Source of the DNA: Acidimicrobiia bacterium
GTDB lineage: Bacteria; Actinomycetota; Acidimicrobiia; Spongiisociales; UBA11373
Assembly: GCA_030584185.1 (NCBI GenBank)
Contig: CP129495.1
Location: 1,013,608-1,077,607 of the forward strand
Direction of reading: 5' to 3'
DNA: 64,000 bases
Positions 1-64,000 of this stretch are shown piece after piece. Every line of letters begins with the position of its first letter. The first letter of the stretch is position 1. The notes beneath the pieces are model-generated. The model was not told the DNA's origin and did no database searches. It saw nothing but the letters and a program-made list of their open reading frames with translations. Both the position numbers and the translations under genes were made by a program.

Positions 1-1
1 A

Positions 2-151
2 CGGAGCTGGCCGGTCCTCGAGTTCCGGCGAAGGGTGTCCCTCACCGAGCGCCTCACCCAACCGGTGCCGCTGATCTCGGGCGCCGGCCTGGCGGCGATC
101 GTCGGGGCCGGCATCGCCTGGGCCATGATCCGGCGAAGGCGCTCCGTCTAG
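2..151 (+). CDS. C-terminal end of a membrane-anchored protein (partial)
   Basis: Open from the window edge to TAG at 149-151, giving 49 residues in frame 2. The tail is an Ala/Gly/Ile-rich hydrophobic segment (ISGAGLAAIVGAGIAWAMI) followed by a basic end (RRRRSV). This is the usual single membrane anchor with a positive cytoplasmic tail. The rest of the gene lies outside the window, so no function can be given. Confidence 0.55.
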   Translation, partial: RSWPVLEFRRRVSLTERLTQPVPLISGAGLAAIVGAGIAWAMIRRRRSV

Positions 152-155
152 GCGA

Positions 156-383
156 TCACCGACCGGCGCGGATCTCCGATCCCTTGAACGACCCTCCCGT
201 GATGGCCGAGATCACGCACACGTCGAAGATCCCCGCCAGGAACGGGACCGCTCCCACGACGGGGACCACGACACCGGCCGCTCCGTCGAGCCCGAACAAC
301 CCCCATGTGATCAGGGCTGCGCCCGCCAGGACCCGAGCCACCCTTCCCGCCGGCGAGGCGATGACGCCCAGTACCTTTCTCAT
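156..383 (-). CDS. Small DUF2892-like inner-membrane protein
   Basis: 75 residues with two hydrophobic segments (about 15-35 and 37-60) separated by a short Gly/Asp turn. The pattern (GRVARVLAGAALITWGLF, then PVVGAVPFLAGIFDVCVI) resembles the DUF2892/YgaP-tail family of two-TM proteins. The ATG at 381-383 is preceded by a clear GGAGGAG ribosome-binding site, which supports this start over the much longer open frame that runs antisense through msrA. It converges with the partial gene at the left edge. Function unknown; the family is often fused or adjacent to rhodanese domains, but none is seen here. Confidence 0.7.
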   Translation of the reverse strand: MRKVLGVIASPAGRVARVLAGAALITWGLFGLDGAAGVVVPVVGAVPFLAGIFDVCVISAITGGSFKGSEIRAGR

Positions 384-542
384 CCGCTCCTCCTCGTCTC
401 GGCCACGATCTGCGGCCGGTCTTCGGTCCCAGGATGACAGGGACCATCGTTGGGCGACCGGGGTCCATGGTCCCGGCGAGCGTGCCGATGGTCCGGATAG
501 GGGAACATGGTGAGCCGGGCCGATGTTGATCGCGAGGAACCG

Positions 543-1166
543 ATGGCGAACAAAGAGCGGATGATCAAGGCGGACGAGGCGCTCCCCGGCCGGCACAGCC
601 CGATGAGGGTGCCCGAGCATCACGCCGTGCTGAGCACCCCCCTGAGGCCGCCGTTCCCGGCGGGGATCGAGACCGCCGTGTTCGCCATGGGCTGCTTCTG
701 GGGTGCCGAGAAGGAGTTCTGGAACATCCCGGGCGTGTACTCCACCGCAGTCGGCTACGCCGGCGGGTTCACCCCCAACCCGACCTACGAGGAGGTCTGC
801 TCGGGCGGCACCGGCCATGCCGAGGTGGTGCTGGTCGCCTTCGACCCGGAGATGGTCTCCTACGAGAGCCTGCTGCGCCTCTTCTGGGAGCGGCACGATC
901 CGACACAGGGGATGCGCCAGGGCGCCGACCGCGGCACCCAGTACCGATCGATGATCCTCGCCAACGGCGACGGGCAGCTGCAGCAGGCCGATGCCAGCCG
1001 TCGACGTTTCCAGGAACGGCTCACCGCGGCCGGCATGGGCGAGATCACCACCGAAATCGGCGCCCTCGGCGAGTTCTACTTCGCCGAGGGGTACCACCAG
1101 CAGTACCTGGAGAAGAACCCGGCCGGTTACTGCCCGGATCACTCCTGCGGAGTGAAGTACACCTGA
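543..1166 (+). CDS. msrA: Peptide-methionine (S)-S-oxide reductase MsrA
   Basis: 207 residues. It reduces methionine-S-sulfoxide in proteins and free methionine. The catalytic motif GCFWGAE has its cysteine at about residue 51, and the C-terminal tail has two further cysteines ([11 protein letters not shown]) suited to resolving the disulfide. The N-terminal extension (residues 10-42) is typical of the longer actinobacterial and E. coli-type MsrA proteins. I chose ATG 543 because GAGGA lies just upstream; an in-frame start at 507 exists but is less convincing. Monocistronic, followed after 24 nt by an NTF2-like gene. Confidence 0.95.
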
Positions 1167-1177
1167 GGCAGTCGCCC

Positions 1178-1183
1178 TAACCT
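1178..1183 (+). promoter_or_regulatory. -10 box of a leaderless gene
   Basis: TAACCT, 7 nt before the GTG of the NTF2-like gene; one instance of the recurring leaderless pattern in this window. Confidence 0.5.
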
Positions 1184-1190
1184 CTGAGGC

Positions 1191-1571
1191 GTGACGTTTC
1201 CATCAGAGCCGGCCGGCTTCCTCGACGCCTACGGCGACGCCTGGCAGCGCCGTGAACCGGAAGGGATCGCATCCTTCTACGAATTCCCGGCGATGGTGGT
1301 GACCCCGGGTGGGGTGGTGCACCTGGCCGACGCCGGCGAGGCGGCCGGCCACTTCGGTCGGATCGTCGCCGCCAACTGGGACGACCTCGCCCATCCCTGG
1401 CCGGTGACCGACCTCCAACTGCAGGAGGCGGGGGGCCACGCCGTCCTCGCCTCGCTGCGCTGGGTGGGAAGGGCGCCCGACGGCACGCCGCTGGGCGACC
1501 ACGCCCACACCTACCTGCTTGCCGACACCGGAAGCGGGTGGCGGATCCTCGCCGACGTGGTGCACGCCTGA
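1191..1571 (+). CDS. SnoaL/NTF2-like fold protein
   Basis: 126 residues. Start is GTG 1191 with TAACCT 7 nt upstream, so the transcript is probably leaderless. The sequence has the NTF2-like layout: N-terminal helix (FLDAYGDAWQRREPEGIASFY), a strand with FPAMVVTPGG, and a final strand WRILADVVHA. Members are small ketosteroid-isomerase-like proteins of diverse or unknown function. No catalytic residues can be assigned with confidence. Confidence 0.75.
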   Translation: MTFPSEPAGFLDAYGDAWQRREPEGIASFYEFPAMVVTPGGVVHLADAGEAAGHFGRIVAANWDDLAHPWPVTDLQLQEAGGHAVLASLRWVGRAPDGTPLGDHAHTYLLADTGSGWRILADVVHA

Positions 1572-1581
1572 ACCGGGCCGA

Positions 1582-1770
1582 TCACGCCTTGTTCGTGCCC
1601 GGATCCTCCTCCCAGTGACCGTCATGGTGCCGGCGAAGCATGACCTCATGGCCGCCCGGGCAGTCGGGCCGGTGCCACCAGCGGACCTTGGCCGGCGCCA
1701 ACCAGTGGGCCCGCAACGACCCATGCTCACAGTGTCGGGCGCGGTCCCGAACCGCCATGACCTCACCCAT
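1582..1770 (-). CDS. Hypothetical 62-residue Cys/His-containing protein
   Basis: The ATG at 1768-1770 overlaps the end of the MFS gene (ATGGGTGA), which suggests translational coupling as third gene of the arsR-MFS operon. The product has HCEHG near the N terminus and a CPGGHEV segment later, possibly a small metal-binding module, plus several Trp/His residues. I recognise no family. An internal ATG at 1756-1758 is an alternative start. Confidence 0.45.
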   Translation of the reverse strand: MGEVMAVRDRARHCEHGSLRAHWLAPAKVRWWHRPDCPGGHEVMLRRHHDGHWEEDPGTNKA

Positions 1771-3202
1771 GGGACTCACCCGCCTGGTCGACGACCTCAC
1801 GCAACTCGGCGGCTTCACGCGCCGCTGCGAGCCGCGCACTGGAGAGCCGGGGCACGGCGTAGACCAGCAGGACGGCGTGGATCGCAGCGGCCACGAAGAA
1901 GGGCCAGCGGAGGGCGTCGCTGCGACCGACCAGCGGCGTGAAGGCCGCCACCACGAGCCCGCCGAGGATGGAGCCGATGGGCATCATCCCCCACCCAAAG
2001 AACCGGTAGACGCTGTTGACCCGTCCCAGCAGGGCGTCGGGGATGATCGTCTGGCGGAACGATACGGTGATCACGTTCCACACGACACCGGTGAACATTC
2101 CCATGAGGAACATGAGGAACACCGTCCACCAGCGGTCGGTGGCCCCGATCACGGCGCTGCTTGCACCGCCCACGACGATCGTCATGTACAGCGCCGGGCC
2201 CCTGCCCATCTTGGCGGCGACTCGCGGCGCCAGGATCGAGCCGAGAACGCCACCGATCGCCCCCGCCATCATCATCACCGAGAAGATGAAGGCGGCCACC
2301 GAGTCGGCCCCGAAGGCGGACGCCACCGGGCGAAGCACGCCGGTGAACAGACCGGTCTCCATGTCCAGGTTCTCCTGGGCGAAGAGGATGAAGGTGGAGA
2401 AGGTCATCATTCCCAAGGCGTTGAGGATGCCGAGGATGATCGCCATCGACCGGAGCACCGGGTGACGCCACAGCCAGGCGAATCCCTCTCTCACCTCCCC
2501 CTTCCAGTCGACCTTGACGCCGTTCTGCGCCTCGGTGCGGCCCGACGACCGGAACTCGCCGGAGATCAGGAAGACGAGCCCGGCGGCGAGGGCGAACCCT
2601 CCGGCGTTGAGGAAGAACGGGAGGGCGAACCCGATTCCCAGCAGCAGGCTGCCAATCGGCGGCCCGACGAACGAGTTCATCACCATCTCGGCGCCCCAAA
2701 GGGTGCCGTTGGCTCGCTCCAGGTTCTCCGGCTTGACGATGGAGGGCAGGAAGGTCTGCGCCGAGTTGTCGCGCAGGACCTCGGCCATCCCCATGAGCAG
2801 CACCACGACCAGAAGCAGGGTGTACAGCCCCAGGTCGGTCGACACCGAGACCCCGGCGGCGACTTCGGCCGGAGAGGGCAGCCCGCTCTGGGCGGCGAGG
2901 ACGGTGAAGGCCACGGCGAACACCAGCCCGGCACGCACCACATCCATCGCCACCATCAGCTTGCGCCGGTCCACCCGGTCGGTGATCACGCCTGCAGGGA
3001 GCGTGAACACCAGCCAGGGAAGCCTGGAGGCGACGGCGATGAGGGAGATCAGCACCGGGTCGCGGGTGACCGCCGAGGCCAGCCAGGCGTGGGCGATGAA
3101 CCCGATCCCATCACCCAGGTTGCTGAAGACGCTACCGGTCCACAGCCTCCAGTAGTTGCGGCTCAGCTTGGGACGGGCCGGGGTCTCGACGGCGGCGGTC
3201 AC
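1763..3202 (-). CDS. MFS transporter
   Basis: 479 residues with about 12 hydrophobic segments; probable drug or small-molecule exporter of the MFS_3 (enterobactin-exporter-like) type. The conserved inter-TM2/3 loop appears as ITDRVDRRK, and N-terminal WSVFSNLGDGIG-like residues (TGSVFSNLGDG) are typical of this subfamily. Its ATG overlaps the TGA of the upstream arsR gene, so the two are co-transcribed and the exporter is presumably controlled by that repressor. Substrate unknown. Confidence 0.88.
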   Translation of the reverse strand: MTAAVETPARPKLSRNYWRLWTGSVFSNLGDGIGFIAHAWLASAVTRDPVLISLIAVASRLPWLVFTLPAGVITDRVDRRKLMVAMDVVRAGLVFAVAFTVLAAQSGLPSPAEVAAGVSVSTDLGLYTLLLVVVLLMGMAEVLRDNSAQTFLPSIVKPENLERANGTLWGAEMVMNSFVGPPIGSLLLGIGFALPFFLNAGGFALAAGLVFLISGEFRSSGRTEAQNGVKVDWKGEVREGFAWLWRHPVLRSMAIILGILNALGMMTFSTFILFAQENLDMETGLFTGVLRPVASAFGADSVAAFIFSVMMMAGAIGGVLGSILAPRVAAKMGRGPALYMTIVVGGASSAVIGATDRWWTVFLMFLMGMFTGVVWNVITVSFRQTIIPDALLGRVNSVYRFFGWGMMPIGSILGGLVVAAFTPLVGRSDALRWPFFVAAAIHAVLLVYAVPRLSSARLAAAREAAELREVVDQAGESHG

Positions 3203-3744
3203 TGGTCGTCCTCCTTGAGGGCGGGTCGGTCGGTCGGGTACATGGCTGCCAGGAATCCGTACACGACGCCGCCGCCGCGGGGCTCAGCGGCGAAGCGCTC
3301 GGCGATCTCGATCACCTCGGCGGCGAACTCGTCGAGCCGCTCGGCGGGGATCCGGGCGTGGCGCAGGGTCACCATCGCCGTCTCTGCCTCCCGAGGTGCA
3401 CGCAGCTCGGCCATCGCCTCCAGGAAGAAGCCGTGCCCGACCGGCGCCTTCTCGCCCATCGAGGGGAACACATAGGTGCGGGCCAATCTCCCGTAGAACT
3501 TCTCGGTGATCGCCCGCACCCGCCGGGTGCGGACCACTGCGATCAGACCGGCGTCTGCGAGGACCTTGACGTGGTATCCAACGGTGCCCTTGGGCTTCCC
3601 CATCGCCTCTGCAAGCTGCTGGACACTGGCGGGCCGCTCGGCGAGGAGGATCATGATGTCGGTGCGGGTCGGCTCGTTGAACACCGCAGCCTGCTCCGGG
3701 GTCATCATGAAGGTGCGTTCCCGCGATTGGTAGGTCTCGGTCAT
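3199..3744 (-). CDS. ArsR-family winged-helix transcriptional regulator
   Basis: 181 residues. The winged helix spans about residues 12-75: EPTRTDIMILLAERPA, then QLAEAMGKPKGTVGYHVKVL as helix-turn-helix and LADAGLIAVVRTRRVRAI as wing. The C-terminal half is helical, as in the HTH_20 subgroup that is often paired with MFS exporters. There is no CxC metal site in the recognition helix, so it is probably not a metal sensor. First gene of the operon with the MFS gene, divergent from the macro-domain gene across a short region with dyad symmetry (3745-3820). Confidence 0.88.
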   Translation of the reverse strand: MTETYQSRERTFMMTPEQAAVFNEPTRTDIMILLAERPASVQQLAEAMGKPKGTVGYHVKVLADAGLIAVVRTRRVRAITEKFYGRLARTYVFPSMGEKAPVGHGFFLEAMAELRAPREAETAMVTLRHARIPAERLDEFAAEVIEIAERFAAEPRGGGVVYGFLAAMYPTDRPALKEDDQ

Positions 3745-3820
3745 CGGATTATGGTCGGGATTGATCGACTATACGGTATCTATCGACCATTCGTCAACGC
3801 CCAACCGATACCCTCGGGCG
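3745..3820. promoter_or_regulatory. Divergent promoter/operator region between arsR and the macro-domain gene
   Basis: On the minus strand TATAGT (3771-3776 region) is a good -10 for arsR. It overlaps the 9-bp odd palindrome ATACGGTAT. TGGTCG (3752-3757) and CGACCA (3784-3789) form a wider 6-bp dyad around it, and ATCGAC occurs twice. An autoregulatory ArsR operator here is plausible. On the plus strand TACCCT at 3809-3814 is 6 nt before the macro-domain GTG. Assignments are by eye. Confidence 0.4.
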
Positions 3821-4351
3821 GTGACCCGAATCCACGCCGTGGCGGGCGACATCACCGTCCAGGAGGTCGACGTCATCGTCAACGCCGCCAACCCCCACCT
3901 CTACCACGGGGGTGGCGTGGCGCTGGCGATCGCGCGGGCGGGAGGCCCGGTGATCCAGGAGGCGTCCGATGCCTGGGTGGCAGAGCACGGGCCGCTCACC
4001 CCCGCAACGGCGGCGGTGACCTCGGCAGGCTCCATGCCGGCCCGCTGGGTGGTTCACATCGCAGGGCCCATCCATGCCCCCGATCAGGACAACGCCGGCC
4101 TGCTGGCGGCGGCGGTGGGCGCGGCACTGGACGCCACCGCCGAGGCCGGGGGGCGCACCGTGGCCATTCCGGCGATCTCGGCGGGCATCTACGGGTACCC
4201 GGTGGCCGAGGCCACGGCGGTGATCGCATCCACCGCTCGGGCCTGGTGCGCCGAGCAACCCGGGCTCCTCGACGAGGTACGCCTGGTGGCGTTCGGGACC
4301 GAGGCGCTGGAGGGCTTTCGGGAGGGGCTCGAGGCGGCCGGCCTGCACTGA
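3821..4351 (+). CDS. Macro-domain (ADP-ribose / O-acetyl-ADP-ribose binding) protein
   Basis: 176 residues, a single macro domain. GDITVQEVDVIVNAANPHLYHGGGVALAI is split across the two signature loops: the VNAAN segment contacts adenine/ribose, and the GGGV loop binds phosphate (HGGGVALAI). A second phosphate loop, SAGIYGYP, is present near residue 125. Such stand-alone proteins commonly remove ADP-ribose from proteins or hydrolyse O-acetyl-ADP-ribose. Start GTG 3821 is chosen because the domain begins there and TACCCT lies 6 nt upstream; the open frame extends further upstream but contains no better start. Confidence 0.88.
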   Translation: MTRIHAVAGDITVQEVDVIVNAANPHLYHGGGVALAIARAGGPVIQEASDAWVAEHGPLTPATAAVTSAGSMPARWVVHIAGPIHAPDQDNAGLLAAAVGAALDATAEAGGRTVAIPAISAGIYGYPVAEATAVIASTARAWCAEQPGLLDEVRLVAFGTEALEGFREGLEAAGLH

Positions 4352-4395
4352 GGCGGTCGGACAGGACCGCACCGACGGCTGCCAGAATCGACTCC

Positions 4396-4980
4396 ATGTC
4401 CGACCGACCGCTGGGGAAGATCGTCCGCCTCCAGGTGCAGACCGCGGCCATCAAGACCAAGGGGATCGGCTACGACCCGGCACCGATCCTCGAGGTGGAG
4501 GAGCTGGCGGTGGGCCCGCTCGGGGCCACCGGGCTCCACCAGGCCTCGTGGGTGGTGGACGTCCACCACGGCGCCCATCCCCGGTCTCGTGGCGGAGGCA
4601 AGCGGGCACTCTCCGTCGGGTTCACCGGCCACTACGACCGGATCGCCGCCAGGTTCGGATCGGCCCCGCTCGGCTGCGCCGGGGAGAACCTGCTCGTGTC
4701 CCATCCGGACCGGGTAGTCCTCGACGACCTGGCCGGTTCGCTGGTGGTCCACACCGCCGAGGGTGAGGCGGTCCTGGGTGGCGCCCGTGTCGCCGCCCCC
4801 TGCGCCGAGTTCACCTCGTGGGTCAAGGGGCTCGACTCGGTGCTCCCCAAGACCGATCAGCCCGACGACGTCGCCTTCCTCGACGATGGGATGCGGGGCT
4901 TCATCGTCGACGTGGCCCGGCTGCAGGCGCCGATCGTGCTGCGGGTGGGCGACGAGGTGGTGGTCCGGCCCGACCGGTAG
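4396..4980 (+). CDS. MOSC-domain protein
   Basis: 194 residues. The MOSC core is visible: GCAGENLLV (the GENL signature), the hydrophobic VVLDDLAGSLVVHTAEG strands, and the conserved cysteine in APCAEF, which in the family carries sulfur from molybdenum-cofactor sulfurase chemistry. The role here is unknown. The genome also has mobA and xdhC genes in this window, so a Moco link is reasonable but inferred. CAGAAT lies 7 nt before the ATG (leaderless pattern). Confidence 0.75.
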   Translation: MSDRPLGKIVRLQVQTAAIKTKGIGYDPAPILEVEELAVGPLGATGLHQASWVVDVHHGAHPRSRGGGKRALSVGFTGHYDRIAARFGSAPLGCAGENLLVSHPDRVVLDDLAGSLVVHTAEGEAVLGGARVAAPCAEFTSWVKGLDSVLPKTDQPDDVAFLDDGMRGFIVDVARLQAPIVLRVGDEVVVRPDR

Positions 4981-4994
4981 GCTGGCCGGGATCG

Positions 4995-5756
4995 TCACCC
5001 GATCCCCAGGACCTCATTGAGCAGGTCGGGACGGTCGGTCACTATCCCGTCCACCCCAAGGGCGAGCAGTTGGCGCATCCGCTCGGGGTCGTTCACCGTC
5101 CACACGTGCACCTGCTTGCCTCCCCTGTGGGCGGCATCGATCAGCCGCTTCGAGGCGAGGCGGTCGGGCACCTGCAGGGCGTCGGCCCGCCCCCGGACCC
5201 GGGCCCCTGCGACCGCCGAGGTGACGGCGCGCGACACCTCCCTCGGTCCGGCTGAGGTCGCCACCCTCCCTTCCGTGATGCGGCGGAACCTCCGGATCCG
5301 GGTGTCGTGGAAGGATCCGATGAGAACGCGGTCCTCGACCCCCAGCCGCAGCACCTCGGTCGCCACCGCCTGCTCCACACCTCTCTGCTTGAGGTCCAGA
5401 TTGAGCATCACCTCGGGGAAGGACCGCACCACCTCCTCCAGCAGAGGGATCCCCACACCCTTGCCCCTGTAAGGGAACTCGCCTTCGGTCGCGAAGTGGT
5501 GGGCGGCGTCCAGCCGCCGCAACTCCTCCCAGCCCCGCTCCCACACCCTCCCGACACCGTCGGTGAGCCGTTCCAGCCGGTGGTCGTGGAAGATCACCAC
5601 CTTCCCGTCCCGGGTGAGGTGGACGTCGGTCTCCAGGTAGCGGTAGCCGAGGTCGACCGCCCCCTGGAACGCCGGCATGGTGTTCTCCGGCCACAGGACC
5701 CGCGACCCCCGATGGGCGAACCGGATCGGGTGCTCATGGGCGAGGTAGGGCTTCAC
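4995..5756 (-). CDS. Glycerophosphodiester phosphodiesterase
   Basis: 253 residues, GDPD family (UgpQ-like): cleaves glycerophosphodiesters to glycerol-3-phosphate and an alcohol. Active-site motifs are present: FAHRGSRVLWPENT (first catalytic His and substrate Glu), ETDVHLTRDG (metal Glu/Asp) and VIFHDHRLERLTDG (second catalytic His). There is no signal peptide, so it is cytoplasmic. GTG 5754-5756 is chosen as start because the domain begins shortly after it and AAGGGA precedes it; the longer frame runs into hutI. It lies 64 nt downstream of hutI on the same strand. Confidence 0.88.
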   Translation of the reverse strand: MKPYLAHEHPIRFAHRGSRVLWPENTMPAFQGAVDLGYRYLETDVHLTRDGKVVIFHDHRLERLTDGVGRVWERGWEELRRLDAAHHFATEGEFPYRGKGVGIPLLEEVVRSFPEVMLNLDLKQRGVEQAVATEVLRLGVEDRVLIGSFHDTRIRRFRRITEGRVATSAGPREVSRAVTSAVAGARVRGRADALQVPDRLASKRLIDAAHRGGKQVHVWTVNDPERMRQLLALGVDGIVTDRPDLLNEVLGIG

Positions 5757-5820
5757 CGTCGATCCCTTGGGAGGGGTGCCGAGATCGCCGGTCTGGGGAA
5801 GGGCCCGATCGACCGAGCGC

Positions 5821-7062
5821 TCACCGCACCACCCTCCCCGCCTTGACCACCTTCCAGGCGAGCTCGGTCCCGGGCCGGTAGGGGATGTGCAGGTGTGAAG
5901 GGGCGTCGAGCACCACCAGGTCGGCAACGGCCCCGGGCACGATCCACCCCCGGTCCTCCATACGCAGCGAGAGCGCCCCGCCCCTGGTGGCCGCCCACAG
6001 CGCCTCCTCGGGGGTGAGGCCCATCTCGAGAGACGCCAGGGCCACAACCAGCGACATGCTCTCCACGTTGGAGGTGCCCGGGTTGCAGTCGGTGGCCAGG
6101 GCGACGGTCACCCCGGCATCCCACAGCATCCGGCCCGGAGCCTGCGGCGCCCGCATCGAGAAGGAGGCGGCGGGCAACAGGGTGGCCACCACTCCGGCGG
6201 CGGCTAGGGCGGCGGCGTCTTCGGCGGTGGCATGGTCCAGGTGGTCGGCCGAGGCCGCCCCGATCTCGGCGGCGAGCACGGCGGCTCCGGTGTGGGTGAG
6301 CTGTTCGGCGTGGATGCGCACACCGAGCCCGAGGCCGGCGGCCGCAGTCAGTATCCGGCGGGCATCGTCGACGGTGAACGCCCCCCGGTCGCAGAACACG
6401 TCGCAGAACAGGGCGTATCCCGCCGCCGCCGGGAGCATCTCCCGCAGCAGGCTCTCGACGTACTCCGTGCGCTCCACCCCGCGGGCGGGAACGTGGGCAC
6501 CGAGGAAGGTGGGGATCACGGTGAGTCCGGTGGCCTCGGCGACGGCGCGGGCCGCGACCAGCATCCGCACCTCGGTCATCGGGTCCAGCCCGTACCCCGA
6601 CTTGACCTCGACCGTGGTGGTGCCCGACAGCAGCATCCGCCGCCCTCGAGCCGCCGCCCCGGCCACCAGGTCGGGAAGGGTCGCCTGGCGGGTGGCCGCC
6701 ACCGTCGCATGGATGCCGCCGCCCGCCGCCAGGATCGCCTCGTACGACTCGCCGCGCAGCCGGCGGGCGAACTCGTCGGACCGGTCGCCGGCGAACACCA
6801 GATGGGTGTGGGAGTCGACGTACCCGGGGATCACCGCCCGTCCCTCGACGTCGAACGACTCGACCTCACGGAGGTGGGGCGGGACCGTGGACGCCGGGCC
6901 CACCCAGGCGACCGTCCCGTCGGCGATGCCGATGGCGGCTTCCTCGACCACACCCAGCTCGCCGGGAGTCCCGGAGGAGTTGGTGACCAGGCGGCCAATC
7001 CCGGTGAGCAGCCAGTGCCCGGAGGACTCCCCTTCGGCCTGCACGACCTCGAGCCCGGTCAT
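5821..7062 (-). CDS. hutI: Imidazolonepropionase HutI
   Basis: 413 residues. Hydrolyses 4-imidazolone-5-propionate to N-formimino-L-glutamate, third step of histidine degradation. Amidohydrolase signatures: [16 protein letters not shown] (metal-binding HxH), [12 protein letters not shown], the VEVKSGYGL segment, HAEQL, DHLDH and [10 protein letters not shown] near the end. The ATG overlaps the hutU stop (ATGA), so the two are translationally coupled. With hutU it forms the distal half of a hut operon whose proximal half (hutG-hutH) now lies 11 kb upstream. Confidence 0.95.
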
Positions 7063-8714
7063 TCGACCATCGGCAGCCGGACCCCGCGCTCGGCAGCCAC
7101 CCGCAGGGCGATGTCGTAACCGGCGTCGGCGTGGCGCATCACCCCGGTGCCCGGGTCGTTGGTGAGCACTCGCTCCAACCGCAGCGCCCCCTGGTCGGTC
7201 CCGTCGGCGACGACCTGGGCGCCCGCATGGATCGACTTGCCCATCCCCACGCCCCCGCCATGATGGACCGCCACCCAGGCGGCGCCGGAGGCCGTGTTGA
7301 GAAGGGCGTTGAGGACCGGCCAGTCGGCGATGGCGTCGGAGCCGTCGAGCATCGCCTCGGTCTCCCGATAGGGAGAGGCCACCGAGCCCGAGTCGAGGTG
7401 GTCGCGCCCGATGACGATCGGGGCGACCACCTTCTCGTGGCGTACCAGTTCGTTGAAGGCGAGCCCGGCGCGGTGACGCTCCCCGTAGCCGAGCCAGCAG
7501 ATGCGCGCCGGGAGCCCCTGGAACGCCACCCGCTCCTGTGCCATCTTGATCCAGCGGTGCAGCGCCCGGTCTTCGGGGAACAGGTCGAGCACCGCCCGGT
7601 CGGTGGCGGCGATGTCGGCCGGGTCGCCGGAGAGCGCCACCCAGCGGAACGGACCCTTGCCCTCGGCGAAGAGGGGGCGGATGTAGGCGGGGACGAACCC
7701 GGGGTAGGCGAAGGCGTCGGCGAAGCCTCCCAGCCGGGCCTCCCCCCTCAGGTTGTTGCCGTAGTCGAACACCTCGGCGCCGGCCTCCATGAACCCGACC
7801 ATCGACTCGCAGTGGCGCGCCATCGACTCCCGGGCGTCTTCGACGTACTTGCCGGGGTCCTTCTCCCGCCAACGCGGGGCGTCATCCGGATCGATCCCCT
7901 CGGGGACGTACCCATGGAGCGGGTCGTGCGCCGAAGTCTGGTCGGTGACGATGTCGACCTCGACACCCCGCCGCAGCAGCTCGGGGAAGACGGTGGCGGC
8001 GTTGCCCACCACTCCCACCGACAGGGGACGGCGTTGCCTCTTGGCCGCCAGCACTCGCTCCACGGCGTCGTCGAGATCGACGGCCATCTCGTCCAGGTAG
8101 CGGGTCTCGATGCGACGCCGGATGCGGGTGGCGTCGACCTCTACACACAGCGCCACCCCGTCGTTCATGGTGACCGCCAGCGGCTGCGCCCCTCCCATCC
8201 CGCCGAGGCCGGCGGTGAGGGTGAGGGTTCCCGCCAGGGTCCCGCCGAACCGCAGCTCGGCGATGGCGGCGAAGGTCTGGAAGGTCCCCTGCAGGATCCC
8301 CTGGGTGCCGATGTAGATCCAGGAGCCGGCGGTCATCTGCCCGTACATGGTGAGGCCGGCAGCCTCCAGCTCCCAGAAGTGCTCCCAATCCGCCCAGTCG
8401 GGGACCAGCAGGCTGTTGGCGATCAGCACCCGGGGGGCCATCTCGTGGGTGCGGAACACCCCCACCGGCTTGCCGGACTGGACGAGCAGGGTCTCGTCGA
8501 GCTCCAGGTGCGCCAGGGTGCGCACGATGGCGTCGAACGCCTCCCATGAGCGGGCGGCCCTCCCGGTTCCGCCGTAGACCACGAGGTCGTCGGGGCGCTC
8601 GGCCACCTCGGGGTCGAGGTTGTTCATCAGGCAGCGCAGTGCCGCCTCCTGCAGCCAGCCACGGGTGGTGAGAACCGGCCCGCGGGAGGCGCGCACCGGT
8701 CGGGGACCGCTCAT
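7059..8714 (-). CDS. hutU: Urocanate hydratase HutU
   Basis: 551 residues, full length for the family. Converts urocanate to imidazolonepropionate using tightly bound NAD+. Typical segments include [29 protein letters not shown]-type opening (split here by length limits), [15 protein letters not shown] and the cysteine-containing [10 protein letters not shown] near residue 400. AGGCTA (reverse complement TAGCCT) lies 6 nt upstream of the ATG, so the gene appears to carry its own leaderless promoter. That would let it be expressed although it is separated from hutH. Confidence 0.95.
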
Positions 8715-8720
8715 GTCCTC

Positions 8721-8726
8721 AGGCTA
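8721..8726 (-). promoter_or_regulatory. -10 box of hutU
   Basis: Reads TAGCCT on the minus strand, 6 nt before the hutU ATG. Confidence 0.5.
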
Positions 8727-8767
8727 CCGGGGTGGTCCAGGGAGCATGGAGCGAGCCACGCCTCATT

Positions 8768-8773
8768 TATGAT
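8768..8773 (+). promoter_or_regulatory. -10 box of the 412-residue lipoprotein gene
   Basis: TATGAT, 7 nt before ATG 8781. It decides between the two in-frame starts at 8769 and 8781. Confidence 0.55.
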
Positions 8774-8780
8774 CCGGGCG

Positions 8781-10019
8781 ATGCACCGCCGCCAGCGCTT
8801 CACCGTGGGTCTGCTGATGGTCGCCGCCGTCGCCTGCAGTGCCGATCCACTGCCGCTGGGGGGCGGCGGTGAGACCGACGAGATCGCCCCGGCCGAGGCG
8901 GCGGCGACCGTGCTCGAAGGGCGCTGGGGGGACCGCCTCGGCTTCTACGCCACGATGGCGTCCCTTGATGCCGGCTACTCGGGAGACCAGGTGATCGAGC
9001 ACGCCGGGACGGTTGCCGCCGATGGATCGATCCCAGGCGTCACCCCGGCGTTCGAGCCCCAGGGGGCACTCAGCCCCACCGGGCCCAACGGGGAGCCGCC
9101 ACCTGGCGCCTTCGGCTCCCCTGGGGGCATCCTCGGTTCCGGTCGCAGGATTCCCCTGCTGGCGGACGGGTCCACGCCGCGAGACCAGTACGTGTCCGAC
9201 CTCGGCTCGTGGCTCTCGGACGGCTTCGACGCCTGGTCCAGCGCCGACTCGGAACCGGATGACGCTCCATCCGAGGATGAGCTCAGGCTCACCGAGAACA
9301 TCCTGGTGCTCACGATCATGCTGGGGAGGGTGGGCTACTCCGCCGAGCAGATCCTGGAGGCGCTGATCCTCGACGGCTTTCGCGTCACCGGGCCCTGTGT
9401 CTGGGTGGAGGGCAGCGCCGGGCCCGAGCTGCCGCGCTTCCTCCCTTCGCGAGCCTCGGACGAGGACACCGGGACGCTCGACCCGTTTGCCGAGGTGTGC
9501 CGCCAGGCGATCTTCGTGGACGACGGAACCACCACGAGCACCACGAGCACGACGACCACCACCTCCGGAGCACTGCCGGGAGGCGTCGACGGCCTCTATC
9601 TCGGCACCGTGCAGTTCAATTGGGCGAACCAGGACCTGTCGCTGATCGAGAGCAGGGTCGAGATCGTCGTGAGCGGGACCGCCATGCAGGTCTCCCTCGA
9701 GTACACGATGCGGTACCCACCGCGGTACGTGGAAGGCGAGGCGGTCTGCTGGCTGGTGATCCACGACACCTGGAGCGGCACGGGAACGATCACCGGCACG
9801 TCGTTCGAGGCGGTCATCCAGGCGGGGAGCCGCGAGATCCTGGAGCGCGAAGGGGCCGAGTGCGGCACCGGTCCGAACTGGAAGACCGACGTCGCCGACG
9901 ACGTCGCCGCCGAGATGGCAGCGGAGCCCGACTGGCCCTTCACGGGGACCCTCCAGGATGGGACGCTCACGGGAGGCACCTTCCAGGGCAACATGGAGGT
10001 GGTTGCCATCCGGGAGTGA
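8781..10019 (+). CDS. Putative lipoprotein with Thr-rich linker
   Basis: 412 residues. The signal peptide (MHRRQRFTVGLLMVAAVAC) ends in a lipobox-like AVAC, so the mature protein is probably membrane anchored. Residues 30-250 form a helical, acidic region. A low-complexity Ser/Thr linker (TTTSTTSTTTTTS) follows near residues 252-264. The C-terminal domain (270-412) is rich in beta-like segments (SLIESRVEIVVSGTAMQ, FTGTLQDGTLTGGTFQGN), with GTxxGxxF repeats as in small beta-barrel lipoprotein domains. I recognise no named family. First gene of the DNA inserted between hutU and hutH. Confidence 0.75.
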   Translation: MHRRQRFTVGLLMVAAVACSADPLPLGGGGETDEIAPAEAAATVLEGRWGDRLGFYATMASLDAGYSGDQVIEHAGTVAADGSIPGVTPAFEPQGALSPTGPNGEPPPGAFGSPGGILGSGRRIPLLADGSTPRDQYVSDLGSWLSDGFDAWSSADSEPDDAPSEDELRLTENILVLTIMLGRVGYSAEQILEALILDGFRVTGPCVWVEGSAGPELPRFLPSRASDEDTGTLDPFAEVCRQAIFVDDGTTTSTTSTTTTTSGALPGGVDGLYLGTVQFNWANQDLSLIESRVEIVVSGTAMQVSLEYTMRYPPRYVEGEAVCWLVIHDTWSGTGTITGTSFEAVIQAGSREILEREGAECGTGPNWKTDVADDVAAEMAAEPDWPFTGTLQDGTLTGGTFQGNMEVVAIRE

Positions 10020-10095
10020 CCCGGGCCTGCTGAAGGGGCGTACCCGTTACCGCCGTTCGCCGTCGCCCCCCTCCGTTCGCGACAGGTCGTGAGCC

Positions 10096-10310
10096 GTGAC
10101 CGAGGCGCGGGACGAGTGGCGTGGCGACCCCACCAGACGCGGGGCGAACGGCCTCGAGGCCGAGGCGTCCGGCGCAACCTGCTCGCCGACCACCGGGGTT
10201 CGTTCTCGAGCTGCACAGCATCAGTCCGGTGAGCGAGATCGAAGGCAAGGTGTCGAGTGGGGTTTCACCATCCGATCGCCAACGCGCCGCATGCGGCGGC
10301 GAGGCGAACC
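10096..10310 (+). pseudogene. Decayed duplicate of the downstream GNAT acetyltransferase gene
   Basis: The 5' end aligns codon for codon with the intact GNAT gene at 10660: VTEARDEWRGD here against VTETRYEWRGD there, then AEA in register. After about 80 nt the match continues in another frame (NLLADHRGSF against RLIDDDWRSI) and later in a third (VGFHHPIA against VGFANVVW). No single frame is coding, so this is a frameshifted remnant truncated before the acetyl-CoA site. Boundaries are approximate. No other gene is seen in 10020-10319. Confidence 0.6.
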
Positions 10311-10319
10311 GCCCGGCCT

Positions 10320-10541
10320 TCAGCCCTTCCTGGGCGAGCCGGTTGCGAGAGCGGCGATGGCCCGGGGCACATCCTCGTCGCGGACCCGCACCGCCACGCC
10401 GTTGGAGAACGCCAGCTCCGGTCCGGTGCCGCCGGCATCGTCTGCCACCACCAGAACCTCGATGCCCCGTCCGCGCAGGACCGCCCCGATGACCTCGGCA
10501 TCGGGTCGCGAGTAGGCGACGTGGACTGTCGTCCAACCCAT
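10320..10541 (-). CDS. DUF2007-family small protein
   Basis: 73 residues. The sequence fits the DUF2007 pattern: a strand starting WTTVHVAYSRPDAEVIGAVL, then GIEVLVVADDAGG, PELAFSNGVAVRV and a final EEDVPRAIAAL-like helix (RDEDVPRAIAALA). The family is described as putative signal-transducing or PII-like in shape, with no defined role. ATG 10539-10541 follows a strong GAGGAGG. It sits between the decayed and intact GNAT genes, on the opposite strand. Confidence 0.72.
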   Translation of the reverse strand: MGWTTVHVAYSRPDAEVIGAVLRGRGIEVLVVADDAGGTGPELAFSNGVAVRVRDEDVPRAIAALATGSPRKG

Positions 10542-10647
10542 GAAGTCCTCCTCGACCCAGTATGGCGTGGTCGCCCCGTGATCGGTCACGCCACCGCCGA
10601 CTGCTCCCCGAAGGCACACCATGCGCCGTCGCCATCGGATGGTCACT

Positions 10648-10653
10648 TATCGT
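10648..10653 (+). promoter_or_regulatory. -10 box of the GNAT gene
   Basis: TATCGT, 6 nt before GTG 10660. Confidence 0.5.
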
Positions 10654-10659
10654 GGGAGG

Positions 10660-11070
10660 GTGACCGAGACCCGATACGAGTGGCGCGGCGACTTCGCCAA
10701 TCACGAGGTGAACGCCATCCACGCCGAAGCATTCGAGCATCGCCTGATCGACGACGACTGGAGGTCGATCACCGAGAGGCACAGCCTCGGCTGGGTGACC
10801 GCCCGCGAGGGTGATGCGCTGGTCGGGTTCGCCAACGTCGTCTGGGACGGGACCGTGCACGCCTGGCTGCAGGACGTGATGGTCGCCTCCGCCGCCCGCC
10901 GCCGGGGAATCGGCCTCGCCATGATCGGCCTGGCGACCGAACGAGCGAAGGCGGGAGGATGCGAGTGGCTGCACGTCGACTTCGACAACGACCTCCGCCC
11001 CTTCTACTTCGACGCCGCCGGGTTCGTACCGACCAATGGCGGGCTCATCGACCTGACCAGAGTCGACTGA
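10660..11070 (+). CDS. GNAT-family N-acetyltransferase
   Basis: 136 residues, a compact GNAT fold. The acetyl-CoA pyrophosphate loop is VASAARRRGIGLAMI (RRxxGI/G motif), preceded by the strand VHAWLQDVMV and followed by CEWLHVDFDNDLRPFYFDAAGF, which is the usual motif B/C end. Substrate unknown. GTG 10660 is chosen because TATCGT lies 6 nt upstream; in-frame ATGs at 10621 and 10639 are less well placed. The stop codon abuts the IS3 remnant. A decayed copy lies 560 bp upstream. Confidence 0.82.
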   Translation: MTETRYEWRGDFANHEVNAIHAEAFEHRLIDDDWRSITERHSLGWVTAREGDALVGFANVVWDGTVHAWLQDVMVASAARRRGIGLAMIGLATERAKAGGCEWLHVDFDNDLRPFYFDAAGFVPTNGGLIDLTRVD

Positions 11071-12197
11071 ACGCGCCGGCCTCACGGCCGACGGCCCGAG
11101 GTGGCAGGCACAGTCGCTTACGAGATGGCCTCGTCGGTCTGACGTCGGCGGAGACGGCCGAGTTGGTCACAGCGCGGCGTCGGCTCCGTGAGCTTGAGAC
11201 GGAGGTGGCGATCCACCGGCGCGCTACGGAGCTGTTGAAGGGCGAGGCCTCCCCAAAAAGGCGATTCGCGGCGATCCGGGTGATGGCCGCAGAAGGACTC
11301 CCCGTGGAGAAGGCCTGTCGACTGTTGGGCGTGTCAGTGTCGGGGTACTACTCGTGGAGGGACCGGCCACCGTCGGTTCGGGCGATCCGCCACGCGTGGC
11401 TGACGGAGTTGATCGCCAAGGCCCACACCGATTCGCGGGGCACCTACGGGGCGGCTCGTGTCCACGCCGAGCTGACCCTCGGTCAGGGGATCACGGTCGG
11501 TCATCAGGCAGTGGAGATGCTGATGCGCCGTGCCGGCCTGCAGGGCCTCACCGGGCGGCCCAGACACCGCAAGGTTCCGAACCTGGCAACGTCGTCTGAT
11601 CTGGTCGACCGGTCCTTTGGCCGCGACGAACCAGATCGCCTTTGGGTGACCTACATTACCGAGCACCGCACGCGCGAAGGCAAGGTCTACTGCGCCGTCG
11701 TGTTGGACACCTTCAGCCGCCGCGTTGTCGGATGGTCGATCGACTCATCGGCCACTGCCACGCTGGTGACCAGTGCCCTCGGGATGGCGATCGACCAACG
11801 AGCCCCAGTCGCCGGCGCGACCGTGATACATAGCGACCAGGGCACGCAATTCGCATCGTGGGCGTTCACCCAGCGCGCGATCGATTCGGGACTGTTGCCG
11901 TCGATGGGATCGATAGGCGATTGCTACGGCAACGCGATGATTGAGTCGTTCTGGAGCCGAATGCAGGTCGAACTGCTCAACACGCGGCGGTGGAGAACGC
12001 GGCTGGAGCTGGCCCGCGCGATCTTCGATTACCTCGAAATCTGGCACAACCGCCAGCGCCGACACTCATCGCTTGGCATGATGACACCGATCGAGTTCGA
12101 ATTTCGACATCAACCCACACCGGCAGCATGAATCCAACAACCGGCCTCCGCCAAACCCAGGGTACCCCAAAGCCTTCGGGAAACCCGGACGGGTTCA
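11071..12197 (+). mobile_element. IS3-family insertion element, 5'-truncated
   Basis: It contains the tail of orfA fused in frame to orfB (to 12131). The right end appears to be the inverted repeat finishing ...CCGGACGGGTTCA at 12197, of the TGAACC...-type found in many IS3 elements. The left part, including most of orfA, is missing. A weak TGAACGCGCCGG match at 11068 could be what remains of the left repeat. Confidence 0.65.
11116..12131 (+). pseudogene. IS3-family transposase (OrfA tail + OrfB), first catalytic Asp replaced
   Basis: The frame starts with the last part of OrfA (RLRELETEVAIHRRATELLK) and runs into a full OrfB: the HTH_21 region (VEKACRLLGVSVSGYYSW) and the rve integrase core. 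The second catalytic residue is in HSDQGTQF and the Glu in GNAMIESFWSRM. The first Asp, normally in WVTDIT, is Tyr (LWVTYIT at about 11640-11660), a change explained by one GAC-to-TAC substitution. With no upstream OrfA and a broken DDE triad, the enzyme is almost certainly inactive. Confidence 0.75.
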
Positions 12198-12254
12198 CTA
12201 CTCCGCAATGGAGACAGTGTGGGGGCGCTGGATGGACCGTGCCGCCCCCGCGTC

Positions 12255-12788
12255 TCATGGTTGAGGACAGATCCCGTTGATTCGATCCCACTCAGCCGGG
12301 TCAGGGGGATCGACAGCCAAGTATGGGTGCCATACACCGGGTTGCTCCAAGAATGCCTCTAGCGACGGAGCGGGAGGTGGGAAGTACCCTTCCATCACCA
12401 GGCAGCGAGCGGTCTCAACGAGCTGCCAGTAGAAGGCGGTGAGCGCATCCTCGTCCATGGGGGCGACGACGCCGAACCTGCGGTCCATTTCCGTAAGGCA
12501 CCCAGCTTCTGCGGCTTCGAATGCGGTGACCTGCGATTCCGGCGTGTTGTACATGAACATGCCGCCGGACTCACCTACCGGGGGGAACCCCTTGTCCGTT
12601 AGACAGTCAGCCATGAACTCGTTCCGCGACTGCACCTGGATCGCGGGCGGCTCCGTGGCTCCGGTGGGGTCATCCGGCGCGGCACTGCAGGCGGTCAGTA
12701 TCACGACCACCGCGACCGCGAAGACTGAGGCCATGGGTCGGAAGGTTGACACCAACTGCCCCATCGGGTTCTGGTCAGGTCCGCTCAT
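12255..12788 (-). CDS. Lipoprotein LP1 of the secreted-peptide/ABC-exporter locus
   Basis: 177 residues. Signal sequence MASVFAVAVVVILTAC with lipobox LTAC. The mature part has repeated Cys-centred motifs (DCLTDKGFPP, RCLVMEGYFPP), a further GCLTEMDRRFG, and ends PYLAVDPPDPAEWDRINGIC. The C-terminal pattern W-x-PY...WD-x-I...CPQ is shared with the truncated gene at 16263-16456, so the two are homologues. It lies just downstream of the small secreted-protein gene SP1, as LP2 does with SP2. Start uncertain: GTG 12830 and ATG 12764 are also in frame. Family not recognised. Confidence 0.75.
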   Translation of the reverse strand: MSGPDQNPMGQLVSTFRPMASVFAVAVVVILTACSAAPDDPTGATEPPAIQVQSRNEFMADCLTDKGFPPVGESGGMFMYNTPESQVTAFEAAEAGCLTEMDRRFGVVAPMDEDALTAFYWQLVETARCLVMEGYFPPPAPSLEAFLEQPGVWHPYLAVDPPDPAEWDRINGICPQP

Positions 12789-12860
12789 GCGGCCCGCCTG
12801 CCCACCGCGCCCAGGCTCGTCGAGACTCACGGAAGGTGGAGGCCGGGTTGTCTCGTGTCG

Positions 12861-13199
12861 TTAGAAGCATGACGCATACGAACCCGAGTAACTCCAATTG
12901 GCCTCGTACAACGAGACCAACGCCTTCAGCGTGTATGAATGAGTCCCGGTGAACCCGTTCCAGTAGACCTGCGTAATCCGATAACCCGAGTTGCTGTCGG
13001 TGACGTAGTAGCTGTCGACATAGTGGCGATGGTTCATGTCGGAGTAGATCCGCGTCTTCACTTCGTTCGCAAAGGGATCGTCGCAAGTCACTGTGCCGGA
13101 CTCATAAGTCTTCCAGTAGGCAACCGCCCAAGCGGCCGACGCTACACCTAAGAGCAGGGTCGACACGATGATCATTACCACGAACTGCCGACGGGCCAT
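12861..13199 (-). CDS. Small secreted protein SP1, bacteriocin-like candidate
   Basis: 112 residues. A clear signal peptide (MARRQFVVMIIVSTLLLGVA, cleavage after ASAAWA) leaves a mature protein of about 87 residues that is rich in Tyr/Trp/Ser, with two cysteines (VTCDD near the start, ASCF at the end) that could pair. ATG 13197-13199 follows GGAGG at good spacing. It lies between an ABC exporter operon and lipoprotein LP1 on the same strand. The size, aromatic composition and ABC/lipoprotein context recall lactococcin-972-type loci, but I see no sequence motif that proves homology. Base composition is visibly more AT-rich than its neighbours. Confidence 0.7.
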   Translation of the reverse strand: MARRQFVVMIIVSTLLLGVASAAWAVAYWKTYESGTVTCDDPFANEVKTRIYSDMNHRHYVDSYYVTDSNSGYRITQVYWNGFTGTHSYTLKALVSLYEANWSYSGSYASCF

Positions 13200-13436
13200 T
13201 GGAGCCTCCGTCGTCTTGGGTACTGAATTGCTTCAAACAATAGCTTCGCCAATCTCGATTGTGGGTGTCGTAGAGCGATCGCGGGCCTGGAGGCAGGGAC
13301 CGCTCACGAGGTCGCCCTCGTTAGACTTGAAGAGCCACCATCCAGAAGGGGCTGCATCCACATAAAGGCCGGTCGGGTGATGTGGTCGGCGCTGGTCGGT
13401 TGGGTGTTCGAGGTCCGTCGTGAAATCGTCCCCATG
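13200..13436. other. Gene-free interval upstream of SP1
   Basis: 237 nt, AT-richer than the surroundings. It must hold the SP1 promoter, but I could not fix a convincing -35/-10 pair. GAAGC occurs twice around an ATTGTTT segment (13225-13250). No ORF is supported. Confidence 0.3.
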
Positions 13437-14525
13437 TCACGGCACCCGGAGCACCTTCACCGGGTCACGGTGGGCCGCGACCACGGCGGGGGGTAGGGCG
13501 GCGGCGATGGTGGCGATCACCGCGAGTACGGCGACGGCGACCGCGAAGGCGGGATCAGGGAGCTGATGGGTGAGCCGCCAAACCACCGAGGTCCCGACGG
13601 CGATTCCCAGGGCGGCACCGAGGACGCCGGTGATGGCGGTTTGCATGGTGACCAGGGCGATAATCGCTCCCCGGCTGGCGCCGAGGGCGCGGCGGCGGCC
13701 GAAGTCGCGGCGGCGGGTCGTGACTGCCCCATACATGTTGAGTACCACCAATACCAACCCGGCACCGAGGATCATCAGGACGAGTCTCCGCCCGTACGTA
13801 CCGAGTTCGCCGGCGACGGCGGCGCGTATCTGAGCAAGGGACTCGGATGTCTGCACCCTGAGGGAGGACGGGTCCGAAGGTCCGACCACCGCCACCACTG
13901 CGTCGGCGAGTGCGGCGACCTGGTCGGGTCGCTGGGCGAGCACGTGGATGGTCCGCACCACCGGGCTGACTACAGCGGGGCCTGGGGCGGCGAGAATCGA
14001 CCGGTCGAGATGTTCGAGCGGATCTCCCGCATCGAACCAGCCCACCACCGCGTAAGAGGAGCCATCGGAGGACTCCACTCCGCCGGCTGGCACCCGGAGA
14101 CCGAGGAGTGTCTGCGCCTCCGGCCCGACGAGCGCGGTTCCCGGGGCGACGTCCCACTCGGAGTATGCGACCTGGGGCGGGATCGTCCCGTATATGGGCC
14201 TCAGCGCCACCGGCTCACCCCCTGGGATTCCGGCGGCCCTAACGTCGGATGCCGGTCCCAGCCCCACCACCCACTCGAGCCCCGAGAGGCTTTCGATGCG
14301 GCGTACCGAGTCGGGGTCCATCCCTGCCCGGCCTTCGGTGTCGGTCAAGGTGATCGATCGGGTGCCCGCATCGTCGATACGGGAGAGGATCGCGTTTTCG
14401 GCCTGGATGGTCTGCCCGGTGGTCGAAAGGATCACCCCGCACACCGCGGCCACGATCAGCGTCGTGACCGTCGAGGCGACTGGCTGAGCCCGGGCCACCC
14501 GTACCGCCTCAGCGAACAGTCTCAT
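13437..14525 (-). CDS. FtsX/MacB-type ABC transporter permease
   Basis: 362 residues. One N-terminal membrane segment (about 15-35), a large extracytoplasmic MacB_PCD-like domain (40-230), then three TM segments from about 245 to 350, with the FtsX-like RRRDFGRRRALGASRGAII loop between the first two. Permeases of this type do not import: they act mechanically or export peptides and macrolides with an adaptor. The ATG overlaps the stop of the ATPase gene (ATGA). Third gene of an adaptor-ATPase-permease operon. Confidence 0.88.
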   Translation of the reverse strand: MRLFAEAVRVARAQPVASTVTTLIVAAVCGVILSTTGQTIQAENAILSRIDDAGTRSITLTDTEGRAGMDPDSVRRIESLSGLEWVVGLGPASDVRAAGIPGGEPVALRPIYGTIPPQVAYSEWDVAPGTALVGPEAQTLLGLRVPAGGVESSDGSSYAVVGWFDAGDPLEHLDRSILAAPGPAVVSPVVRTIHVLAQRPDQVAALADAVVAVVGPSDPSSLRVQTSESLAQIRAAVAGELGTYGRRLVLMILGAGLVLVVLNMYGAVTTRRRDFGRRRALGASRGAIIALVTMQTAITGVLGAALGIAVGTSVVWRLTHQLPDPAFAVAVAVLAVIATIAAALPPAVVAAHRDPVKVLRVP

Positions 14526-15157
14526 AGCGCAAGCACCTCGTCGCAGGCGGCGACCACCTTGGGGTCGTGTGAAGCGATCACCACCGTCGCTCCGTCAGCA
14601 TGGGCGAGCCCGACCAGGGAGTTGATCACGACGCGGGCGGTATCCGTGTCGAGGTTGCCGGTGGGTTCGTCAGCGAGAACCACCCGCGGCTTGTTGAGCA
14701 GGGCCCGGCACAGGGCAACCCGCTGCGCCTGCCCACCGGAAACCTCGCCCGGTTTGTGGGCGGCTCGAAGACCCACATCGAAATGGACCATCAACTCACC
14801 GGCTCGCGCCACCGCGACCCGACGGCGCATCCCGGTGTAGAGGGAGCCTTCGATGATGTTGTCGAGCACGCTGCGGGTCGAATCCAACGCGGCGTCCTGA
14901 AAGACGAACCCTATCCGATCGGCCCGAACCCTCGACCGTACCCGATCCGAGCTAGCCCCCAAGTCCTCGCCGTCGAAGGCAATCCGACCCGACAACGGCG
15001 ACAGCAGTAGCCCCAGCAGGTAGAGCAGCGTCGACTTTCCGCTCCCCGACCGCCCGGTGATCCCCGTGACACGGCCAGCGGGGAACGCCCAGTCGAGTCC
15101 GTCGATGATCGGCTCTCCCCGCTTGTACCCGAACGACAGACCGGATATCTCGATCAT
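14522..15157 (-). CDS. MacB/LolD-type ABC transporter ATP-binding protein
   Basis: 211 residues, a single nucleotide-binding domain. Walker A GRSGSGKST, Q-loop FVFQDAALD, signature VSGGQAQR, Walker B VVLADEPTGNLD (the TGNLD D-loop typical of the LolD/MacB class) and switch ASHDPKV. It pairs with the downstream FtsX-like permease. Starts at GTG 15172 (overlapping the upstream stop) or ATG 15157 are possible; I prefer the ATG, where the conserved IEISGL begins. Confidence 0.88.
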   Translation of the reverse strand: MIEISGLSFGYKRGEPIIDGLDWAFPAGRVTGITGRSGSGKSTLLYLLGLLLSPLSGRIAFDGEDLGASSDRVRSRVRADRIGFVFQDAALDSTRSVLDNIIEGSLYTGMRRRVAVARAGELMVHFDVGLRAAHKPGEVSGGQAQRVALCRALLNKPRVVLADEPTGNLDTDTARVVINSLVGLAHADGATVVIASHDPKVVAACDEVLAL

Positions 15158-15164
15158 CGGTGGC

Positions 15165-16229
15165 CTACCCACCCGGCGGCGAGGTCACCCGGATCAGGAT
15201 CACGGTGCCGACCTCGATGCCCTCGACCACCGCGATCCCCTGGGCTGACTCGACGATATCGATGTCTATGCGCTCGCCCGCAGGTGTGGTGACGAACGGT
15301 TGATTGCCGGCATCGAGCTGGATCGCCGCCACCGGCACCACCGGGCCCACCGTCTCGGGAATCACCACGATCTCCACCAGGAAGTCGGTAGGCCGCTCCA
15401 ACTCCACCCACCGCCGACACCCGGCCCCACAGATCGGACCACCATCAATGGTGGTGAGGATCAGATCGAGACGGCCGATCGCGGGGTTCTCCACGGCGCG
15501 TTCCACCCGGCCCTCCCAGACGCCATCGGGATAGGTGACGAACACTGTCGACGACAGAGGCACCAGGGTCCGCTGCTCGACCGATAACGGCACCCGGAAC
15601 ACCGGATCCGACGGCACCTCCAACACCAACCGCTCACCGCCCGAGACCGATGCCCCCACCACCAGTTCCGAACCCAGCGCCACCCGCACCGGTAGCTGCG
15701 GCACGAAGATCACATCACCCCGGCGTACCACCCCGTCGACCGGCACCCCCAGCGACCCCTGCCACGCCCGCACCGCGGCACGGGTAGTCACCCCGAACAC
15801 TCCGTTGATGTCACCCGTGTAGAAGCCCAATTCGGTCAGCAGTTCTTGCACCTGGGCGACATCGGCTCCGGCGACGTTCAAGGCCAAATCACGGAACGCC
15901 GGCACCGGTCCCACTGCAACCACCACCGGCCGCAGGTTCACCGAGTAGAGCGTCTCTCCGACCGCAAGCTCGTCGCCCGACGACACGGCCACCGAAGTGA
16001 CCACCCCGGCAGCCGAGTTCCACGCCAGGGGACGCAACTCCCACTCAGCCACCGCGGCGAACTGCAGGGACCGACCCACCCGGCCCTCGGCCACCGTATA
16101 GGTCACCGGCTCAGAAACACCCTCCAACGGATCTTCCGGCGGCACCAACACCACCCGCCCCGCCCAGAACCCGGCAGCACTGACCACAGCGAGACCAAGG
16201 ATGACGATCACCGTCCGGCCGGTCCTCAT
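15165..16229 (-). CDS. Periplasmic-adaptor-like protein with peptidoglycan-binding domain
   Basis: 354 residues. N-terminal membrane anchor (TVIVILGLAVVSAAGFWAG), then a lipoyl/HlyD-like strand region (RSLQFAAVAEWELRPLAW, VTSVAVSSGDELAVGETLY), a PG_binding_1 domain at about 120-165 (VQELLTELGFYTGDINGVFG), and C-terminal beta domains as in membrane-fusion proteins. In actinobacteria this combination commonly precedes a MacB-like ATPase and permease. It would link the exporter to the cell wall. ATG 16227-16229 has GAGGAG 10 nt upstream. Confidence 0.82.
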   Translation of the reverse strand: MRTGRTVIVILGLAVVSAAGFWAGRVVLVPPEDPLEGVSEPVTYTVAEGRVGRSLQFAAVAEWELRPLAWNSAAGVVTSVAVSSGDELAVGETLYSVNLRPVVVAVGPVPAFRDLALNVAGADVAQVQELLTELGFYTGDINGVFGVTTRAAVRAWQGSLGVPVDGVVRRGDVIFVPQLPVRVALGSELVVGASVSGGERLVLEVPSDPVFRVPLSVEQRTLVPLSSTVFVTYPDGVWEGRVERAVENPAIGRLDLILTTIDGGPICGAGCRRWVELERPTDFLVEIVVIPETVGPVVPVAAIQLDAGNQPFVTTPAGERIDIDIVESAQGIAVVEGIEVGTVILIRVTSPPGG

Positions 16230-16262
16230 CGTGACTGACTCCTCGGCGCAACTGCGGGCAGG

Positions 16263-16456
16263 CTACCCGGCTGGCTGCGTCATCGGGATGATCGGATCAC
16301 CCGGGTCCCAGGTTGACCAACCGCCCGGTGGTGTCTGGGGGCACGCCATCTGGATGGAGTCCCAACCCCCGCCTCCCGCTATTCCCGCATACGGATTCCA
16401 TGGACCGGTCTGATAGCTCTCAATACAGAGATCCACCGAGGGCGGGTCGGATGGCC
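16263..16456 (-). pseudogene. 3' remnant of lipoprotein LP3, beheaded by an IS
   Basis: The last 64 codons of a gene upstream of the adaptor gene, cut at 16456/16457 by the left end of an IS3-family element. Its tail, PSVDLCIES...GPWNPYAG...GGWDSIQMACPQT, matches the tail of LP1 position by position (PSLEAFLEQ, VWHPYLAV, EWDRINGICPQP). So the exporter operon originally began with its own LP-family lipoprotein gene. Confidence 0.65.
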
Positions 16457-16529
16457 TGACCCCCTGAGATTGGTCCACTCGTGGCGAGAGACCGAGACCC
16501 ACAAGTGTGGGTGAAGGAGGATCATCACG

Positions 16530-16802
16530 ATGGCGAGACGACGACATACGCCGGATCAGATCGTCCGGAAGTTGCGGGAGGCGGATCGGCTTGTCGGGGA
16601 GGACGCCGATGTGGCTGCCGTCGCCAGGCACCTCGAGGTGTCGGAGGCGACGTATCACCGGTGGCGCAACCAGTACGGCGGCCTGAAGGCCGACGACTCC
16701 AAGCGCCTCAAGCACCTCGTGGTGAGAACCGGCGGTTGAAAAAGATCGTGGCCGACAAGGAGCTCGAGATCGACGCGCTGCGGGAGATCGCCCGGGGAAA
16801 CT
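16530..16802 (+). pseudogene. IS3 OrfA, frameshifted
   Basis: ATG 16530 follows AGGAGGAT. The product opens as a typical HTH_Tnp_1 OrfA (RRRHTPDQIVRKLREA, SEATYHRWRNQYGG). At about 16715-16725 the frame is lost: the expected leucine-zipper end (ENRRLKKIVADKELEIDAL) continues in another frame to TGA 16804-16806. A small indel near KRLKHLV explains this. Confidence 0.65.
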
Positions 16803-16803
16803 G

Positions 16804-17568
16804 GTGAGCCCGTCGCGGCGACGCCGGGCCGTGGACATGTTGGTGTCCCGGTTGGGGTTGTCGCAGCGGCGGGTGTGTCGGATCGTTGGTCAGCATCGTT
16901 CCACCCAGCGTCACGCCCGCAGCGAGCCGGATCCGGATCGTGGTCTGCGCCGGTGGCTGGGGGACTTCGCCAAGCGGCATCCCCGCTGGGGATACCGCCG
17001 GGCTCATGCCGTGGCGGTTCGAGAAGGGCACCTGGTCAATCGCAAGAAGGTCCAGCGCCTGTGGCGCGAAGAAGGACTACGGGTGCCGCAGAAGAGGCGC
17101 AAGCGGCAACGGCTGGGTGACTCCACCACCCCGGCGGATCGGCTGGCCGCCGAGCATCCCGATCATGGGCGCTGGACTACCAGTTCGACGTCACCGTCAC
17201 GGGACGGACCATCAAGATCCTCCACGTCCTCGACGAACACACCCGGGAGTCGCTCAGCGATCTGGTGGCGTATTCGCTCGACGCGGATGCCACCGTCGGT
17301 GTCGTGGACAAGATCGTCGGGCAACGTGGAACCCATCGCCGCTTCATCCGCTGCGACAACGGACCCGAGCTCACCGCCAACGCCCTGCGCGACTGGTGCC
17401 GGTTCACCGGAGCCGGCACCGCCTACATCGACCCCGGCGCACCGTGGCAGAACCCGTGAGTCGAGTCCTACGGATCCCGGATGCGCGACGAGCTGTTGTC
17501 CATCGAAGCGTTCGACACCCTATTAGAAGCCCAGGTCCTCATAGCCGACTGGAGAGAGGAGTACAACG
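16804..17568 (+). pseudogene. IS3 OrfB, multiply broken
   Basis: The N-terminal part is intact (SRRRRAVDMLVSRLGLSQRR, HPRWGYRRAH). Near 17165 a frameshift moves the integrase core (ALDYQFDVT, first Asp; IRCDNGPE, second Asp) into another frame. At 17458-17460 TGA replaces the Trp of the conserved PWQNPW motif, before VESYGSRMRDELL. The frame then ends at the junction 17568/17569. Three independent lesions show long inactivity. Confidence 0.72.
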
Positions 17569-17810
17569 GGCACTCCGCGTTTCGGCGGGGTGTGATGGTG
17601 GCGAGGAGGTTCCAGTTGGGTCTGTCGGCGAAGAGCAGGGCCCGGATCCGGTAGTTGGGGAGGCTGGTGATCCCGAAGGCGGCCCGCTCGAGGCCACGAT
17701 CGTCCGGGTGAGCAAAGCCCCGGTCTGCCTTCTCCCGAGCACCTCCGAGGCGTGCGCGGCGAGCCTGCTCCTCGGTCCAAGCCCTGGCGGGACCTGGGTG
17801 TTGCACCCCC
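17569..17810 (-). mobile_element. IS terminus with transposase C-terminal remnant, copy 1
   Basis: The minus strand encodes a tail like YRIRALLFADRPNW ending near 17582, followed by an end sequence reading GAAACGCGGAGTGCC. This resembles the 3' end of an ISL3-type element, but the family is tentative. Copy 1 truncates the IS3 orfB. Confidence 0.4.
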
Positions 17811-17814
17811 GCCC

Positions 17815-18060
17815 TCAACCCACCTGGTCGAATTCGCCTCGTTCGATCAAGTCGGCGATGGCCTCGATCGAAGGCCCCGGCGGGCGGTCCCGGTCCAGAC
17901 GGGGCACCACGGTGCGGATCAGGTCGCGTACCGCAGCGGTGGTCGGGGCCGGACGCAGCGGCTGGCGCCGGTCGATCCCCTCTGCCGCACACATCAGCTC
18001 CACCGCCACCACCCGCACCGCGTTGTCCAGCACCATCCCCAGCTTGCGGCCCGCCCCCCA
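17815..18060 (-). pseudogene. hutH 3' fragment (duplicate)
   Basis: Encodes the last 81 residues of HutH (WGAGRKLGMVLDNAVRV onward, ending FDQVG) with a few substitutions relative to the intact gene. At 18060 homology ends abruptly and unrelated sequence begins. It lacks the active site and any start. Confidence 0.85.
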
Positions 18061-18155
18061 TTGGTGATTCCACTCAGGAGCCTCCGCCACGCCCCAGGAC
18101 ACACCAGAGCCTCCAAGAGGCCCAGGGTGATTCAAGCTCCCAGTTTCAACCTGGC

Positions 18156-18185
18156 TTGACAATGTTTGCCTGGATCGCGTATCTT
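18156..18185 (+). promoter_or_regulatory. Promoter of the SP2-LP2 cassette
   Basis: TTGACA (18156-18161), 18-nt spacer, TATCTT (18180-18185). It is an unusually consensus-like -35 for this window, and the 53-nt leader to ATG 18239 contains a strong GGAGG. Confidence 0.6.
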
Positions 18186-18238
18186 GACCGCTGTGCACGA
18201 TTCAGGCGTGCCGTTATCGCCGCGCGGAGGTGGAATCG

Positions 18239-18625
18239 ATGTACCAACAGCGGAAGATGGCTCGCCAAGTGCGCGTCCTCGTGGTCGCCGTTTCTATTGT
18301 TGGGTCCATGCTGGCCGTATCGGCGACGGCATGGGGCCACAGCTGGAATTTCGAGAGTTGCCAGTTCGCGGGAACCAACTGGATGTCCGGCGGCAACGGC
18401 AACTCGAGCACGACCGAACTCAATCCCGACGAGTGCGACTACCTCTGGACCAGGCTTCAGTTTCGCACGGAAGGCTACTGGTTCTGGTCGAGTGCTGCCT
18501 ACAGCTACGAAAACCTTGGCCAAGTGGTTCGGACGGTGTATCTCGTCCAGACCATCGGCGACAGCCAACACCGGGCCCAAGACAACTCCAGCAAGAACTA
18601 CAGCTCGACGTACACCCACCCGTAG
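18239..18625 (+). CDS. Small secreted protein SP2, bacteriocin-like candidate
   Basis: 128 residues. Signal peptide (VRVLVVAVSIVGSMLAVSA, cleavage near TAWG), then about 95 mature residues with two cysteines (FESCQ, DECDY), many Trp/Tyr/Ser/Asn and a C terminus YSSTYTHP. ATG 18239 is set by GCGGAGG 8 nt upstream. Like SP1 it starts with a MAR-type basic n-region, is aromatic-rich and is followed at once by an LP-type lipoprotein (2 nt gap). No named family is recognised; clear AT bias against neighbours suggests transfer. Confidence 0.7.
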   Translation: MYQQRKMARQVRVLVVAVSIVGSMLAVSATAWGHSWNFESCQFAGTNWMSGGNGNSSTTELNPDECDYLWTRLQFRTEGYWFWSSAAYSYENLGQVVRTVYLVQTIGDSQHRAQDNSSKNYSSTYTHP

Positions 18626-18627
18626 CG

Positions 18628-19221
18628 ATGCAGCTAGGTGAAGCGGGAGTCCGCCGTATCGTCGCTTCAGCCGCAGTTGCGGTGCTTGGGCTCACCGGCT
18701 GCCAAGGAGGATTGGAAGTCGGTGACGCCATAGCGCGAGAGGCTGAGCTCGGGGGACTCCACGAGGCTGCCGTGGCGGGAGGATTCGAGTTTCAGGCGGA
18801 GATCCTCTCCGATGGGTTGGTGAGCTACGCCGAGTATGAGGCGGCTGTGTTCGCGACCATCAGCTGTCTGCGGGAGCAAGGTCTGAGAGTCCTGGGGCCA
18901 ACAGAGTCGTCGGATGGACTTCTGGCCTACTCGTATGGTGGGGCCGAGACCAAGAAAGAATCAGACGCCCAAGTTGTCATCGGTGATGAGTGCGAGAGTC
19001 GGTATCTGAATTATGTCAGCGGAGGTTACAAGATCCTCCATGCTCCGAGCGCTGAGGAGATGCAACAGAGGCGCCTCGAGTATGCAGAATGCCTCCATGA
19101 TCGCGGATACGAGATTCATGCTGGGGCCACCGGTCCGGAGATGGACGAGCTCTCATCAGCAGTAGATGACTTGACCTGCGCCATTCGGTACAGCGACACC
19201 ATGGTGATCTCTGGGTACTAG
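18628..19221 (+). CDS. Lipoprotein LP2 of the secreted-peptide cassette
   Basis: 197 residues. Signal sequence IVASAAVAVLGLTGC with a canonical LTGC lipobox. The mature region shows Cys-centred motifs like those in LP1: SCLREQGLRVLG, ECLHDRGYEI, plus GDECESRY and DLTCAIRY. The recurrent form C-L-x-x-x-G-[FLY] with two other cysteines suggests disulfide-linked repeats. It starts 2 nt after the SP2 stop and is certainly co-transcribed. Role unknown; an immunity or sensing partner for SP2 is an inference from the pairing. Confidence 0.75.
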   Translation: MQLGEAGVRRIVASAAVAVLGLTGCQGGLEVGDAIAREAELGGLHEAAVAGGFEFQAEILSDGLVSYAEYEAAVFATISCLREQGLRVLGPTESSDGLLAYSYGGAETKKESDAQVVIGDECESRYLNYVSGGYKILHAPSAEEMQQRRLEYAECLHDRGYEIHAGATGPEMDELSSAVDDLTCAIRYSDTMVISGY

Positions 19222-19317
19222 GTGCTCTGGGTCGGGCCTGACGGGAACGCTTGTGTCGTACCGAGTTTCGACATCCTGATTCGATCGAGAATGTCAACCG
19301 GATCGCGCGCCCTTGAT

Positions 19318-19560
19318 GGCACTCCGCGTTTCAGCGTGGTGTGATGGTGGCGAGGAGGTCCCAGTTGGGTCTGTCGGCGAAGAGCAGGGCCCGGATCCGG
19401 TAGTTGGGGAGGCTGGTGATCCCGAAGGCGGCCCGCTCGAGGCCCTGATCGTCCGGGTGAGCAAAGCCCCGGTCTGCCTTCGCCCGATCACCTCCGAGGC
19501 GTGCGCGGCGAGCCTGCTCCTCGGTCCAAGCCCTGGCGGGACCTGGGTGTTGCACCCTCG
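19318..19560 (-). mobile_element. IS terminus with transposase C-terminal remnant, copy 2
   Basis: Same content as in copy 1: the minus strand encodes YRIRALLFADRPNWDLLAT before a stop at 19331-19333, and GGCACTCCGCGTTTC marks the element end at 19318. It sits immediately downstream of hutH. ISL3-like by appearance, tentative. Confidence 0.4.
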
Positions 19561-19809
19561 CCCTCAACCCACCTGGTCGAACTCGCCTCGTTCGATCAGG
19601 TCGGCGATGGCCTCTACGGACGGCCCCGGCGGGCGGTCCCGGTCCAGGCGGGGCACCACGGTGCGGATCAGGTCGCGTACCGCAGCGGTGGTCGGGGCCG
19701 GACGCAACGGCTGGCGCCGGTCGATCCCCTCTGCCGCACACAGCAGCTCCACCGCCACCACCCGCATCGCATTGTCCAGCACCATCCCCAGCTTGCGGCC
19801 CGCCCCCCA
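19318..19809 (-). repeat. 492-bp direct repeat, copy 2 (IS end + hutH 3' end)
   Basis: Same orientation as 17569-18060. This copy includes the 3' end of the intact hutH, so it is the likely parent. The two copies bracket the SP2-LP2 cassette. Confidence 0.85.
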
Positions 19810-21075
19810 CCCCATCGACACGTGGTCCTCCTGCAGGCCCGACGTGGGCACGCTGTCCACCGAAGCCGGATGGCACAGCACCCGGTTCTCGGCCACCAGC
19901 GCCGCAGCCGTGTACTGGGCGATCATGTACCCGGAGTTGAGTCCGGGCCGGGTGGCCAGAAACGGGGGCAACCCCGCCGACCGCGCCGGGTCCAGGATCC
20001 GATCGGTGCGCCGCTCCGAGATGCTGCCCAACTCGGCTACGGCGATTGCGGCGAAGTCGAGGGCGAAGGCCAGCGGCTCGCCGTGGAAGTTCCCCGCCGA
20101 CACCACCTCGCCCCGATCCCCGAACACGATCGGGTTGTCCACCACCGAGCCCAGCTCGACACGCGCCACCGACTCGCAGTGGGTGAGCACGTCACGCGCC
20201 GCCCCATGAACCTGAGGGGCGCAGCGCAACGAGTAGGCATCCTGAACTGCATGGTCGAAGTCGTCGCGATGGCTGGCCACGATCTCGGAACCCGCCAGGG
20301 CGCCGCGGATGCGACGAGCCGACTCCACCTGCCCCGGATGCGGGCGCAGGGCATGCACCTCCTCGGCGAAGGGCCGTTCGCTGCCCAGCAGCGCCTCCAC
20401 GCTCGCGGCCGCCGCCAGATCCGCCGCATCCACCAGCCGGCGTGCCCGCTCCAACGCCAGCACCAGCATCGCCAGCATCCCCTCGGTGCCGTTGAGCAGG
20501 CTCAGGCCCTCCTTCGGTTCCAGCACCAGCGGTTCCAGGCCGGCACCGGCGAGAGCATCGGCGGCAGGCATCACCACGCCGCCCGCCCGCACCGTCCCCT
20601 CCCCGATCACCGGCAGCGCCAGGTGGGCGAAAGGGGCCAGGTCGCCCGAAGCCCCCACCGATCCCTGCGACGGGACGACGGGCAGGATGTCACGCTCCAG
20701 CAGTTCGAGGAGCCGACGCACCACCTCCACCCGCACCCCCGAGTATCCCTGAGCCAGGGTGCGCGCCCGCAGCAGCAGCATCGCCCGCACCTGCTCGTCG
20801 GGAAGCGGCGGCCCCACACCGGCGGCATGAGATCGAAGCAGGGCCACCTGCATCTCCGCCGACATCTCGGGCTCCACCCGGGTGCTCGACAGCGCACCGA
20901 ACCCGGTGGTCACCCCGTACACCACGGCGTCGCCAGCCACCGCCTCGGCGATCACCCGCCGCGCCGGCTCCAGACGACCCTCCACGTCCGGGCCGAGAAC
21001 GACGCGGGTCTGGCGATGGGCCACTGCCACCACGTCGGCCGGATCCAGCGGATCGCCGGTGACGACGACGGTCAC
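19564..21075 (-). CDS. hutH: Histidine ammonia-lyase HutH
   Basis: 503 residues, full length. Deaminates histidine to trans-urocanate, the entry step of the hut pathway. The MIO prosthetic group forms from Ala-Ser-Gly at residues 142-144 (QGSVGASGDLAPFAH), exactly the position in the characterised Pseudomonas enzyme. YGVTTGFG near residue 53 holds the catalytic Tyr. GTG 21073-21075 overlaps the hutG stop (GTGA) and follows GGGAGGGG. Downstream, where hutU would be expected, the accessory island begins. Confidence 0.95.
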   Translation of the reverse strand: MTVVVTGDPLDPADVVAVAHRQTRVVLGPDVEGRLEPARRVIAEAVAGDAVVYGVTTGFGALSSTRVEPEMSAEMQVALLRSHAAGVGPPLPDEQVRAMLLLRARTLAQGYSGVRVEVVRRLLELLERDILPVVPSQGSVGASGDLAPFAHLALPVIGEGTVRAGGVVMPAADALAGAGLEPLVLEPKEGLSLLNGTEGMLAMLVLALERARRLVDAADLAAAASVEALLGSERPFAEEVHALRPHPGQVESARRIRGALAGSEIVASHRDDFDHAVQDAYSLRCAPQVHGAARDVLTHCESVARVELGSVVDNPIVFGDRGEVVSAGNFHGEPLAFALDFAAIAVAELGSISERRTDRILDPARSAGLPPFLATRPGLNSGYMIAQYTAAALVAENRVLCHPASVDSVPTSGLQEDHVSMGWGAGRKLGMVLDNAMRVVAVELLCAAEGIDRRQPLRPAPTTAAVRDLIRTVVPRLDRDRPPGPSVEAIADLIERGEFDQVG

Positions 21076-21980
21076 GACCCCTCCCGGGAAGCCAGCCCTG
21101 ACACGAACGCCAGGAAGGCGGTGGCGGCGTTGCGCACCGTGATGCCATCACGGTCTCGTACCGGATCCACCTCCACGAAGTCGGCGGCGGCCACGGCCGG
21201 ATGGCCCCCCGCCGCCCGGCAGGCGGCCGCCAGCTGCCGGGGGTTCATCCCCCCCGGTCGCGACCCGGGGCACCCCGGGGCGAAGGCCTGGTCGAGGACA
21301 TCGACGTCGACGTCGACGAAGACCCAGTCGCACCTCCGCCCCAGGTCGTTCAAGGCGCTCGTCACCGCCCATCCCGCCCCCACCTCGTCGACCGTGGTCA
21401 TGGTCACCACCTCCACCCCGTGGTCCCGGCACCAGGCGCGGTACTCCTGCGAGTTGGCGAACGAGTGGATCCCCACCTGGATCACCCGGCCGTCGGGAAG
21501 GCCGTCCTCGATCAGCCCCCGGATCGGACTGCCGTTGGTCGGCCCGCCCTCGGTGAGGCGGACATCGTGATGGGCGTCGAGGGTGAGGATCCCCACCCTC
21601 CCCAGGTCACCGCCGGCGAGGCCCTTCACCAGGGGGCGGGTGATGGCGTTGTCGCCGCCGAGGAAAGCCTTGACCGGCCCGGCGGGAAGCCCGGCGGCGA
21701 GCCGCTCCACCTCACCGGGCATGACGTGCATGTCGAGACCCTCCACCGGCCAGTCGCCCAGATCGGCGACGGTCACCCGGCGCAGATCGGCCTCGGTCTC
21801 CCCGTCGAACACCGACATGCCGCCCAGGGCGCTGCGCACGGCGCCGGGGCACCGCCACGCCTCGGACGGGCTGAGCGACGCCGACGACGACGGCACCCCG
21901 GCCACCAGCAGGTCGGGAGAGGAAGAGGCCGATGCCAGCCAGTCGTCGGCTCTTGGCCACAGAGGATCGGAGATCGCCAT
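21072..21980 (-). CDS. hutG: Ureohydrolase-family formimidoylglutamase (HutG)
   Basis: 302 residues of the arginase/agmatinase/formiminoglutamase family. Mn2+-binding motifs are present: FLGGDNAITR, LTLDAHHDVR and VFVDVDVDVLDQAFAPGCPGS. Position directly upstream of and overlapping hutH argues for hydrolysis of N-formimino-glutamate to glutamate and formamide rather than for agmatinase, though the family alone cannot settle this. TAGCCT lies 8 nt before ATG 21978-21980, so it heads the operon with a leaderless start. Confidence 0.85.
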   Translation of the reverse strand: MAISDPLWPRADDWLASASSSPDLLVAGVPSSSASLSPSEAWRCPGAVRSALGGMSVFDGETEADLRRVTVADLGDWPVEGLDMHVMPGEVERLAAGLPAGPVKAFLGGDNAITRPLVKGLAGGDLGRVGILTLDAHHDVRLTEGGPTNGSPIRGLIEDGLPDGRVIQVGIHSFANSQEYRAWCRDHGVEVVTMTTVDEVGAGWAVTSALNDLGRRCDWVFVDVDVDVLDQAFAPGCPGSRPGGMNPRQLAAACRAAGGHPAVAAADFVEVDPVRDRDGITVRNAATAFLAFVSGLASREGS

Positions 21981-21988
21981 CAACCCCG

Positions 21989-21994
21989 AGGCTA
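21989..21994 (-). promoter_or_regulatory. -10 box of the hutG-hutH operon
   Basis: Reads TAGCCT on the minus strand, 8 nt before the hutG ATG. Confidence 0.5.
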
Positions 21995-22027
21995 CCGGCA
22001 GCAGCGGGCCGGGAGCGTCCCCGCCGG

Positions 22028-22033
22028 TAGGGT
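22028..22033 (+). promoter_or_regulatory. -10 box of arfB
   Basis: TAGGGT, 6 nt before ATG 22040. Confidence 0.5.
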
Positions 22034-22039
22034 TGCGCC

Positions 22040-22474
22040 ATGACCGCCGACGGTCCGCTCCGGGTTGCGGCGAGCCTCACCATCCCCGCAGCCGAACTCA
22101 GATGGCGCTTCGACCCGTCCGGAGGGCCCGGCGGTCAGCACGCCAACAAGACCTCCACCCGCGCCGAGGTCTCGTGGGAGGTGGCCCGCAGCGAGGCGGT
22201 CACCGAGGAGGTCCGCTCCCGCCTCCTGGAGCGGCTTGGCGGCCGAGCCCCGGGCGGGGTGATCACCATCGCCGTCGACGAGACCCGGTCCCAGTGGCGC
22301 AACCGGGTCATCGCCCGGAGACGGCTGGCCGCCGTGCTCGACGAGGCGCTGCGACCCGAGGCGGAGCGGGTCGCCACCAGGATTCCGGCGTCGGCCCGTC
22401 GCAGGCGCCTGGAGCGCAAGAGGCGGCGGGCCGAGCTGAAACGAGGGCGACGAGCACCCGAACCCGACGAGTGA
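22040..22474 (+). CDS. arfB: Alternative ribosome-rescue factor ArfB (YaeJ-type peptidyl-tRNA hydrolase)
   Basis: 144 residues. A release-factor-like catalytic domain with the GGQ motif at 31-33 (SGGPGGQHANKT) and the Arg/Lys-rich C-terminal tail (RRRRLERKRRRAELKRGRR) that enters the empty mRNA channel of stalled ribosomes. There is no codon-recognition domain, so it is not RF1/RF2. Divergent from hutG. Confidence 0.92.
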   Translation: MTADGPLRVAASLTIPAAELRWRFDPSGGPGGQHANKTSTRAEVSWEVARSEAVTEEVRSRLLERLGGRAPGGVITIAVDETRSQWRNRVIARRRLAAVLDEALRPEAERVATRIPASARRRRLERKRRRAELKRGRRAPEPDE

Positions 22475-22510
22475 GCCGTGATCCGCGTCGGAGTCCCCTC
22501 AGGACGAGGG

Positions 22511-24199
22511 TCAGGCTCCCGGTGCCTGATGATCGACCCGGGCCAGATGGGCGCGGGCGTGGGCGATCGCCTCCTCCGAGGTGACGAAGAGGTGGTCGCG
22601 GTTGCGGCTGATCAGGTCGAGCACCCCGGCACGCTCCAGCATCGTCTCGGGCTGTGGCTGGAGGCCCGACACCAGCACCAGGATCTTGCGCCGCTCCAGG
22701 GCCTCGACCAGGTTGCGCAGGGCGGTGAGCCCGGTGGCGTCCATCACCGGGACCCGCCGCATCCGCAGGATCACCACCTTGATGTCGGAGCCCACCTTCA
22801 GCACCTGGTCGAAGAAGCGGGTGGCGGCGCCGAAGAACACGGGCCCATCGATGCGGTAGGCCATGATCGCCTCCCGTCCCAGCTCCACCTCCTCGCGTAC
22901 CTCGTCGGCGGTGTCGTGATGCTCCCCATCCGAGCCCATCAGGCTCTCCGGCTGAATGCTGAGCAGCCGGCTCATCCGCACCACGAACAGTGCCCCGGCG
23001 GCGATCATCCCCACCTCGATGGCGAGGATGAGGTCGAACACGATGGTCACCCCCATCGTCAGCACGAGCACGAAGGCGTCGGAGCGCGTCGCCCGCAGAA
23101 TGGTGCGCGCCGCATGGGACTCCACCATCCGGATCGCCACCACCATCAGGATCCCTCCCAACACGGCGAGCGGGATGCGGGAGGCGAACGGCGCCAGGAA
23201 GAGCACGATCACCCCCAACGCGACGCCGTGGACGATCGACGCCATCCGGGTGCGGGCCCCCGAACGCAGGTTGACGGCGGTGCGGGCGAGAGCACCGGTG
23301 GCAGGCATCCCGCCGAACATCCCGGCGGCGACGTTGGCCAGGCCCTGCCCGAACAGCTCCCGGTCGGGATCGTGCCTCTCCTCGATGGTCTGCCCGTCGG
23401 CCACCACCGCCGAGAGCAGGCTCTCCAGGGCGGCGAGGATCGCCACCGCCAGCGACACCCGGGCGAGATCGACCACCGCTCCCACCGACCAGACGGGAAG
23501 GGCGGGTGCCGGCAGTCCCCGCGGCACACCGGACACCCGGGCCACGGAGTCGAACCACGGCAGCAGCGACACCCCGACCCCGGCGAGGAGGGCGACCACA
23601 CTCGCCGGGACCGCCCGCACCCGAGGGATCCGGGCCCACAGCGCCATCACGACCGCCGTCGACACGCCGAGCACCAGTGCGGGGGCGGTGGGGGTCTCGA
23701 AGAAGGCGGCCACGGTGCGACCCGCCGAGATCAGCGTCGACTCCGCCGGCTCCCCCGAGACGCCGAGCACCGACGGCAGTTGCTGCAGGAAGATGATCAC
23801 CGCGATCCCGTTGGTGAACCCGGTGATCACCGGCCAGGGCACGAATCCGATGTAGCGCCCGATGCCTCCCGCCGCCATCGCCACCAGGATCGACCCGGCG
23901 ATCACGGCCACCAGCGGGAGCGCCCCCGCCCCGTGCCGGGCGACGATCGGGATCAGCACCACCGCCATGGCGCCGGTGGGCCCGGACACCTGGAAGTTGG
24001 ACCCGCCGAACACGGCGGCGACCACGCCGGCGACGATGGCGGTCACCACTCCGACCCCGGGGGCTGCGCCGACGGTCACGGCGAACCCGAGTGCCAGCGG
24101 CAGGGCGACCACCGCAACGGTGAGCCCCGCCACCAGGTCGGAGGCGAAAAAGGACAGGCGGTAGTCCGAGCGTCGGGGCAAGAGGGAGCGAAGGCTCAC
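22511..24199 (-). CDS. SulP-family anion transporter with STAS domain
   Basis: 562 residues. The N-terminal 400 contain about 12 hydrophobic segments, with the SulP signature near the start (LVAGLTVAVVALPLALGFA). Residues about 430-550 form a cytoplasmic STAS domain (YRIDGPVFFGAA, VVILRMRRVPVMDATGL). Likely substrates are sulfate, bicarbonate or dicarboxylates; the sequence does not say which. GTG start at 24197-24199. Convergent with arfB. Confidence 0.9.
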   Translation of the reverse strand: MSLRSLLPRRSDYRLSFFASDLVAGLTVAVVALPLALGFAVTVGAAPGVGVVTAIVAGVVAAVFGGSNFQVSGPTGAMAVVLIPIVARHGAGALPLVAVIAGSILVAMAAGGIGRYIGFVPWPVITGFTNGIAVIIFLQQLPSVLGVSGEPAESTLISAGRTVAAFFETPTAPALVLGVSTAVVMALWARIPRVRAVPASVVALLAGVGVSLLPWFDSVARVSGVPRGLPAPALPVWSVGAVVDLARVSLAVAILAALESLLSAVVADGQTIEERHDPDRELFGQGLANVAAGMFGGMPATGALARTAVNLRSGARTRMASIVHGVALGVIVLFLAPFASRIPLAVLGGILMVVAIRMVESHAARTILRATRSDAFVLVLTMGVTIVFDLILAIEVGMIAAGALFVVRMSRLLSIQPESLMGSDGEHHDTADEVREEVELGREAIMAYRIDGPVFFGAATRFFDQVLKVGSDIKVVILRMRRVPVMDATGLTALRNLVEALERRKILVLVSGLQPQPETMLERAGVLDLISRNRDHLFVTSEEAIAHARAHLARVDHQAPGA

Positions 24200-24257
24200 G
24201 GCGAGACGGAACTCTAGGTGTGCGCCGCCCCGCTCGAATCGGGCCCCAAGAGGCCCG

Positions 24258-25586
24258 TCAGCCCTCGGCGCCCCCGGTGAAGTTCCAGGAGTCGAGGCGC
24301 AGCGAAGGCGCCCGCACCAGGCCGGGACCGAACTCGGAGTCGGCGTAGCGCAGGTCGTCGCCGACGGCGGCCACGTTCCCCGGCCCCAGCGCCTTCACGA
24401 ACGACTGGGTGAAGCGCAGGTTCGTGATCGCCCCGGTGATCACGCCGTGCTCGATCATGAAGGTCCCGTTGCGGGTCAACCCGGTGACGACCTGGCTCTT
24501 CGGGTCGAGGATGCGGCAGTAGTTGAATGTGGCCACGTACACGCCGCGTTCCACGCCGGCGATCAGGTCGTCGACCGACGCCGCCCCCGGCCGCACCACG
24601 ACGTGGCCCGCCAGCGGGCCGTATGCGCTCGACTGCTCCCAGGCGTGACCGGTGGAGTTGGCCCCCACCTTGCCTGCGGTGCGACGGTCGTGGACGACGG
24701 CGGTCGTGACCCCGGCGTCGACCAGGGTCAGCGGCGCCTTGGCCACACCCTCGGCGTCGAAGGGAGCCCCCACGGCTTCGCCGTCCAGCGGGTCGTCGAC
24801 GATGGTGATCGCCGGGTCGAACTGCTGGTCGCCGATGGCGACGAACGACTGGCCCTCCCCCACCGCCTTGCCGTTGAACCCGTAGAAGTCGAGGAAGATG
24901 GCGATGGTGGCCACCGCCTCCGGGGCAAGCACCACTTGGTACTCGCCCGGCTTGAGGTCGAAGGCGTTCATCCCCCGTCGGGCCCGGTCGGCGGCGAGGG
25001 CGCCGGCGGCGGCGCCGTCGAGGGCGGCGAGGGCGCGCGAGGTCTGATGGGCGGAACCGGCGCTCTCCCCGGTCTGATGGATGCCGTCGATCGTGGCGCG
25101 GCTTCCCCGGTAGGAGCCAGCCCGGCCGTTGCTGTTGGCAAACGCCGCCTCGAAGGAGTCCGAGTCGCAGAACCCGGCCGCCAGCATCCCCTCGCCGGCT
25201 GCGACGAAGTCGGCCACCACCCCGGCGCGGCCCGCAGGGGTGGCATCGACCGTCGACGGGTCGGAGAAGTCGCCGTCGCCGGCGTGCCCGGCAGGAGCCA
25301 CCCCCGGCCAGTCGTGGTCGACAGGCTGCGTGGCCGCCACGGTGAGTGCGTCCTCGGCGAGCCGGGCGAGGGAGGCGTCGTCGGCCCGGTTGCCGGTGAC
25401 CGCAGCCACCCTGCCACCGTCGGCCACCCGCAGGCGCACCCTGGTGTATTCGGACCCGACGTTCTGGTGGATGAAGGAGTTGGCGAACCGGGTCAGCTCC
25501 TCGCGACCGAAGGTGACGATCGCCTCGGCCTCGGCGCGGTCGCCCACCATCTCGACGACACGGCGCGCCGCCTCCTGCGGGTTCAT
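24258..25586 (-). CDS. tldE: TldE/PmbA-family metalloprotease subunit
   Basis: 442 residues. Partner of TldD in the TldD/TldE protease, which trims peptides and processes some modified peptides (for example microcin B17 in E. coli). TldE lacks its own zinc site. The family features are an N-terminal helix with AIVTFGREELTRFANS and a C-terminal segment with NYCRILDPKSQVVTGLTRNGTF-like beta strands. Its ATG overlaps the tldD stop (ATGA), so the pair is coupled. Confidence 0.9.
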   Translation of the reverse strand: MNPQEAARRVVEMVGDRAEAEAIVTFGREELTRFANSFIHQNVGSEYTRVRLRVADGGRVAAVTGNRADDASLARLAEDALTVAATQPVDHDWPGVAPAGHAGDGDFSDPSTVDATPAGRAGVVADFVAAGEGMLAAGFCDSDSFEAAFANSNGRAGSYRGSRATIDGIHQTGESAGSAHQTSRALAALDGAAAGALAADRARRGMNAFDLKPGEYQVVLAPEAVATIAIFLDFYGFNGKAVGEGQSFVAIGDQQFDPAITIVDDPLDGEAVGAPFDAEGVAKAPLTLVDAGVTTAVVHDRRTAGKVGANSTGHAWEQSSAYGPLAGHVVVRPGAASVDDLIAGVERGVYVATFNYCRILDPKSQVVTGLTRNGTFMIEHGVITGAITNLRFTQSFVKALGPGNVAAVGDDLRYADSEFGPGLVRAPSLRLDSWNFTGGAEG

Positions 25587-27022
25587 CCCCGCACCCCCAC
25601 CCTCACCTCGGCGAACCGGCCCGGTGATGCCGAGTGCCCGGTGTGGGCCACCTGCATCGGCTGGCCCTTGCCGCAGTTGGGGGTGCCCCAATGCACCCAC
25701 TCCGCCGCCCCACCGAGCATGTCCAGCTGCGCCCAGAAGCGGGGTGTGATCCCGGTGTAGGTCGGGTTCTTGATCATCCTCCCCAGCCGGCCGTCGACGA
25801 TCTCCCAGCCGATCTCGCAGCCGAACTGGAAGTTGAGCCTCTTGTCGTCGATCGACCACGAGCGGTTGGTGGACATGAGCACCCCCCGCCGGGTCTCGGC
25901 GATCATCTCCTCGACCGACGAGGCCCCCGGGAGCAACCCGACGTTGGTCATCCGCACCATCGGCAGCCGGTCGTAGCCGTCGGCTCGCACCATCCCTCCC
26001 GGCGGGAGTCCGGCGATGGCCGCCGAGTCGCGCCCGGAGAGCACCCCCACCCACAGCCCGGCGTCGACGATGGGCACCCGTTGCGCCGGGGTCCCCTCGT
26101 CGTCGAACCCGAAGGTCCCCAACGCCCCGGGAAGGGTGGCGTCGGCGGTGATGTTCATCAGGTCGGACCCGTAGCGGTGACGGCCCAGCTCTTCGAGGCG
26201 TAGGTGCGAGGTCCCGGCGAAGGCCGCCTCCCATCCGAGTATCCGATCCAGCTCGATGGCGTGGCCCACCGACTCGTGGATCTGCAGGGCCAGCTGGCTG
26301 GCCTCGAGGATGATGGTCATCTCCCCTTCGGGGCACTGCTCGGCGTCGAGGAGGGCTGCTGCCTCCTCGGCGATGCGGCCGGCGTTGGCGGCGTACTCCC
26401 ACTTGCGCACCGTCTCGTACCCGCCGGTCTCGTACTGGCCGAACGACTGCGGGTAGGAGCGGCGCTGGGTCTCCGACTCGCCGATGGCGGTGGCGTCGAA
26501 TCCGCCGCCACACTCCACGAGGTGCTGGTGGATGCGGTGGCCCTGGGAGGACACGAACCACTTGTGGGTGTCCCACGCCCCGAACGACGCTCGGGCGAGG
26601 CGGATCCGGTCGACGGCCGCCATCTCCTCGGTGACCGTCACCAGCAGATCCACCTTCTCGGAGAGCGGCACCTCGAGCGGCGGTTCCTGGTGCGGGGTCT
26701 CGTAGGAGGCCTCCACCACCGGCACGTCGGCCAGCTCAAACAGCGGTCCGGGCACGGCGGCCGAGGCCTTGGCGATCTCGGCGGCGCGATGTCCTGCCGA
26801 ACGCAGGCCCTCTGCCGACAGGTCGTGGGTCCCGAAGAAGCCCCAGGATGATCCGAACATGGCGCGTACGCCCACGCCGACCGACTCGATGCGATCCAGG
26901 CCCTCCACGTTGCCGTTGAGCACCTCGATGTTCTCCGCCCTGGCCTCCACGAAGCGGGCGTCGGCGTAGGTGGCACCTGCGGCCAGGGCCGCCTCCACTG
27001 CTGCTGTTGCCGGGTCGAACAT
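25583..27022 (-). CDS. tldD: TldD-family metalloprotease
   Basis: 479 residues. The zinc motif HESVGHAIELDR (HExxxH) lies at about residues 255-266, with a Cys-containing tail (GTPNCGKGQPM) typical of TldD. With TldE it forms the heterodimeric protease. The start codon is preceded at 9 nt by TAGCGT on the minus strand, compatible with the leaderless pattern. No modified-peptide precursor is recognisable next to it. Confidence 0.9.
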   Translation of the reverse strand: MFDPATAAVEAALAAGATYADARFVEARAENIEVLNGNVEGLDRIESVGVGVRAMFGSSWGFFGTHDLSAEGLRSAGHRAAEIAKASAAVPGPLFELADVPVVEASYETPHQEPPLEVPLSEKVDLLVTVTEEMAAVDRIRLARASFGAWDTHKWFVSSQGHRIHQHLVECGGGFDATAIGESETQRRSYPQSFGQYETGGYETVRKWEYAANAGRIAEEAAALLDAEQCPEGEMTIILEASQLALQIHESVGHAIELDRILGWEAAFAGTSHLRLEELGRHRYGSDLMNITADATLPGALGTFGFDDEGTPAQRVPIVDAGLWVGVLSGRDSAAIAGLPPGGMVRADGYDRLPMVRMTNVGLLPGASSVEEMIAETRRGVLMSTNRSWSIDDKRLNFQFGCEIGWEIVDGRLGRMIKNPTYTGITPRFWAQLDMLGGAAEWVHWGTPNCGKGQPMQVAHTGHSASPGRFAEVRVGVRG

Positions 27023-27063
27023 GCCGGAGGCACGCTACCCGATCGGACGGGAGGTTCCCACCC

Positions 27064-28197
27064 TCAGATCCCGGTGGCGGTGTCCACGATCAGCTCGTCC
27101 ACCACCGCCTGCAGTGCCTCCCGGTCCGACGCGCCACCGCCGAGAGCGCTGCGATATGTGGCCACCTGTCGGTCGGCGCTGGTGCCGGTACCGACGATGT
27201 CCCGGGCGCCCTCCACCTCGGCCAGGCATCCCAGGGCCTCGGCCTCCTCCCCGACCAATTCCACCAGCTCGTCGATCAGGTCGGCGAACGGGACCAACAT
27301 CCCTCGACCGAAGTCCATCAGCTCGGCCTCGGTGCCGTACCGTTGTGCCCTCCACACGTTCTCGGAAACCAGCATCGGGGCGTAGTTGCGCCACCGCTGG
27401 TTGCGCCGGCGCAGGCCGTAGAGCATGGCCAGGATCGACTGGTAGAGGGCGGCGACGGTGATGCCGTCGTCGAGCCGGGTGCACACGTCGGCGATCCGCA
27501 TCTCCAGCGTCTCGTAGCGGGCCGAGGGGCGGACATCCCACCACAGCTTGGTGGCGTCATCCATCAGACCCGCCCCCACCAGGACATCCAGGTGGCGTTG
27601 GTACTCGGCCCAGGACGAGAAGTGCTCCGGTAGCCCGGTTCGGGGCAGGGAGCGGAACACCGAGATCCGGTACGACTTGAGTCCGCTCTCCAGGCCGTGC
27701 CAGAACGGAGACGACGTGCTCAGTGCCAGCAGGTGGGGAAGGAAGTAGGAGACGCCGTTCATCAGGTCGATCCGCAGCTCGGGGTCCTCGATCCCCACGT
27801 GGACGTGCATCCCGCAGATCACAAGGCGGCGGGCGACCACCTGGAGGTCCTTGGCCAGCATCAGGTACCGCTCCTTCTCGGTCACCTCCTGCTCGGCCCA
27901 ATCGGCGAAGGGATGCGTCGAGGCGGCGATGAGCCGCATCCCGTGAGCCTCGGCGACACCGATCAGCTCGCCTCGCAGCCGCGCCAGGTCGCTTCGCGCC
28001 TCGGGAACGGTGGCGCACACCCGGGTCCCCACCTCCACCTGCGCCTTGAGGAACTCGGGGGTCACCTGCTGGCCGAGGATCTCGCGACAGGCGTCCATCA
28101 CCGCGTCGCCCGGATCGCGCACCAGATCGCGCGTGACCGGGTCGACCAGCAGGTACTCCTCCTCGATGCCCACGGTGAAGGCGGGACGCGGCGGCAT
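27064..28197 (-). CDS. Carboxylate-amine ligase of the GCS2 family (YbdK-like)
   Basis: 377 residues. ATP-grasp-like glutamate-cysteine ligase type 2 fold: GIEEEYLLVD at the N terminus (metal/ATP Glu residues), GMHVHVGI, and ARYETLEMRIADVCTRLDD. E. coli YbdK has weak glutamate-cysteine ligase activity; in actinobacteria that use mycothiol the true role is unclear. ATG 28195-28197 follows AGGAG. Confidence 0.88.
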   Translation of the reverse strand: MPPRPAFTVGIEEEYLLVDPVTRDLVRDPGDAVMDACREILGQQVTPEFLKAQVEVGTRVCATVPEARSDLARLRGELIGVAEAHGMRLIAASTHPFADWAEQEVTEKERYLMLAKDLQVVARRLVICGMHVHVGIEDPELRIDLMNGVSYFLPHLLALSTSSPFWHGLESGLKSYRISVFRSLPRTGLPEHFSSWAEYQRHLDVLVGAGLMDDATKLWWDVRPSARYETLEMRIADVCTRLDDGITVAALYQSILAMLYGLRRRNQRWRNYAPMLVSENVWRAQRYGTEAELMDFGRGMLVPFADLIDELVELVGEEAEALGCLAEVEGARDIVGTGTSADRQVATYRSALGGGASDREALQAVVDELIVDTATGI

Positions 28198-28259
28198 TCA
28201 TCTCCTAATCGGCTGGGCGAACCATACCGAGCGACCCGACGCGTCGGACTCCCCGGGAG

Positions 28260-28265
28260 TACCGT
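28260..28265 (+). promoter_or_regulatory. -10 box of the SH3-domain membrane-protein gene
   Basis: TACCGT, 6 nt before ATG 28272. Confidence 0.5.
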
Positions 28266-28271
28266 TGCGTC

Positions 28272-29432
28272 ATGGCTACCAAGGCAACCACCCCGGAACC
28301 GACACCGCTTGACAAGATCGCCGAGTGGGCGCGCGCCGAAGAAGGCGTCTCCGTCGCCGACGACGGCACCATCACCGTGGAGGGGGACAGCGAGCTGACC
28401 ATCGCCGTCAGCGCCGACGACGAGCGCATCTCGATGGTGCACGAGCACGCCGAGACGACCTCGGATCCGGCTCGAGTCGCCGCAGTGCGCGCCGCCCTGC
28501 CCGGACGGGGCTCCCCGGTGACCGGCACGCTCAGTGCCGGTCGTACCCGCCTCACCGCCACCCTCACCTCCACCCTGTACGTCGACGGGCTGAACCGCCA
28601 GGCGTTCGTGACCGGCCTCAACGGGCTGATCGCCGCAGCCGACGCGCTGACCACGGCTTCGGCCGATAGCAGGCGGCAGGGCACCGCCGCCCCGACCGCC
28701 GGTGACGAGGCCGTTGCAGACCTCGTCGAGTCTGCGGCCGATGCGGTGGCAGGCGAGGCGGGATCGATCGTCCAGGAAGCCCTGTCGGAGGAGGAAGCGG
28801 CTGCACTCGCCGAGGCGGAAGAGGCGGAGGCCCGCGCCGCCGCCGAGGAAGCGGCGGCCCAGCAGGCGGCGCGCGCCGCACAGGCCGCCGCGACGGTCGG
28901 GGCCGCTGTTGGCGCATGGTCACCCACCCACAAGGTTCCCGAAGGTGGGATGCGGGCCTGGCCTGAGCCGAATCCTGCCCTGCCGCCGGCAGCCGACCTG
29001 CAGGCCCGAGTCGAACTGACCATCGCCGAGAAGCGTGGGGACTGGGCTCGGGTGGTCGGGTCCAACGGATGGACCGGATGGGTGGACGCCAGGAGGCTGG
29101 CCCCGATCGGAGCCGCGACGGCGACCCCGGCCTCGTCGGCCGCCGGCGCTTCCGGAGCATCGAGCACGACGTTCCCGATCGCCGCCATAGGCGGAATCGC
29201 CGTCGCCATCGCCGCCTTCCTACCCTGGTTCAGCCTGGACACGTTCGACGCCAACAGCTTCGAGGTCGCCCTCCCGTTCCTATGGGACCTTCATGCTTCC
29301 GGTCAGCCGGCGCTCGGATACCTGGTGGCGGCGCTCGGGGCCCTCGGCCTGCTGGCTCCGTTCGTGGAGCAGATCCCGAGCGGGGCCCGGAGGTTCGCCG
29401 GTGTCGCCTCGGTGGCGGTCGCCGCCCTGTAG
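28272..29432 (+). CDS. SH3-like-domain membrane protein, cut by an in-frame amber codon
   Basis: 386 residues to TAG 29430-29432. Residues 1-135 form an unrecognised alpha/beta domain (two VAxxGTITVEGDSELT-like strands). 140-205 is an Ala/Glu-rich coiled coil (EEEAAALAEAEEAEARAAAE). About 212-275 is a bacterial SH3-like domain (VELTIAEKRGDWARVV, GWTGWVDARRLAP), and 292 onward are TM segments. The same frame continues past the amber codon for 41 codons to TGA 29556-29558, completing one TM segment and adding another (YGVYVALAGGLALMAAP). So the present protein lacks its last membrane hairpin, or the TAG is an error. Confidence 0.75.
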   Translation: MATKATTPEPTPLDKIAEWARAEEGVSVADDGTITVEGDSELTIAVSADDERISMVHEHAETTSDPARVAAVRAALPGRGSPVTGTLSAGRTRLTATLTSTLYVDGLNRQAFVTGLNGLIAAADALTTASADSRRQGTAAPTAGDEAVADLVESAADAVAGEAGSIVQEALSEEEAAALAEAEEAEARAAAEEAAAQQAARAAQAAATVGAAVGAWSPTHKVPEGGMRAWPEPNPALPPAADLQARVELTIAEKRGDWARVVGSNGWTGWVDARRLAPIGAATATPASSAAGASGASSTTFPIAAIGGIAVAIAAFLPWFSLDTFDANSFEVALPFLWDLHASGQPALGYLVAALGALGLLAPFVEQIPSGARRFAGVASVAVAAL

Positions 29433-29554
29433 GTGTTCCAGGTGAACCGAGGGCTGGGCACCGGGCTCGGTGACACGATCGACACCGTCGGCTACGGGGT
29501 GTACGTCGCCCTCGCCGGCGGCCTGGCGTTGATGGCTGCCCCGACGAGCAAGCC

Positions 29555-30331
29555 CTGAGCGGAAGCCCCAGCAGCGACTGGGATCCGGACGGCTACCTCC
29601 GCTTCGGCGGGGCACGGTTCCGTGCCTCCCTCGATCTGGTCGATCGCCTCGTCGGCTCACCGCCCGGCGTCGTGTGGGACCTGGGATGCGGCACCGGGGA
29701 GATCACAGAGGCTCTCGCCAGACGCTTTCCGGCTGCTCGGGTGCTCGGAATCGATTCGTCACCGGAGATGCTCTCGCGAGCGCGTGAGCGGCAGGGAGTG
29801 GAGTGGGTACAGGGCGACATCCGGACCTGGGACCCCGATGGACCGGTCGATCTGATCTTCTCCAGCGCCGCACTCCATTGGTTGCCCGGTCACGCCGGGC
29901 TGTTCCCCCGGCTGTTCTCGAGACTCTCGCCAGGCGGAAGGTTGGCGGTTCAGATGCCCCGCAACTTCGCCCAGCCGTCCCACACGCTTCTGGCAGAGAC
30001 GGCCCGGGGCGCCAGGTGGGCGGATCGCCTCTCTCACCTTGGCCGGCAGGCACCGGTGGCGTCACCCGACTGGTACCACGACCTGCTGCGGCCCCTGGCC
30101 TCTGTCCTCGACGTCTGGGAGACCACCTACCTGCAGGCGCTCACCGGTGACGACCCGGTGGCGGCCTGGACCCGGTCCACCGCGGCGCGCCCTTACCTGG
30201 AGGCACTGGGCAGCGACGCCGAGGCGTTCATGGAGGAGTACTCGGCTCGGCTCCGCATGGCCTACCCACCACGCCCCGACGGGGTGACGCTCTTCCCCTT
30301 CACCCGCCTCTTCGTCATCGCCGGGGCCTAG
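29555..30331 (+). CDS. SAM-dependent methyltransferase (trans-aconitate methyltransferase-like)
   Basis: The SAM-binding motif I is VVWDLGCGTGEITEAL, followed by ARVLGIDSSPEML (motif II acid) and VDLIFSSAALHWLPG, as in trans-aconitate 2-methyltransferases. Homologues begin with a WDPxxYLxF segment; here DWDPDGYLRFGG is encoded upstream of the first standard start (GTG 29672), and no ATG/GTG/TTG occurs in that frame back to the stop at 29471. CTG 29555, overlapping the TGA of the preceding gene, is the only reasonable start. The 258-residue product is therefore given from there; substrate unproven. Confidence 0.72.
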   Translation: MSGSPSSDWDPDGYLRFGGARFRASLDLVDRLVGSPPGVVWDLGCGTGEITEALARRFPAARVLGIDSSPEMLSRARERQGVEWVQGDIRTWDPDGPVDLIFSSAALHWLPGHAGLFPRLFSRLSPGGRLAVQMPRNFAQPSHTLLAETARGARWADRLSHLGRQAPVASPDWYHDLLRPLASVLDVWETTYLQALTGDDPVAAWTRSTAARPYLEALGSDAEAFMEEYSARLRMAYPPRPDGVTLFPFTRLFVIAGA

Positions 30332-30334
30332 CGT
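30329..30334 (+). promoter_or_regulatory. -10 box of the nitroreductase gene
   Basis: TAGCGT, 6 nt before ATG 30341; it overlaps the stop of the methyltransferase gene. Confidence 0.5.
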
Positions 30335-30340
30335 TCGACC

Positions 30341-30886
30341 ATGGACCCCGAAACCTACGATCGAATCCTCTCGCTGCGAGTGACGCGGGAGTTTCAGGAG
30401 CGTCCCCTCACCGGGGACGAACTGGACGCCATCCTCGAGGCAGGCCGGTGGACCGGATCATCGAAGAACGTCCAGGGATGGGTGTTCGTGGTGATCGAAG
30501 GGCAGCGGAGCCTGGACTCCGTCGCCGAAGCCGGCAGGTTCACCGATCCGGTTCGGAACTCGGCGGCGACCATCGCCTTGGTTCGCACCGCCGCAGGAAA
30601 CGACTTCGACATCGGGCGGGCGGCGCAGAACATGATGCTGGCGGCCGACACCATGGGGATCGGCTCGTGCCCGATCACTCTCCACGATGCCGAGACGGCC
30701 GGCCGAGTCCTCGCGCTCGGTTCCGACGAGGAGTGCCGCTGGGTGATCGCCTTCGGATTCCCCGACCGACAAAGGGAGGCGGAGTCCAGGGAACGGCGAC
30801 GTGCCTCGGGAATGGCCGGCCGCAGGGCGCGTGAAGAAGTGTTTCGCCGGCTCGCCGACCAAGACGGTCAGCCTCGCAGCACCTGA
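30341..30886 (+). CDS. Nitroreductase-family protein
   Basis: 181 residues. FMN-binding nitroreductase fold: RVTREFQERPLTGDELDAIL at the N terminus (phosphate-contacting Arg residues), GSSKNVQGWVFVVI, and the GRAAQNMMLAADTMGIGSC helix. Substrate unknown. Overlaps the converging xdhC-like gene by 19 bp at the 3' end. Confidence 0.85.
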   Translation: MDPETYDRILSLRVTREFQERPLTGDELDAILEAGRWTGSSKNVQGWVFVVIEGQRSLDSVAEAGRFTDPVRNSAATIALVRTAAGNDFDIGRAAQNMMLAADTMGIGSCPITLHDAETAGRVLALGSDEECRWVIAFGFPDRQREAESRERRRASGMAGRRAREEVFRRLADQDGQPRST

Positions 30887-31578
30887 ACCATCTCGGCGAG
30901 GATCGCCACCGCGATCTCACCCGGCGTCACCGCCCCGATCGCCAGGCCGACCGGGCCGTGGAGCCTGACGAGGTCGGCCTCGGCACAGCCGGACGCCAGA
31001 AGACGCTCCAGACGCTCCCGGTGGGTAGAACGCGACCCGAGCACCCCCACGTAGCGCGGATCGGCGCCGAGTACCGCCGGGAGCAGCGAGTCCTCGAACC
31101 GGGCGGCGTGAAGCAGGGAGACCACGAAGCATCCCCCCTCCAGCGGCCGCCGCTCCAGGAGGTCGGCGGGCCACCCGACATCCACGGCGTCGGCGTCGGG
31201 AAAGCGATCGGGGCGGGCATGGGTCGGCCGGGGATCGCCGACGACGACCCGATAACCGGCAACGGCGGCCATCCGGCACAACGCCTCTGCAATCGGTCCC
31301 GCCCCGAAGATCCGCAGCGTCGGCGGTGGCGCCACCACCTCGAAGAACACCTCCACCCCGTTCACCAAGGCAAGCATCGAACGGCGAGAGGCCGCCGCCT
31401 CTGCAACCCGGCGGCGCAGACCGTCCTCCATCCCCGATGGAAGATTGCCGGCGAGTCGTTCTCCAGAGTCGTCGAACAGCGTTCGGATGCCGATGGCATC
31501 GCCGCCGAGGACGGTCGCAAGAACTCCGGTGAGCCCTTCGGCGGCAAGGCGGGCGGCGGCGGAAAGGGGATCGGTCAC
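30868..31578 (-). CDS. XdhC C-terminal (Rossmann) domain protein
   Basis: 236 residues. The XdhC_C domain is evident: LRIFGAGPIAEALCRMAAVAGYRVVVGD (GxGxxA nucleotide motif), DAVDVGW, FVVSLLHAARFED, YVGVLGSRSTHRERL and LHGPVGLAIGAVTPGEIAVAI. XdhC-type proteins insert sulfurated molybdenum cofactor into xanthine-dehydrogenase-family enzymes. GTG 31576-31578 overlaps the upstream stop (GTGA). The usual N-terminal XdhC/CoxI domain is a separate gene here. No xdhAB/coxLMS genes are in the window. Confidence 0.85.
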   Translation of the reverse strand: MTDPLSAAARLAAEGLTGVLATVLGGDAIGIRTLFDDSGERLAGNLPSGMEDGLRRRVAEAAASRRSMLALVNGVEVFFEVVAPPPTLRIFGAGPIAEALCRMAAVAGYRVVVGDPRPTHARPDRFPDADAVDVGWPADLLERRPLEGGCFVVSLLHAARFEDSLLPAVLGADPRYVGVLGSRSTHRERLERLLASGCAEADLVRLHGPVGLAIGAVTPGEIAVAILAEMVQVLRG

Positions 31579-31889
31579 CAGCGGTCCACGAACACCCGGA
31601 TGGTGCCGCCGCAGGCGAGGCCCACCTCGAAGGCTGCGTCGTCGGAGATGCCGTAGTCGAGAAGCCGGGGTGGGCCGCCGCCGATGACCTCCTGAGCGTG
31701 GGCGATGACGTCGCCCTCGACGCATCCGGCGCTCACCGAGCCGTGCACATCACCCGCCGACGACACCAGCAGGCGCGACCCCGGCGGGCACGGAGCAGAA
31801 CCTTCGACGGCGACCACGGTGGCCGCCGCCACCGTCCTGCCCTCTGAGGCCCAGGCATCCCGCACCGCCACGTCGTCTTGCAGCCCCAT
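31575..31889 (-). CDS. XdhC/CoxI N-terminal domain protein
   Basis: 104 residues covering only the XdhC_CoxI domain: VVAVEGSAPCPPGSRLLVSSAG, GSVSAGCVEGDVI (the conserved Cys of the family) and GLACGGTIRVFVD. With the overlapping downstream gene it makes up a two-gene XdhC. In most organisms these domains are fused. Confidence 0.85.
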   Translation of the reverse strand: MGLQDDVAVRDAWASEGRTVAAATVVAVEGSAPCPPGSRLLVSSAGDVHGSVSAGCVEGDVIAHAQEVIGGGPPRLLDYGISDDAAFEVGLACGGTIRVFVDRW

Positions 31890-31963
31890 CGGGCAAGTAT
31901 CCCAGGACGCACAACACCCCGGGGCCTCCTATCCTCCCGGGGCCACCTCCGGTCGCCCCCTCC

Positions 31964-33532
31964 ATGCGCAGCTCCTTCGACGCACTCACGGTCTTCGACC
32001 CCCGGCGCAGTCGACGCTTTCGTCGTCGGCGCAACTGGGGTCAGCTCACCCTGCGACTGCTGACCGTCCTCGCACTGGTTGGAACCCTGGTCGGAGGCTG
32101 GGTGATCTTCCGCTCCATGACCGGCATCGATCCGGTGCCACTGCGGGTGCTGGGAGCCGAGGGCCGGCCCCTGGGCGGGGCGCTCGTGGCAGGCGACAAC
32201 GGGGCCGAAGCAGCCACCGATGCCGGCGGCCTGGCCCGCCTGCCCTTTGAGGTCCCGGCGACCCTCACCGTCACCGCCGACGGCTACGTACCCGCCGTGT
32301 TCACCGTCGAGGCCCTTCCCATCCAGGGAGCGTTGGCCCTTCAGATGGAGCCGCTGGTGCTTCAGGGGCGGGTCGTCGACAGCAACGGGAACGGCGTGGT
32401 CGGAGCCGCCGTCACCATCGGGGAGCACTCCGTGACGACCGGGCAGTTCGGGGCGTTCGAGATCGTCGAGGCCATGCCGGGCACGGTCAGGGTCGAGAAG
32501 GCAGCCTGGGAGCCTGCCGAGGCCGAGTGGGATGGCAGCCGCAAGCGATTCGACGTGACCATGGACGCCTTCATGGTGCGGGCGCTGCGTGTCGAAGAGG
32601 ACACCGCCGGCGACGATGCCGCCTTTGCCCGCATCCTCGACATGGCCGACGCCTCCACGGTGAACGCCCTGGTGTTCGACACCAAGGAGGAGGAGGGGAA
32701 GGTGCTTCACACCTTCACCGATTACTCCGAGCCCCAGTCGATCGGGGCGCTGCAACCCACCTACGACGCAGCGCAACGACTCGCCGAGATCGAGGAGCAC
32801 GGGTTGTATGCGATCACCCGGATCGTCGTGTTCCAGGACCCCTACGCCTCGCGGTTCCGCAACGAGTGGGCACTGCACAACTCCGAGGACGGCGGGACCT
32901 GGGTGAACGACAGGGGGCTGGGCTGGATGGATCCCACGGACAGAGGCTCGTGGGAGTACCCGATCCAGTTGGGGATCCACGCCTGCCGGCTCGGGTTCGA
33001 CGAGATCCAGTTCGACTACACGCGTTTCCCGACCGACGGCGACATCGAAACCGCCGTCTACGACGACCCCGCCAAGGACACCGCCGAGGGCCGGGTCGAG
33101 GTGATCGCCGCCTTCCTCGCCGAGGCCAGGGAGCGGATCAACGCCGAGGGGTGCGCGGTCTCGGCCGACGTGTTCGCCATCGTCATGTCGGTGCGGGACG
33201 ACCAGGGCATCGGACAGAAGGTGGAGGAGCTGTCCCACGTCGTGGACGCCATCAGCCCGATGGTGTACCCCAGCCACTACGGGCGCGGGTGGCTGAACCT
33301 GGAGAACCCCAACGACCATCCGGCGGAGGTCATCGGCGAGGCTCTGCGCTCCGGCATGATCCGGCTCGAAGGCGGGGCGCTGCTGCGCCCCTGGATCCAG
33401 GGCTTCTCGTGGAGTGCCGACCAGGTGCGCGAGGCTATTGCCACCGTCGACGACCTGCACATGGGCTGGATGCTCTGGAACCAGCTCTCGCTGTACGAGG
33501 AGGAGTGGCTGCCGCCCGATCCGAGCGGCTAG
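31964..33532 (+). CDS. DUF4015 glycoside-hydrolase-like exported protein
   Basis: 522 residues. N-terminal basic region and one TM anchor (LTLRLLTVLALVGTLVGGWV). Two carboxypeptidase-regulatory-like beta domains follow at about 55-200 (GRPLGGALVAGDNGAEAATD; GRVVDSNGNGVVGAAVTIG). The C-terminal 300 residues fit the DUF4015 putative glycoside hydrolase: VNALVFDTKEEEGKV, DEIQFDYTRFPTDGD (acidic active-site-like motif), VSADVFAIVM, DAISPMVYPSHY and LRPWIQGFSW. It probably acts on polysaccharide outside the membrane. Shares 4 bp with the convergent downstream gene. Confidence 0.82.
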   Translation: MRSSFDALTVFDPRRSRRFRRRRNWGQLTLRLLTVLALVGTLVGGWVIFRSMTGIDPVPLRVLGAEGRPLGGALVAGDNGAEAATDAGGLARLPFEVPATLTVTADGYVPAVFTVEALPIQGALALQMEPLVLQGRVVDSNGNGVVGAAVTIGEHSVTTGQFGAFEIVEAMPGTVRVEKAAWEPAEAEWDGSRKRFDVTMDAFMVRALRVEEDTAGDDAAFARILDMADASTVNALVFDTKEEEGKVLHTFTDYSEPQSIGALQPTYDAAQRLAEIEEHGLYAITRIVVFQDPYASRFRNEWALHNSEDGGTWVNDRGLGWMDPTDRGSWEYPIQLGIHACRLGFDEIQFDYTRFPTDGDIETAVYDDPAKDTAEGRVEVIAAFLAEARERINAEGCAVSADVFAIVMSVRDDQGIGQKVEELSHVVDAISPMVYPSHYGRGWLNLENPNDHPAEVIGEALRSGMIRLEGGALLRPWIQGFSWSADQVREAIATVDDLHMGWMLWNQLSLYEEEWLPPDPSG

Positions 33533-34107
33533 GCAGGTTGCGACGGGTCGAAGTGGGTCACGCGACCGGGACGGAGTCGCCCCAGCACCGCCACCACCTC
33601 GCCGGCCTGCCTGGCCGACGAGGCCAGCGCCACCGCCGACGCCGCCAGCACCCCTGCGGCGATGCCGATCCACAACACCAGCGATGCCGGCTTGCCCCGC
33701 ATCCATCCGGCTTCGAGGCGATGCCAGGCGACCTGGTCGACATCGCCGATCGGGAATGCGTGGATGAGGTCCTTCGGCTTGCCGAGGCCGGCGATGCTCC
33801 ACACCAGGACCCGGTGGTCGGTGACGGCGAGCAGCCCGCCGCCGCCGGGTATCGCCGGCTCAACCGGGGGCCGCTTCGCCACATCGGGCAGCGGCCTCGC
33901 CTCCGCTTCGGCAGCGTCGCGCTTCTGGTTACGGGCGTCCCAGGCGGTGCCGATGGCGGCGCCGATCAGGCCACCGGCGACGACTCCGGAGGTGGCGCCT
34001 GGGCTCGCCACCCGAAACGGGGAAGGGAAGACGTTGACCGCAGCCAGCACGGTCTCGCCCGGGGCGACTCCGGGGGCTCGAGCGGCCCTCTTGCTGAAGT
34101 CGACCAC
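33529..34107 (-). CDS. Hypothetical membrane protein (glycine-zipper-like segment, one C-terminal TM)
   Basis: 192 residues. A hydrophobic Gly-rich stretch (GVVAGGLIGAAIGTAWDARN) near residue 45, a central domain with LLAVTDHRVLVWSIAG (PH-like strand pattern found in short bacterial membrane regulators), and a TM (LVLWIGIAAGVLAASAVAL) before the end. GTG 34105-34107 (VVDFSKRA) is taken as start. It follows the MBL-fold gene by 10 nt on the same strand. No named function. Confidence 0.6.
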   Translation of the reverse strand: MVDFSKRAARAPGVAPGETVLAAVNVFPSPFRVASPGATSGVVAGGLIGAAIGTAWDARNQKRDAAEAEARPLPDVAKRPPVEPAIPGGGGLLAVTDHRVLVWSIAGLGKPKDLIHAFPIGDVDQVAWHRLEAGWMRGKPASLVLWIGIAAGVLAASAVALASSARQAGEVVAVLGRLRPGRVTHFDPSQPA

Positions 34108-34117
34108 CGTCCGACCC

Positions 34118-34936
34118 TCAGAGCGGGATCTGCATGCCCTCGTGGGCGGCGTCGGTGAGAGGGAAACGGGACCGAGCGGCGGCGCGGAGCGCATCGATCT
34201 GATCGTCGTCGCGATCGGGATCGTGGCTGGTGAGGACGAGGCGGCCGACCCCGGCGGCGAGCGCCGCCTCTGCGGCGGCTTGCCAGTCGCTGTGACCCCA
34301 GCCCCTCCTGGCTCCGGCGCGCTCCTCGGGCGTGTACTGGGCGTCGTGGATGAGGACGTCGGCTCGATGAGCCAGCTTCACCAGCCTCTCGTCGGCCTCC
34401 GGCTCTCCCGCCTCGTGATCGGTGGCGAGCACCACGGTCTTGCGACCCTCCAACCGGAATCCGGCCACGCCTTCGGGATGATTGAGCATGGCGTGGCGCA
34501 CCCGGATGGGGCCGACGTCGATGCTCTCCTCCAGAACGCGCACCCGAACCGTGGCTGCGGCCTCGTCGAGGGTGACCGGCCACCAGGGGCGACAGATCAC
34601 CGAGTCGAGGCACTCCTTGGGCTGCTGTCCCTCACACTCGGCACCCCACACGTCGACCATGTTGCCGGCCGCGAACAGGGGAGCGAACACCGGCAGCCCC
34701 TGGATGTGGTCCCAGTGGAAGTGGGTGAGCAGCAGTGAGAACCGCTGGGGTGCCTCCCGCCCCGAGACCATCTTGGCCAGCCGTCGCAGGCCCGTTCCGG
34801 CGTCGATGACCAGATGGTGGTTGGGCTCCACCTCGGCGAAGTAGCAGCTGGTGTTGCCGCCGTAGCGCCGGTAGGCGGGGCCGGACACGGCCGCCGACCC
34901 GCGACATCCGGCGACGTGGAGGGTGGTTCCGATCAT
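34118..34936 (-). CDS. MBL-fold metallo-hydrolase
   Basis: 272 residues. The zinc motif LLTHFHWDHIQG (HxHxDH) is at about 72-80, with further ligands in HAMLNHPEG, ATDHEAG and HDAQY and a final LTSHDPDRDD. The N terminus (LHVAGCRGSAAVSGPAYRRYGGNTSC) is like the class that includes PqqB/phosphodiesterase-type enzymes. Substrate unknown. Confidence 0.85.
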   Translation of the reverse strand: MIGTTLHVAGCRGSAAVSGPAYRRYGGNTSCYFAEVEPNHHLVIDAGTGLRRLAKMVSGREAPQRFSLLLTHFHWDHIQGLPVFAPLFAAGNMVDVWGAECEGQQPKECLDSVICRPWWPVTLDEAAATVRVRVLEESIDVGPIRVRHAMLNHPEGVAGFRLEGRKTVVLATDHEAGEPEADERLVKLAHRADVLIHDAQYTPEERAGARRGWGHSDWQAAAEAALAAGVGRLVLTSHDPDRDDDQIDALRAAARSRFPLTDAAHEGMQIPL

Positions 34937-34966
34937 GGCCGCATCCGGCCGAATCCGACCACGGCC

Positions 34967-35386
34967 TCAGTCGGAGAGGGCGGCGTCGGTGTCACGCAGC
35001 CGACGGGCCAGTTCCGACATCATCTTCACCCCGATCTCGGGGTGGGAGGCGATCATCGCCCTGAGGTCCCACTGGGTGATCACCAGGCAGCGGGTCGGCC
35101 CGGTGGCGACGACGTCTGCCGTGCGAGGGGTGTCGTCGAGCAGCAATGCCATCTCGCCGAAGTAGGCGCCGGGACCGAAATCGGCGAGCACCAGATCGCC
35201 CTTGCGGGCCTGGGCGCCGCCCTCGAGAACCAGGTAGAAACCGCGCCCGCCCTCATGGCCGTCACGAATGATCTCGTCACCGGCGGAGAAGGTGCGCTCC
35301 TTGGCCGTGGAGAGAACGCTCTCCAGATCTCGATCCGAGAACCCGGAAAAGAGGCTGGTCTGCTTCAGAAGTTCGGCGGCTTCCAT
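34967..35386 (-). CDS. Stand-alone cyclic-nucleotide-binding-domain protein
   Basis: 139 residues, one cNMP-binding beta-roll: LFSGFSDRDLESVL, GDEIIRDGHEGGRGFYLVLEG, then the phosphate-binding cassette GPGAYFGEMALLLDDTPRTADV (FGEMALL...R-T). There is no helix-turn-helix, so it is not a CRP-type regulator. It follows the TrkA-N channel gene by 65 nt on the same strand. A role in gating that channel is a reasonable guess only. Confidence 0.85.
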   Translation of the reverse strand: MEAAELLKQTSLFSGFSDRDLESVLSTAKERTFSAGDEIIRDGHEGGRGFYLVLEGGAQARKGDLVLADFGPGAYFGEMALLLDDTPRTADVVATGPTRCLVITQWDLRAMIASHPEIGVKMMSELARRLRDTDAALSD

Positions 35387-35451
35387 CTACTCCACCTGTT
35401 CGGTTCGGGCAACGATATCCCACCGAAGCCCCCAAGGCGCAACTCGTGGCA

Positions 35452-36501
35452 TCACCGGGCGCCACGCGCCGACCGCAAGGGCGAGAGTGTGCCCAGCGAC
35501 TCGGCCACCACCACCGCCTGATCGCCGCTCTCGAGGCGGAAGCCGACTTCGGGGTTGGTGTAGGTCTTGCCGTTTCGCGCCACGGCGAGCAGGGTGGCTC
35601 GATGGTCCCCGCGCATGCGTGCCGACAGGGCGTCGATGCTCAGGCCGACGTACTCGTCGGGGAGAATCACCCGATACAGCTCCGAGCCCTCGCCACCCGA
35701 GACGATGTCGGTGACCAGCTCACCGAGACCGGGGTACATGGCGGTTCGGGCCAGCAGGTGGGACGCGAGGCGCGAGGTGACCAGCAGCTCGTCGACGTTG
35801 GTGCGGCGGAGGTGAGGGACGTGACGCGGGTTGTTCACCTCCACGACGGTCCGCACCTGGGGAGCCAGGCTCTCGACGGCCAGCACGATCAGGATGGAAC
35901 GCATGTCGGCGGCGTCGGAGCTGTCGGTGGGACAGACGATGACGGCCTCACAGGACGCGATCCCCGCCCGTTCGAGGTCCTCGACCGAGGTGGCGTCCCC
36001 GCGCACGAAGTAGGCGCCGTCGCCGGCGGGGTTCTTCTCACTGTCGTGGAGGACGACGATCCGGGCTCCGAACTCGTCCTTGCGCAGCTCCTCGACCAGG
36101 TCTCGAGCGGTCGAGTTCCAGCCGCAGATGATCACGTGCCCGGAGTAGCCGGCTGCTCCCATGCCCTGTCCCTCCTTGACGAGAAAGTCGATCACGAACC
36201 CGACGACGGCCCCGGTGACGGTGGCCAGCATCGCCACACCGAACAGTGCCAGCAACCAGTGCACCGTCCATCCCCAGGGGGTGGATACGTAGGAGATGTC
36301 GCCGGCGTCGAGGATGGTCATGATCGACCAGTAGAAGGAACGGCCGATCGACGAGATCGTGCCCTCCTTCTCCGCGAGCGTCACCGCCAGCGTGGCCAGG
36401 ATCACCACGATCAGGCTCGCCAGAACCAATGGGCGCAGCACCCGGCCTCCGGTCTGCTTCCGGACGCGGCTCAGGTGCCACCGCAAGCGGGTGAACAGCA
36501 T
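35452..36501 (-). CDS. Two-TM ion channel with TrkA-N (RCK) domain
   Basis: 349 residues. Two membrane segments (about 25-45 and 80-108) flank a pore-loop-like stretch, SFYWSIMTILDAGDISYV. Then comes a Rossmann-type TrkA-N domain (GHVIICGWNSTARDLVEEL, GxxG-like) and a second RCK-like part. The potassium selectivity filter TVGYG is absent: the position reads TILDAGD, as in the CASTOR/Pollux-like branch rather than classical K+ channels. ATG 36499-36501 with GGGAGG upstream. Confidence 0.8.
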   Translation of the reverse strand: MLFTRLRWHLSRVRKQTGGRVLRPLVLASLIVVILATLAVTLAEKEGTISSIGRSFYWSIMTILDAGDISYVSTPWGWTVHWLLALFGVAMLATVTGAVVGFVIDFLVKEGQGMGAAGYSGHVIICGWNSTARDLVEELRKDEFGARIVVLHDSEKNPAGDGAYFVRGDATSVEDLERAGIASCEAVIVCPTDSSDAADMRSILIVLAVESLAPQVRTVVEVNNPRHVPHLRRTNVDELLVTSRLASHLLARTAMYPGLGELVTDIVSGGEGSELYRVILPDEYVGLSIDALSARMRGDHRATLLAVARNGKTYTNPEVGFRLESGDQAVVVAESLGTLSPLRSARGAR

Positions 36502-36774
36502 GTCGCCCAACCTCCCCTGGGAACCAGATCATACGGCCCCTGATCCCCCGTCCCGTTCAGACTCATGGGCCGGGCGCATCATTTTCGGCCCGGGCCAAAA
36601 GGCCCTATCCGCCCAGCCGATACGCCGCGACCCTGATCGGCGCAGGGAGGTCGGCGGGACGCCGGCCCGGCCCGCACAGCGCCCCCTCCTGTGAGTGGTG
36701 GGCGAGCGGACCGCCGGCCTTCCTTCTCCGCCTTCGCCCTCGTCGGGGAGCGAGACGTCTGCCATGCTGATTCC
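36502..36774. other. Gene-free interval between the channel gene and mobA
   Basis: 273 nt separating divergent genes. It contains a short hairpin, GGGCC-AAAA-GGCCC (36592-36605), without a U tract. I looked for a recognisable Moco riboswitch and could not support one. No gene is supported. Confidence 0.3.
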
Positions 36775-37359
36775 GTGGTGACCGTCGCCATCCTCGCCGG
36801 AGGTGCCTCGCGCCGAATGGGCCGCGACAAAGTCACGTTGCCCCTGGGCGACGGCACGATGATCGACCTCGTGGTTGCCGCCTGCTCCGGCCACGAGGTC
36901 CTGTGCGTGGGCCGGGAGGTGCCCGGCCTGGCGCACGTCGCCGATGCGGTCCCCGGCCGAATGGGCCCTCTCGCAGGACTGGTGGCCGCACTCGAGGTGG
37001 TCGACGGGCCGGTGGTTCTCGTTGCAGCCGACCAGCCCTGGCTGCGAGGCGAAACCGTTGCCGCCATCGCCGCCCGACCCGAGGACCTCCCCGTGGTCCC
37101 CATCGATGCCGCTGCCCGCCAGGTGCTGTGCGCCCGCTATCCGACATGGGTGCTGGAGCAGGCTCGCAACCTTCTGGTCGAGGGTGGCGGGATCAGGCGG
37201 CTGCTCGACCAGGTCCCGTTTCTCGGTGTCGAACGAAGCGAGTGGTCGCGGTGGGGGGAGGACGGCCGGTCGTGGTTCTCGGTGGACACCCCCGAGGACC
37301 TGAAGCGGGGTCTGGAGGCATTCGGGCAACCAGGACGCCCGTCGATCCCCGATTCGTGA
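36775..37359 (+). CDS. mobA: Molybdenum cofactor guanylyltransferase (MobA-like)
   Basis: 194 residues. Nucleotidyltransferase motif VTVAILAGGASRRMGRDKV at the N terminus (LAGGxSxRMGxDK), then GPLAGLVAAL and VLVAADQPWL (metal Asp). It would convert molybdopterin to the guanine dinucleotide form. The isofunctional MobA/MocA split cannot be resolved by eye; near-by XdhC genes would fit a MocA (CTP) role as well. Two adjacent GTGs (36775, 36778) can serve; CATGCT lies 6 nt before the first. Confidence 0.8.
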   Translation: MVTVAILAGGASRRMGRDKVTLPLGDGTMIDLVVAACSGHEVLCVGREVPGLAHVADAVPGRMGPLAGLVAALEVVDGPVVLVAADQPWLRGETVAAIAARPEDLPVVPIDAAARQVLCARYPTWVLEQARNLLVEGGGIRRLLDQVPFLGVERSEWSRWGEDGRSWFSVDTPEDLKRGLEAFGQPGRPSIPDS

Positions 37360-37366
37360 TGCCTGC

Positions 37367-38743
37367 CTAGGTCGGCTCGAAACGAGCGGTGAAGTGCCTC
37401 AACCAAGGTGCGCTCTTCACGATGCGCAGCCCGCCGATCTCATCGACACGGTTCGCCACGGCCAGGACGACCTCCGCCACGTAGTCGATGTGGCTCTGGG
37501 TGTATGTCCGCCGGGGCACGGCGAGCCGGACCAGCTCCATCGGAGCGGGTGTCTCTGTTCCGTCCTCGCCGGCAACTCCGAACATCACCGATCCGATCTC
37601 CACTCCACGGACCCCGCCCTCTCGATACAACTCGATGGTCAGCGCCTGGGCCGGGTACTGCGACTGGGGAACGTGAGGAAGCAGTGCCTTGGCATCGATG
37701 TAGACGGCGTGGCCTCCCGGCGGCCACACCACCGGAACTCCTGCGTCCCGGCACTTCTCGGCCAGATACTCGGTGCTGCGGATGCGGTAGCGCAGGTAGC
37801 GCTCGTCCAGCACCTCGTCGAGACCGATGGCGATCGCCTCGAGATCGCGTCCCGCCAGCCCGCCGTAGGTGGGGAACCCTTCGGTGAGGATGAGCAGGTT
37901 CCGACAGCGCGCCGCGAGGTCGGCGTCTCGCATCGCCAGGAAGCCTCCGATGTTGGCGATGGCGTCCTTCTTCGCCGAGAAGGTGACCCCGTCCACCAGG
38001 GAGAACATCTCGGAGGCGATCTCTCGCGGGGTCCGGTCGGCCTGGCCCGGCTCGCGCAGCTTGATGAACCAGGCGTTCTCGGCGAAGCGAGCCGCATCCA
38101 TGAAGAACGGGATCCCGTGGCGATCACAGACCGCACGCACGTCGCGCAGGTTCTGCAGGGAGACCGGCTGTCCGCCCCCAGAGTTGTTGGTCACCGTGAT
38201 CATCACCAGCGGGATCCGGTCGGCCCCGACCTCGGCGATCGTCTCTTCGAGGACGGCCACGTCCAGGTTCCCCTTGAATGGATGATCCAGCGTCAGGTCT
38301 CGCCCCTCGGGAACGACCATGTCGCGGGCCTCGGCACCCTGGTACTCGACGTTGGCACGGGTGGTGTCGAAGTGCGTGTTGTTGGGTATCACCTTCCCCG
38401 GCCCCGCCAACTCCGAGAACAGGATCCACTCGGCGGCGCGGCCCTGATGCACCGGGATCACCTCGGGAAGACCGGTCAGTGAGGTCACCGCCTCGTAGAA
38501 GCGGTCGTAGGATCGGCTGCCGGCGTACGACTCGTCGCCGATCATCATCCCCGCCCACTGCGCCGCCGACATCGAGCCGGTGCCGGAGTCGGTGAGCAGG
38601 TCGATGGTGACCTCGTCGGCATGGAGACCGAAGAGGTTGTACCCGGCACGAAGCAACGCATCCTCCCGCTGTTGCGGGGTGGTGAATGCGATCTCCTGGA
38701 CGCTGTGGATCCGGAACGGTTCGATGATTGTGCGGTAGGGCAT
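37367..38743 (-). CDS. tnaA: Tryptophanase (beta-eliminating lyase)
   Basis: 458 residues. PLP lyase that splits tryptophan to indole, pyruvate and ammonia. PLP lysine in FSAKKDA (about residue 259), with TNNSGGGQPVS and FMDAARFAENAWF matching the family. Tryptophanase is preferred over tyrosine phenol-lyase because the C terminus reads LRHFTARF, as in E. coli TnaA, and the substrate loop reads VEIGS rather than the MERG form of tyrosine phenol-lyases. SD GGGAGA precedes the ATG. No tnaC-like leader or permease gene is adjacent. Confidence 0.85.
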   Translation of the reverse strand: MPYRTIIEPFRIHSVQEIAFTTPQQREDALLRAGYNLFGLHADEVTIDLLTDSGTGSMSAAQWAGMMIGDESYAGSRSYDRFYEAVTSLTGLPEVIPVHQGRAAEWILFSELAGPGKVIPNNTHFDTTRANVEYQGAEARDMVVPEGRDLTLDHPFKGNLDVAVLEETIAEVGADRIPLVMITVTNNSGGGQPVSLQNLRDVRAVCDRHGIPFFMDAARFAENAWFIKLREPGQADRTPREIASEMFSLVDGVTFSAKKDAIANIGGFLAMRDADLAARCRNLLILTEGFPTYGGLAGRDLEAIAIGLDEVLDERYLRYRIRSTEYLAEKCRDAGVPVVWPPGGHAVYIDAKALLPHVPQSQYPAQALTIELYREGGVRGVEIGSVMFGVAGEDGTETPAPMELVRLAVPRRTYTQSHIDYVAEVVLAVANRVDEIGGLRIVKSAPWLRHFTARFEPT

Positions 38744-38804
38744 GGCTCTCCCGATGACGACGGCACCACGCTAGGGGACCGGGAGCCGGCTCCGATCGAC
38801 CCGC

Positions 38805-38810
38805 TAGCCT
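38805..38810 (+). promoter_or_regulatory. -10 box of the LOG-family gene
   Basis: TAGCCT, 7 nt before ATG 38818. Confidence 0.55.
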
Positions 38811-38817
38811 CGACTGG

Positions 38818-39399
38818 ATGACCGGACCTCTGATAGCGGTGTTCGGCTCGTCGCAGGCGCTACCCGGAGACGGCCTCTACGAAGAGGCGGTGCGCTGCGG
38901 GGACCTTCTCGCCCGGTCCGGTTTCGGGGTCGTCACCGGAGGCTACGGCGGCGTCATGGAGGCTGCGGCACGGGGCGCCCGCCTGAGAGGCGCCAGGGCG
39001 ATCGGCGTGACCGTCCCCTCGGTGTTCCCCGACCGGCCCGGAGCCAACGAGTTCGTCTCCGACGAGATGCCGACCACCCACCTCATGGAGCGCATCCATG
39101 CCCTCACCGATCTGACCGAGGCCTGGATCGCCATGCCCGGGAGCCTGGGCACGCTCGCCGAGCTGGCGATCGCATGGAACCTCGCCTTCGTGGCTCGATA
39201 CTCGGCGACGCCGCCCAAGCCGTTGGTCACCGTGGGCGAGGTGTGGGCGGCTCTGGTCGATCACCTTGCCGGCTCGGTGGGCGCCGACCGCAGCCTGGTG
39301 ATCACCGCCCGGGACGTCGACGAGGCCGTCGCCGCAGTGGTCCGCCTGATCCCGGGAAGGGCTCACCCCGGAACCACCGCGGCACCGGGCCGTTCGTAG
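38818..39399 (+). CDS. LOG-family Rossmann protein
   Basis: 193 residues. LOG/lysine-decarboxylase-like fold: AVFGSSQALPGD at the N terminus, FGVVTGGYGGVMEAAARGA, and the nucleotide-binding MPGSLGTLAELAIAW, a variant of PGGxGTxxE. Members release cytokinin bases from nucleotides or act as nucleosidases; the bacterial role is often unknown. It precedes the HerA-like ATPase gene by 9 nt, each with its own -10 box. Confidence 0.82.
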   Translation: MTGPLIAVFGSSQALPGDGLYEEAVRCGDLLARSGFGVVTGGYGGVMEAAARGARLRGARAIGVTVPSVFPDRPGANEFVSDEMPTTHLMERIHALTDLTEAWIAMPGSLGTLAELAIAWNLAFVARYSATPPKPLVTVGEVWAALVDHLAGSVGADRSLVITARDVDEAVAAVVRLIPGRAHPGTTAAPGRS

Positions 39400-39402
39400 A
39401 AT
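39397..39402 (+). promoter_or_regulatory. -10 box of the HerA-like ATPase gene
   Basis: TAGAAT, 6 nt before ATG 39409. Confidence 0.55.
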
Positions 39403-39408
39403 CGGCCG

Positions 39409-41754
39409 ATGCCCGACACCACCTTCTTCCTCGGCGGCACGATCGACCCCACCACCGGGGCCCGCAGCGGAGCCGAGATCAGGTACCCGGCCTCCCACCT
39501 CACCACCCATGGGGTGATCGTCGGCATGACCGGCTCCGGAAAGACCGGGCTGGGGATGATCTACCTCGAGGAGGCTCTGCGCAACGACATCCCGACGCTG
39601 GTCATCGATCCCAAGGGTGACATGACCAACCTGTTGCTCACCTTCCCCGAGCTGGCGCCGGCCGACTTCGCCCCGTGGGTTGATGCCGGTGAAGCCAACG
39701 CCCAGGGCTCAGACGACCTCGCCGCCGACACCGCAGCCCTGTGGAAGAGCGGGCTGGAGTCGTGGGGCCTCTCCGGCGCCGACATAGCGGACCTCCGCAG
39801 AAGGGTGGGCATGACCCTCTACACACCGGGGTCGGCGGCGGGGATCCCCCTGAACGTGCTCGGCTCATTGGCCGCACCCGGGGGTGACTTTGCCGAGGAC
39901 TCCGAGACGTTTCGCGACGAGATAGAGGGAATCGTCTCCGGGTTGCTCGCCCTGGTCGGGGTCGCATCCGACCCGCTGTCGGGCAGAGAGCACATCCTGC
40001 TCGCCAACCTCGTCGAGCGATCCTGGATCGCCGGAGAGGACCTGAGCCTGGAGTCGCTCATCGTCCAGGTGACATCTCCCCCGATGCGCCGCCTCGGTGT
40101 GTTCGACATGGACACCTTCTTTCCGGAGAAGGACCGCCTCGCCCTGGCGATGCGGCTCAACACGCTGGTGGCGTCGCCATCCTTCGCCGCCTGGCGCACT
40201 GGACCTGCGTTGGACCCGGCCACGATGCTCTGGGATTCCACCGGGAAGCCTCAGGCTGCGGTGCTGTACCTGGCACATCTCTCCGAGGACGAGCGCCAGT
40301 TCGTGGTGACCATGGTCCTCGGCCGACTGATCACCTGGATGCGCTCCCAGGCCGGAACCGGTGACCTGCGCGCCCTGGTGTACATGGACGAGGTGTTCGG
40401 GTTCGTGCCGCCGACGGCCATGCCCCCGGCGAAGAAGCCGATCCTCACTCTGATGAAGCAGGCAAGAGCCTTCGGCGTCGGCATGCTGCTCTCCACCCAG
40501 AACCCGGTGGACCTCGACTACAAGGCGATGTCGAATGCAGGCACCTGGTGCATCGGTCGCCTCCAGACCGAGCGCGACAAGGCCAGGATCCTGGAGGCGT
40601 TGCAGTCGGCGGCCGGTGGCACCGACATCGGCTCACTCGATGCCCTCATCTCCGGGCTGGGCAAGCGGCAGTTCCTGCTCCACGACACAAGGGAGAAGGA
40701 GCCGGCGCTCTTCACGACGCGCTGGGCGATGTCGTACCTGAGAGGCCCACTCACCCGCGATCAGGTGGCGGTGCTGGTCGGAGACGACGCCCGCCGCCAC
40801 CAGGAGCACACGCCGCAACCGGTGGCCCTCCCCCATGACGCATCGCCGGTGGCACCGCAACTGGCCGGCCGGGCCAAGCACGTGGACCCGGCGGCACCGT
40901 GGCTCGATGCCATCGGGGCCAACGCCACTTCGAAGACGTTCGCCGTTGCGCTGGCGGCGCGCGTCCGGCTCACCTTCGACGACACCGCTGCCGGTGTGAA
41001 CCACACGGAGGAGTGGGAGGCCGTGTTCCAGCCACTCACCGATCCCTTCGACCCCGAGGCAGGATTCATCGTGGACCACGATCCCCGCGACTTGCGCGAT
41101 CAGGCTCCCGATGGGGCGGCCTACCTGACCCCGGAAGTGCCCGCGGACCGGCAGGCGTGGCTGGCGGAGGCGGAGAGATCCATCAGAGACCACCTCATCG
41201 CGACCCGCACCTTGCACACACTGCGCAATCGGGCCCTGAAGACCTACGGACGAGTCGGTGAGTCGCCCGAGGCGTTCATGGAGCGCTGCCGGTCGATGGC
41301 CCACGAGCAAGCCGACGACGCCATCGTCGCCATCAAGAAGCGCTTCGATGCCCGCATCGAACGGGCCCGTGACCAGATCGAGGCCGCCCACCTGGCGGCA
41401 CGCCAGGCACGACTCGATGCCGAGACCCGTCGCCAGGAGGAGGTGGTGTCGGGTGCCGGCACCATCCTCGGAGTCCTCATGGGCCGTCGCAACAGTCGAT
41501 CGATGTCGACCGCCACCTCCAAGCGTTCGATGACCCGGCGCGCCGAACAGCGCGCGCACACCGCCGACGCCAAGGTTGCCGCTCGATCCGAAGCGTTGGA
41601 AGATCTCGAGGAGGACTTGGCCGAGGCGATCGATGAGGTCACCGAGGAGTGGCTCGCCAAGGCGGCCGAAGTCGAGGTGCTGGAGATCCCGCTCGAGAAG
41701 AGCGATGTAGTGGTGGAGACCCCGGTGCTCATCTGGGTTCCGGTGACGGGCTGA
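39409..41754 (+). CDS. HerA/DUF853-like ATP-binding protein
   Basis: 781 residues. Walker A GMTGSGKTGL at about 39-48, Walker B LVYMDEVFGF at about 325, with LLSTQNPVDLDYKAMSNAGTW as sensor region, typical of HerA/VirB4-type FtsK-superfamily ATPases. The C-terminal 200 residues are a long charged coiled coil (ARDQIEAAHLAARQARLDAE; EALEDLEEDLAEAIDEVTEE). Its target, DNA or protein translocation, is unknown. No NurA-type nuclease gene is adjacent, so a defence or end-resection role is not indicated. Confidence 0.82.
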   Translation: MPDTTFFLGGTIDPTTGARSGAEIRYPASHLTTHGVIVGMTGSGKTGLGMIYLEEALRNDIPTLVIDPKGDMTNLLLTFPELAPADFAPWVDAGEANAQGSDDLAADTAALWKSGLESWGLSGADIADLRRRVGMTLYTPGSAAGIPLNVLGSLAAPGGDFAEDSETFRDEIEGIVSGLLALVGVASDPLSGREHILLANLVERSWIAGEDLSLESLIVQVTSPPMRRLGVFDMDTFFPEKDRLALAMRLNTLVASPSFAAWRTGPALDPATMLWDSTGKPQAAVLYLAHLSEDERQFVVTMVLGRLITWMRSQAGTGDLRALVYMDEVFGFVPPTAMPPAKKPILTLMKQARAFGVGMLLSTQNPVDLDYKAMSNAGTWCIGRLQTERDKARILEALQSAAGGTDIGSLDALISGLGKRQFLLHDTREKEPALFTTRWAMSYLRGPLTRDQVAVLVGDDARRHQEHTPQPVALPHDASPVAPQLAGRAKHVDPAAPWLDAIGANATSKTFAVALAARVRLTFDDTAAGVNHTEEWEAVFQPLTDPFDPEAGFIVDHDPRDLRDQAPDGAAYLTPEVPADRQAWLAEAERSIRDHLIATRTLHTLRNRALKTYGRVGESPEAFMERCRSMAHEQADDAIVAIKKRFDARIERARDQIEAAHLAARQARLDAETRRQEEVVSGAGTILGVLMGRRNSRSMSTATSKRSMTRRAEQRAHTADAKVAARSEALEDLEEDLAEAIDEVTEEWLAKAAEVEVLEIPLEKSDVVVETPVLIWVPVTG

Positions 41755-41804
41755 CCCTCACCTGAGCCCTAAACCACCGCCCCAGGGCAGCCGATGATTG
41801 AGCC

Positions 41805-42209
41805 ATGACCGCATCGGTGACGCCAATCCACCTGGGCACGGCACGCCTGGCGCTGATGCGCGTCGACGAGAGCACGGACGAGACCGCGGCGCGCGTCCGG
41901 GTGACCCTGGCCTGGGACGGCGACGAGCACGCCGGCACCTCCGACGGATCGCCCAGCGACCGACGGCGGCCCGCCCTGGTGGCGGCCGCCACGCTCGATG
42001 CCGTGGCCTTCCTCGGTGGAGGGTTCACCCTCGTCGACACCGCCACCACGAGAGTGGGCGGGGCCGACGTGGCGTTGGTCGCCGTGGACGATCTCGAAGA
42101 TGGTCGCCGCCTGTTCGGCACCGCACAGATGGAAGCGGACAACCGCCAGGTGGCATTCGCCCGGGCCACCCTCGACGCAATAAATCGAATCCTTCCCCAC
42201 CAGGCCTGA
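41805..42209 (+). CDS. Hypothetical protein, tandem paralogue 1
   Basis: 134 residues. Shares with the next gene the core VRVTLAWDGDEHAG...ALVAAATLDAV and the ending RATLDAINRIL. The pattern (beta hairpin, AAATLDAV helix, beta strands, terminal helix with DAINR) suggests one small alpha/beta domain. Function unknown. Confidence 0.72.
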   Translation: MTASVTPIHLGTARLALMRVDESTDETAARVRVTLAWDGDEHAGTSDGSPSDRRRPALVAAATLDAVAFLGGGFTLVDTATTRVGGADVALVAVDDLEDGRRLFGTAQMEADNRQVAFARATLDAINRILPHQA

Positions 42210-42232
42210 TCACCTGCCTGCCGGCATCCCGC

Positions 42233-42238
42233 TACGCT
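42233..42238 (+). promoter_or_regulatory. -10 box of tandem paralogue 2
   Basis: TACGCT, 8 nt before ATG 42247. Confidence 0.45.
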
Positions 42239-42246
42239 CCGTGGGC

Positions 42247-42621
42247 ATGCCAGGACGCCCGGTTATCGTTTCAGTCGTCGACGACCCCGAGAACGGTGAC
42301 AGCCGCGTCACCGTGACCCTCGACTGGGAGGACCGCGCCTGGGAGGGGCATGCGGCCGGGCCGGGAGAGCAGCGGGTGCGCCTGGCCGGAGAGGCGACCC
42401 TCGACGCCGTTGCCCACATGGTCGATGGGATCTCACCCCTCGAACTCCTCGCCATCGCATCCACGGGCCTTGGACCCGCCAGCGTCGCCCTGGCACAGGT
42501 TCGCTACGGCGACGGCGACGTCCTGGTCGGATCTGCGATCGAGACCGAACCCGACGATCGGCTGGCGGCGGTGCGAGCCGTCATGGACGCCATCAACCGG
42601 CGCCTGGAGCGCGACCTCTAA
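42247..42621 (+). CDS. Hypothetical protein, tandem paralogue 2
   Basis: 124 residues. Aligns with the upstream gene throughout: VTVTLDWEDRAWEGHA, LAGEATLDAVAHM, GPASVALAQVRYGDG and AVMDAINRRL. The two arose by tandem duplication and have diverged strongly. Its TAA shares bases with the stop of the convergent CBS gene. Function unknown. Confidence 0.72.
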   Translation: MPGRPVIVSVVDDPENGDSRVTVTLDWEDRAWEGHAAGPGEQRVRLAGEATLDAVAHMVDGISPLELLAIASTGLGPASVALAQVRYGDGDVLVGSAIETEPDDRLAAVRAVMDAINRRLERDL

Positions 42622-43007
42622 CCGACGGGTGTCTCACCCTCGCCGAGGATCGCCCACAACAGGTCCCGAATGCTGACGATCCCCAGCAGCTCGCCGTCTG
42701 CCATCACCGGCATGTGCCGGTAGCCGACCTCGAGCAGCCAACGCGCCGCCTCGTCGACGTCGACGTCGGGAGAGAATGTGTCCGGCGCCTCGGCCATCCA
42801 CTCCGAGACCGGAGATGTTTCCGGATCGGCGCCGGCAGCCAGGGCACGGACCAGGTCGCGCTCGGTGATGATCCCCACCAGCTTGCGGTCGGCGATCACG
42901 CCCAGGCTTCCCACACCGTCCTCGACGAGGGCACCGGCTGCATCGCCCAGGGTCGCCTCGGTGCCGATCATGACCGCCGTCCCGCCCACCAGTGAACCGA
43001 GCTTCAT
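42618..43007 (-). CDS. Tandem CBS-domain protein
   Basis: 129 residues, two CBS domains only. First: AVMIGTEATLGDAAGALVED...GVIADRKLVGIITERDLVRAL. Second: DTFSPDVDVDEAARWLLEVGYRHMPVMADGELLGIVSIRDLL. Such stand-alone pairs bind adenine nucleotides and act as energy sensors. ATG 43005-43007 is chosen because TACGCT (minus strand) lies 7 nt upstream; the longer open frame has no support. It follows the sigma-factor gene on the opposite side of a short gap, same strand. Confidence 0.85.
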   Translation of the reverse strand: MKLGSLVGGTAVMIGTEATLGDAAGALVEDGVGSLGVIADRKLVGIITERDLVRALAAGADPETSPVSEWMAEAPDTFSPDVDVDEAARWLLEVGYRHMPVMADGELLGIVSIRDLLWAILGEGETPVG

Positions 43008-43014
43008 GTCGTCG

Positions 43015-43020
43015 AGCGTA
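43015..43020 (-). promoter_or_regulatory. -10 box of the CBS-domain gene
   Basis: Reads TACGCT on the minus strand, 7 nt before the ATG. Confidence 0.5.
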
Positions 43021-43075
43021 GCGAACCACGCCCGCGTCGGTCCGGGGCCATCCGGCCCCATGTGTCCGAGGGCCG

Positions 43076-44041
43076 TCAGACCAGATCCTGCTCGCGGATC
43101 CCGAACGACGGATGCCGGAGGCGGCACAGGGCGAGCTTCTCCAGCTGACGGATGCGCTCCCTGGTGAGCTTGAACTCGTCGCCGATCTCCTCGAGGGTGC
43201 GGGGCACCCCGTCCAGGAAGCCGTAGCGCAGGGCGAGGATCCTGCCCTCCCGTTCGGGGAGCCGGGCGATCGAGCGGCGCAGCGAGTCGGCGATGTCGCC
43301 CTCTTCGGTGACCCGAACCGGGTCGACGGCATCCTCATCCTCGATGAAATCGCCCAACTGGGCACCGTCCTCGCCCACCGGCTGCTCCAGTGACACGGTG
43401 TCGGCGACGCCAAGGGCGAGCTCCACCTTGTCCACGGTGACGCCCGCCTCCTCGGCGATCTCCTCGGGACGCGGATCACGGCCCAGTTCGGCCTTGAGGC
43501 TGGCCTGGGCGGCTCGAACCGCCGCCAGCGTGTCGTGGAGGTGCACCGGGATGCGGACGGTGCGCGACTTGTCGGCGATGGCACGGGTTATCGCCTGTCG
43601 AATCCACCAGGTGGCATAGGTGGAGAACTTGAAGCCCTTGCGCCAGTCAAACTTCTCGACGGCACGAATCAGACCCAGGTTGCCCTCCTGGATGAGATCG
43701 AGGAAGTCGATGCCCGACGTGTTGGCGTAGCGACGGGCGTTGGCGACCACCAGACGCAGGTTGGCGGTGAGGAAATCGTCCTTGGCCTGCTGCCCCTGGC
43801 GCTTCGCCCGCTTGAGCTCGACCTCTTCCGCCTTTCCCTTGAAGTCGCCGGCGTCGAGACGGCGCGCCGCGTCCTCGCCGGCTTCTATCCGCTGGGCGAA
43901 CTCGACCTCGTCCTCGGCGGTGAGCAGGTCGTACTCGCCGATGGCACTCAGGTACTGGCTGACCAGGTCGGTGGTGAGGCGTCCGCGCTCATCGGTGAGC
44001 TTGTTTCGATCCCGATCGCGCCGCGTCTTGGCAACTGCCAT
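43076..44041 (-). CDS. RNA polymerase sigma factor, RpoD/SigA family
   Basis: 321 residues. Region 1.2 ([23 protein letters not shown]), region 2 ([33 protein letters not shown], the -10-reading [13 protein letters not shown]), region 3 ([14 protein letters not shown]) and region 4 ([20 protein letters not shown]) are all present. There is no extended region 1.1 or acidic insert, so it is either a compact principal sigma factor or a group-2 paralogue. ATG 44039-44041 or, better spaced from AGAGG, GTG 44048-44050. The leader carries a CRP-like dyad. Confidence 0.9.
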
Positions 44042-44110
44042 GGATGTCACGTGTCCTCTCGGAAGCCTTGATTCAGGAGAGTGGGCAGGCGGAGATGCCC
44101 GCCCGGAAAC

Positions 44111-44128
44111 TTGTGAACTTGATCACAA
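44111..44128. promoter_or_regulatory. CRP/GlxR-type dyad in the sigma-factor leader
   Basis: TTGTGA-acttga-TCACAA: perfect 6-bp arms with 6-bp spacer, matching the TGTGA-N6-TCACA consensus of CRP and of actinobacterial GlxR. It lies just downstream of the predicted promoter, a position that would repress. Confidence 0.6.
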
Positions 44129-44144
44129 GCATCGGCTCTCGGTC

Positions 44145-44173
44145 AATATGACACAGCTCCCACCGTTTGTGAA
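44145..44173 (-). promoter_or_regulatory. Promoter of the sigma-factor gene
   Basis: On the minus strand TTCACA (44168-44173), 17-nt spacer, CATATT (44145-44150). The region is AT-rich for this window. Confidence 0.5.
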
Positions 44174-44187
44174 CCCCCGAATCACAG
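44167..44187. promoter_or_regulatory. Second, wider dyad over the -35 box
   Basis: TTGTGA-N9-TCACAG. The same half-sites as the leader dyad but with 9-nt spacing, overlapping the -35 element. It may be a weaker or half-site contact. Confidence 0.35.
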
Positions 44188-44230
44188 AGATATTCCCGAT
44201 CCGGGCCGGGTGGGGCCTCGTAGAGGGCCC

Positions 44231-44875
44231 TCAGTCGTACCGGAGGCTCTGCAAGACGCGATCGAGCTCGGCACTGCCGCTCGGGCCCACCGTGATCACC
44301 TGGACGAGGAGCACGAACGCGTCGTCATCGGGGGCGACGGCGGCCACGAAGAAGTCGCTTCCGACGGGGCCGCAGTCGGACCACCACTCGGCGAAGCCCG
44401 CCAACCCGGCGAGCTCGTACGGCTCGGATCGACCCTTGACACAGTCCCCCTGGTACTCGCCAAGCGCCTCGGACGGCGCCATGGTGCCGGTCACCCCGAT
44501 GAAGACCCCCGGCGTCTCCCACCCGGCGAGCCATGCCTGGCGGTCGACCGAGGCGCTGAGGGCAGGGCCCACCTCCTCGCCTTCGCGCATCCAGCCCCCG
44601 GTCGCCACATCGTCCCAATGGGAGGGAACCTCGACCTGGATCGTCCCGGAGTCGTCGGTGATGGCTGTCCAGCCGTCCGCAGGGGAGCCGAACGAGGTCG
44701 AGGTCGGGTCGACCACCGATGTCGAGGACGCAACCGGCAAAGACTCACCACCGGAGCGGCCCACGAACAGCAAGACGGCGAAAACCAGGGCGACCACGCC
44801 GAACAGGCCGGCGACCAGGGCGAGAAGGCCCGGGAGCCGGGAGGGTGCCGTCGTTGGCCGCTCGCCGATGCTCAC
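44231..44875 (-). CDS. Hypothetical membrane-anchored extracytoplasmic protein
   Basis: 214 residues. Short cytoplasmic start, one TM (LLALVAGLFGVVALVFAVLLFV, about 18-39), a Ser/Thr linker, then an extracytoplasmic alpha/beta domain (WTAITDDSGTIQVEVPSHWDDV; two cysteines at GDCVKG and SDCGPV that could pair). Homologous-looking domains occur widely in actinobacterial surface proteins. Function unknown. GTG start, divergent from the YyaL-like gene. Confidence 0.7.
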   Translation of the reverse strand: MSIGERPTTAPSRLPGLLALVAGLFGVVALVFAVLLFVGRSGGESLPVASSTSVVDPTSTSFGSPADGWTAITDDSGTIQVEVPSHWDDVATGGWMREGEEVGPALSASVDRQAWLAGWETPGVFIGVTGTMAPSEALGEYQGDCVKGRSEPYELAGLAGFAEWWSDCGPVGSDFFVAAVAPDDDAFVLLVQVITVGPSGSAELDRVLQSLRYD

Positions 44876-44939
44876 CCGGAGATTCTCGCCCCCTGCTCCC
44901 GTCCATGCGAACGCCCTCCGGCAAGAATCCGATCCTGCT

Positions 44940-44945
44940 TACGAT
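44940..44945 (+). promoter_or_regulatory. -10 box of the YyaL-like gene
   Basis: TACGAT, 6 nt before GTG 44952. Confidence 0.55.
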
Positions 44946-44951
44946 CGCTCG

Positions 44952-46991
44952 GTGAGTTCCCGCAATCGGCTGGCCGACGCGACCAGCCCATACCTGCTGC
45001 AGCACGCCACCAACCCGGTGCACTGGTACGAGTGGGGCCCGGAGGCCTTCGACGCCGCCAGAAGACGCGACGTCCCCATCCTGCTCTCGGTCGGCTACGC
45101 CTCATGCCACTGGTGCCACGTCATGGCACACGAGTCGTTCGAGGATCCGGCCACCGCCGAGCTGATGAACCGCCTGTTCGTGAACGTCAAGGTGGACCGG
45201 GAAGAACGGCCCGATGTGGACCGCATCTACATGGATGCCGTTCAGGCATCGACCGGTCGCGGCGGATGGCCCATGACCGTGTTCCTGACCCCCGGCGGCG
45301 AGCCGTTCCATGCCGGCACCTACTTCCCCAAGAATGACCGGCCCGGAATCCCGTCCTTCACCCGGGTGCTCATCGCCGTACGCGACGCCTGGGATGACCG
45401 CCGTGGCGAGGTGCTCAGCCACGCCGACCGCCTGACGGAGACGATCCGGGCCGAACTGCCCGCGGGAGACCCCATCTCGACCGGCACCCTGCGCGCAGCA
45501 TATGGAGCGCTCGCATCGAACTTCGACCGGGTCCAAGGCGGATTCGGCGGCGCCCCAAAGTTCCCTCAGGCCCCGACCCTGGAGTTCCTCCTCCGGATCC
45601 ACAAGGAGGAGTGGGCGCCAGAGGCGGCAACGATCCTCGACACGACCCTGAGCGGGATCGACAGGGGCGGAATCCACGACCACGTCGGTGGAGGCTTTGC
45701 TCGCTACTCGGTGGACGCCACCTGGAGCGTGCCCCACTTCGAGAAGATGCTGTACGACAACGCCCTGCTCACTCGCCTCTTCGCCCGATGGCACCAGGTG
45801 ACCGGCGAGACCCGCCACGCCTTCGTGGCGCTGGAGACGGCCGCGTACATGCTCGAATCCCTGCGCCTGCCCGGGGGAGCCTTCGCCACGGGAGAAGACG
45901 CCGACTCCGACGGCGAGGAGGGCACGTTCTACGTGTTCACCGAGGGTGAGGTGTTGGGTGCCGCCGGCGAGCACGGCGTGCCAGTGTGTCGCCACCTCGG
46001 CGTGACGGCTCGAGGCAACTTCGAGGGACGCAACGTCCTGCGAGTCGCCGAGCCCATTCAGGTCACCGCCGATGCCACCGGCATCGAAGTGACCGAGCTG
46101 GAGGCGGCGGTGCGGGCCACCCTTCGCAACCTCGCCCTGGTCAGAGCCGGTCGCAGCCGTCCCGCCATCGACGACAAGGCGATTGCCGCCTGGAACGGGT
46201 TGGCGATCCGTGCCCTCGCCGAGGCATCGGTGGCGCTCGGCGCCCCCCATCTCCTGCAGGGCGGAATCGACGCCGCGCGTTTCGTGCTGGCGGAGATGCG
46301 CGCTGGCTCCGGGCGACTGCACCGGACCTGGCGCCAGGGCCGGTTCGGCCCTCCCGGTTTCTGCGACGACTACGCCGCCATGGCGTTGGCCTGCTTCGCC
46401 ATCTACCAGGCGACCGGGGACGAGGCATGGTTCTCCGAGGCGGCGCAGCTCAGCACCGAGATGGTCGACCTGTTCCATGATCCCGGCCGCGGATTCTTCG
46501 CCACCGGGCACGATGCCGAGGCCCTCGTCGCCCGGCCACACAACCGGTTCGACAACCCGACACCTTCGGACAACTCGTTGGCGGCAGAGGCCCTGCTGCA
46601 CATGGCGGCCTTCACCGGCGAGGGCAAGTGGCATGATCTGGTGACAGAGGTGCTCGCCGCCGGCGAGGCCATGGCGTCGAGCCATCCATCCGGTGTCGGT
46701 CACCTGCTCGCTGTGGCGTGGACGAGTCTGGCTCCACCCCTCGAGGTGGCCATCGTGGGACCGGAGATCGAGCCGCTGCTGGCGGTGGTCGACGAGACCT
46801 ATCGACCTGAGGTGTTCCTGGCTCGCGGCGGCGTCGACTCCGTGGTCCCACTGCTGCAGTCCCGACCACCGGTTGACGGCCGGGCGACGGCGTACGTGTG
46901 TCGCGGCTTCTCGTGTGACGCCCCGGTCACCGAACCTGGCGCCCTTCGTTCTTCCCTGAGCGCGAACAACACACCGACGACCCCCGTCTAG
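44952..46991 (+). CDS. YyaL/DUF255 thioredoxin-domain protein
   Basis: 679 residues. N-terminal thioredoxin-like DUF255 domain: PYLLQHATNPVHWYEWG, GYASCHWCHVMAHESFED (CHWC redox-like motif), KVDREERPDVDRIYM and GRGGWPMTVFLTP. The C-terminal 450 residues form an alpha/alpha-toroid similar to GlcNAc-2-epimerase folds (HFEKMLYDNALL, DEDADSDGEEGTFYV-type acidic motif). Conserved from bacteria to human spermatogenesis-associated protein 20; biochemical role unresolved. The true start is GTG 44952; the open frame extends far upstream without coding support. Confidence 0.9.
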   Translation: MSSRNRLADATSPYLLQHATNPVHWYEWGPEAFDAARRRDVPILLSVGYASCHWCHVMAHESFEDPATAELMNRLFVNVKVDREERPDVDRIYMDAVQASTGRGGWPMTVFLTPGGEPFHAGTYFPKNDRPGIPSFTRVLIAVRDAWDDRRGEVLSHADRLTETIRAELPAGDPISTGTLRAAYGALASNFDRVQGGFGGAPKFPQAPTLEFLLRIHKEEWAPEAATILDTTLSGIDRGGIHDHVGGGFARYSVDATWSVPHFEKMLYDNALLTRLFARWHQVTGETRHAFVALETAAYMLESLRLPGGAFATGEDADSDGEEGTFYVFTEGEVLGAAGEHGVPVCRHLGVTARGNFEGRNVLRVAEPIQVTADATGIEVTELEAAVRATLRNLALVRAGRSRPAIDDKAIAAWNGLAIRALAEASVALGAPHLLQGGIDAARFVLAEMRAGSGRLHRTWRQGRFGPPGFCDDYAAMALACFAIYQATGDEAWFSEAAQLSTEMVDLFHDPGRGFFATGHDAEALVARPHNRFDNPTPSDNSLAAEALLHMAAFTGEGKWHDLVTEVLAAGEAMASSHPSGVGHLLAVAWTSLAPPLEVAIVGPEIEPLLAVVDETYRPEVFLARGGVDSVVPLLQSRPPVDGRATAYVCRGFSCDAPVTEPGALRSSLSANNTPTTPV

Positions 46992-46994
46992 ATT
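46989..46994 (+). promoter_or_regulatory. -10 box of the LCP gene
   Basis: TAGATT, 6 nt before GTG 47001; it overlaps the stop of the upstream gene. Confidence 0.55.
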
Positions 46995-47000
46995 GGCCCC

Positions 47001-48098
47001 GTGACCAGCCGGAACGGGTCCACCATTCGTCGCGCCGCCCTGGTGCTGATCGTCGTGGGCCTCGCCGTGGTCGGATGGACCGGGTTCCGAATCTGGCGAG
47101 CATGGGCGGGCATCGAGCGTGTCGCATTCGACCCCAAGGCGGCCGCCATCGCCATCGGAGAGGGAAAGGGCTCTCCCGACACCTCCCTTCCGGACGACGA
47201 GGAGCCTTCGGAGCCTCTACCGGAGGCGGGCGTCTCCGCAAGCGGAGATCAGTTCGCCGTCGCTGCAGCCAAGACCGCAGACGAAGCGATGGACGTCTAC
47301 CTGATCATCGGATCCGACGAGCGGTACGAGGGCGCCAGCCGGCGCGCCGACGTCATCCTCCTCTTCGTGGCGCCGACCGATGGCAGCGGCACGCTGCTGG
47401 TCTCGATCCCCCGCGACCTGTATCTGCGCAACCCGTGCACCGGGAAGATGAACCGCATCAACGTCAACCTGAACGGTTGCGGGAGCGCCGCCAATGGCCC
47501 CGAGCAGGTGGCGATCGCTGTGGGCGAGTACACGGGAATCGAGGTCGACCACTTCATCGTCTTCGATTTCGACGGGTTCCGTGCCGTCGTCGACCGCGTC
47601 GGTGGCGTCGAAGTGTGCACCCCCTACGCCGTCAGGGATCCCAACACGAGTCCGGTTGCGCTCGACCTTCCTGCGGGGTGCAGCATCGCCAATGGCCACC
47701 AGGCCCTGGCATGGGTGCGATCGAGACACACCGAAGGGTTCATCGACGGAAGTTGGCGGCCCCTGGCGGTGTCCGACCTGACCCGCAACCAGCGGCAGCA
47801 GGAGATCATCCTGCAGGCCCTGGAGAGCCTCGGCGACTTCGGCGACATCTCCGAGCTCACCGCTCTCGTCGAGAGCGTCTCGGATGCCTTCGCCGTCGAC
47901 GAAGGGCTCGGCCTCGGTGATGCCATCGCCTTCGCCTGGAGCCTGCGAGGCATGGATCCGGCGACGATCACGCGGCCGGTCATCCCTGTCGCCAACTGGA
48001 TCGACCCGACCGGGCGCTGGGTGCTGGTTCCCCAGGCGACGTTCGAGGAGGTGGTGGTGGCGGCAAGGCCCGACCTCGGCGGCTACTTCGAGGGCTGA
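47001..48098 (+). CDS. LytR-CpsA-Psr (LCP) family cell-wall ligase
   Basis: 365 residues. N-terminal TM (ALVLIVVGLAVVGWTGF), then an extracytoplasmic LCP domain from about 95: YLIIGSDER, RRADVILLFVAPTD, LLVSIPRDLYL (conserved Arg-Asp), KMNRINVNLNGCG and the VDHFIVFDFDGFRAVVDRVGGVEVC block, with RSRHTEG before the end. LCP enzymes attach polyisoprenyl-linked polymers (arabinogalactan, teichoic acid, capsule) to peptidoglycan. Which polymer is used here is unknown. Confidence 0.92.
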   Translation: MTSRNGSTIRRAALVLIVVGLAVVGWTGFRIWRAWAGIERVAFDPKAAAIAIGEGKGSPDTSLPDDEEPSEPLPEAGVSASGDQFAVAAAKTADEAMDVYLIIGSDERYEGASRRADVILLFVAPTDGSGTLLVSIPRDLYLRNPCTGKMNRINVNLNGCGSAANGPEQVAIAVGEYTGIEVDHFIVFDFDGFRAVVDRVGGVEVCTPYAVRDPNTSPVALDLPAGCSIANGHQALAWVRSRHTEGFIDGSWRPLAVSDLTRNQRQQEIILQALESLGDFGDISELTALVESVSDAFAVDEGLGLGDAIAFAWSLRGMDPATITRPVIPVANWIDPTGRWVLVPQATFEEVVVAARPDLGGYFEG

Positions 48099-48158
48099 CC
48101 TCCCCACCGCATCGTTCTTCTCGACTTAGGATTGACCCTCAACCGATGGGGTGAGGCT

Positions 48159-49064
48159 GTGGACATCGACCAACCGACGGGAAACGGGGAGCCATTCCCG
48201 ACCTTCGACCCAGAGTTCACGCGGCGCCCCTCCGGATCGCCGTCCGGGCGAGGAGGTGGCTCTCGGCGACCCCCTGCCGCCGGACAACCCAACCCGTGGC
48301 TCGTCGGGCTGGCCGTCGCCACCGTGCTCGCCGCGGTGAGCGTGATCGCCTTCGGGGTCTTCGGTGGGGGGGGCGACTCGGACTCGGCTGCCGCCACCAC
48401 GACCAGCGAGGCGGCGTCCGGGGACGGAACCACCACCGTCCCCGACGGTGCGACCACCACCACGGTCCCCGGAACCGACACCTCGGTGACGCTCGCCGAT
48501 GGCGGCACCGACGGGGCGATTCCCTCCGTGGGTGATCCGATCCCCCTCAACGATTTGAAGATGTCGGCCGACGACATCGGGCCCCTCGACTTCGGCGACG
48601 ACGGCGACGAGGTGCTCGGCCGCCTCGTGGCCACGTTCGGACAGCCGACCGACGACACGGGCTTCTTCGTCGGCTCGGGCTCCTTCGGCGAGTGCCCCGG
48701 CGACGGCATCCGCGTGGTGCGGTGGGGCCCGCTCAACGTCGTGATCAAGGGACAGCCCGGGGACAGCGAGTTCGTGTCCTACCGTCTCGACCTGCGATAC
48801 GGCGGCCTCTCCTCCGATACCACCGACATCTCCACCTTGTCCGGACTGCGGGTGAGTGACACCGTCGAAGAGCTGACCACGATCTACGCCAGCTTCTACA
48901 TCGAGTACGTGGTGGACGAGGACGCCGGGCTGGTGTTCGTGCTCAAGGAGTCACAGAACGCTCCGGTGCTGCTGTGGGGTCCTGTGGAGTCGCAGGCGCC
49001 CGATGCCCGGGTCACCGGCATCTACTCGCCGAACTCCTGTCAGACGCAGGCCGCGACCGGCTGA
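48159..49064 (+). CDS. Hypothetical membrane-anchored protein with Thr-rich linker
   Basis: 301 residues. A cytoplasmic Pro/Gly/Arg-rich N terminus (1-45), TM (WLVGLAVATVLAAVSVIAFGVF), a Thr/Asp-rich linker (TTSEAASGDGTTTVPDGATT) and an extracytoplasmic domain from about 125 with IGPLDFGDDGDEVLGRLVATFG, two cysteines (GECPG, NSCQT) and GxxVSDTVEEL. The DFGD...LxxxFG arrangement is seen in small secreted actinobacterial domains with no assigned function. Start is uncertain between GTG 48159 and a TTG at 48132; TAGGAT is at 48127-48132. Confidence 0.65.
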   Translation: MDIDQPTGNGEPFPTFDPEFTRRPSGSPSGRGGGSRRPPAAGQPNPWLVGLAVATVLAAVSVIAFGVFGGGGDSDSAAATTTSEAASGDGTTTVPDGATTTTVPGTDTSVTLADGGTDGAIPSVGDPIPLNDLKMSADDIGPLDFGDDGDEVLGRLVATFGQPTDDTGFFVGSGSFGECPGDGIRVVRWGPLNVVIKGQPGDSEFVSYRLDLRYGGLSSDTTDISTLSGLRVSDTVEELTTIYASFYIEYVVDEDAGLVFVLKESQNAPVLLWGPVESQAPDARVTGIYSPNSCQTQAATG

Positions 49065-49077
49065 TCGGGTTCGAGGC

Positions 49078-49236
49078 GTGATCGCCCACCAGGGGGGTTG
49101 GGACGAGATCCTGTGGTTCCTGCTGCCGGTTCTGCTCGTCCTCGGATGGGTGCGGTGGGCGGAGCGGACCGCCCGTCGTCGCCGGGATGCGGAGGAGGCC
49201 CCCACTACAATCGCCGGCAGCGAACCCGACCAGTGA
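49078..49236 (+). CDS. 52-residue single-TM protein
   Basis: GTG 49078. One membrane segment (ILWFLLPVLLVLGWVRW) followed by RTARRRRDAEE, giving an N-out/C-in tail anchor. It is too short for a family assignment. The position just ahead of the next membrane-protein gene (7 nt) suggests co-transcription. Confidence 0.55.
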   Translation: MIAHQGGWDEILWFLLPVLLVLGWVRWAERTARRRRDAEEAPTTIAGSEPDQ

Positions 49237-49243
49237 GGAGACC

Positions 49244-49948
49244 GTGACCCGACGCACCTTTGCCGCAGCGGCGGCCGGAACCGGGGCCGGCGCCTTCCTG
49301 GGGATTCTCGCCCTTGCCCTGGCTGCCGGCCAGGTGGCGACCTCGGGGCTTGGAGTCACCGAGAGCGGCGCCCCCACCTTCGCCGTGACCCAGGCGGCGA
49401 TGTACACCTACCTTCTGCTCGCCGGAGCCGTGGGTGGATCCCTCGTGGCCCTGGTGGGACGGTTCGCAGGGGCGAACGACGAGTCGCGCCACGGCCCGAA
49501 CCCGGTCGCGCTGCTAGGGGCGGTTTCCGGTGCCGTTCTCGCATTCGCCACCGCCCGAACCGCCGTCGGCATCGGCGGCGACATCACAAGCGGCATCGTG
49601 TCGATCACCGTGTTTCGGGCCGCCATCTTGAGCCTTGTGATCGGCGCCACCACCGGCCTCACCGTCGCCATCGCCGCCGAGCGCCTGGGGCGACCCGCCG
49701 CCCTGGGAGTCGACGGCGAGGCGGCCCCGGCATCGGCGGGCGCCTTCTTGCGCCACGCAGCAGTGTCAGCCGGACTACCCATCGCCGGGCTGCTGGCGGC
49801 GGTCGCATCCGCCTTCGGCATCAGCCGGATCCTCCTCGGGGCGGACAGATCCATCGCCCTGGCCGTCTTCGGCGGACTGGCGGCGGCGCTGCTCGCCGGC
49901 GCGGCATTCGTCGCATCGCGGACTCCCCGGCGGAGATCCCGCGACTGA
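49244..49948 (+). CDS. Hypothetical polytopic membrane protein
   Basis: 234 residues, about six hydrophobic segments, extremely Ala/Gly-rich (for example GTGAGAFLGILALALAAG, YLLLAGAVGGSLVALVG). GTG 49244 has GAGGAG immediately upstream. Neighbours are the preceding small TM protein and, convergently, the oxidase cluster. No family recognised. Confidence 0.65.
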   Translation: MTRRTFAAAAAGTGAGAFLGILALALAAGQVATSGLGVTESGAPTFAVTQAAMYTYLLLAGAVGGSLVALVGRFAGANDESRHGPNPVALLGAVSGAVLAFATARTAVGIGGDITSGIVSITVFRAAILSLVIGATTGLTVAIAAERLGRPAALGVDGEAAPASAGAFLRHAAVSAGLPIAGLLAAVASAFGISRILLGADRSIALAVFGGLAAALLAGAAFVASRTPRRRSRD

Positions 49949-49956
49949 GAGCGTGC

Positions 49957-50268
49957 TCAACCGGTCGTGGCGTCGGTGAGCGCAACCGCCACCAGCACGC
50001 CACCTTCCTCCCGGTAGGTCACCCTGACCGGAAAGCCGTCGCCGAGATGCTCGAACAGGTGTGACAACGGCACGCCGCCGGTGAAGGACTCCAGCTCGGC
50101 CCCGACTCGAAAGAGCAGCCTCCGACCGTCGGTGGCGACGATCTCGAACGCCCGCACCTCGGTCAGATCTCCGTCGACCGCCACCACGACACCGTCGACG
50201 CGCTGTGCCCCGCCGGCGCAGGCGACCAGCAAGACGGCAGCGATCAGCAGTAGGCGTGTCGCCCTCAT
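49957..50268 (-). CDS. Small lipoprotein at the end of the oxidase operon
   Basis: 103 residues. Signal sequence TRLLLIAAVLLVAC with a VAC lipobox. The mature part (VDGVVVAVDGDLTEVRAFEI, GGVPLSHLFEHLGDGFPVRVTY) is a small beta domain. The ATG overlaps the ctaG stop (ATGA), so it belongs to the cytochrome oxidase operon. A periplasmic assembly role is possible but only inferred from position. Confidence 0.65.
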   Translation of the reverse strand: MRATRLLLIAAVLLVACAGGAQRVDGVVVAVDGDLTEVRAFEIVATDGRRLLFRVGAELESFTGGVPLSHLFEHLGDGFPVRVTYREEGGVLVAVALTDATTG

Positions 50269-51083
50269 GAGCCGGTGAGGGCACGGCCGGCCCGGTCGGC
50301 GCCTTCCTCTTCGCCGGCCCAGCGGAACCAGATGATGGCGATCAGCGTCCAGAGGAACAGCCCGCCGCCGACCTTCATGATGAGCCCGGCGATCAGCTGG
50401 TCGGTGAGCACCGGAAGGCCCCACAACCGAGGCAGGTCGGCGTACGCCGGGTACACCGGACCCGAGGCGAAGGTGAGAAAGGAGGCCGGGATCGTGGGAA
50501 CCAGGGACTGCAGGAAGAGGTAGCCGATGGCGAGTGGTGGGGCGAGGGCGGGTGTGTCCGGAATCGGTCCGATCACCGGCCACCACATCAGGATCGCGGT
50601 CACGACCAGGGCCAAGTGAGCACCCAGGTGGAACGCCTCGGAACCGAGCATGCCAGCGACCACACCCGGGGCGTGCAGCCCTGCCAGCACCGCATTGAAC
50701 AGGACGAGCGCCACCAACGGTCGGGTGAGGAAGCGAATGGCGGGCAGCAGCGGACGCACCACGAGGCGCATCAGCCACCACGGGATGCCCAGCAGCAGGG
50801 CCGGTGGAAACACGAAGGAGAGCACCATGTGCTCCGCCATGTGGAACGAGAAGAGGCTGCCTTCGGCAACGTCGTGCACCGGCCACCCTTCGACGGCCAG
50901 GAACAGAGAGATCGCCAGGGCGAACCAGGTCACCTGCCTGCGGGTGACCGGCGACCCGTCACGGGGTGCGTGGCTCCGCGCCAGGCGGGTCACCCCGTAC
51001 CAGTAGCCGGCGACGAGGGCGACCGCCACACCGAGCGTCTCCGGGTGGAGGTGGAACGGGAAGTGATCGAGGCCGACCCTCAC
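50265..51083 (-). CDS. ctaG: Cytochrome c oxidase assembly protein CtaG/CaaG type
   Basis: 272 residues with about seven TM segments and conserved histidines in FSFHMAEHMVLSFVFPPALLLG and AGLHAPGV/FHLGAHLALV, typical of the caa3_CtaG family. These proteins support assembly of caa3 oxidase, probably at the copper centre. Fifth gene of the cox cluster; the preceding stop is only 4 nt away. Confidence 0.88.
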   Translation of the reverse strand: MRVGLDHFPFHLHPETLGVAVALVAGYWYGVTRLARSHAPRDGSPVTRRQVTWFALAISLFLAVEGWPVHDVAEGSLFSFHMAEHMVLSFVFPPALLLGIPWWLMRLVVRPLLPAIRFLTRPLVALVLFNAVLAGLHAPGVVAGMLGSEAFHLGAHLALVVTAILMWWPVIGPIPDTPALAPPLAIGYLFLQSLVPTIPASFLTFASGPVYPAYADLPRLWGLPVLTDQLIAGLIMKVGGGLFLWTLIAIIWFRWAGEEEGADRAGRALTGS

Positions 51084-51087
51084 CGGA

Positions 51088-51378
51088 TCACCCGATGAGG
51101 ACCCCGAAGGTGAAGAGCACGGCGCCGAGCAGCAGAGGGGCGGCGAAGGCGCCGAGTAGGAAGAGGTTCCGGTAGATGGGGCGATCGAAGCGCAGGTGCA
51201 TGTACCACCCGACCACCAGGGCGAACTTGACCACAGCCATCGTCAGCAGCAGCGGAGCCAGAACACCGTCCAGGAAGTCGAGGTAGGTGACCGCCACCTC
51301 GGCGGCGGTGATCACCGCCAACAACCCACCGATCATCCAGTAGTCACGGGGCCTTGGATGGGTGTGCGATGCGGTCAT
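51088..51378 (-). CDS. ctaF: Cytochrome c oxidase subunit IV (CtaF-like)
   Basis: 96 residues, three membrane segments (WMIGGLLAVITAAEVAVTYL, LLLTMAVVKFALVVGWYMHL, LFLLGAFAAPLLLGAVLF). The VKFALVVGWYMHLRFD segment is characteristic of the bacterial COX4 family. It sits 3 nt downstream of subunit III. Confidence 0.85.
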   Translation of the reverse strand: MTASHTHPRPRDYWMIGGLLAVITAAEVAVTYLDFLDGVLAPLLLTMAVVKFALVVGWYMHLRFDRPIYRNLFLLGAFAAPLLLGAVLFTFGVLIG

Positions 51379-51381
51379 GGC

Positions 51382-51975
51382 TCACACCTGCAGCAGGTAG
51401 ACAACGGTGAAGATCACGATCCAGACGATGTCGACGAAGTGCCAGTAGAGCCCCACGATCTCGACGTTCATGCCCTCGTCGTCGCGGTACCTCCCGCCGA
51501 ACGACATGAAGGCCGTGACCAGCAGCATGAGCACGCCCACGGCCACATGGGCACCGTGGAGCCCGGTGAGCAGGTAGAACGAGGAGGCGAACGGACTGGT
51601 GGTGACGGTGAGCCCGTGCTCCACGAACTCGGTGAACTCGAACACCTGACCGGCCAGGAAGACGGTGCCGAGCAAGGCGGTGGCGATCAGCCAGATTCGC
51701 ATGGTGCGCCGATCACGCCGGGAGGCTGCGTGATGGGCCAGCACCATGGTCAACGATGACATCAGCAGGATGAAGGAGGAAACCGAGGTGAACGGGATGT
51801 CGAAGACATCCGATGCGGCCGGTCCGTCACCGGTGCGGCCCCGGTACAGCAAGAAGGTGGCGATCAGGGTCCCGAAGAAGAGGCACTCCGAGCCCAGGAA
51901 CACCCACATGGCCACCTTCCGGGCGTGTCCGGCGTCGTGCCCACCCGAGTGAGCCTCGACGGCGTGCTCGCTCAT
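51382..51975 (-). CDS. ctaE: Cytochrome c oxidase subunit III
   Basis: 197 residues, five TM segments, short bacterial form. Signatures: MWVFLGSECLFFGTLIATF, LLTGLHGAHVAVGV and the C-terminal GLYWHFVDIVWIVIFTVVYL. The ATG overlaps the ctaD stop. Confidence 0.93.
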   Translation of the reverse strand: MSEHAVEAHSGGHDAGHARKVAMWVFLGSECLFFGTLIATFLLYRGRTGDGPAASDVFDIPFTSVSSFILLMSSLTMVLAHHAASRRDRRTMRIWLIATALLGTVFLAGQVFEFTEFVEHGLTVTTSPFASSFYLLTGLHGAHVAVGVLMLLVTAFMSFGGRYRDDEGMNVEIVGLYWHFVDIVWIVIFTVVYLLQV

Positions 51976-53834
51976 TCGTGCTCCCTTCGGGTAAGCGACT
52001 CCATCGACCACCCGAACAACCCCCACATCGTGATGACCGCTCCCGTCCCGACGGCGAGCAGGCCCCAGGGCAGGTACACCGCCCCGATCGCGGTGACGAA
52101 GATGCCGAATGCCGCGAGCACCGGATGGTACGAAGGCGATGGCAGGTGGATGGGCTCGGTCGACACCGGGGACTCGACGGGCGCCTCCCGAGCCACCGGG
52201 TTGCCCGAATCGTCCTCGACGTACTTGCGATGCCAGAAGTCGTCCTCGGCGACCACCGTCGGGATGATGTCGAAGTTGTGCTCCGGCGGTGGCGACGGGA
52301 TCGACCACTCCAGAGTGCGGCCATCCCATGGGTCGGGCCCGGCGATCTCGCCGCGGGTCCTGGTGCGCCACCAGTTGGCCAGGAACACGAGTACCGCGGT
52401 GGCGATCGTGAAGGCGCCCACCGTGGCCATCATGTTCCACATGTCGAAACCGAGCCCCTCGGGGTAGCGGTAGGTGCGACGCGGCATCCCGTTGAGCCCG
52501 AGGACGTGCATCGGCCCGAAGGTGAAGTTCATCCCCACGAACATCAGCCAGAAATGCCATTTGCCGAGGCGCTCGTCGAGCAGGCGCCCGGTGACCTTGG
52601 GCCACCAGTAGTACACACCGGAGAAGATCCCGAACACGGCGCCTCCGAACAGCACGTAGTGGAAGTGGGCCACGACGTAGTAGGTGTCGTGCTGCTGGGC
52701 GTCGGAGGGAACGATCGAGTGGGTGACCCCGGAGAGCCCGCCGATCACGAAGAGGAAGATGAACCCCAGTGAGAACAGCATGGCTGTGTTCAGCCGCAGC
52801 GACCCGCCCCAGATCGTGCCCAGCCAGTTGAAGATCTTCACGCCGGTGGGCACGGCGATGAACATCGTCGTCAACCCGAACGCCGCCTCGGCGACCGGGC
52901 CCAGGCCGGCGGTGAACATGTGGTGTGCCCACACCCCGAAGCCCATGAACCCGATCGCCATTCCGCTGAAGATCACGAACGACCGGCCGAACAGCGGCTT
53001 GCGGCTGAACGTGGGCAGCACCTCCGAGACGATTCCCATCGCCGGGAGGATGAGCACGTACACCTCGGGGTGCCCGAACAGCCAGAACAGGTGCTGCCAC
53101 AGGATCGGCTCGCCACCCATGGCGGCGTCGTAGAAGGTGGTTCCCAGATTGCGGTCCATGAACACCTGGAAAAGGCCGACGGTGATCATCGGGAGCGAGA
53201 AGAGCAGCAGGAACGAGACGACGGTGGCCATCCAGGCGAACACCGGCATCCGCATCAGGGTCATCCCGGGCGCCCGCATGGTCAGCACCGTCGTGATGAA
53301 GTTCACCGACGACAGCACCGACGCCAGCCCGAGGACGATCAGGCCGAGTGCCCAGTAGTCCATCCGGACCACCTCGGGCACCTGCGTGGAGAGTGGGGCG
53401 TAGCCGAACCATCCGCCATCGGGAGCGCCGCCCAGGAAGAACGTCAGGGTGAGGAACAGCCCGCCGAACACGAACACCCAGTAGGAGAGAGCGTTGAGCC
53501 GAGGGAAGGCGACGTCGCGCGCCCCCAGGAGTATCGGCAGGAAGTAGTTGGTGAAGGCGGCGGCTGCAGGCATCACCACCAGGAACACCATCGTGGTGCC
53601 GTGCATGGTGAACATCTGGTTGTAGGCGTCGGCGCTCAGAATCTCCCCGTTGGGGGTCGCCAGCTGCAGCCGGATGAGCAGCGCCTCGGTTCCCCCGACT
53701 ACGCCGAAGGCGATGGCCGTCACCCCATAGAGGATCCCGATTCGCTTGTGGTCGGTGGTGGTCAGCCACCCCCACAGGCCTCGCGGCCGGACCACGGAAT
53801 CGACGGAAGCGGCGGTGTCGGTCGTCACGGCCAT
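51972..53834 (-). CDS. ctaD: Cytochrome c oxidase subunit I
   Basis: 620 residues, 12+ TM segments. Heme-copper ligands are all present: MHGTTMVFLVVMP (low-spin haem His), WLFGHPEVYVLILPAMG (CuB His and the cross-linked Tyr), HHMF, and HDTYYVVAHFHYVL (haem a3 and a ligands). The C-terminal extension past 550 holds two extra TM segments as in caa3-type enzymes of actinobacteria. Four nucleotides follow coxB. Confidence 0.96.
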   Translation of the reverse strand: MAVTTDTAASVDSVVRPRGLWGWLTTTDHKRIGILYGVTAIAFGVVGGTEALLIRLQLATPNGEILSADAYNQMFTMHGTTMVFLVVMPAAAAFTNYFLPILLGARDVAFPRLNALSYWVFVFGGLFLTLTFFLGGAPDGGWFGYAPLSTQVPEVVRMDYWALGLIVLGLASVLSSVNFITTVLTMRAPGMTLMRMPVFAWMATVVSFLLLFSLPMITVGLFQVFMDRNLGTTFYDAAMGGEPILWQHLFWLFGHPEVYVLILPAMGIVSEVLPTFSRKPLFGRSFVIFSGMAIGFMGFGVWAHHMFTAGLGPVAEAAFGLTTMFIAVPTGVKIFNWLGTIWGGSLRLNTAMLFSLGFIFLFVIGGLSGVTHSIVPSDAQQHDTYYVVAHFHYVLFGGAVFGIFSGVYYWWPKVTGRLLDERLGKWHFWLMFVGMNFTFGPMHVLGLNGMPRRTYRYPEGLGFDMWNMMATVGAFTIATAVLVFLANWWRTRTRGEIAGPDPWDGRTLEWSIPSPPPEHNFDIIPTVVAEDDFWHRKYVEDDSGNPVAREAPVESPVSTEPIHLPSPSYHPVLAAFGIFVTAIGAVYLPWGLLAVGTGAVITMWGLFGWSMESLTRREHE

Positions 53835-53838
53835 CGGA

Positions 53839-54933
53839 TCACTCCAGGCTCTCGAGGAGGGCTATCAGATCTGCGATCTGCTGCTCGGTGAGGCCCAGGT
53901 CGGGCATCCCCAGCACCCGGCCCGCCTCCAGGTCGTTGAGGTCGGGGCTCATGGGCTTCAGCGAGGACGGATCCCGCAGCCACTCCCTCAGATGGTCCGT
54001 GGTGTTGTCGATGGTGGCGCCTCCGAACGAGGTGCGGGAGGCGAAGTGGGTGAGGTTGGGTGCGAAGAGCCCGCTCGCCGACGTGCCGTCGATGGTGTGG
54101 CAAGAGGCGCACTGTGTCTGGAACACCTCCCAGCCGGCGGCGGCAGGTCCCTCGGCCGGAATCGATGCCGGGGAGGCCTGAGCCACGGCCCAGGCCTCGA
54201 ACTCTTCGGCGCTGGTGACGAACACGCGCTGGCGCATGTCGGCATGTGCCAGGCCGCAGAACTCGGCGCACTGCCCGACGTATGCACCGGTCTCCGCCGC
54301 CTCGAAGCGGATGTTGTTGATCCTGCCGGGGACGGCATCGCGCTTCCCGGCGAGGCGCGGAACCCAGAACGAGTGGATCACGTCCGCCGAGGTGAGGCTC
54401 AGGTAGACGGTCCGGTCGACCGGGACCCACATCTCGTTGGCGGTGGTGATCCCGTACTCCGGGTAGTGGAACTCCCACCACCACTGGTGTCCGGTGACCG
54501 TGATCTCCAGGGCGTCGTCCTCCGGCCCGGGCGCGGCGCGCACCTCGAACAGCGTGGCGACGGTGGGGACGGCGACGATCGCCAGGATCACCGCAGGGAG
54601 GATGGTCCAGGCGATCTCGAGGCGAGTGTTGCCGTGCACCTGACGCACGGGACGGTCGGTGTCGCCACGCCTGCGGAAACGCAGGACCGCGTATGCGAGA
54701 GCGAGGCTGACCAGGGCGAACACGCCGGTGGCTATCCAGAAGACCAGCCAGAAGAGGGAGTCGACCTGCTCGGCGATGGGGCCCGCCGGGTCGAGAGAGT
54801 TCTGTGGGAGATCGCCCCCGACGATGCGGCCCAGGTTGGTCGGATCGTCACCGGAGCAGGCGGCGAGCAACCCGAAAGCCAGGACCAGCAGGACCAGGGT
54901 TCGTCTCGGGCGATCGATGACACGATGGGACAC
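53839..54933 (-). CDS. coxB: Cytochrome c oxidase subunit II with fused cytochrome c domain
   Basis: 364 residues. Lipoprotein-type signal (LVLLVLAFGLLAAC), two TM helices, then the cupredoxin CuA domain: GHQWWWEFHYPEYG, DVIHSFWVPRLAGKRD and CAEFCGLAHADM (CuA ligands). The last 100 residues are a class I cytochrome c domain with CASCHTIDG and the Met ligand in LKPMSPDL. This fusion defines a caa3-type oxidase that can take electrons from soluble cytochrome c. Confidence 0.95.
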   Translation of the reverse strand: MSHRVIDRPRRTLVLLVLAFGLLAACSGDDPTNLGRIVGGDLPQNSLDPAGPIAEQVDSLFWLVFWIATGVFALVSLALAYAVLRFRRRGDTDRPVRQVHGNTRLEIAWTILPAVILAIVAVPTVATLFEVRAAPGPEDDALEITVTGHQWWWEFHYPEYGITTANEMWVPVDRTVYLSLTSADVIHSFWVPRLAGKRDAVPGRINNIRFEAAETGAYVGQCAEFCGLAHADMRQRVFVTSAEEFEAWAVAQASPASIPAEGPAAAGWEVFQTQCASCHTIDGTSASGLFAPNLTHFASRTSFGGATIDNTTDHLREWLRDPSSLKPMSPDLNDLEAGRVLGMPDLGLTEQQIADLIALLESLE

Positions 54934-55002
54934 GGCGGTCTTCGCTCCCTGCTCCTCAGCCGGCCTCGGGCATGCTACTCACGGCGACATGGTGCAAAGA
55001 AA

Positions 55003-55824
55003 TCATTCGCCTAGAGCGTTCGTCAGCTCTTCGGGGGTCACGACGCCCTCGAATCGGGCCGTCACCACACCGGTGGCATCCACCACGAACACCCAGGGCT
55101 CCGTCGGCAGGCCCCACTCCATGACGGCTGGAGCCACGACGAGGTTCGCCGGGTCCAAGAGGTTGGTGAACACCTCGACGTGGACGAAGTTCACCCCGGG
55201 ATGATCTGGCGCCATGGCGGCGACGCCGTCGAGGGTCGGCCCGCAGGTGGCGGTCGTGCAAAACGCCGGAGTGGCGAACACGATCACCGAGGGTCGCCCC
55301 GAGGTGACCGCATCGGCCACGCTCATCCGGTACAGGTCGGGCTCGGGGTCGTCATCGGAGGTGATCTCGGAGAGTGGAGCGTCGGCCAGGGTCGGGGTCT
55401 GCGACCGGGGCGCATCGTCGCCCACCGCCACCGTCGCCGGACGGGCGTTCACCTGCACCGGGAAGGCCTCCAGCGCCGGCCCACCATCCGGGGTGATGCG
55501 CACCATCCAGAGGCCGGAGCGGTCGAACTCGACGGTGACGGCGTACAGCCCGCTCCTCCCCTCGACCGCCCAGATGAAGCGGCCGGCCTCGCCCTGGACC
55601 CGATCCTCCGAGCCCTCCGGCCAGACCTCGACGGTCACCGGGACGTCCGGAGATGCCAGGCGGGTCCCATCCACATCGGAGACGGCCACGAGGAGCCGCT
55701 CCTCGCCCACCGCCAGATCGCTCGAAGCCGCCAAGCCGAAGGCGTCGGCAGGGAACGGGCCGGTGTCGCCACTGCCTCCGCAGGCGGCGACGATGACCAT
55801 GAGCAACAGGAGATGCCGGCGCAC
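55003..55824 (-). CDS. SCO/thioredoxin-like lipoprotein upstream of the oxidase genes
   Basis: 273 residues. Signal with lipobox (LLLMVIVAAC). Residues 30-135 form a beta-sandwich-like domain (YAVTVEFDRSGLWMVRI). 165-273 is a thioredoxin-like domain with FCTTATCGPTL, two cysteines spaced by four residues instead of CxxC. SCO-type proteins deliver copper to CuA or reduce its cysteines; the position upstream of coxB supports such a role. GTG start 7 nt after TAGCCT. Confidence 0.75.
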   Translation of the reverse strand: MRRHLLLLMVIVAACGGSGDTGPFPADAFGLAASSDLAVGEERLLVAVSDVDGTRLASPDVPVTVEVWPEGSEDRVQGEAGRFIWAVEGRSGLYAVTVEFDRSGLWMVRITPDGGPALEAFPVQVNARPATVAVGDDAPRSQTPTLADAPLSEITSDDDPEPDLYRMSVADAVTSGRPSVIVFATPAFCTTATCGPTLDGVAAMAPDHPGVNFVHVEVFTNLLDPANLVVAPAVMEWGLPTEPWVFVVDATGVVTARFEGVVTPEELTNALGE

Positions 55825-55831
55825 TCGCCTC

Positions 55832-55837
55832 AGGCTA
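55832..55837 (-). promoter_or_regulatory. -10 box of the SCO-like lipoprotein gene
   Basis: Reads TAGCCT on the minus strand, 7 nt before the GTG start; it probably drives the oxidase cluster in part. Confidence 0.5.
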
Positions 55838-55864
55838 GGCCCGACCCGATCCTCAGGACACCTC

Positions 55865-56788
55865 TCACACCACCCGGTTCACCCAGGCGGCCTGCCCGTG
55901 ATAGGCGTCCAGGTTGCGCGCCACCAGACCGGCGAGGGCGTCGCCGAAGCCGGGAGAGGCGCCCGCCTGGTGCGGGCTGATCAGGACACCGGGAAGATCC
56001 CACAGCGCAGAGTCCTCGGGAAGCGGCTCCTCGGGGAAGACATCCAAAGCGGCTCCGGCGAGGGTTCCTTCCCGCATCGCCGCGACCAGCGCATCCTGGT
56101 CGACGACCCCTCCCCTGCCCACGTTCACCAGCCAGCCTCCGGCGAGGGCCTCGATCTCGGAGCGGCCCACCAGGCGTTCGGTGTCGGGCGACCCCGGCAG
56201 GGCGATCACCACGACGTCGGAGCGACGAAACACCTCGAGGGTGGACCCGGGCGGAAGAACGTCGCTCGCCACTCCCCGATACGCCTCAGGACTGCGCTTG
56301 GTTCCGATCACGGTCATCCCGAACGCCGCGGCGCGCACCGCGATCGCCTCGCCGATCGTCCCCAGCCCCAGGATCCCCATGGTCTTCCCCTCGATCTCGT
56401 CGACCCGGCTCCACCTCCACTCGTGCCGGGGCTGCCGAACGGCGGCGAGGGCGATGCCCCGCGTCATCGCCAGCAGAAGACCCATGGCGTGCTCGGCGAC
56501 CGGCACGTGCTGCAATCCTCGCCCCGAAGTGAGCACCGTCCCGTTGGCGCGCAGCGCCTCGATCGGGAACTGATCGATGCCCGAGGACACCGACTGCACC
56601 CAGCGCAGATCCGGAGACAGCCACGAATCGTCCCACCGGAAGGTGACCAGGATCGGGACTCTCGCGAGTGCTCCGGCCACGGCGCCGAGGTCGCCCACGA
56701 TGGTGGCGTCGACGCCGGGGACGGCGGCGACCCTCTCCGGCACCCCGCTTCCCCAAAGCGGGCCGATCACCAGCCTCGTCGCCTCCAC
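55865..56788 (-). CDS. D-isomer-specific 2-hydroxyacid dehydrogenase
   Basis: 307 residues. NAD-binding motif MGILGLGTIGEAIA at about 145, catalytic Arg in VNVGRGGVVDQDAL, Glu in ALDVFPEEPLP and His in ISPHQAGAS. The sequence is of the short GhrA-like branch (glyoxylate/hydroxypyruvate reductase-like). Substrate not fixed. GTG start. Confidence 0.88.
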   Translation of the reverse strand: MEATRLVIGPLWGSGVPERVAAVPGVDATIVGDLGAVAGALARVPILVTFRWDDSWLSPDLRWVQSVSSGIDQFPIEALRANGTVLTSGRGLQHVPVAEHAMGLLLAMTRGIALAAVRQPRHEWRWSRVDEIEGKTMGILGLGTIGEAIAVRAAAFGMTVIGTKRSPEAYRGVASDVLPPGSTLEVFRRSDVVVIALPGSPDTERLVGRSEIEALAGGWLVNVGRGGVVDQDALVAAMREGTLAGAALDVFPEEPLPEDSALWDLPGVLISPHQAGASPGFGDALAGLVARNLDAYHGQAAWVNRVV

Positions 56789-56822
56789 GAGCGTCGACGG
56801 TAGCGGGGGGCGGGGAGCGCGT

Positions 56823-56828
56823 TAGCCT
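56823..56828 (+). promoter_or_regulatory. -10 box of selC
   Basis: TAGCCT, 7 nt before the first base of the tRNA, the right distance for transcription to start at the mature 5' end. Confidence 0.6.
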
Positions 56829-56835
56829 CGGTCGT

Positions 56836-56927
56836 GGAGGCGTCCGAGTGCCTGGTGGGCTCCCCGGTCTTCAAAACCGGAGGCGGGTCGCGAAACGGTC
56901 CGCGGGGTTCGATTCCTCGCGCCTCCG
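56836..56927 (+). tRNA. selC: Selenocysteine tRNA (anticodon TCA)
   Basis: Acceptor stem GGAGGCG with CGCCTCC. Anticodon stem-loop CCGGT-CTTCAAA-ACCGG, giving anticodon TCA, which reads UGA. T arm CGGGG-TTCGATT-CCTCG. A long variable arm (GCGG...CCGC, 56884-56905 region) separates tRNA-Sec from a tRNA-Trp-like UGA reader. The 3' end continues GCCG, so CCA is not clearly encoded. The exact 5' end may be one base earlier if the acceptor stem has 8 bp. SelA/SelB/SelD genes are not in the window. Confidence 0.88.
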
Positions 56928-56958
56928 CCGCCAGGGAGGTGGCCGGTCGGAGCCTCTC

Positions 56959-56964
56959 TAACCT
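56959..56964 (+). promoter_or_regulatory. -10 box of the ABC exporter gene
   Basis: TAACCT, 7 nt before ATG 56972; it places the start after the tRNA rather than within it. Confidence 0.55.
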
Positions 56965-56971
56965 CGCGGGG

Positions 56972-58780
56972 ATGAGTTCCTCTGCGAAGGCTCCTTCCCG
57001 GCCTCTCCACCGGCTCTGGAGATACGCCGCAGGGCACCGTGCCCAGGTGATGCGCGCATCGGCCTGGTCGGTGCTCAACAAGGCGTTCGACATCGCCCCG
57101 CCGATGCTGATCGGTGCCGCCGTCGACATCGTGGTCCGGCAGGAGGGCTCGGTGCTCGCCTCATTCGGTGTGCGCACACCGCGCTCGCAGATCGTCGTCC
57201 TGGCGCTGATCACCTTCGGGATCTGGCTGTTGGAGTCGCTGTTCGAGTACCTGCACGGGGTCGCCTGGAGGAACCTGGCCCAGACCATCCAGCACGAGCT
57301 GCGGATCGACGCCTACACGACGATGCAGACCCTCGAGCTCCGATACTTCGAGGACCGGGCCACCGGCGACCTGATGGCGGTGCTCAACGACGACGTGAAC
57401 CAGCTGGAGCGGTTCCTCGATCGCGGCGCCAACGAGATCCTCCAGGTCCTCACCACCGCCATCCTGATCGGGGCGATCTTCTTCTACCTGGCTCCCGGGA
57501 TCGCCTGGCTCGCCTTCCTGCCGGTGCCCGGGATCCTGTGGGGATCGTTCCGGTTCCAGCGCCGGCTGGAGCCCCGGTACGCCGCGGTTCGACACCAGGC
57601 GGCGGCGGTCAACGCCGAGCTCTCCAACCGCCTCGGTGGGATCGCCACCATAAAGGCGTTCACCGCCGAGGACGACTCGGTGCGACGCATCGCCGTGGAG
57701 AGCGAGCGATACCGCGCCGCCAACCGGGGTGCCATCCGACTCTCCAGCGCCTTCTCTCCGCTGATCCGCGTTGTGATCCTGGTCGGGTTCACCGCAACCC
57801 TGGTGTGGGGCGGCTTTCGTGCCATCGACGGCAGCCTCGAGGTCGGCGCATACAGCGTGATGGTGTTCCTCACCCAGCGACTCCTGTGGCCACTCACCCG
57901 ACTCGGGGAGACCTTCGACCTGTACCAACGGGCGATGGCGTCCACCAACCGCATCCTCGACGTGATCGACACCGCCCCCGCCATCGGTGACGGCACCATC
58001 CAACTGGAAGCGGGCGAAGTGAAGGGGGAGATCCGGTTCGAGGACGTCACCTTCGGCTACCAGGCGTCTCACCCGGTCCTGCACCGGGTCTCCCTGGAGA
58101 TCCCCGCCGGCAGGACCACGGCGTTCGTCGGCGCCACCGGGTCGGGGAAGACCACCCTGATCAAGCTGCTGCTGCGCTTCTACGACGTCGACTCGGGCCG
58201 GATCACAGTCGACGGCCACGACCTGCGCACACTCTCCACGCGACACCTCCGTCGGAGCATCGGCCTGGTGAGCCAGGACGTGTTCCTCTTCCACGGCACG
58301 GTCCAAGAGAACATCGCCTACGGCCGACCGGAAGCGCCGTTCGAGGAGATCAGGGCTGCGGCAGAGGTCGCCGAAGCCCACGAGTTCATCGAGTCGCTCC
58401 CCGACGGGTACGAGACGATCGTCGGCGAACGGGGGCAGAAACTCTCCGGGGGCCAGCGCCAGCGGGTCTCCATCGCCCGGGCGGTGCTGCTCGACCCGCC
58501 GATCCTGGCGCTGGACGAAGCGACCTCGGCGGTGGACAACGAGACCGAGGCGGCGATCCAGCGTTCCCTGGAGAAGCTCTCGATGGGTCGCACCACCATC
58601 GTGATCGCCCATCGCCTCTCCACCATCCGCCACGCCGACCTCATCTACGTCCTCACCGACGGGAGGGTGGTCGAGACCGGCACTCACGAGGAACTGGTGG
58701 CGATGGGCGGTGCCTACCGGGGCCTGTGGGACGTCCAGACCGGCGAGGCGGTCCCCTGGCACGTCGACGGCGGCGAGTAG
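56972..58780 (+). CDS. ABC exporter, fused membrane and ATPase domains
   Basis: 602 residues. Six TM segments in residues 1-330, then a nucleotide-binding domain: Walker [16 protein letters not shown]-loop [10 protein letters not shown], signature [15 protein letters not shown], Walker [13 protein letters not shown] and H-loop [11 protein letters not shown] type IV (MsbA-like) half-transporter that would work as a homodimer; substrate may be lipid or drug. The open frame runs upstream through tRNA-Sec, so ATG 56972 is preferred. Confidence 0.92.
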
Positions 58781-58843
58781 GCGAGAAGGGCTGCGTTCCT
58801 TCCCGAACGCGCCCTGGCGCACGGCTCCTGCGATGATTCACCC

Positions 58844-60151
58844 ATGACCGACCGCCCGGTGAGCCGGGACCGCCAGCGCCTCACCGCCACCGTCACCGAC
58901 GTCACGGTGGAGCGTCAGCGCGCCGTCCTGGTCTCCCTGGTCACCGAGGGAAGCACCATGGAGGACGCCGAGGAATCGCTCGAGGAGATGGAGAGGCTCG
59001 TCGACACGGCGGGCTCGGTGGTCGTGGGGCGGGTCGTACAACGACGGCTGCACCCGGACCCGGCCACCTATGTCGGCAAGGGAAAGGTGTTCGAGCTGAC
59101 CGCCCTGTGCCGCTCGAGCAACGCCGACCTAGTGGTGGTGGACGGAGAGGTGACGCCGATCCAACAGCGCAACCTGCAGCAGGCCCTGGAGGTCGACGTG
59201 GTCGATAGGGTTGCGCTGATCCTCGACATCTTCGCCCTGCACGCCACCAGCAGGGCGGGCATGGCCCAGGTGGAGCTGGCTATGAACCGCTACCGACTCC
59301 CTCGGCTTCGCGGGAAGGGCGTCGAGATGAGTCGCCTCGGGGGAGGGATCGGCACCCGGGGACCCGGCGAGACCCGACTGGAGGTCGACCGGCGACGCGT
59401 CCAGACCCGTATCTCACAGCTGGAGCGCGAGCTCGCAGGCCTGGCCACCACCCGCGCCACCCAGCGCAAGGCCCGACGCCGGGCGGCGATTCCGGGGGCG
59501 GCTCTCGTCGGGTACACCAATGCCGGCAAGTCCAGCCTGCTCAACGCTCTCACCGGTGCCGAGGTCCTCGTCGAGGACCGCCTCTTCTCCACGCTCGATG
59601 CCACCGTTCGCAGGCTCCCGCTCGCTTCGGGCAGGGAGATCCTGCTCACCGACACCGTCGGGTTCGTTCGCGACCTGCCCCACACCCTGGTGGAGGCCTT
59701 CAGGTCCACCCTGGAGGAAGCCGTCGACACCGACCTGCTGCTACACGTCGTCGACGCATCGGCGACCAACCCGGAGCGCCAGATCGCTTCGGTGCGCAGC
59801 ACGCTCCAAGAGATCGGAGCCCACACCCTCCCCGAACTGCTGGTGCTCAACAAGATCGATGCCGCCGAGACTGCGGCCGTCCGAAGGCTGCGGGAGCTCC
59901 ACCCCGATGCGATCCCCGTCTCCGCCGCGACCCGACAGGGCCTGGACGACCTCCGCGAGCGGGTCGAGTCGGCGCTGGCGCCGACCCTGGTGGACCTCGA
60001 GCTGGTTATCCCGTTCGATCGCGGCGAGATCGTCTCCTTCCTCCACCGTGAGGGTGAGGTGCTCTCTGAGGCCCACGCCGGGGAAGGGACCCGGCTCAAG
60101 GTCCGGCTGCCGCGGAGGCATGTCGCGGCGGTGGCCGCCTTCGAGGTGTGA
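58844..60151 (+). CDS. hflX: GTPase HflX
   Basis: 435 residues. N-terminal HflX domain (GRVVQRRLHPDPATYVGKGKV, VVDGEVTPIQQRNLQ), then the linking helix with LGGGIGTRGPGETRLEVDRR and the G domain: G1 GYTNAGKSSLLN, G3 DTVGFVRDLPH, G4 LNKID. HflX splits stalled or idle 70S ribosomes after stress. Start ATG 58844; GATGAT 6 nt upstream is a weak -10. Confidence 0.95.
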   Translation: MTDRPVSRDRQRLTATVTDVTVERQRAVLVSLVTEGSTMEDAEESLEEMERLVDTAGSVVVGRVVQRRLHPDPATYVGKGKVFELTALCRSSNADLVVVDGEVTPIQQRNLQQALEVDVVDRVALILDIFALHATSRAGMAQVELAMNRYRLPRLRGKGVEMSRLGGGIGTRGPGETRLEVDRRRVQTRISQLERELAGLATTRATQRKARRRAAIPGAALVGYTNAGKSSLLNALTGAEVLVEDRLFSTLDATVRRLPLASGREILLTDTVGFVRDLPHTLVEAFRSTLEEAVDTDLLLHVVDASATNPERQIASVRSTLQEIGAHTLPELLVLNKIDAAETAAVRRLRELHPDAIPVSAATRQGLDDLRERVESALAPTLVDLELVIPFDRGEIVSFLHREGEVLSEAHAGEGTRLKVRLPRRHVAAVAAFEV

Positions 60152-60154
60152 GGG

Positions 60155-60400
60155 TCACCGGTCCGGGGTCACGTCCTCGACCCGGTTGACGAACACCCAC
60201 TCCGCCACAGGCTCCACTGCGGCCAGCAGCCGGTCCCGTTCGTCCTCGGACCAGTGCACCAGGAGCACCGCATGACGGCGGCCCCCGACCTCGGTGAAGA
60301 CGATCAGGTGGGCATCGGGATCCTCCGCGGCCACGCCGGCGGTGGCGATCGTCGGCGACGGGTCGGCACCCTGGATCACCAGCAGCCAGGTGGGGGTCAA
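60155..60400 (-). CDS. Small hypothetical protein coupled to aidB
   Basis: 81 residues from TTG 60398-60400, which overlaps the TGA of aidB (TTGA). Sequence WLLVIQGADPSPTIATAG, then VIVFTEVGGRRHAVLLVHWS-like strands (HLIVFTEVGGRRHAVLLVHW) and a helix DERDRLLAAVEPVAEWVF. It looks like a compact alpha/beta domain. The TTG overlap argues for real, coupled translation. Function unknown. Convergent with hflX, 3 nt between stops. Confidence 0.6.
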   Translation of the reverse strand: MTPTWLLVIQGADPSPTIATAGVAAEDPDAHLIVFTEVGGRRHAVLLVHWSEDERDRLLAAVEPVAEWVFVNRVEDVTPDR

Positions 60401-61998
60401 AGCGGGAGCAGCCGGTCGAGCAGCGGGTCGAGGCGGACACCGTCGGGGAGGCTGCCGTAGACGGCGCCCGGGTCGGCGAGACGCGCCCTCAAGAAGATGT
60501 CGGCCACCGGATGCGGGGCATGACGCAGCAGCAGCGAGGCCTGCAGGACGAGGGCAGCCTCTTCGACGAACCGGCGCGCCGAGCCCTCCTCGACCGACCC
60601 GATTCGCGACCGAAGCCCTGCCAGCGCGTCGTCGAAGCGGGGGTCCGCCCCACCCGCCAGGGCCAGCTCCTCGAAGAAGGCGTCGACCGCTTCGCTGCGC
60701 CCGGATGCTCGCAGCACATCCAGTGAGATGACGTTGCCCGACCCCTCCCAGATCGAGTTGAGCGGGCTCTGGCGAAACAGGCGGGGAAGCCCCGACTCCT
60801 CCACGTACCCGGAGCCGCCCAGGCACTCCAGCGCCTCTGCGGCGTGGCCGGGGCTGCGCTTGGTGAGCCAGTACTTGACGATCGGCGTGGCCATGCGGGC
60901 GAACTCGGTCTCACCCCGGTCGTAGGCGCCGGCGAGGCGCATCACCGTGGCGGTGGCGGCCTCCGACTCCAGGGCCAGATCGGCGAGCACGCTGCGCATC
61001 AGGGGCAGTTCGGCGAGAGGCTTTCCCCAGGCGGCGCGATGCGAGGCGTGATGTGCGGCCTCGACGACGCCATGTCGCATCTGGGCGGCGGCGCCCAGGG
61101 CGCAGTCGAGCCGGGTTCGATTGACCATCTCGATGATGGTGGCCACGCCGCGGCCCTCGTCGCCGACCCGGTAGGCGAGCGCACCTTCGTACTCGACCTC
61201 CGAAGAGGCGTTGGAGCGGTCCCCCATCTTGTCCTTGAGGCGCATGATCAGCATCCCGTTGCGGGTGCCATCGGGGCGCCAGCGAGGGAGCAGGAAGCAG
61301 GTGAGGCCTCCGGGCGCCTGGGCGAGCACCAGGAACACATCCGACATCGGGGCGGAGCAGAACCACTTGTGCCCGGTGAGGAGGTACTCGTCGCCCGAGG
61401 TCGGTCGGGCGATCGTCGTGTTGGCTCGCACATCGGAGCCGCCTTGCTTCTCGGTCATGGCCATGCCTGCGGTGAGGCCCGTCTTCTCGAACCAGGGGAC
61501 GTTGCGACCGTCGTACCGGCGACGAACCAGGGCCGGCTCCCACAGGGCCGTCAGGTCGGGTGCGGACCGCAGGGCCGGTATCACCGAGTAGGACATCGAC
61601 AGCGGGCACATGTGGCCGTAGTCGACCGGGCTCCAGACGATGGTCTTGGCGCAGCGCACCACGTGGGCGCCTGACCGATCGTCGGCCCACGCCGCGCCAT
61701 GGAGGCCGCGCGACACGGCGGCATCCATCAGGTGGTGATAGGCGGGGTGGTACTCGACGGAGTCGATTCGACTCCCGAAGCGATCATGGGTGTGGAGCAC
61801 GGGACGGTTGGCCTCCGCCAGCCGGCCCCACTCCCTGGCCTGCTCCGACCACACGAACCGACCCGCCTCCGACAGCTCGTCATCCGCCCAGGAGGCGCCC
61901 TCGCGGGCCACGGCCTCGACAAGCGGGTGGTCGCTCCGATACCCGTCGAACCCGTGCAGTGGGGGCGGCTGGTTGAGGACCTCATGTGTGGAGGACAT
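60397..61998 (-). CDS. aidB: AidB-type acyl-CoA dehydrogenase
   Basis: 533 residues, longer than classical acyl-CoA dehydrogenases. The N terminus resembles E. coli AidB (VLNQPPPLHGFDGYRSD; LVEAVAREGASW), as do GMAMTEKQGGSDVRANTT, LTGHKWFCSAP and LKDKMGDRSNASSEVE in the flavin core and LPRLFRQSPLNSIWEGSGNV near 410. AidB binds DNA and protects against alkylation; other family members may be true dehydrogenases of branched acyl-CoA, so the physiological role is open. Confidence 0.88.
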   Translation of the reverse strand: MSSTHEVLNQPPPLHGFDGYRSDHPLVEAVAREGASWADDELSEAGRFVWSEQAREWGRLAEANRPVLHTHDRFGSRIDSVEYHPAYHHLMDAAVSRGLHGAAWADDRSGAHVVRCAKTIVWSPVDYGHMCPLSMSYSVIPALRSAPDLTALWEPALVRRRYDGRNVPWFEKTGLTAGMAMTEKQGGSDVRANTTIARPTSGDEYLLTGHKWFCSAPMSDVFLVLAQAPGGLTCFLLPRWRPDGTRNGMLIMRLKDKMGDRSNASSEVEYEGALAYRVGDEGRGVATIIEMVNRTRLDCALGAAAQMRHGVVEAAHHASHRAAWGKPLAELPLMRSVLADLALESEAATATVMRLAGAYDRGETEFARMATPIVKYWLTKRSPGHAAEALECLGGSGYVEESGLPRLFRQSPLNSIWEGSGNVISLDVLRASGRSEAVDAFFEELALAGGADPRFDDALAGLRSRIGSVEEGSARRFVEEAALVLQASLLLRHAPHPVADIFLRARLADPGAVYGSLPDGVRLDPLLDRLLPL

Positions 61999-62004
61999 AG
62001 GCGA

Positions 62005-62721
62005 TCACACCTTTCGGGAGCGCTCCAGGATCGGATCGAAGTAGCGGGCGAGCTCGGACTCCAGCTGCTCCAGCGACTCGATCACGAACAGGTCGCGAGG
62101 CTGCTCGTGGGTGACATCTTCCTGACCGATCAGGTTCTCGATGGTGAAGTCGCGATAGTTCATCCTTCCCGCGGCTGCGTTGTCGAACTCGTCGCCTCCC
62201 GGGAGCAGTCCGGCGCCGAACACCTTGAGCCCGCCTTCCTCCCGCTTCATGCCGAACTCGGTCGAGTACCACGCCAGCCGCTTCACGTTCTCCTTCTCCT
62301 CGTCCGAGGCAGCCGACAGAAAGGCGGAGGCGAACCTCTCCTGGATGCGAACGTACTGCGGAAGCATGAAGAAGGGCAGGTGCCCGAAGGCGTCGTGGAA
62401 CATGTCGGGCTCGAGGGTTCGACCGAGTGCGTCCCGAGACCGGATGTGGTGGGTCATGAGGAACTCCCGGCGATCCAGGTGGCGATACCACTCGTCGGCG
62501 TCGGCGGTCCGGGCACCGGTACGCACCACCCTCCAGCCGGTTGCCGAGGAGACCCTGGAGTCGAGGTGGTGAAGTGGCGGCACGAAGTCGGACGGCAGGG
62601 CCAGCAGTTCGAACCCCTGGAGATACTCCGAACAGGCGTGCTCCCGCACCCGTGGTTCCTGGCGCCGGTACATCTCGGCCCAGGTCTCGTTCTGCTCGGT
62701 TGTGAAGACGATGTCGGCCAT
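62005..62721 (-). CDS. phhA: Phenylalanine 4-hydroxylase
   Basis: 238 residues, catalytic domain only, as in bacterial monomeric enzymes. Non-haem iron ligands: His109 and His114 in DMFHDAFGHLPFF and Glu155 in WYSTEFGM. It needs tetrahydropterin and O2 and converts Phe to Tyr. It precedes aidB by 6 nt on the same strand, so the two are co-transcribed. No pterin carbinolamine dehydratase gene is adjacent. Confidence 0.92.
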   Translation of the reverse strand: MADIVFTTEQNETWAEMYRRQEPRVREHACSEYLQGFELLALPSDFVPPLHHLDSRVSSATGWRVVRTGARTADADEWYRHLDRREFLMTHHIRSRDALGRTLEPDMFHDAFGHLPFFMLPQYVRIQERFASAFLSAASDEEKENVKRLAWYSTEFGMKREEGGLKVFGAGLLPGGDEFDNAAAGRMNYRDFTIENLIGQEDVTHEQPRDLFVIESLEQLESELARYFDPILERSRKV

Positions 62722-62788
62722 CGCAGGTCGAAATCCATGTGAGGCGTCAGGGGAATCTACCCATCAGCGGTCGAAGATCCTGCAGGGC

Positions 62789-63787
62789 TCAGTCGGTGAC
62801 CACCTGGTCCAGTGGACGGCGCATCTCGTAGGCGGTGGAGATGATCTCGTATCCAAGCCCGGTGTACAGGCCGAAGGCACCGGTCGGGTTGTCGGTGTGC
62901 ACACCGAGGGAGACCTCGTCCATGCCCATGTCGGCGAACATCTGCATGCTCTCCACGATCAGCGCTCGGGCGACACCGCGGCCGCGCCACTCGCGCTGCA
63001 CCGAGATGCTCTCCGTGTAGCCGCGACGCCTGCCGAAGAGGGCGTTCTCCTCCTCGTTGACGTAATTGAGGACCTGGCCGGCGATGGCATCCCCGTCGAA
63101 AGCCACCTTCCACAACCCGGGGTCGGCGAGCGGCCATTCGAGCCAGCGCCGATACGACTCCTCGGTGGGGTCGGAATGACCGACGTGATCCCGGAACGCC
63201 CTGTCGTCGGCCTCCCAGACGGCGCGCATCGAACCGACCGGTCCGATCTCCAGTCCGGCAGGCAGCCGGGCCTCGGGGATCGGCTCGTGCAAGGAGCGGG
63301 TCATCTCGACGTAGGTCTGGGTACGGCGATACCCCCGGCCTTCGAGCAAGGCGAGCCGTTCGGCCTCACCTTCATCGACGTAGACGGTGAGGTGCTGCGG
63401 CCGATCGTGCGGTCGTTCGACGGAGACCTCGGTGAGGCGGTGCTCGCCCCAGTCGCAGAGCGCAGCCAGGACACCGAGTGCCCTTCCCTCCGGCCGAAGG
63501 AACTCGGCATGCAGCAGGATGCGATCCCCGGTGGCCGACTCCACCCACCAGGTGACCCGTGCGTAGCCGACGATCTCGCCACCGAGTTCCACGACGATCA
63601 GGTCGGTGTCGGGGTCACAGTTGTCCAGGTGCCTGTAGGAGCTGGTGAAGGCTTCGAGCGTCTCCAGGACGAGGATGCCGTCCGCCTGATGGGAGGCGTT
63701 GTAGGCGGCGAGCATTCCGGCCAGGTCGGCGTCACCCCGATACCGCCGGAACTCGACGGCGGAGATCGGCTCCGGCAGCTCGGCCAT
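62789..63787 (-). CDS. Double-GNAT acetyltransferase (mycothiol-synthase-like layout)
   Basis: 332 residues, two GNAT domains. The N-terminal one is degenerate (DTDLIVVELGGEIVGYARVTWW without a clear acetyl-CoA loop). The C-terminal one has GYTESISVQREWRGRGVARALI (the Q/RxxGxG/A loop) followed by SLGVHTDNPTGAFGLYTGLGYE. This is the arrangement of mycothiol synthase MshD, but the sequence is not close enough by eye to assign it. ATG 63785-63787 lies 2 nt after the stop of the upstream phosphatase gene. Confidence 0.8.
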   Translation of the reverse strand: MAELPEPISAVEFRRYRGDADLAGMLAAYNASHQADGILVLETLEAFTSSYRHLDNCDPDTDLIVVELGGEIVGYARVTWWVESATGDRILLHAEFLRPEGRALGVLAALCDWGEHRLTEVSVERPHDRPQHLTVYVDEGEAERLALLEGRGYRRTQTYVEMTRSLHEPIPEARLPAGLEIGPVGSMRAVWEADDRAFRDHVGHSDPTEESYRRWLEWPLADPGLWKVAFDGDAIAGQVLNYVNEEENALFGRRRGYTESISVQREWRGRGVARALIVESMQMFADMGMDEVSLGVHTDNPTGAFGLYTGLGYEIISTAYEMRRPLDQVVTD

Positions 63788-63789
63788 GA

Positions 63790-64000
63790 TCAGGTGCTCT
63801 CCGCCACTGCGGACAGCACCGCCTGATGCATCGCACCGTTGGTCGCCAGCAGTCCGCGATTCCGGGTGAGCATCGCTCCGGTGGTCAGGTCGAGGGGTGC
63901 CCCGTCCAGATCGGTGACCGTTCCGCCAGCTCCGGTGAGCACGGCGATGCCCGCTGCGTGGTCCCACAGCCGCTCCCGCCATTCCGGGTTGTTGCGGGGA
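63790..64000 (-). CDS. Inositol monophosphatase family protein, C-terminal part (partial)
   Basis: The last 69 codons, running off the right edge. The family motif LWDHAAGIAVLTGAGGTVTDLDG (W-D-x-A-x-G, with Asp as metal ligand) is intact, followed by PLDLTTG and LLATNGAMH. Members include SuhB, histidinol-phosphatase and 3'(2'),5'-bisphosphate nucleotidase; the fragment cannot tell which. Confidence 0.85.
   Translation of the reverse strand, partial: PRNNPEWRERLWDHAAGIAVLTGAGGTVTDLDGAPLDLTTGAMLTRNRGLLATNGAMHQAVLSAVAEST

Follow-up and report, generated by a model that had tools for sequence, protein, structure and literature searches.

Is a secreted protein with a predicted beta-sandwich fold neutralised by a lipoprotein that works with a peptidoglycan-anchored MacB-type pump? 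This testable question is raised by a locus in a 64,000-nucleotide window (the whole stretch of DNA analysed here) from an Acidimicrobiia bacterium, where the genes for SP1, a small secreted protein, and LP1, a lipoprotein, lie beside those of an ABC transporter. An earlier note had placed six minus-strand genes in the order LP3, adaptor, ATPase, permease, SP1 and LP1, and all six are present in that order between 12255 and 16460. The features are listed below.

About 12255 to 12788, minus strand: LP1, a complete lipoprotein with lipobox LTAC and four further conserved Cys
12861 to 13199, minus strand: SP1, a 112-aa secreted protein with a signal peptide and a mature domain of about 87 aa
13437 to 14525, minus strand: MacB-type permease with FtsX domain (PF02687, 1.4e-11)
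14522 to 15157, minus strand: ABC ATPase of LolD/MacB type (PF00005, ABC_tran, 8e-29)
15165 to 16229, minus strand: membrane-fusion-type adaptor with peptidoglycan-binding domain (PF01471, PG_binding_1, 8.7e-14; weak Biotin_lipoyl_2)
16263 to 16460, minus strand: LP3, the C-terminal remnant of a second lipoprotein, cut by an IS
About 16480 to 17540, plus strand: IS3-family-like transposase with broken frames, inside LP3 (from ORFs and sequence; frames at 16530 to 17526)
10959 to 12131, plus strand: IS3-family-like transposase (orfB-like) at the opposite boundary of the system; the coding part begins within the listed ORF
17569 to 18070, minus strand: duplicated hutH 3'-end fragment flanking SP2-LP2 (from a direct repeat and matching translations)
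18239 to 18625, plus strand: SP2, a small secreted protein
18628 to 19221, plus strand: LP2, an LP-family lipoprotein with divergent C-terminus (E 5.5e-25, LP model 1-161 of 182)

The FtsX/MacB permease, the ATPase and the adaptor make up a MacAB/YknWXYZ-type exporter. Orthologues of the adaptor reach 62% identity, and solved relatives of the ATPase include MacB and LolD; the ATPase scored 166 bits for LolD and 144 bits for L_ocin_972_ABC, both under cut-off. GGAGG lies directly 5' of the SP1 ATG.

A search with the SP1 sequence alone returned only one relative, which shows that this family is missed when a single sequence serves as query. Against an SP profile built without it, SP1 scored 26.4 bits, and shuffled sequences scored no more than 4.0 bits. 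Two Cys are invariant in the family, the first close to the start and the second close to the end of the mature protein. The AF2 model of SP1 predicts a seven-strand beta-sandwich (pLDDT 91.7, pTM 0.81), which is probably closed by a disulfide, and a fold search against PDB and viral models gave no match at E ≤ 0.001. The dN/dS of SP (0.11-0.28) reveals purifying selection; diversifying selection was not found.

The common lipoprotein pattern reported in the earlier note is real, as LP1 has in common with the LP family the lipobox Cys and a further four Cys, along with G-Y, PPS and CPQ motifs. Like the SP1 score above, the LP profile matches in relatives (E values of 1e-45 to 1e-52) are not due to chance. 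LP1 was modelled by AF2 as all-alpha (pLDDT 83.8) and matched no PDB fold at E ≤ 0.001. Neither SP nor LP had a convincing known family in Pfam, NCBIfam, PHROGs or PADLOC (DUF7537 matched 2 of 19 LPs, at best 6.5e-4), sequence searches returned no solved relatives of either, and SP matched no housekeeping family; such a match had been named in the earlier note as an outcome that would refute its proposal.

The second SP-LP pair proposed at 18239-19221 was borne out in part. LP2 falls within the LP family, lacking its C-terminal part, but SP2 scored -5.8 bits against the SP profile, lacks the C-terminal Cys, and was rejected as a second member of the SP family. The pair is not an ordinary second copy, and a common family for SP1 and SP2 could not be demonstrated.

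SP, LP and pump form a recurrent actinobacterial system, linked far beyond this genome, and the pairing of SP with LP is nearly obligate. The other refuting outcome named in the earlier note, homologues without linkage to each other or to the exporter, was therefore not seen. LP was found in 65 of 70 loci with a related adaptor, the ATPase in 68, and a profile-detectable SP in at least 35. Across 138 genomes of the order, LP lay directly downstream of SP in 30 of 33 SP matches; of the three without an adjoining LP, one was split by a transposase and two were weak matches. Gaps between SP and LP ranged from -64 to +160 bp, with overlapping genes in many pairs. In a held-out check, SP was found upstream of LP-adaptor-ATPase in two genomes, G396 (E 6e-11, 1e-6) and G438 (1.5e-10). 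Divergence of SP and LP was correlated (r 0.53, permutation p 0.0005), also within genomes (r 0.82, p 0.001), where several pairs occur, many of them divergent; SP-LP arrays also occur on contigs with no adaptor detected. Presence is patchy, with carriers in 12 of the 138 genomes and one other among 395 in a phylum sample. Oerskovia enterophila DSM 43852 and Subtercola boreus are among the cultured carriers; in the former, SP lies at L064:4680-4994 and LP at 5155-5763. An NlpC/P60-like gene lies beside one related locus (L041:12064-12681). No published description of the system was found among the open-access papers searched.

The link between LP and pump is wider than that between SP and pump. 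Beside related adaptors in Nonomuraea, Thermocatellispora and others, 'CMRxNG' lipoproteins match the LP profile (E about 1e-18 to 1e-21); what they lack is the C-terminal part with PPS / W-x-PY / CPQ, and SP was not found next to them. LP is part of a broader actinobacterial 'CMRxNG' lipoprotein family. Since LP-type lipoproteins adjoin adaptors even where SP is not found, calling LP the immunity protein of SP would be too simple.

The cassette is mobile. It sits in an island inside the hut operon (10.9 kb here versus 0.7-1.2 kb in relatives) with IS elements on both sides, and a mobilizable Clavibacter plasmid carries SP-LP beside the pump in the same gene order. A direct repeat of 300 nt (17569-17868 / 19318-19617) is 96% identical. 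No terminal inverted repeats of the IS elements were found at the locus, and a composite-transposon reading was rejected for this reason.

Parts of this arrangement have precedents. A lipoprotein with an ABC transporter is the established layout of nisin immunity, and LanI with LanFEG (NisI/NisFEG) resembles our locus in that both adjoin a secreted antimicrobial (PMC4828448), a role SP would have to play here. However, LP is predicted to be all-alpha, has four conserved Cys and matches no solved immunity lipoprotein, the transporter is of MacB type and has an adaptor, and SP is not lantibiotic-like; homology to NisI/SpaI was not found, as neither the LP profile nor the LP1 model had a convincing solved relative. 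In Bacillus, a MacB-like pump with adaptor protects against SDP, a secreted toxin (PMC4887032). That system, YknWXYZ, and MacAB share with the locus an adaptor, a separate ATPase and a MacB-like permease with FtsX domain, in a Gram-positive in the case of YknWXYZ, but here the adaptor has PG_binding_1, no YknW was seen, and a lipoprotein and SP are added.

Lactococcin 972 (Lcn972)-type bacteriocins are secreted beta-sandwiches (PMC11796350), and the likeness to SP is that of a Sec-secreted small beta-sandwich (predicted for SP) encoded beside a MacB/FtsX-type ABC transporter. The differences are a peptidoglycan-binding adaptor, a 362-aa permease rather than the large 7-TM type of about 700 aa, a cognate lipoprotein and two invariant SP Cys, with no sequence or profile similarity. 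The Lcn972 signature is absent from SP1, as had been noted; neither PF09683 nor NCBIfam bacteriocin models gave a match at E up to 10 for SP1 or for a set of 16 SPs, profile-profile comparison (hhalign) with actinobacterial Lcn972 gave a probability of 0.1%, and membership was rejected on these sequence grounds. The ATPase reached 144 bits against TIGR03608, the Lcn972 partner ATPase, under its cut-off of 254.85. Two Lcn972 loci examined had the permease of about 700 aa and an ATPase, with no adaptor and no LP. The Lcn972 structure was outside the 50 best fold matches of the SP1 model, whose PDB matches were non-significant.

For the locus we propose, at a probability of roughly 50%, a mobile antagonist-plus-immunity cassette, with SP as the secreted antagonist and LP and the pump providing immunity. 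SP would be exported via Sec, fold outside the cell into the predicted small, probably disulfide-closed beta-sandwich, and target the cell envelope of actinobacteria nearby, most of them relatives. LP, anchored by its lipid on the outside of the membrane, would bind the cognate SP, and, by analogy with NisI/NisFEG and YknWXYZ, the pump and LP would dislodge SP, alone or in complex with its target, from the membrane; orphan SP-LP arrays may be additional weapon/immunity cassettes. This proposal is based on the near-obligate pairing and co-divergence of SP and LP, purifying selection on SP, and LP's presence in most adaptor loci, on the multiple pairs per genome, arrays without detected adaptor and patchy presence, on the hut-operon insertion, flanking IS and plasmid copy, and on the nisin, SDP and Lcn972 precedents. 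Against it, the LP-adaptor link reaches lineages in which no SP was found, so that LP may have a general role; selection on SP is purifying, not diversifying; and simple duplication of the two genes as a unit would be expected to give co-divergence as well.

An envelope or adhesion module is unlikely but the strongest competitor: a carbohydrate-binding-like SP would coat or crosslink the wall or matrix, LP would tether it at the membrane, and the pump would remove or remodel SP-LP or wall fragments. The best solved neighbours of the SP1 model in Foldseek include CBM domains (5fu3, TM about 0.5, E 0.05, non-significant), an at-most-weak likeness that would fit binding rather than killing, and the adaptor's peptidoglycan-binding domain, the NlpC/P60-like neighbour at one locus and purifying selection on SP point the same way; a structural role would be unusual for a cassette that is patchy, mobile and multicopy, with genomes holding many divergent pairs. 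It is quite unlikely that SP serves as a secreted signal or marks kin, with LP as its receptor and the transporter relaying the state of LP mechanically as in BceAB-type flux sensors. MacB/FtsX-type transporters can function in mechanotransmission, and one-to-one pairing with co-divergence suits such a scheme, but inspected gene calls showed no conserved regulator (two-component system or anti-sigma factor) beside most loci, and some contigs carry orphan pairs although no adaptor was detected on them. Very improbable is a dedicated secretion operon in which the MacB-type transporter exports SP and LP is an assembly factor: SP is tightly linked to the transporter in many loci and MacAB has been linked to protein secretion (PMC4887032), but SP has its own cleavable Sec-type signal peptide, so that it could be secreted by another route than the ABC exporter, and SP-LP pairs occur apart from the transporter and LP-transporter loci without SP. 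Least probable is genuine membership of the lactococcin 972 family, with divergence beyond what sequence can recognise: the shared (for SP, predicted) secreted sandwich beside an FtsX/MacB-type transporter (PMC11796350) speaks for it, and the sequence, gene-content and fold results above against it.

The antagonist-plus-immunity proposal would, at somewhat less than even odds, define a class of secreted actinobacterial antagonists with a beta-sandwich fold that has not been described before. It would be spread in the form of polymorphic SP-LP cassettes, and immunity would come from a lipoprotein with no match among solved folds, coupled to a peptidoglycan-anchored MacB-type pump. Protein antagonism in actinobacteria is poorly charted, and this cassette is clearly bounded, mobile and multi-copy, with two signature proteins that belong to no curated family searched and whose structure predictions are confident. 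Through it, the adaptor-ABC-lipoprotein operons that are very common in actinobacteria but lack an explanation become approachable too.

The window spans bases 1013608-1077607 of an actinobacterial genome of 2.2 Mb in a single contig, whose best matches among named relatives are Acidimicrobiia MAGs. ORFs and Pfam domains confirmed the minus-strand gene order that the earlier note had read from the sequence, and a second, divergent pair of a small secreted protein (SP) and a lipoprotein (LP) is present on the plus strand:

16460-16263, minus strand: remnant of lipoprotein LP3
16229-15165, minus strand: adaptor (PG_binding_1)
15157-14522, minus strand: ATPase (ABC_tran)
14525-13437, minus strand: permease (FtsX)
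13199-12861, minus strand: small secreted protein SP1
12788-12255, minus strand: lipoprotein LP1
18239-19221, plus strand: divergent second pair, SP2-LP2

Neither SP1 nor LP1 matched a family in Pfam or NCBIfam. The sole tRNA in the window is a selenocysteine tRNA predicted by ARAGORN (56836-56929, plus strand).

The arrangement recurs well outside the window's genome, which itself carries three copies of the adaptor. Within the order, roughly a dozen genomes carry adaptor orthologues (E below 1e-70), and a scan of GTDB contigs with the adaptor returned 62 loci, a count that includes a few records already in the locus set and whose weakest matches are confined to the PG-binding domain. These were chiefly from Micrococcales (Cryobacterium, Microbacterium, Agromyces, Cellulomonas, Oerskovia, Subtercola and Arthrobacter), with further matches in Candidatus Stackebrandtia, Propionibacteriaceae and MAGs labelled Chloroflexi. 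The loci read show a signal-peptide protein of 95-130 aa, a lipoprotein directly after it and an adjoining exporter. Among 70 adaptor loci, 68 have the ATPase, 65 an LP and 35 an SP detected by profile; in four of the five lacking an LP the adaptor lies near the contig or locus end (L081 is the exception). At some loci (e.g., L047 and L064) SP was recognized by signature alone, without a profile match, and at several Cryobacterium loci LP was present and no SP was seen. A conserved ORF of ~160 aa lies directly 5' of the adaptor at some loci (L041:8901-9392, L042:1454-1945 and L036:2567-3043). Just upstream of one SP-LP pair is a gene (L041:12064-12681) whose secreted product carries a DCSG motif and looks by eye like NlpC/P60.

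SP sequences are highly divergent (mean column identity 22%), and leave-one-out profile tests indicate that they are nevertheless one family: SP1 scored 26.4 bits against at most 4.0 for shuffles, and most members scored above 14 bits. SP2 and a few signature-based candidates did not score against the SP profile. The profile was built from LP-adjacent ORFs, and the genome search was unrestricted, such that an SP could be found anywhere. Among 138 genomes of the order it gave 33 matches in 12 genomes. Of these matches, 30 had an LP on the same strand no more than 400 bp downstream; of the remaining three, two are weak (E near 5e-4) and in one a transposase gene intervenes between SP and LP. Loci left out of profile building (two in G396, one in G438) have the same arrangement, and the SP and LP genes frequently overlap. 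Distances among SPs track those among LPs (r 0.53 overall and 0.82 within genomes), as expected where a unit duplicates and diverges jointly; the correlation is compatible with such joint duplication and is not proof of contact between the proteins. In close pairs, with dS near saturation, dN/dS was 0.11-0.28 for SP and 0.19-0.31 for LP, indicating purifying selection, and SP is therefore a genuine protein-coding gene. The earlier interpretation as an SP-LP-exporter system is partly supported, in its recurrent linkage, and its functional part is putative. No paper describing such a system was found in the open-access library searched.

Searching a phylum sample of 395 genomes with the SP profile added a single further genome, making SP a rare, patchy trait at the sensitivity of the profile search. 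Four genomes (G034, G070, G090 and G058) hold 7-16 LP matches each, many in tandem SP-LP cassettes on contigs with no detected adaptor; these contigs are short, and a pump may lie past their ends. Permease C-terminal remnants with the RDPVSILRVP ending between cassettes (L146:1748-2005, L147:4561-4833) suggest decay of once complete loci. The hutH-hutU distance is 10.9 kb in the window, versus 0.7-1.2 kb in five family relatives; the insert holds two IS3-like transposases along with a duplicated 3' fragment of hutH, and G+C around the SP and LP genes falls to 63-64% from about 70%. Between hutU and the IS lies a gene (8769-10019, plus strand) for a 416-aa protein whose N-terminus is lipoprotein-like and which contains TTST repeats; as tblastn against the six hut regions examined from family genomes gave no relative, this gene may belong to the insertion. 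The window's gene order (adaptor, ATPase, permease, SP-like gene, LP) reappears on a mobilizable plasmid of Clavibacter sp. A6099, where the SP was called from signature and position without a profile match and the pair is followed by lepB, which encodes a signal peptidase (L241:9779-10495).

The AlphaFold2 model of LP1 (19 sequences; pLDDT 83.8, over 90 across most of the mature part) is essentially all-alpha and had no match in the PDB (best E 2). Mature SP1 (33 sequences; pLDDT 91.7, pTM 0.81) was modelled with seven strands, and the invariant cysteines sit in the first and last of these, which suggests a disulfide between them. Foldseek returned nothing for SP1 at E <= 0.001; the top neighbours were beta-sandwich domains, carbohydrate-binding modules included (5fu3, TM about 0.5, E 0.05).

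The earlier note had likened the locus to lactococcin 972 (Lcn972) loci while seeing no Lcn972 signature in SP1. Direct comparison with genuine family members from three actinobacteria bore out the latter: profile-profile probability was 0.1%, with three sequences only on the Lcn972 side, and membership by sequence was rejected. In two of the three, a ~700-aa permease and then an ATPase are encoded after the peptide, with neither adaptor nor LP, unlike the window's system. SP may work like Lcn972, as a secreted beta-sandwich acting at the envelope.

We infer every functional step of the following model, which we consider the likeliest. SP would exit the cell via the Sec route and LP would be anchored on the outside, where LP and the MacB-type pump would shield the producer against its own and related SPs, in analogy to NisI/NisFEG (PMC4828448) and YknWXYZ (PMC4887032). 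The PG-binding adaptor would tie the pump to the wall, replacing an outer-membrane channel. The LP profile also matches 'CMRxNG' lipoproteins adjoining adaptors in Nonomuraea, Thermocatellispora and many genomes of the order, and no SP was found at these loci. Such widespread lipoproteins, with two CMRxNG-type motifs each, stand beside PG-binding adaptors at L130-L141 and L101-L104. Membership of LP in this wider family argues against a narrow 'immunity only' view. The LP-pump partnership is therefore broader than its association with SP, and SP may have joined it later.
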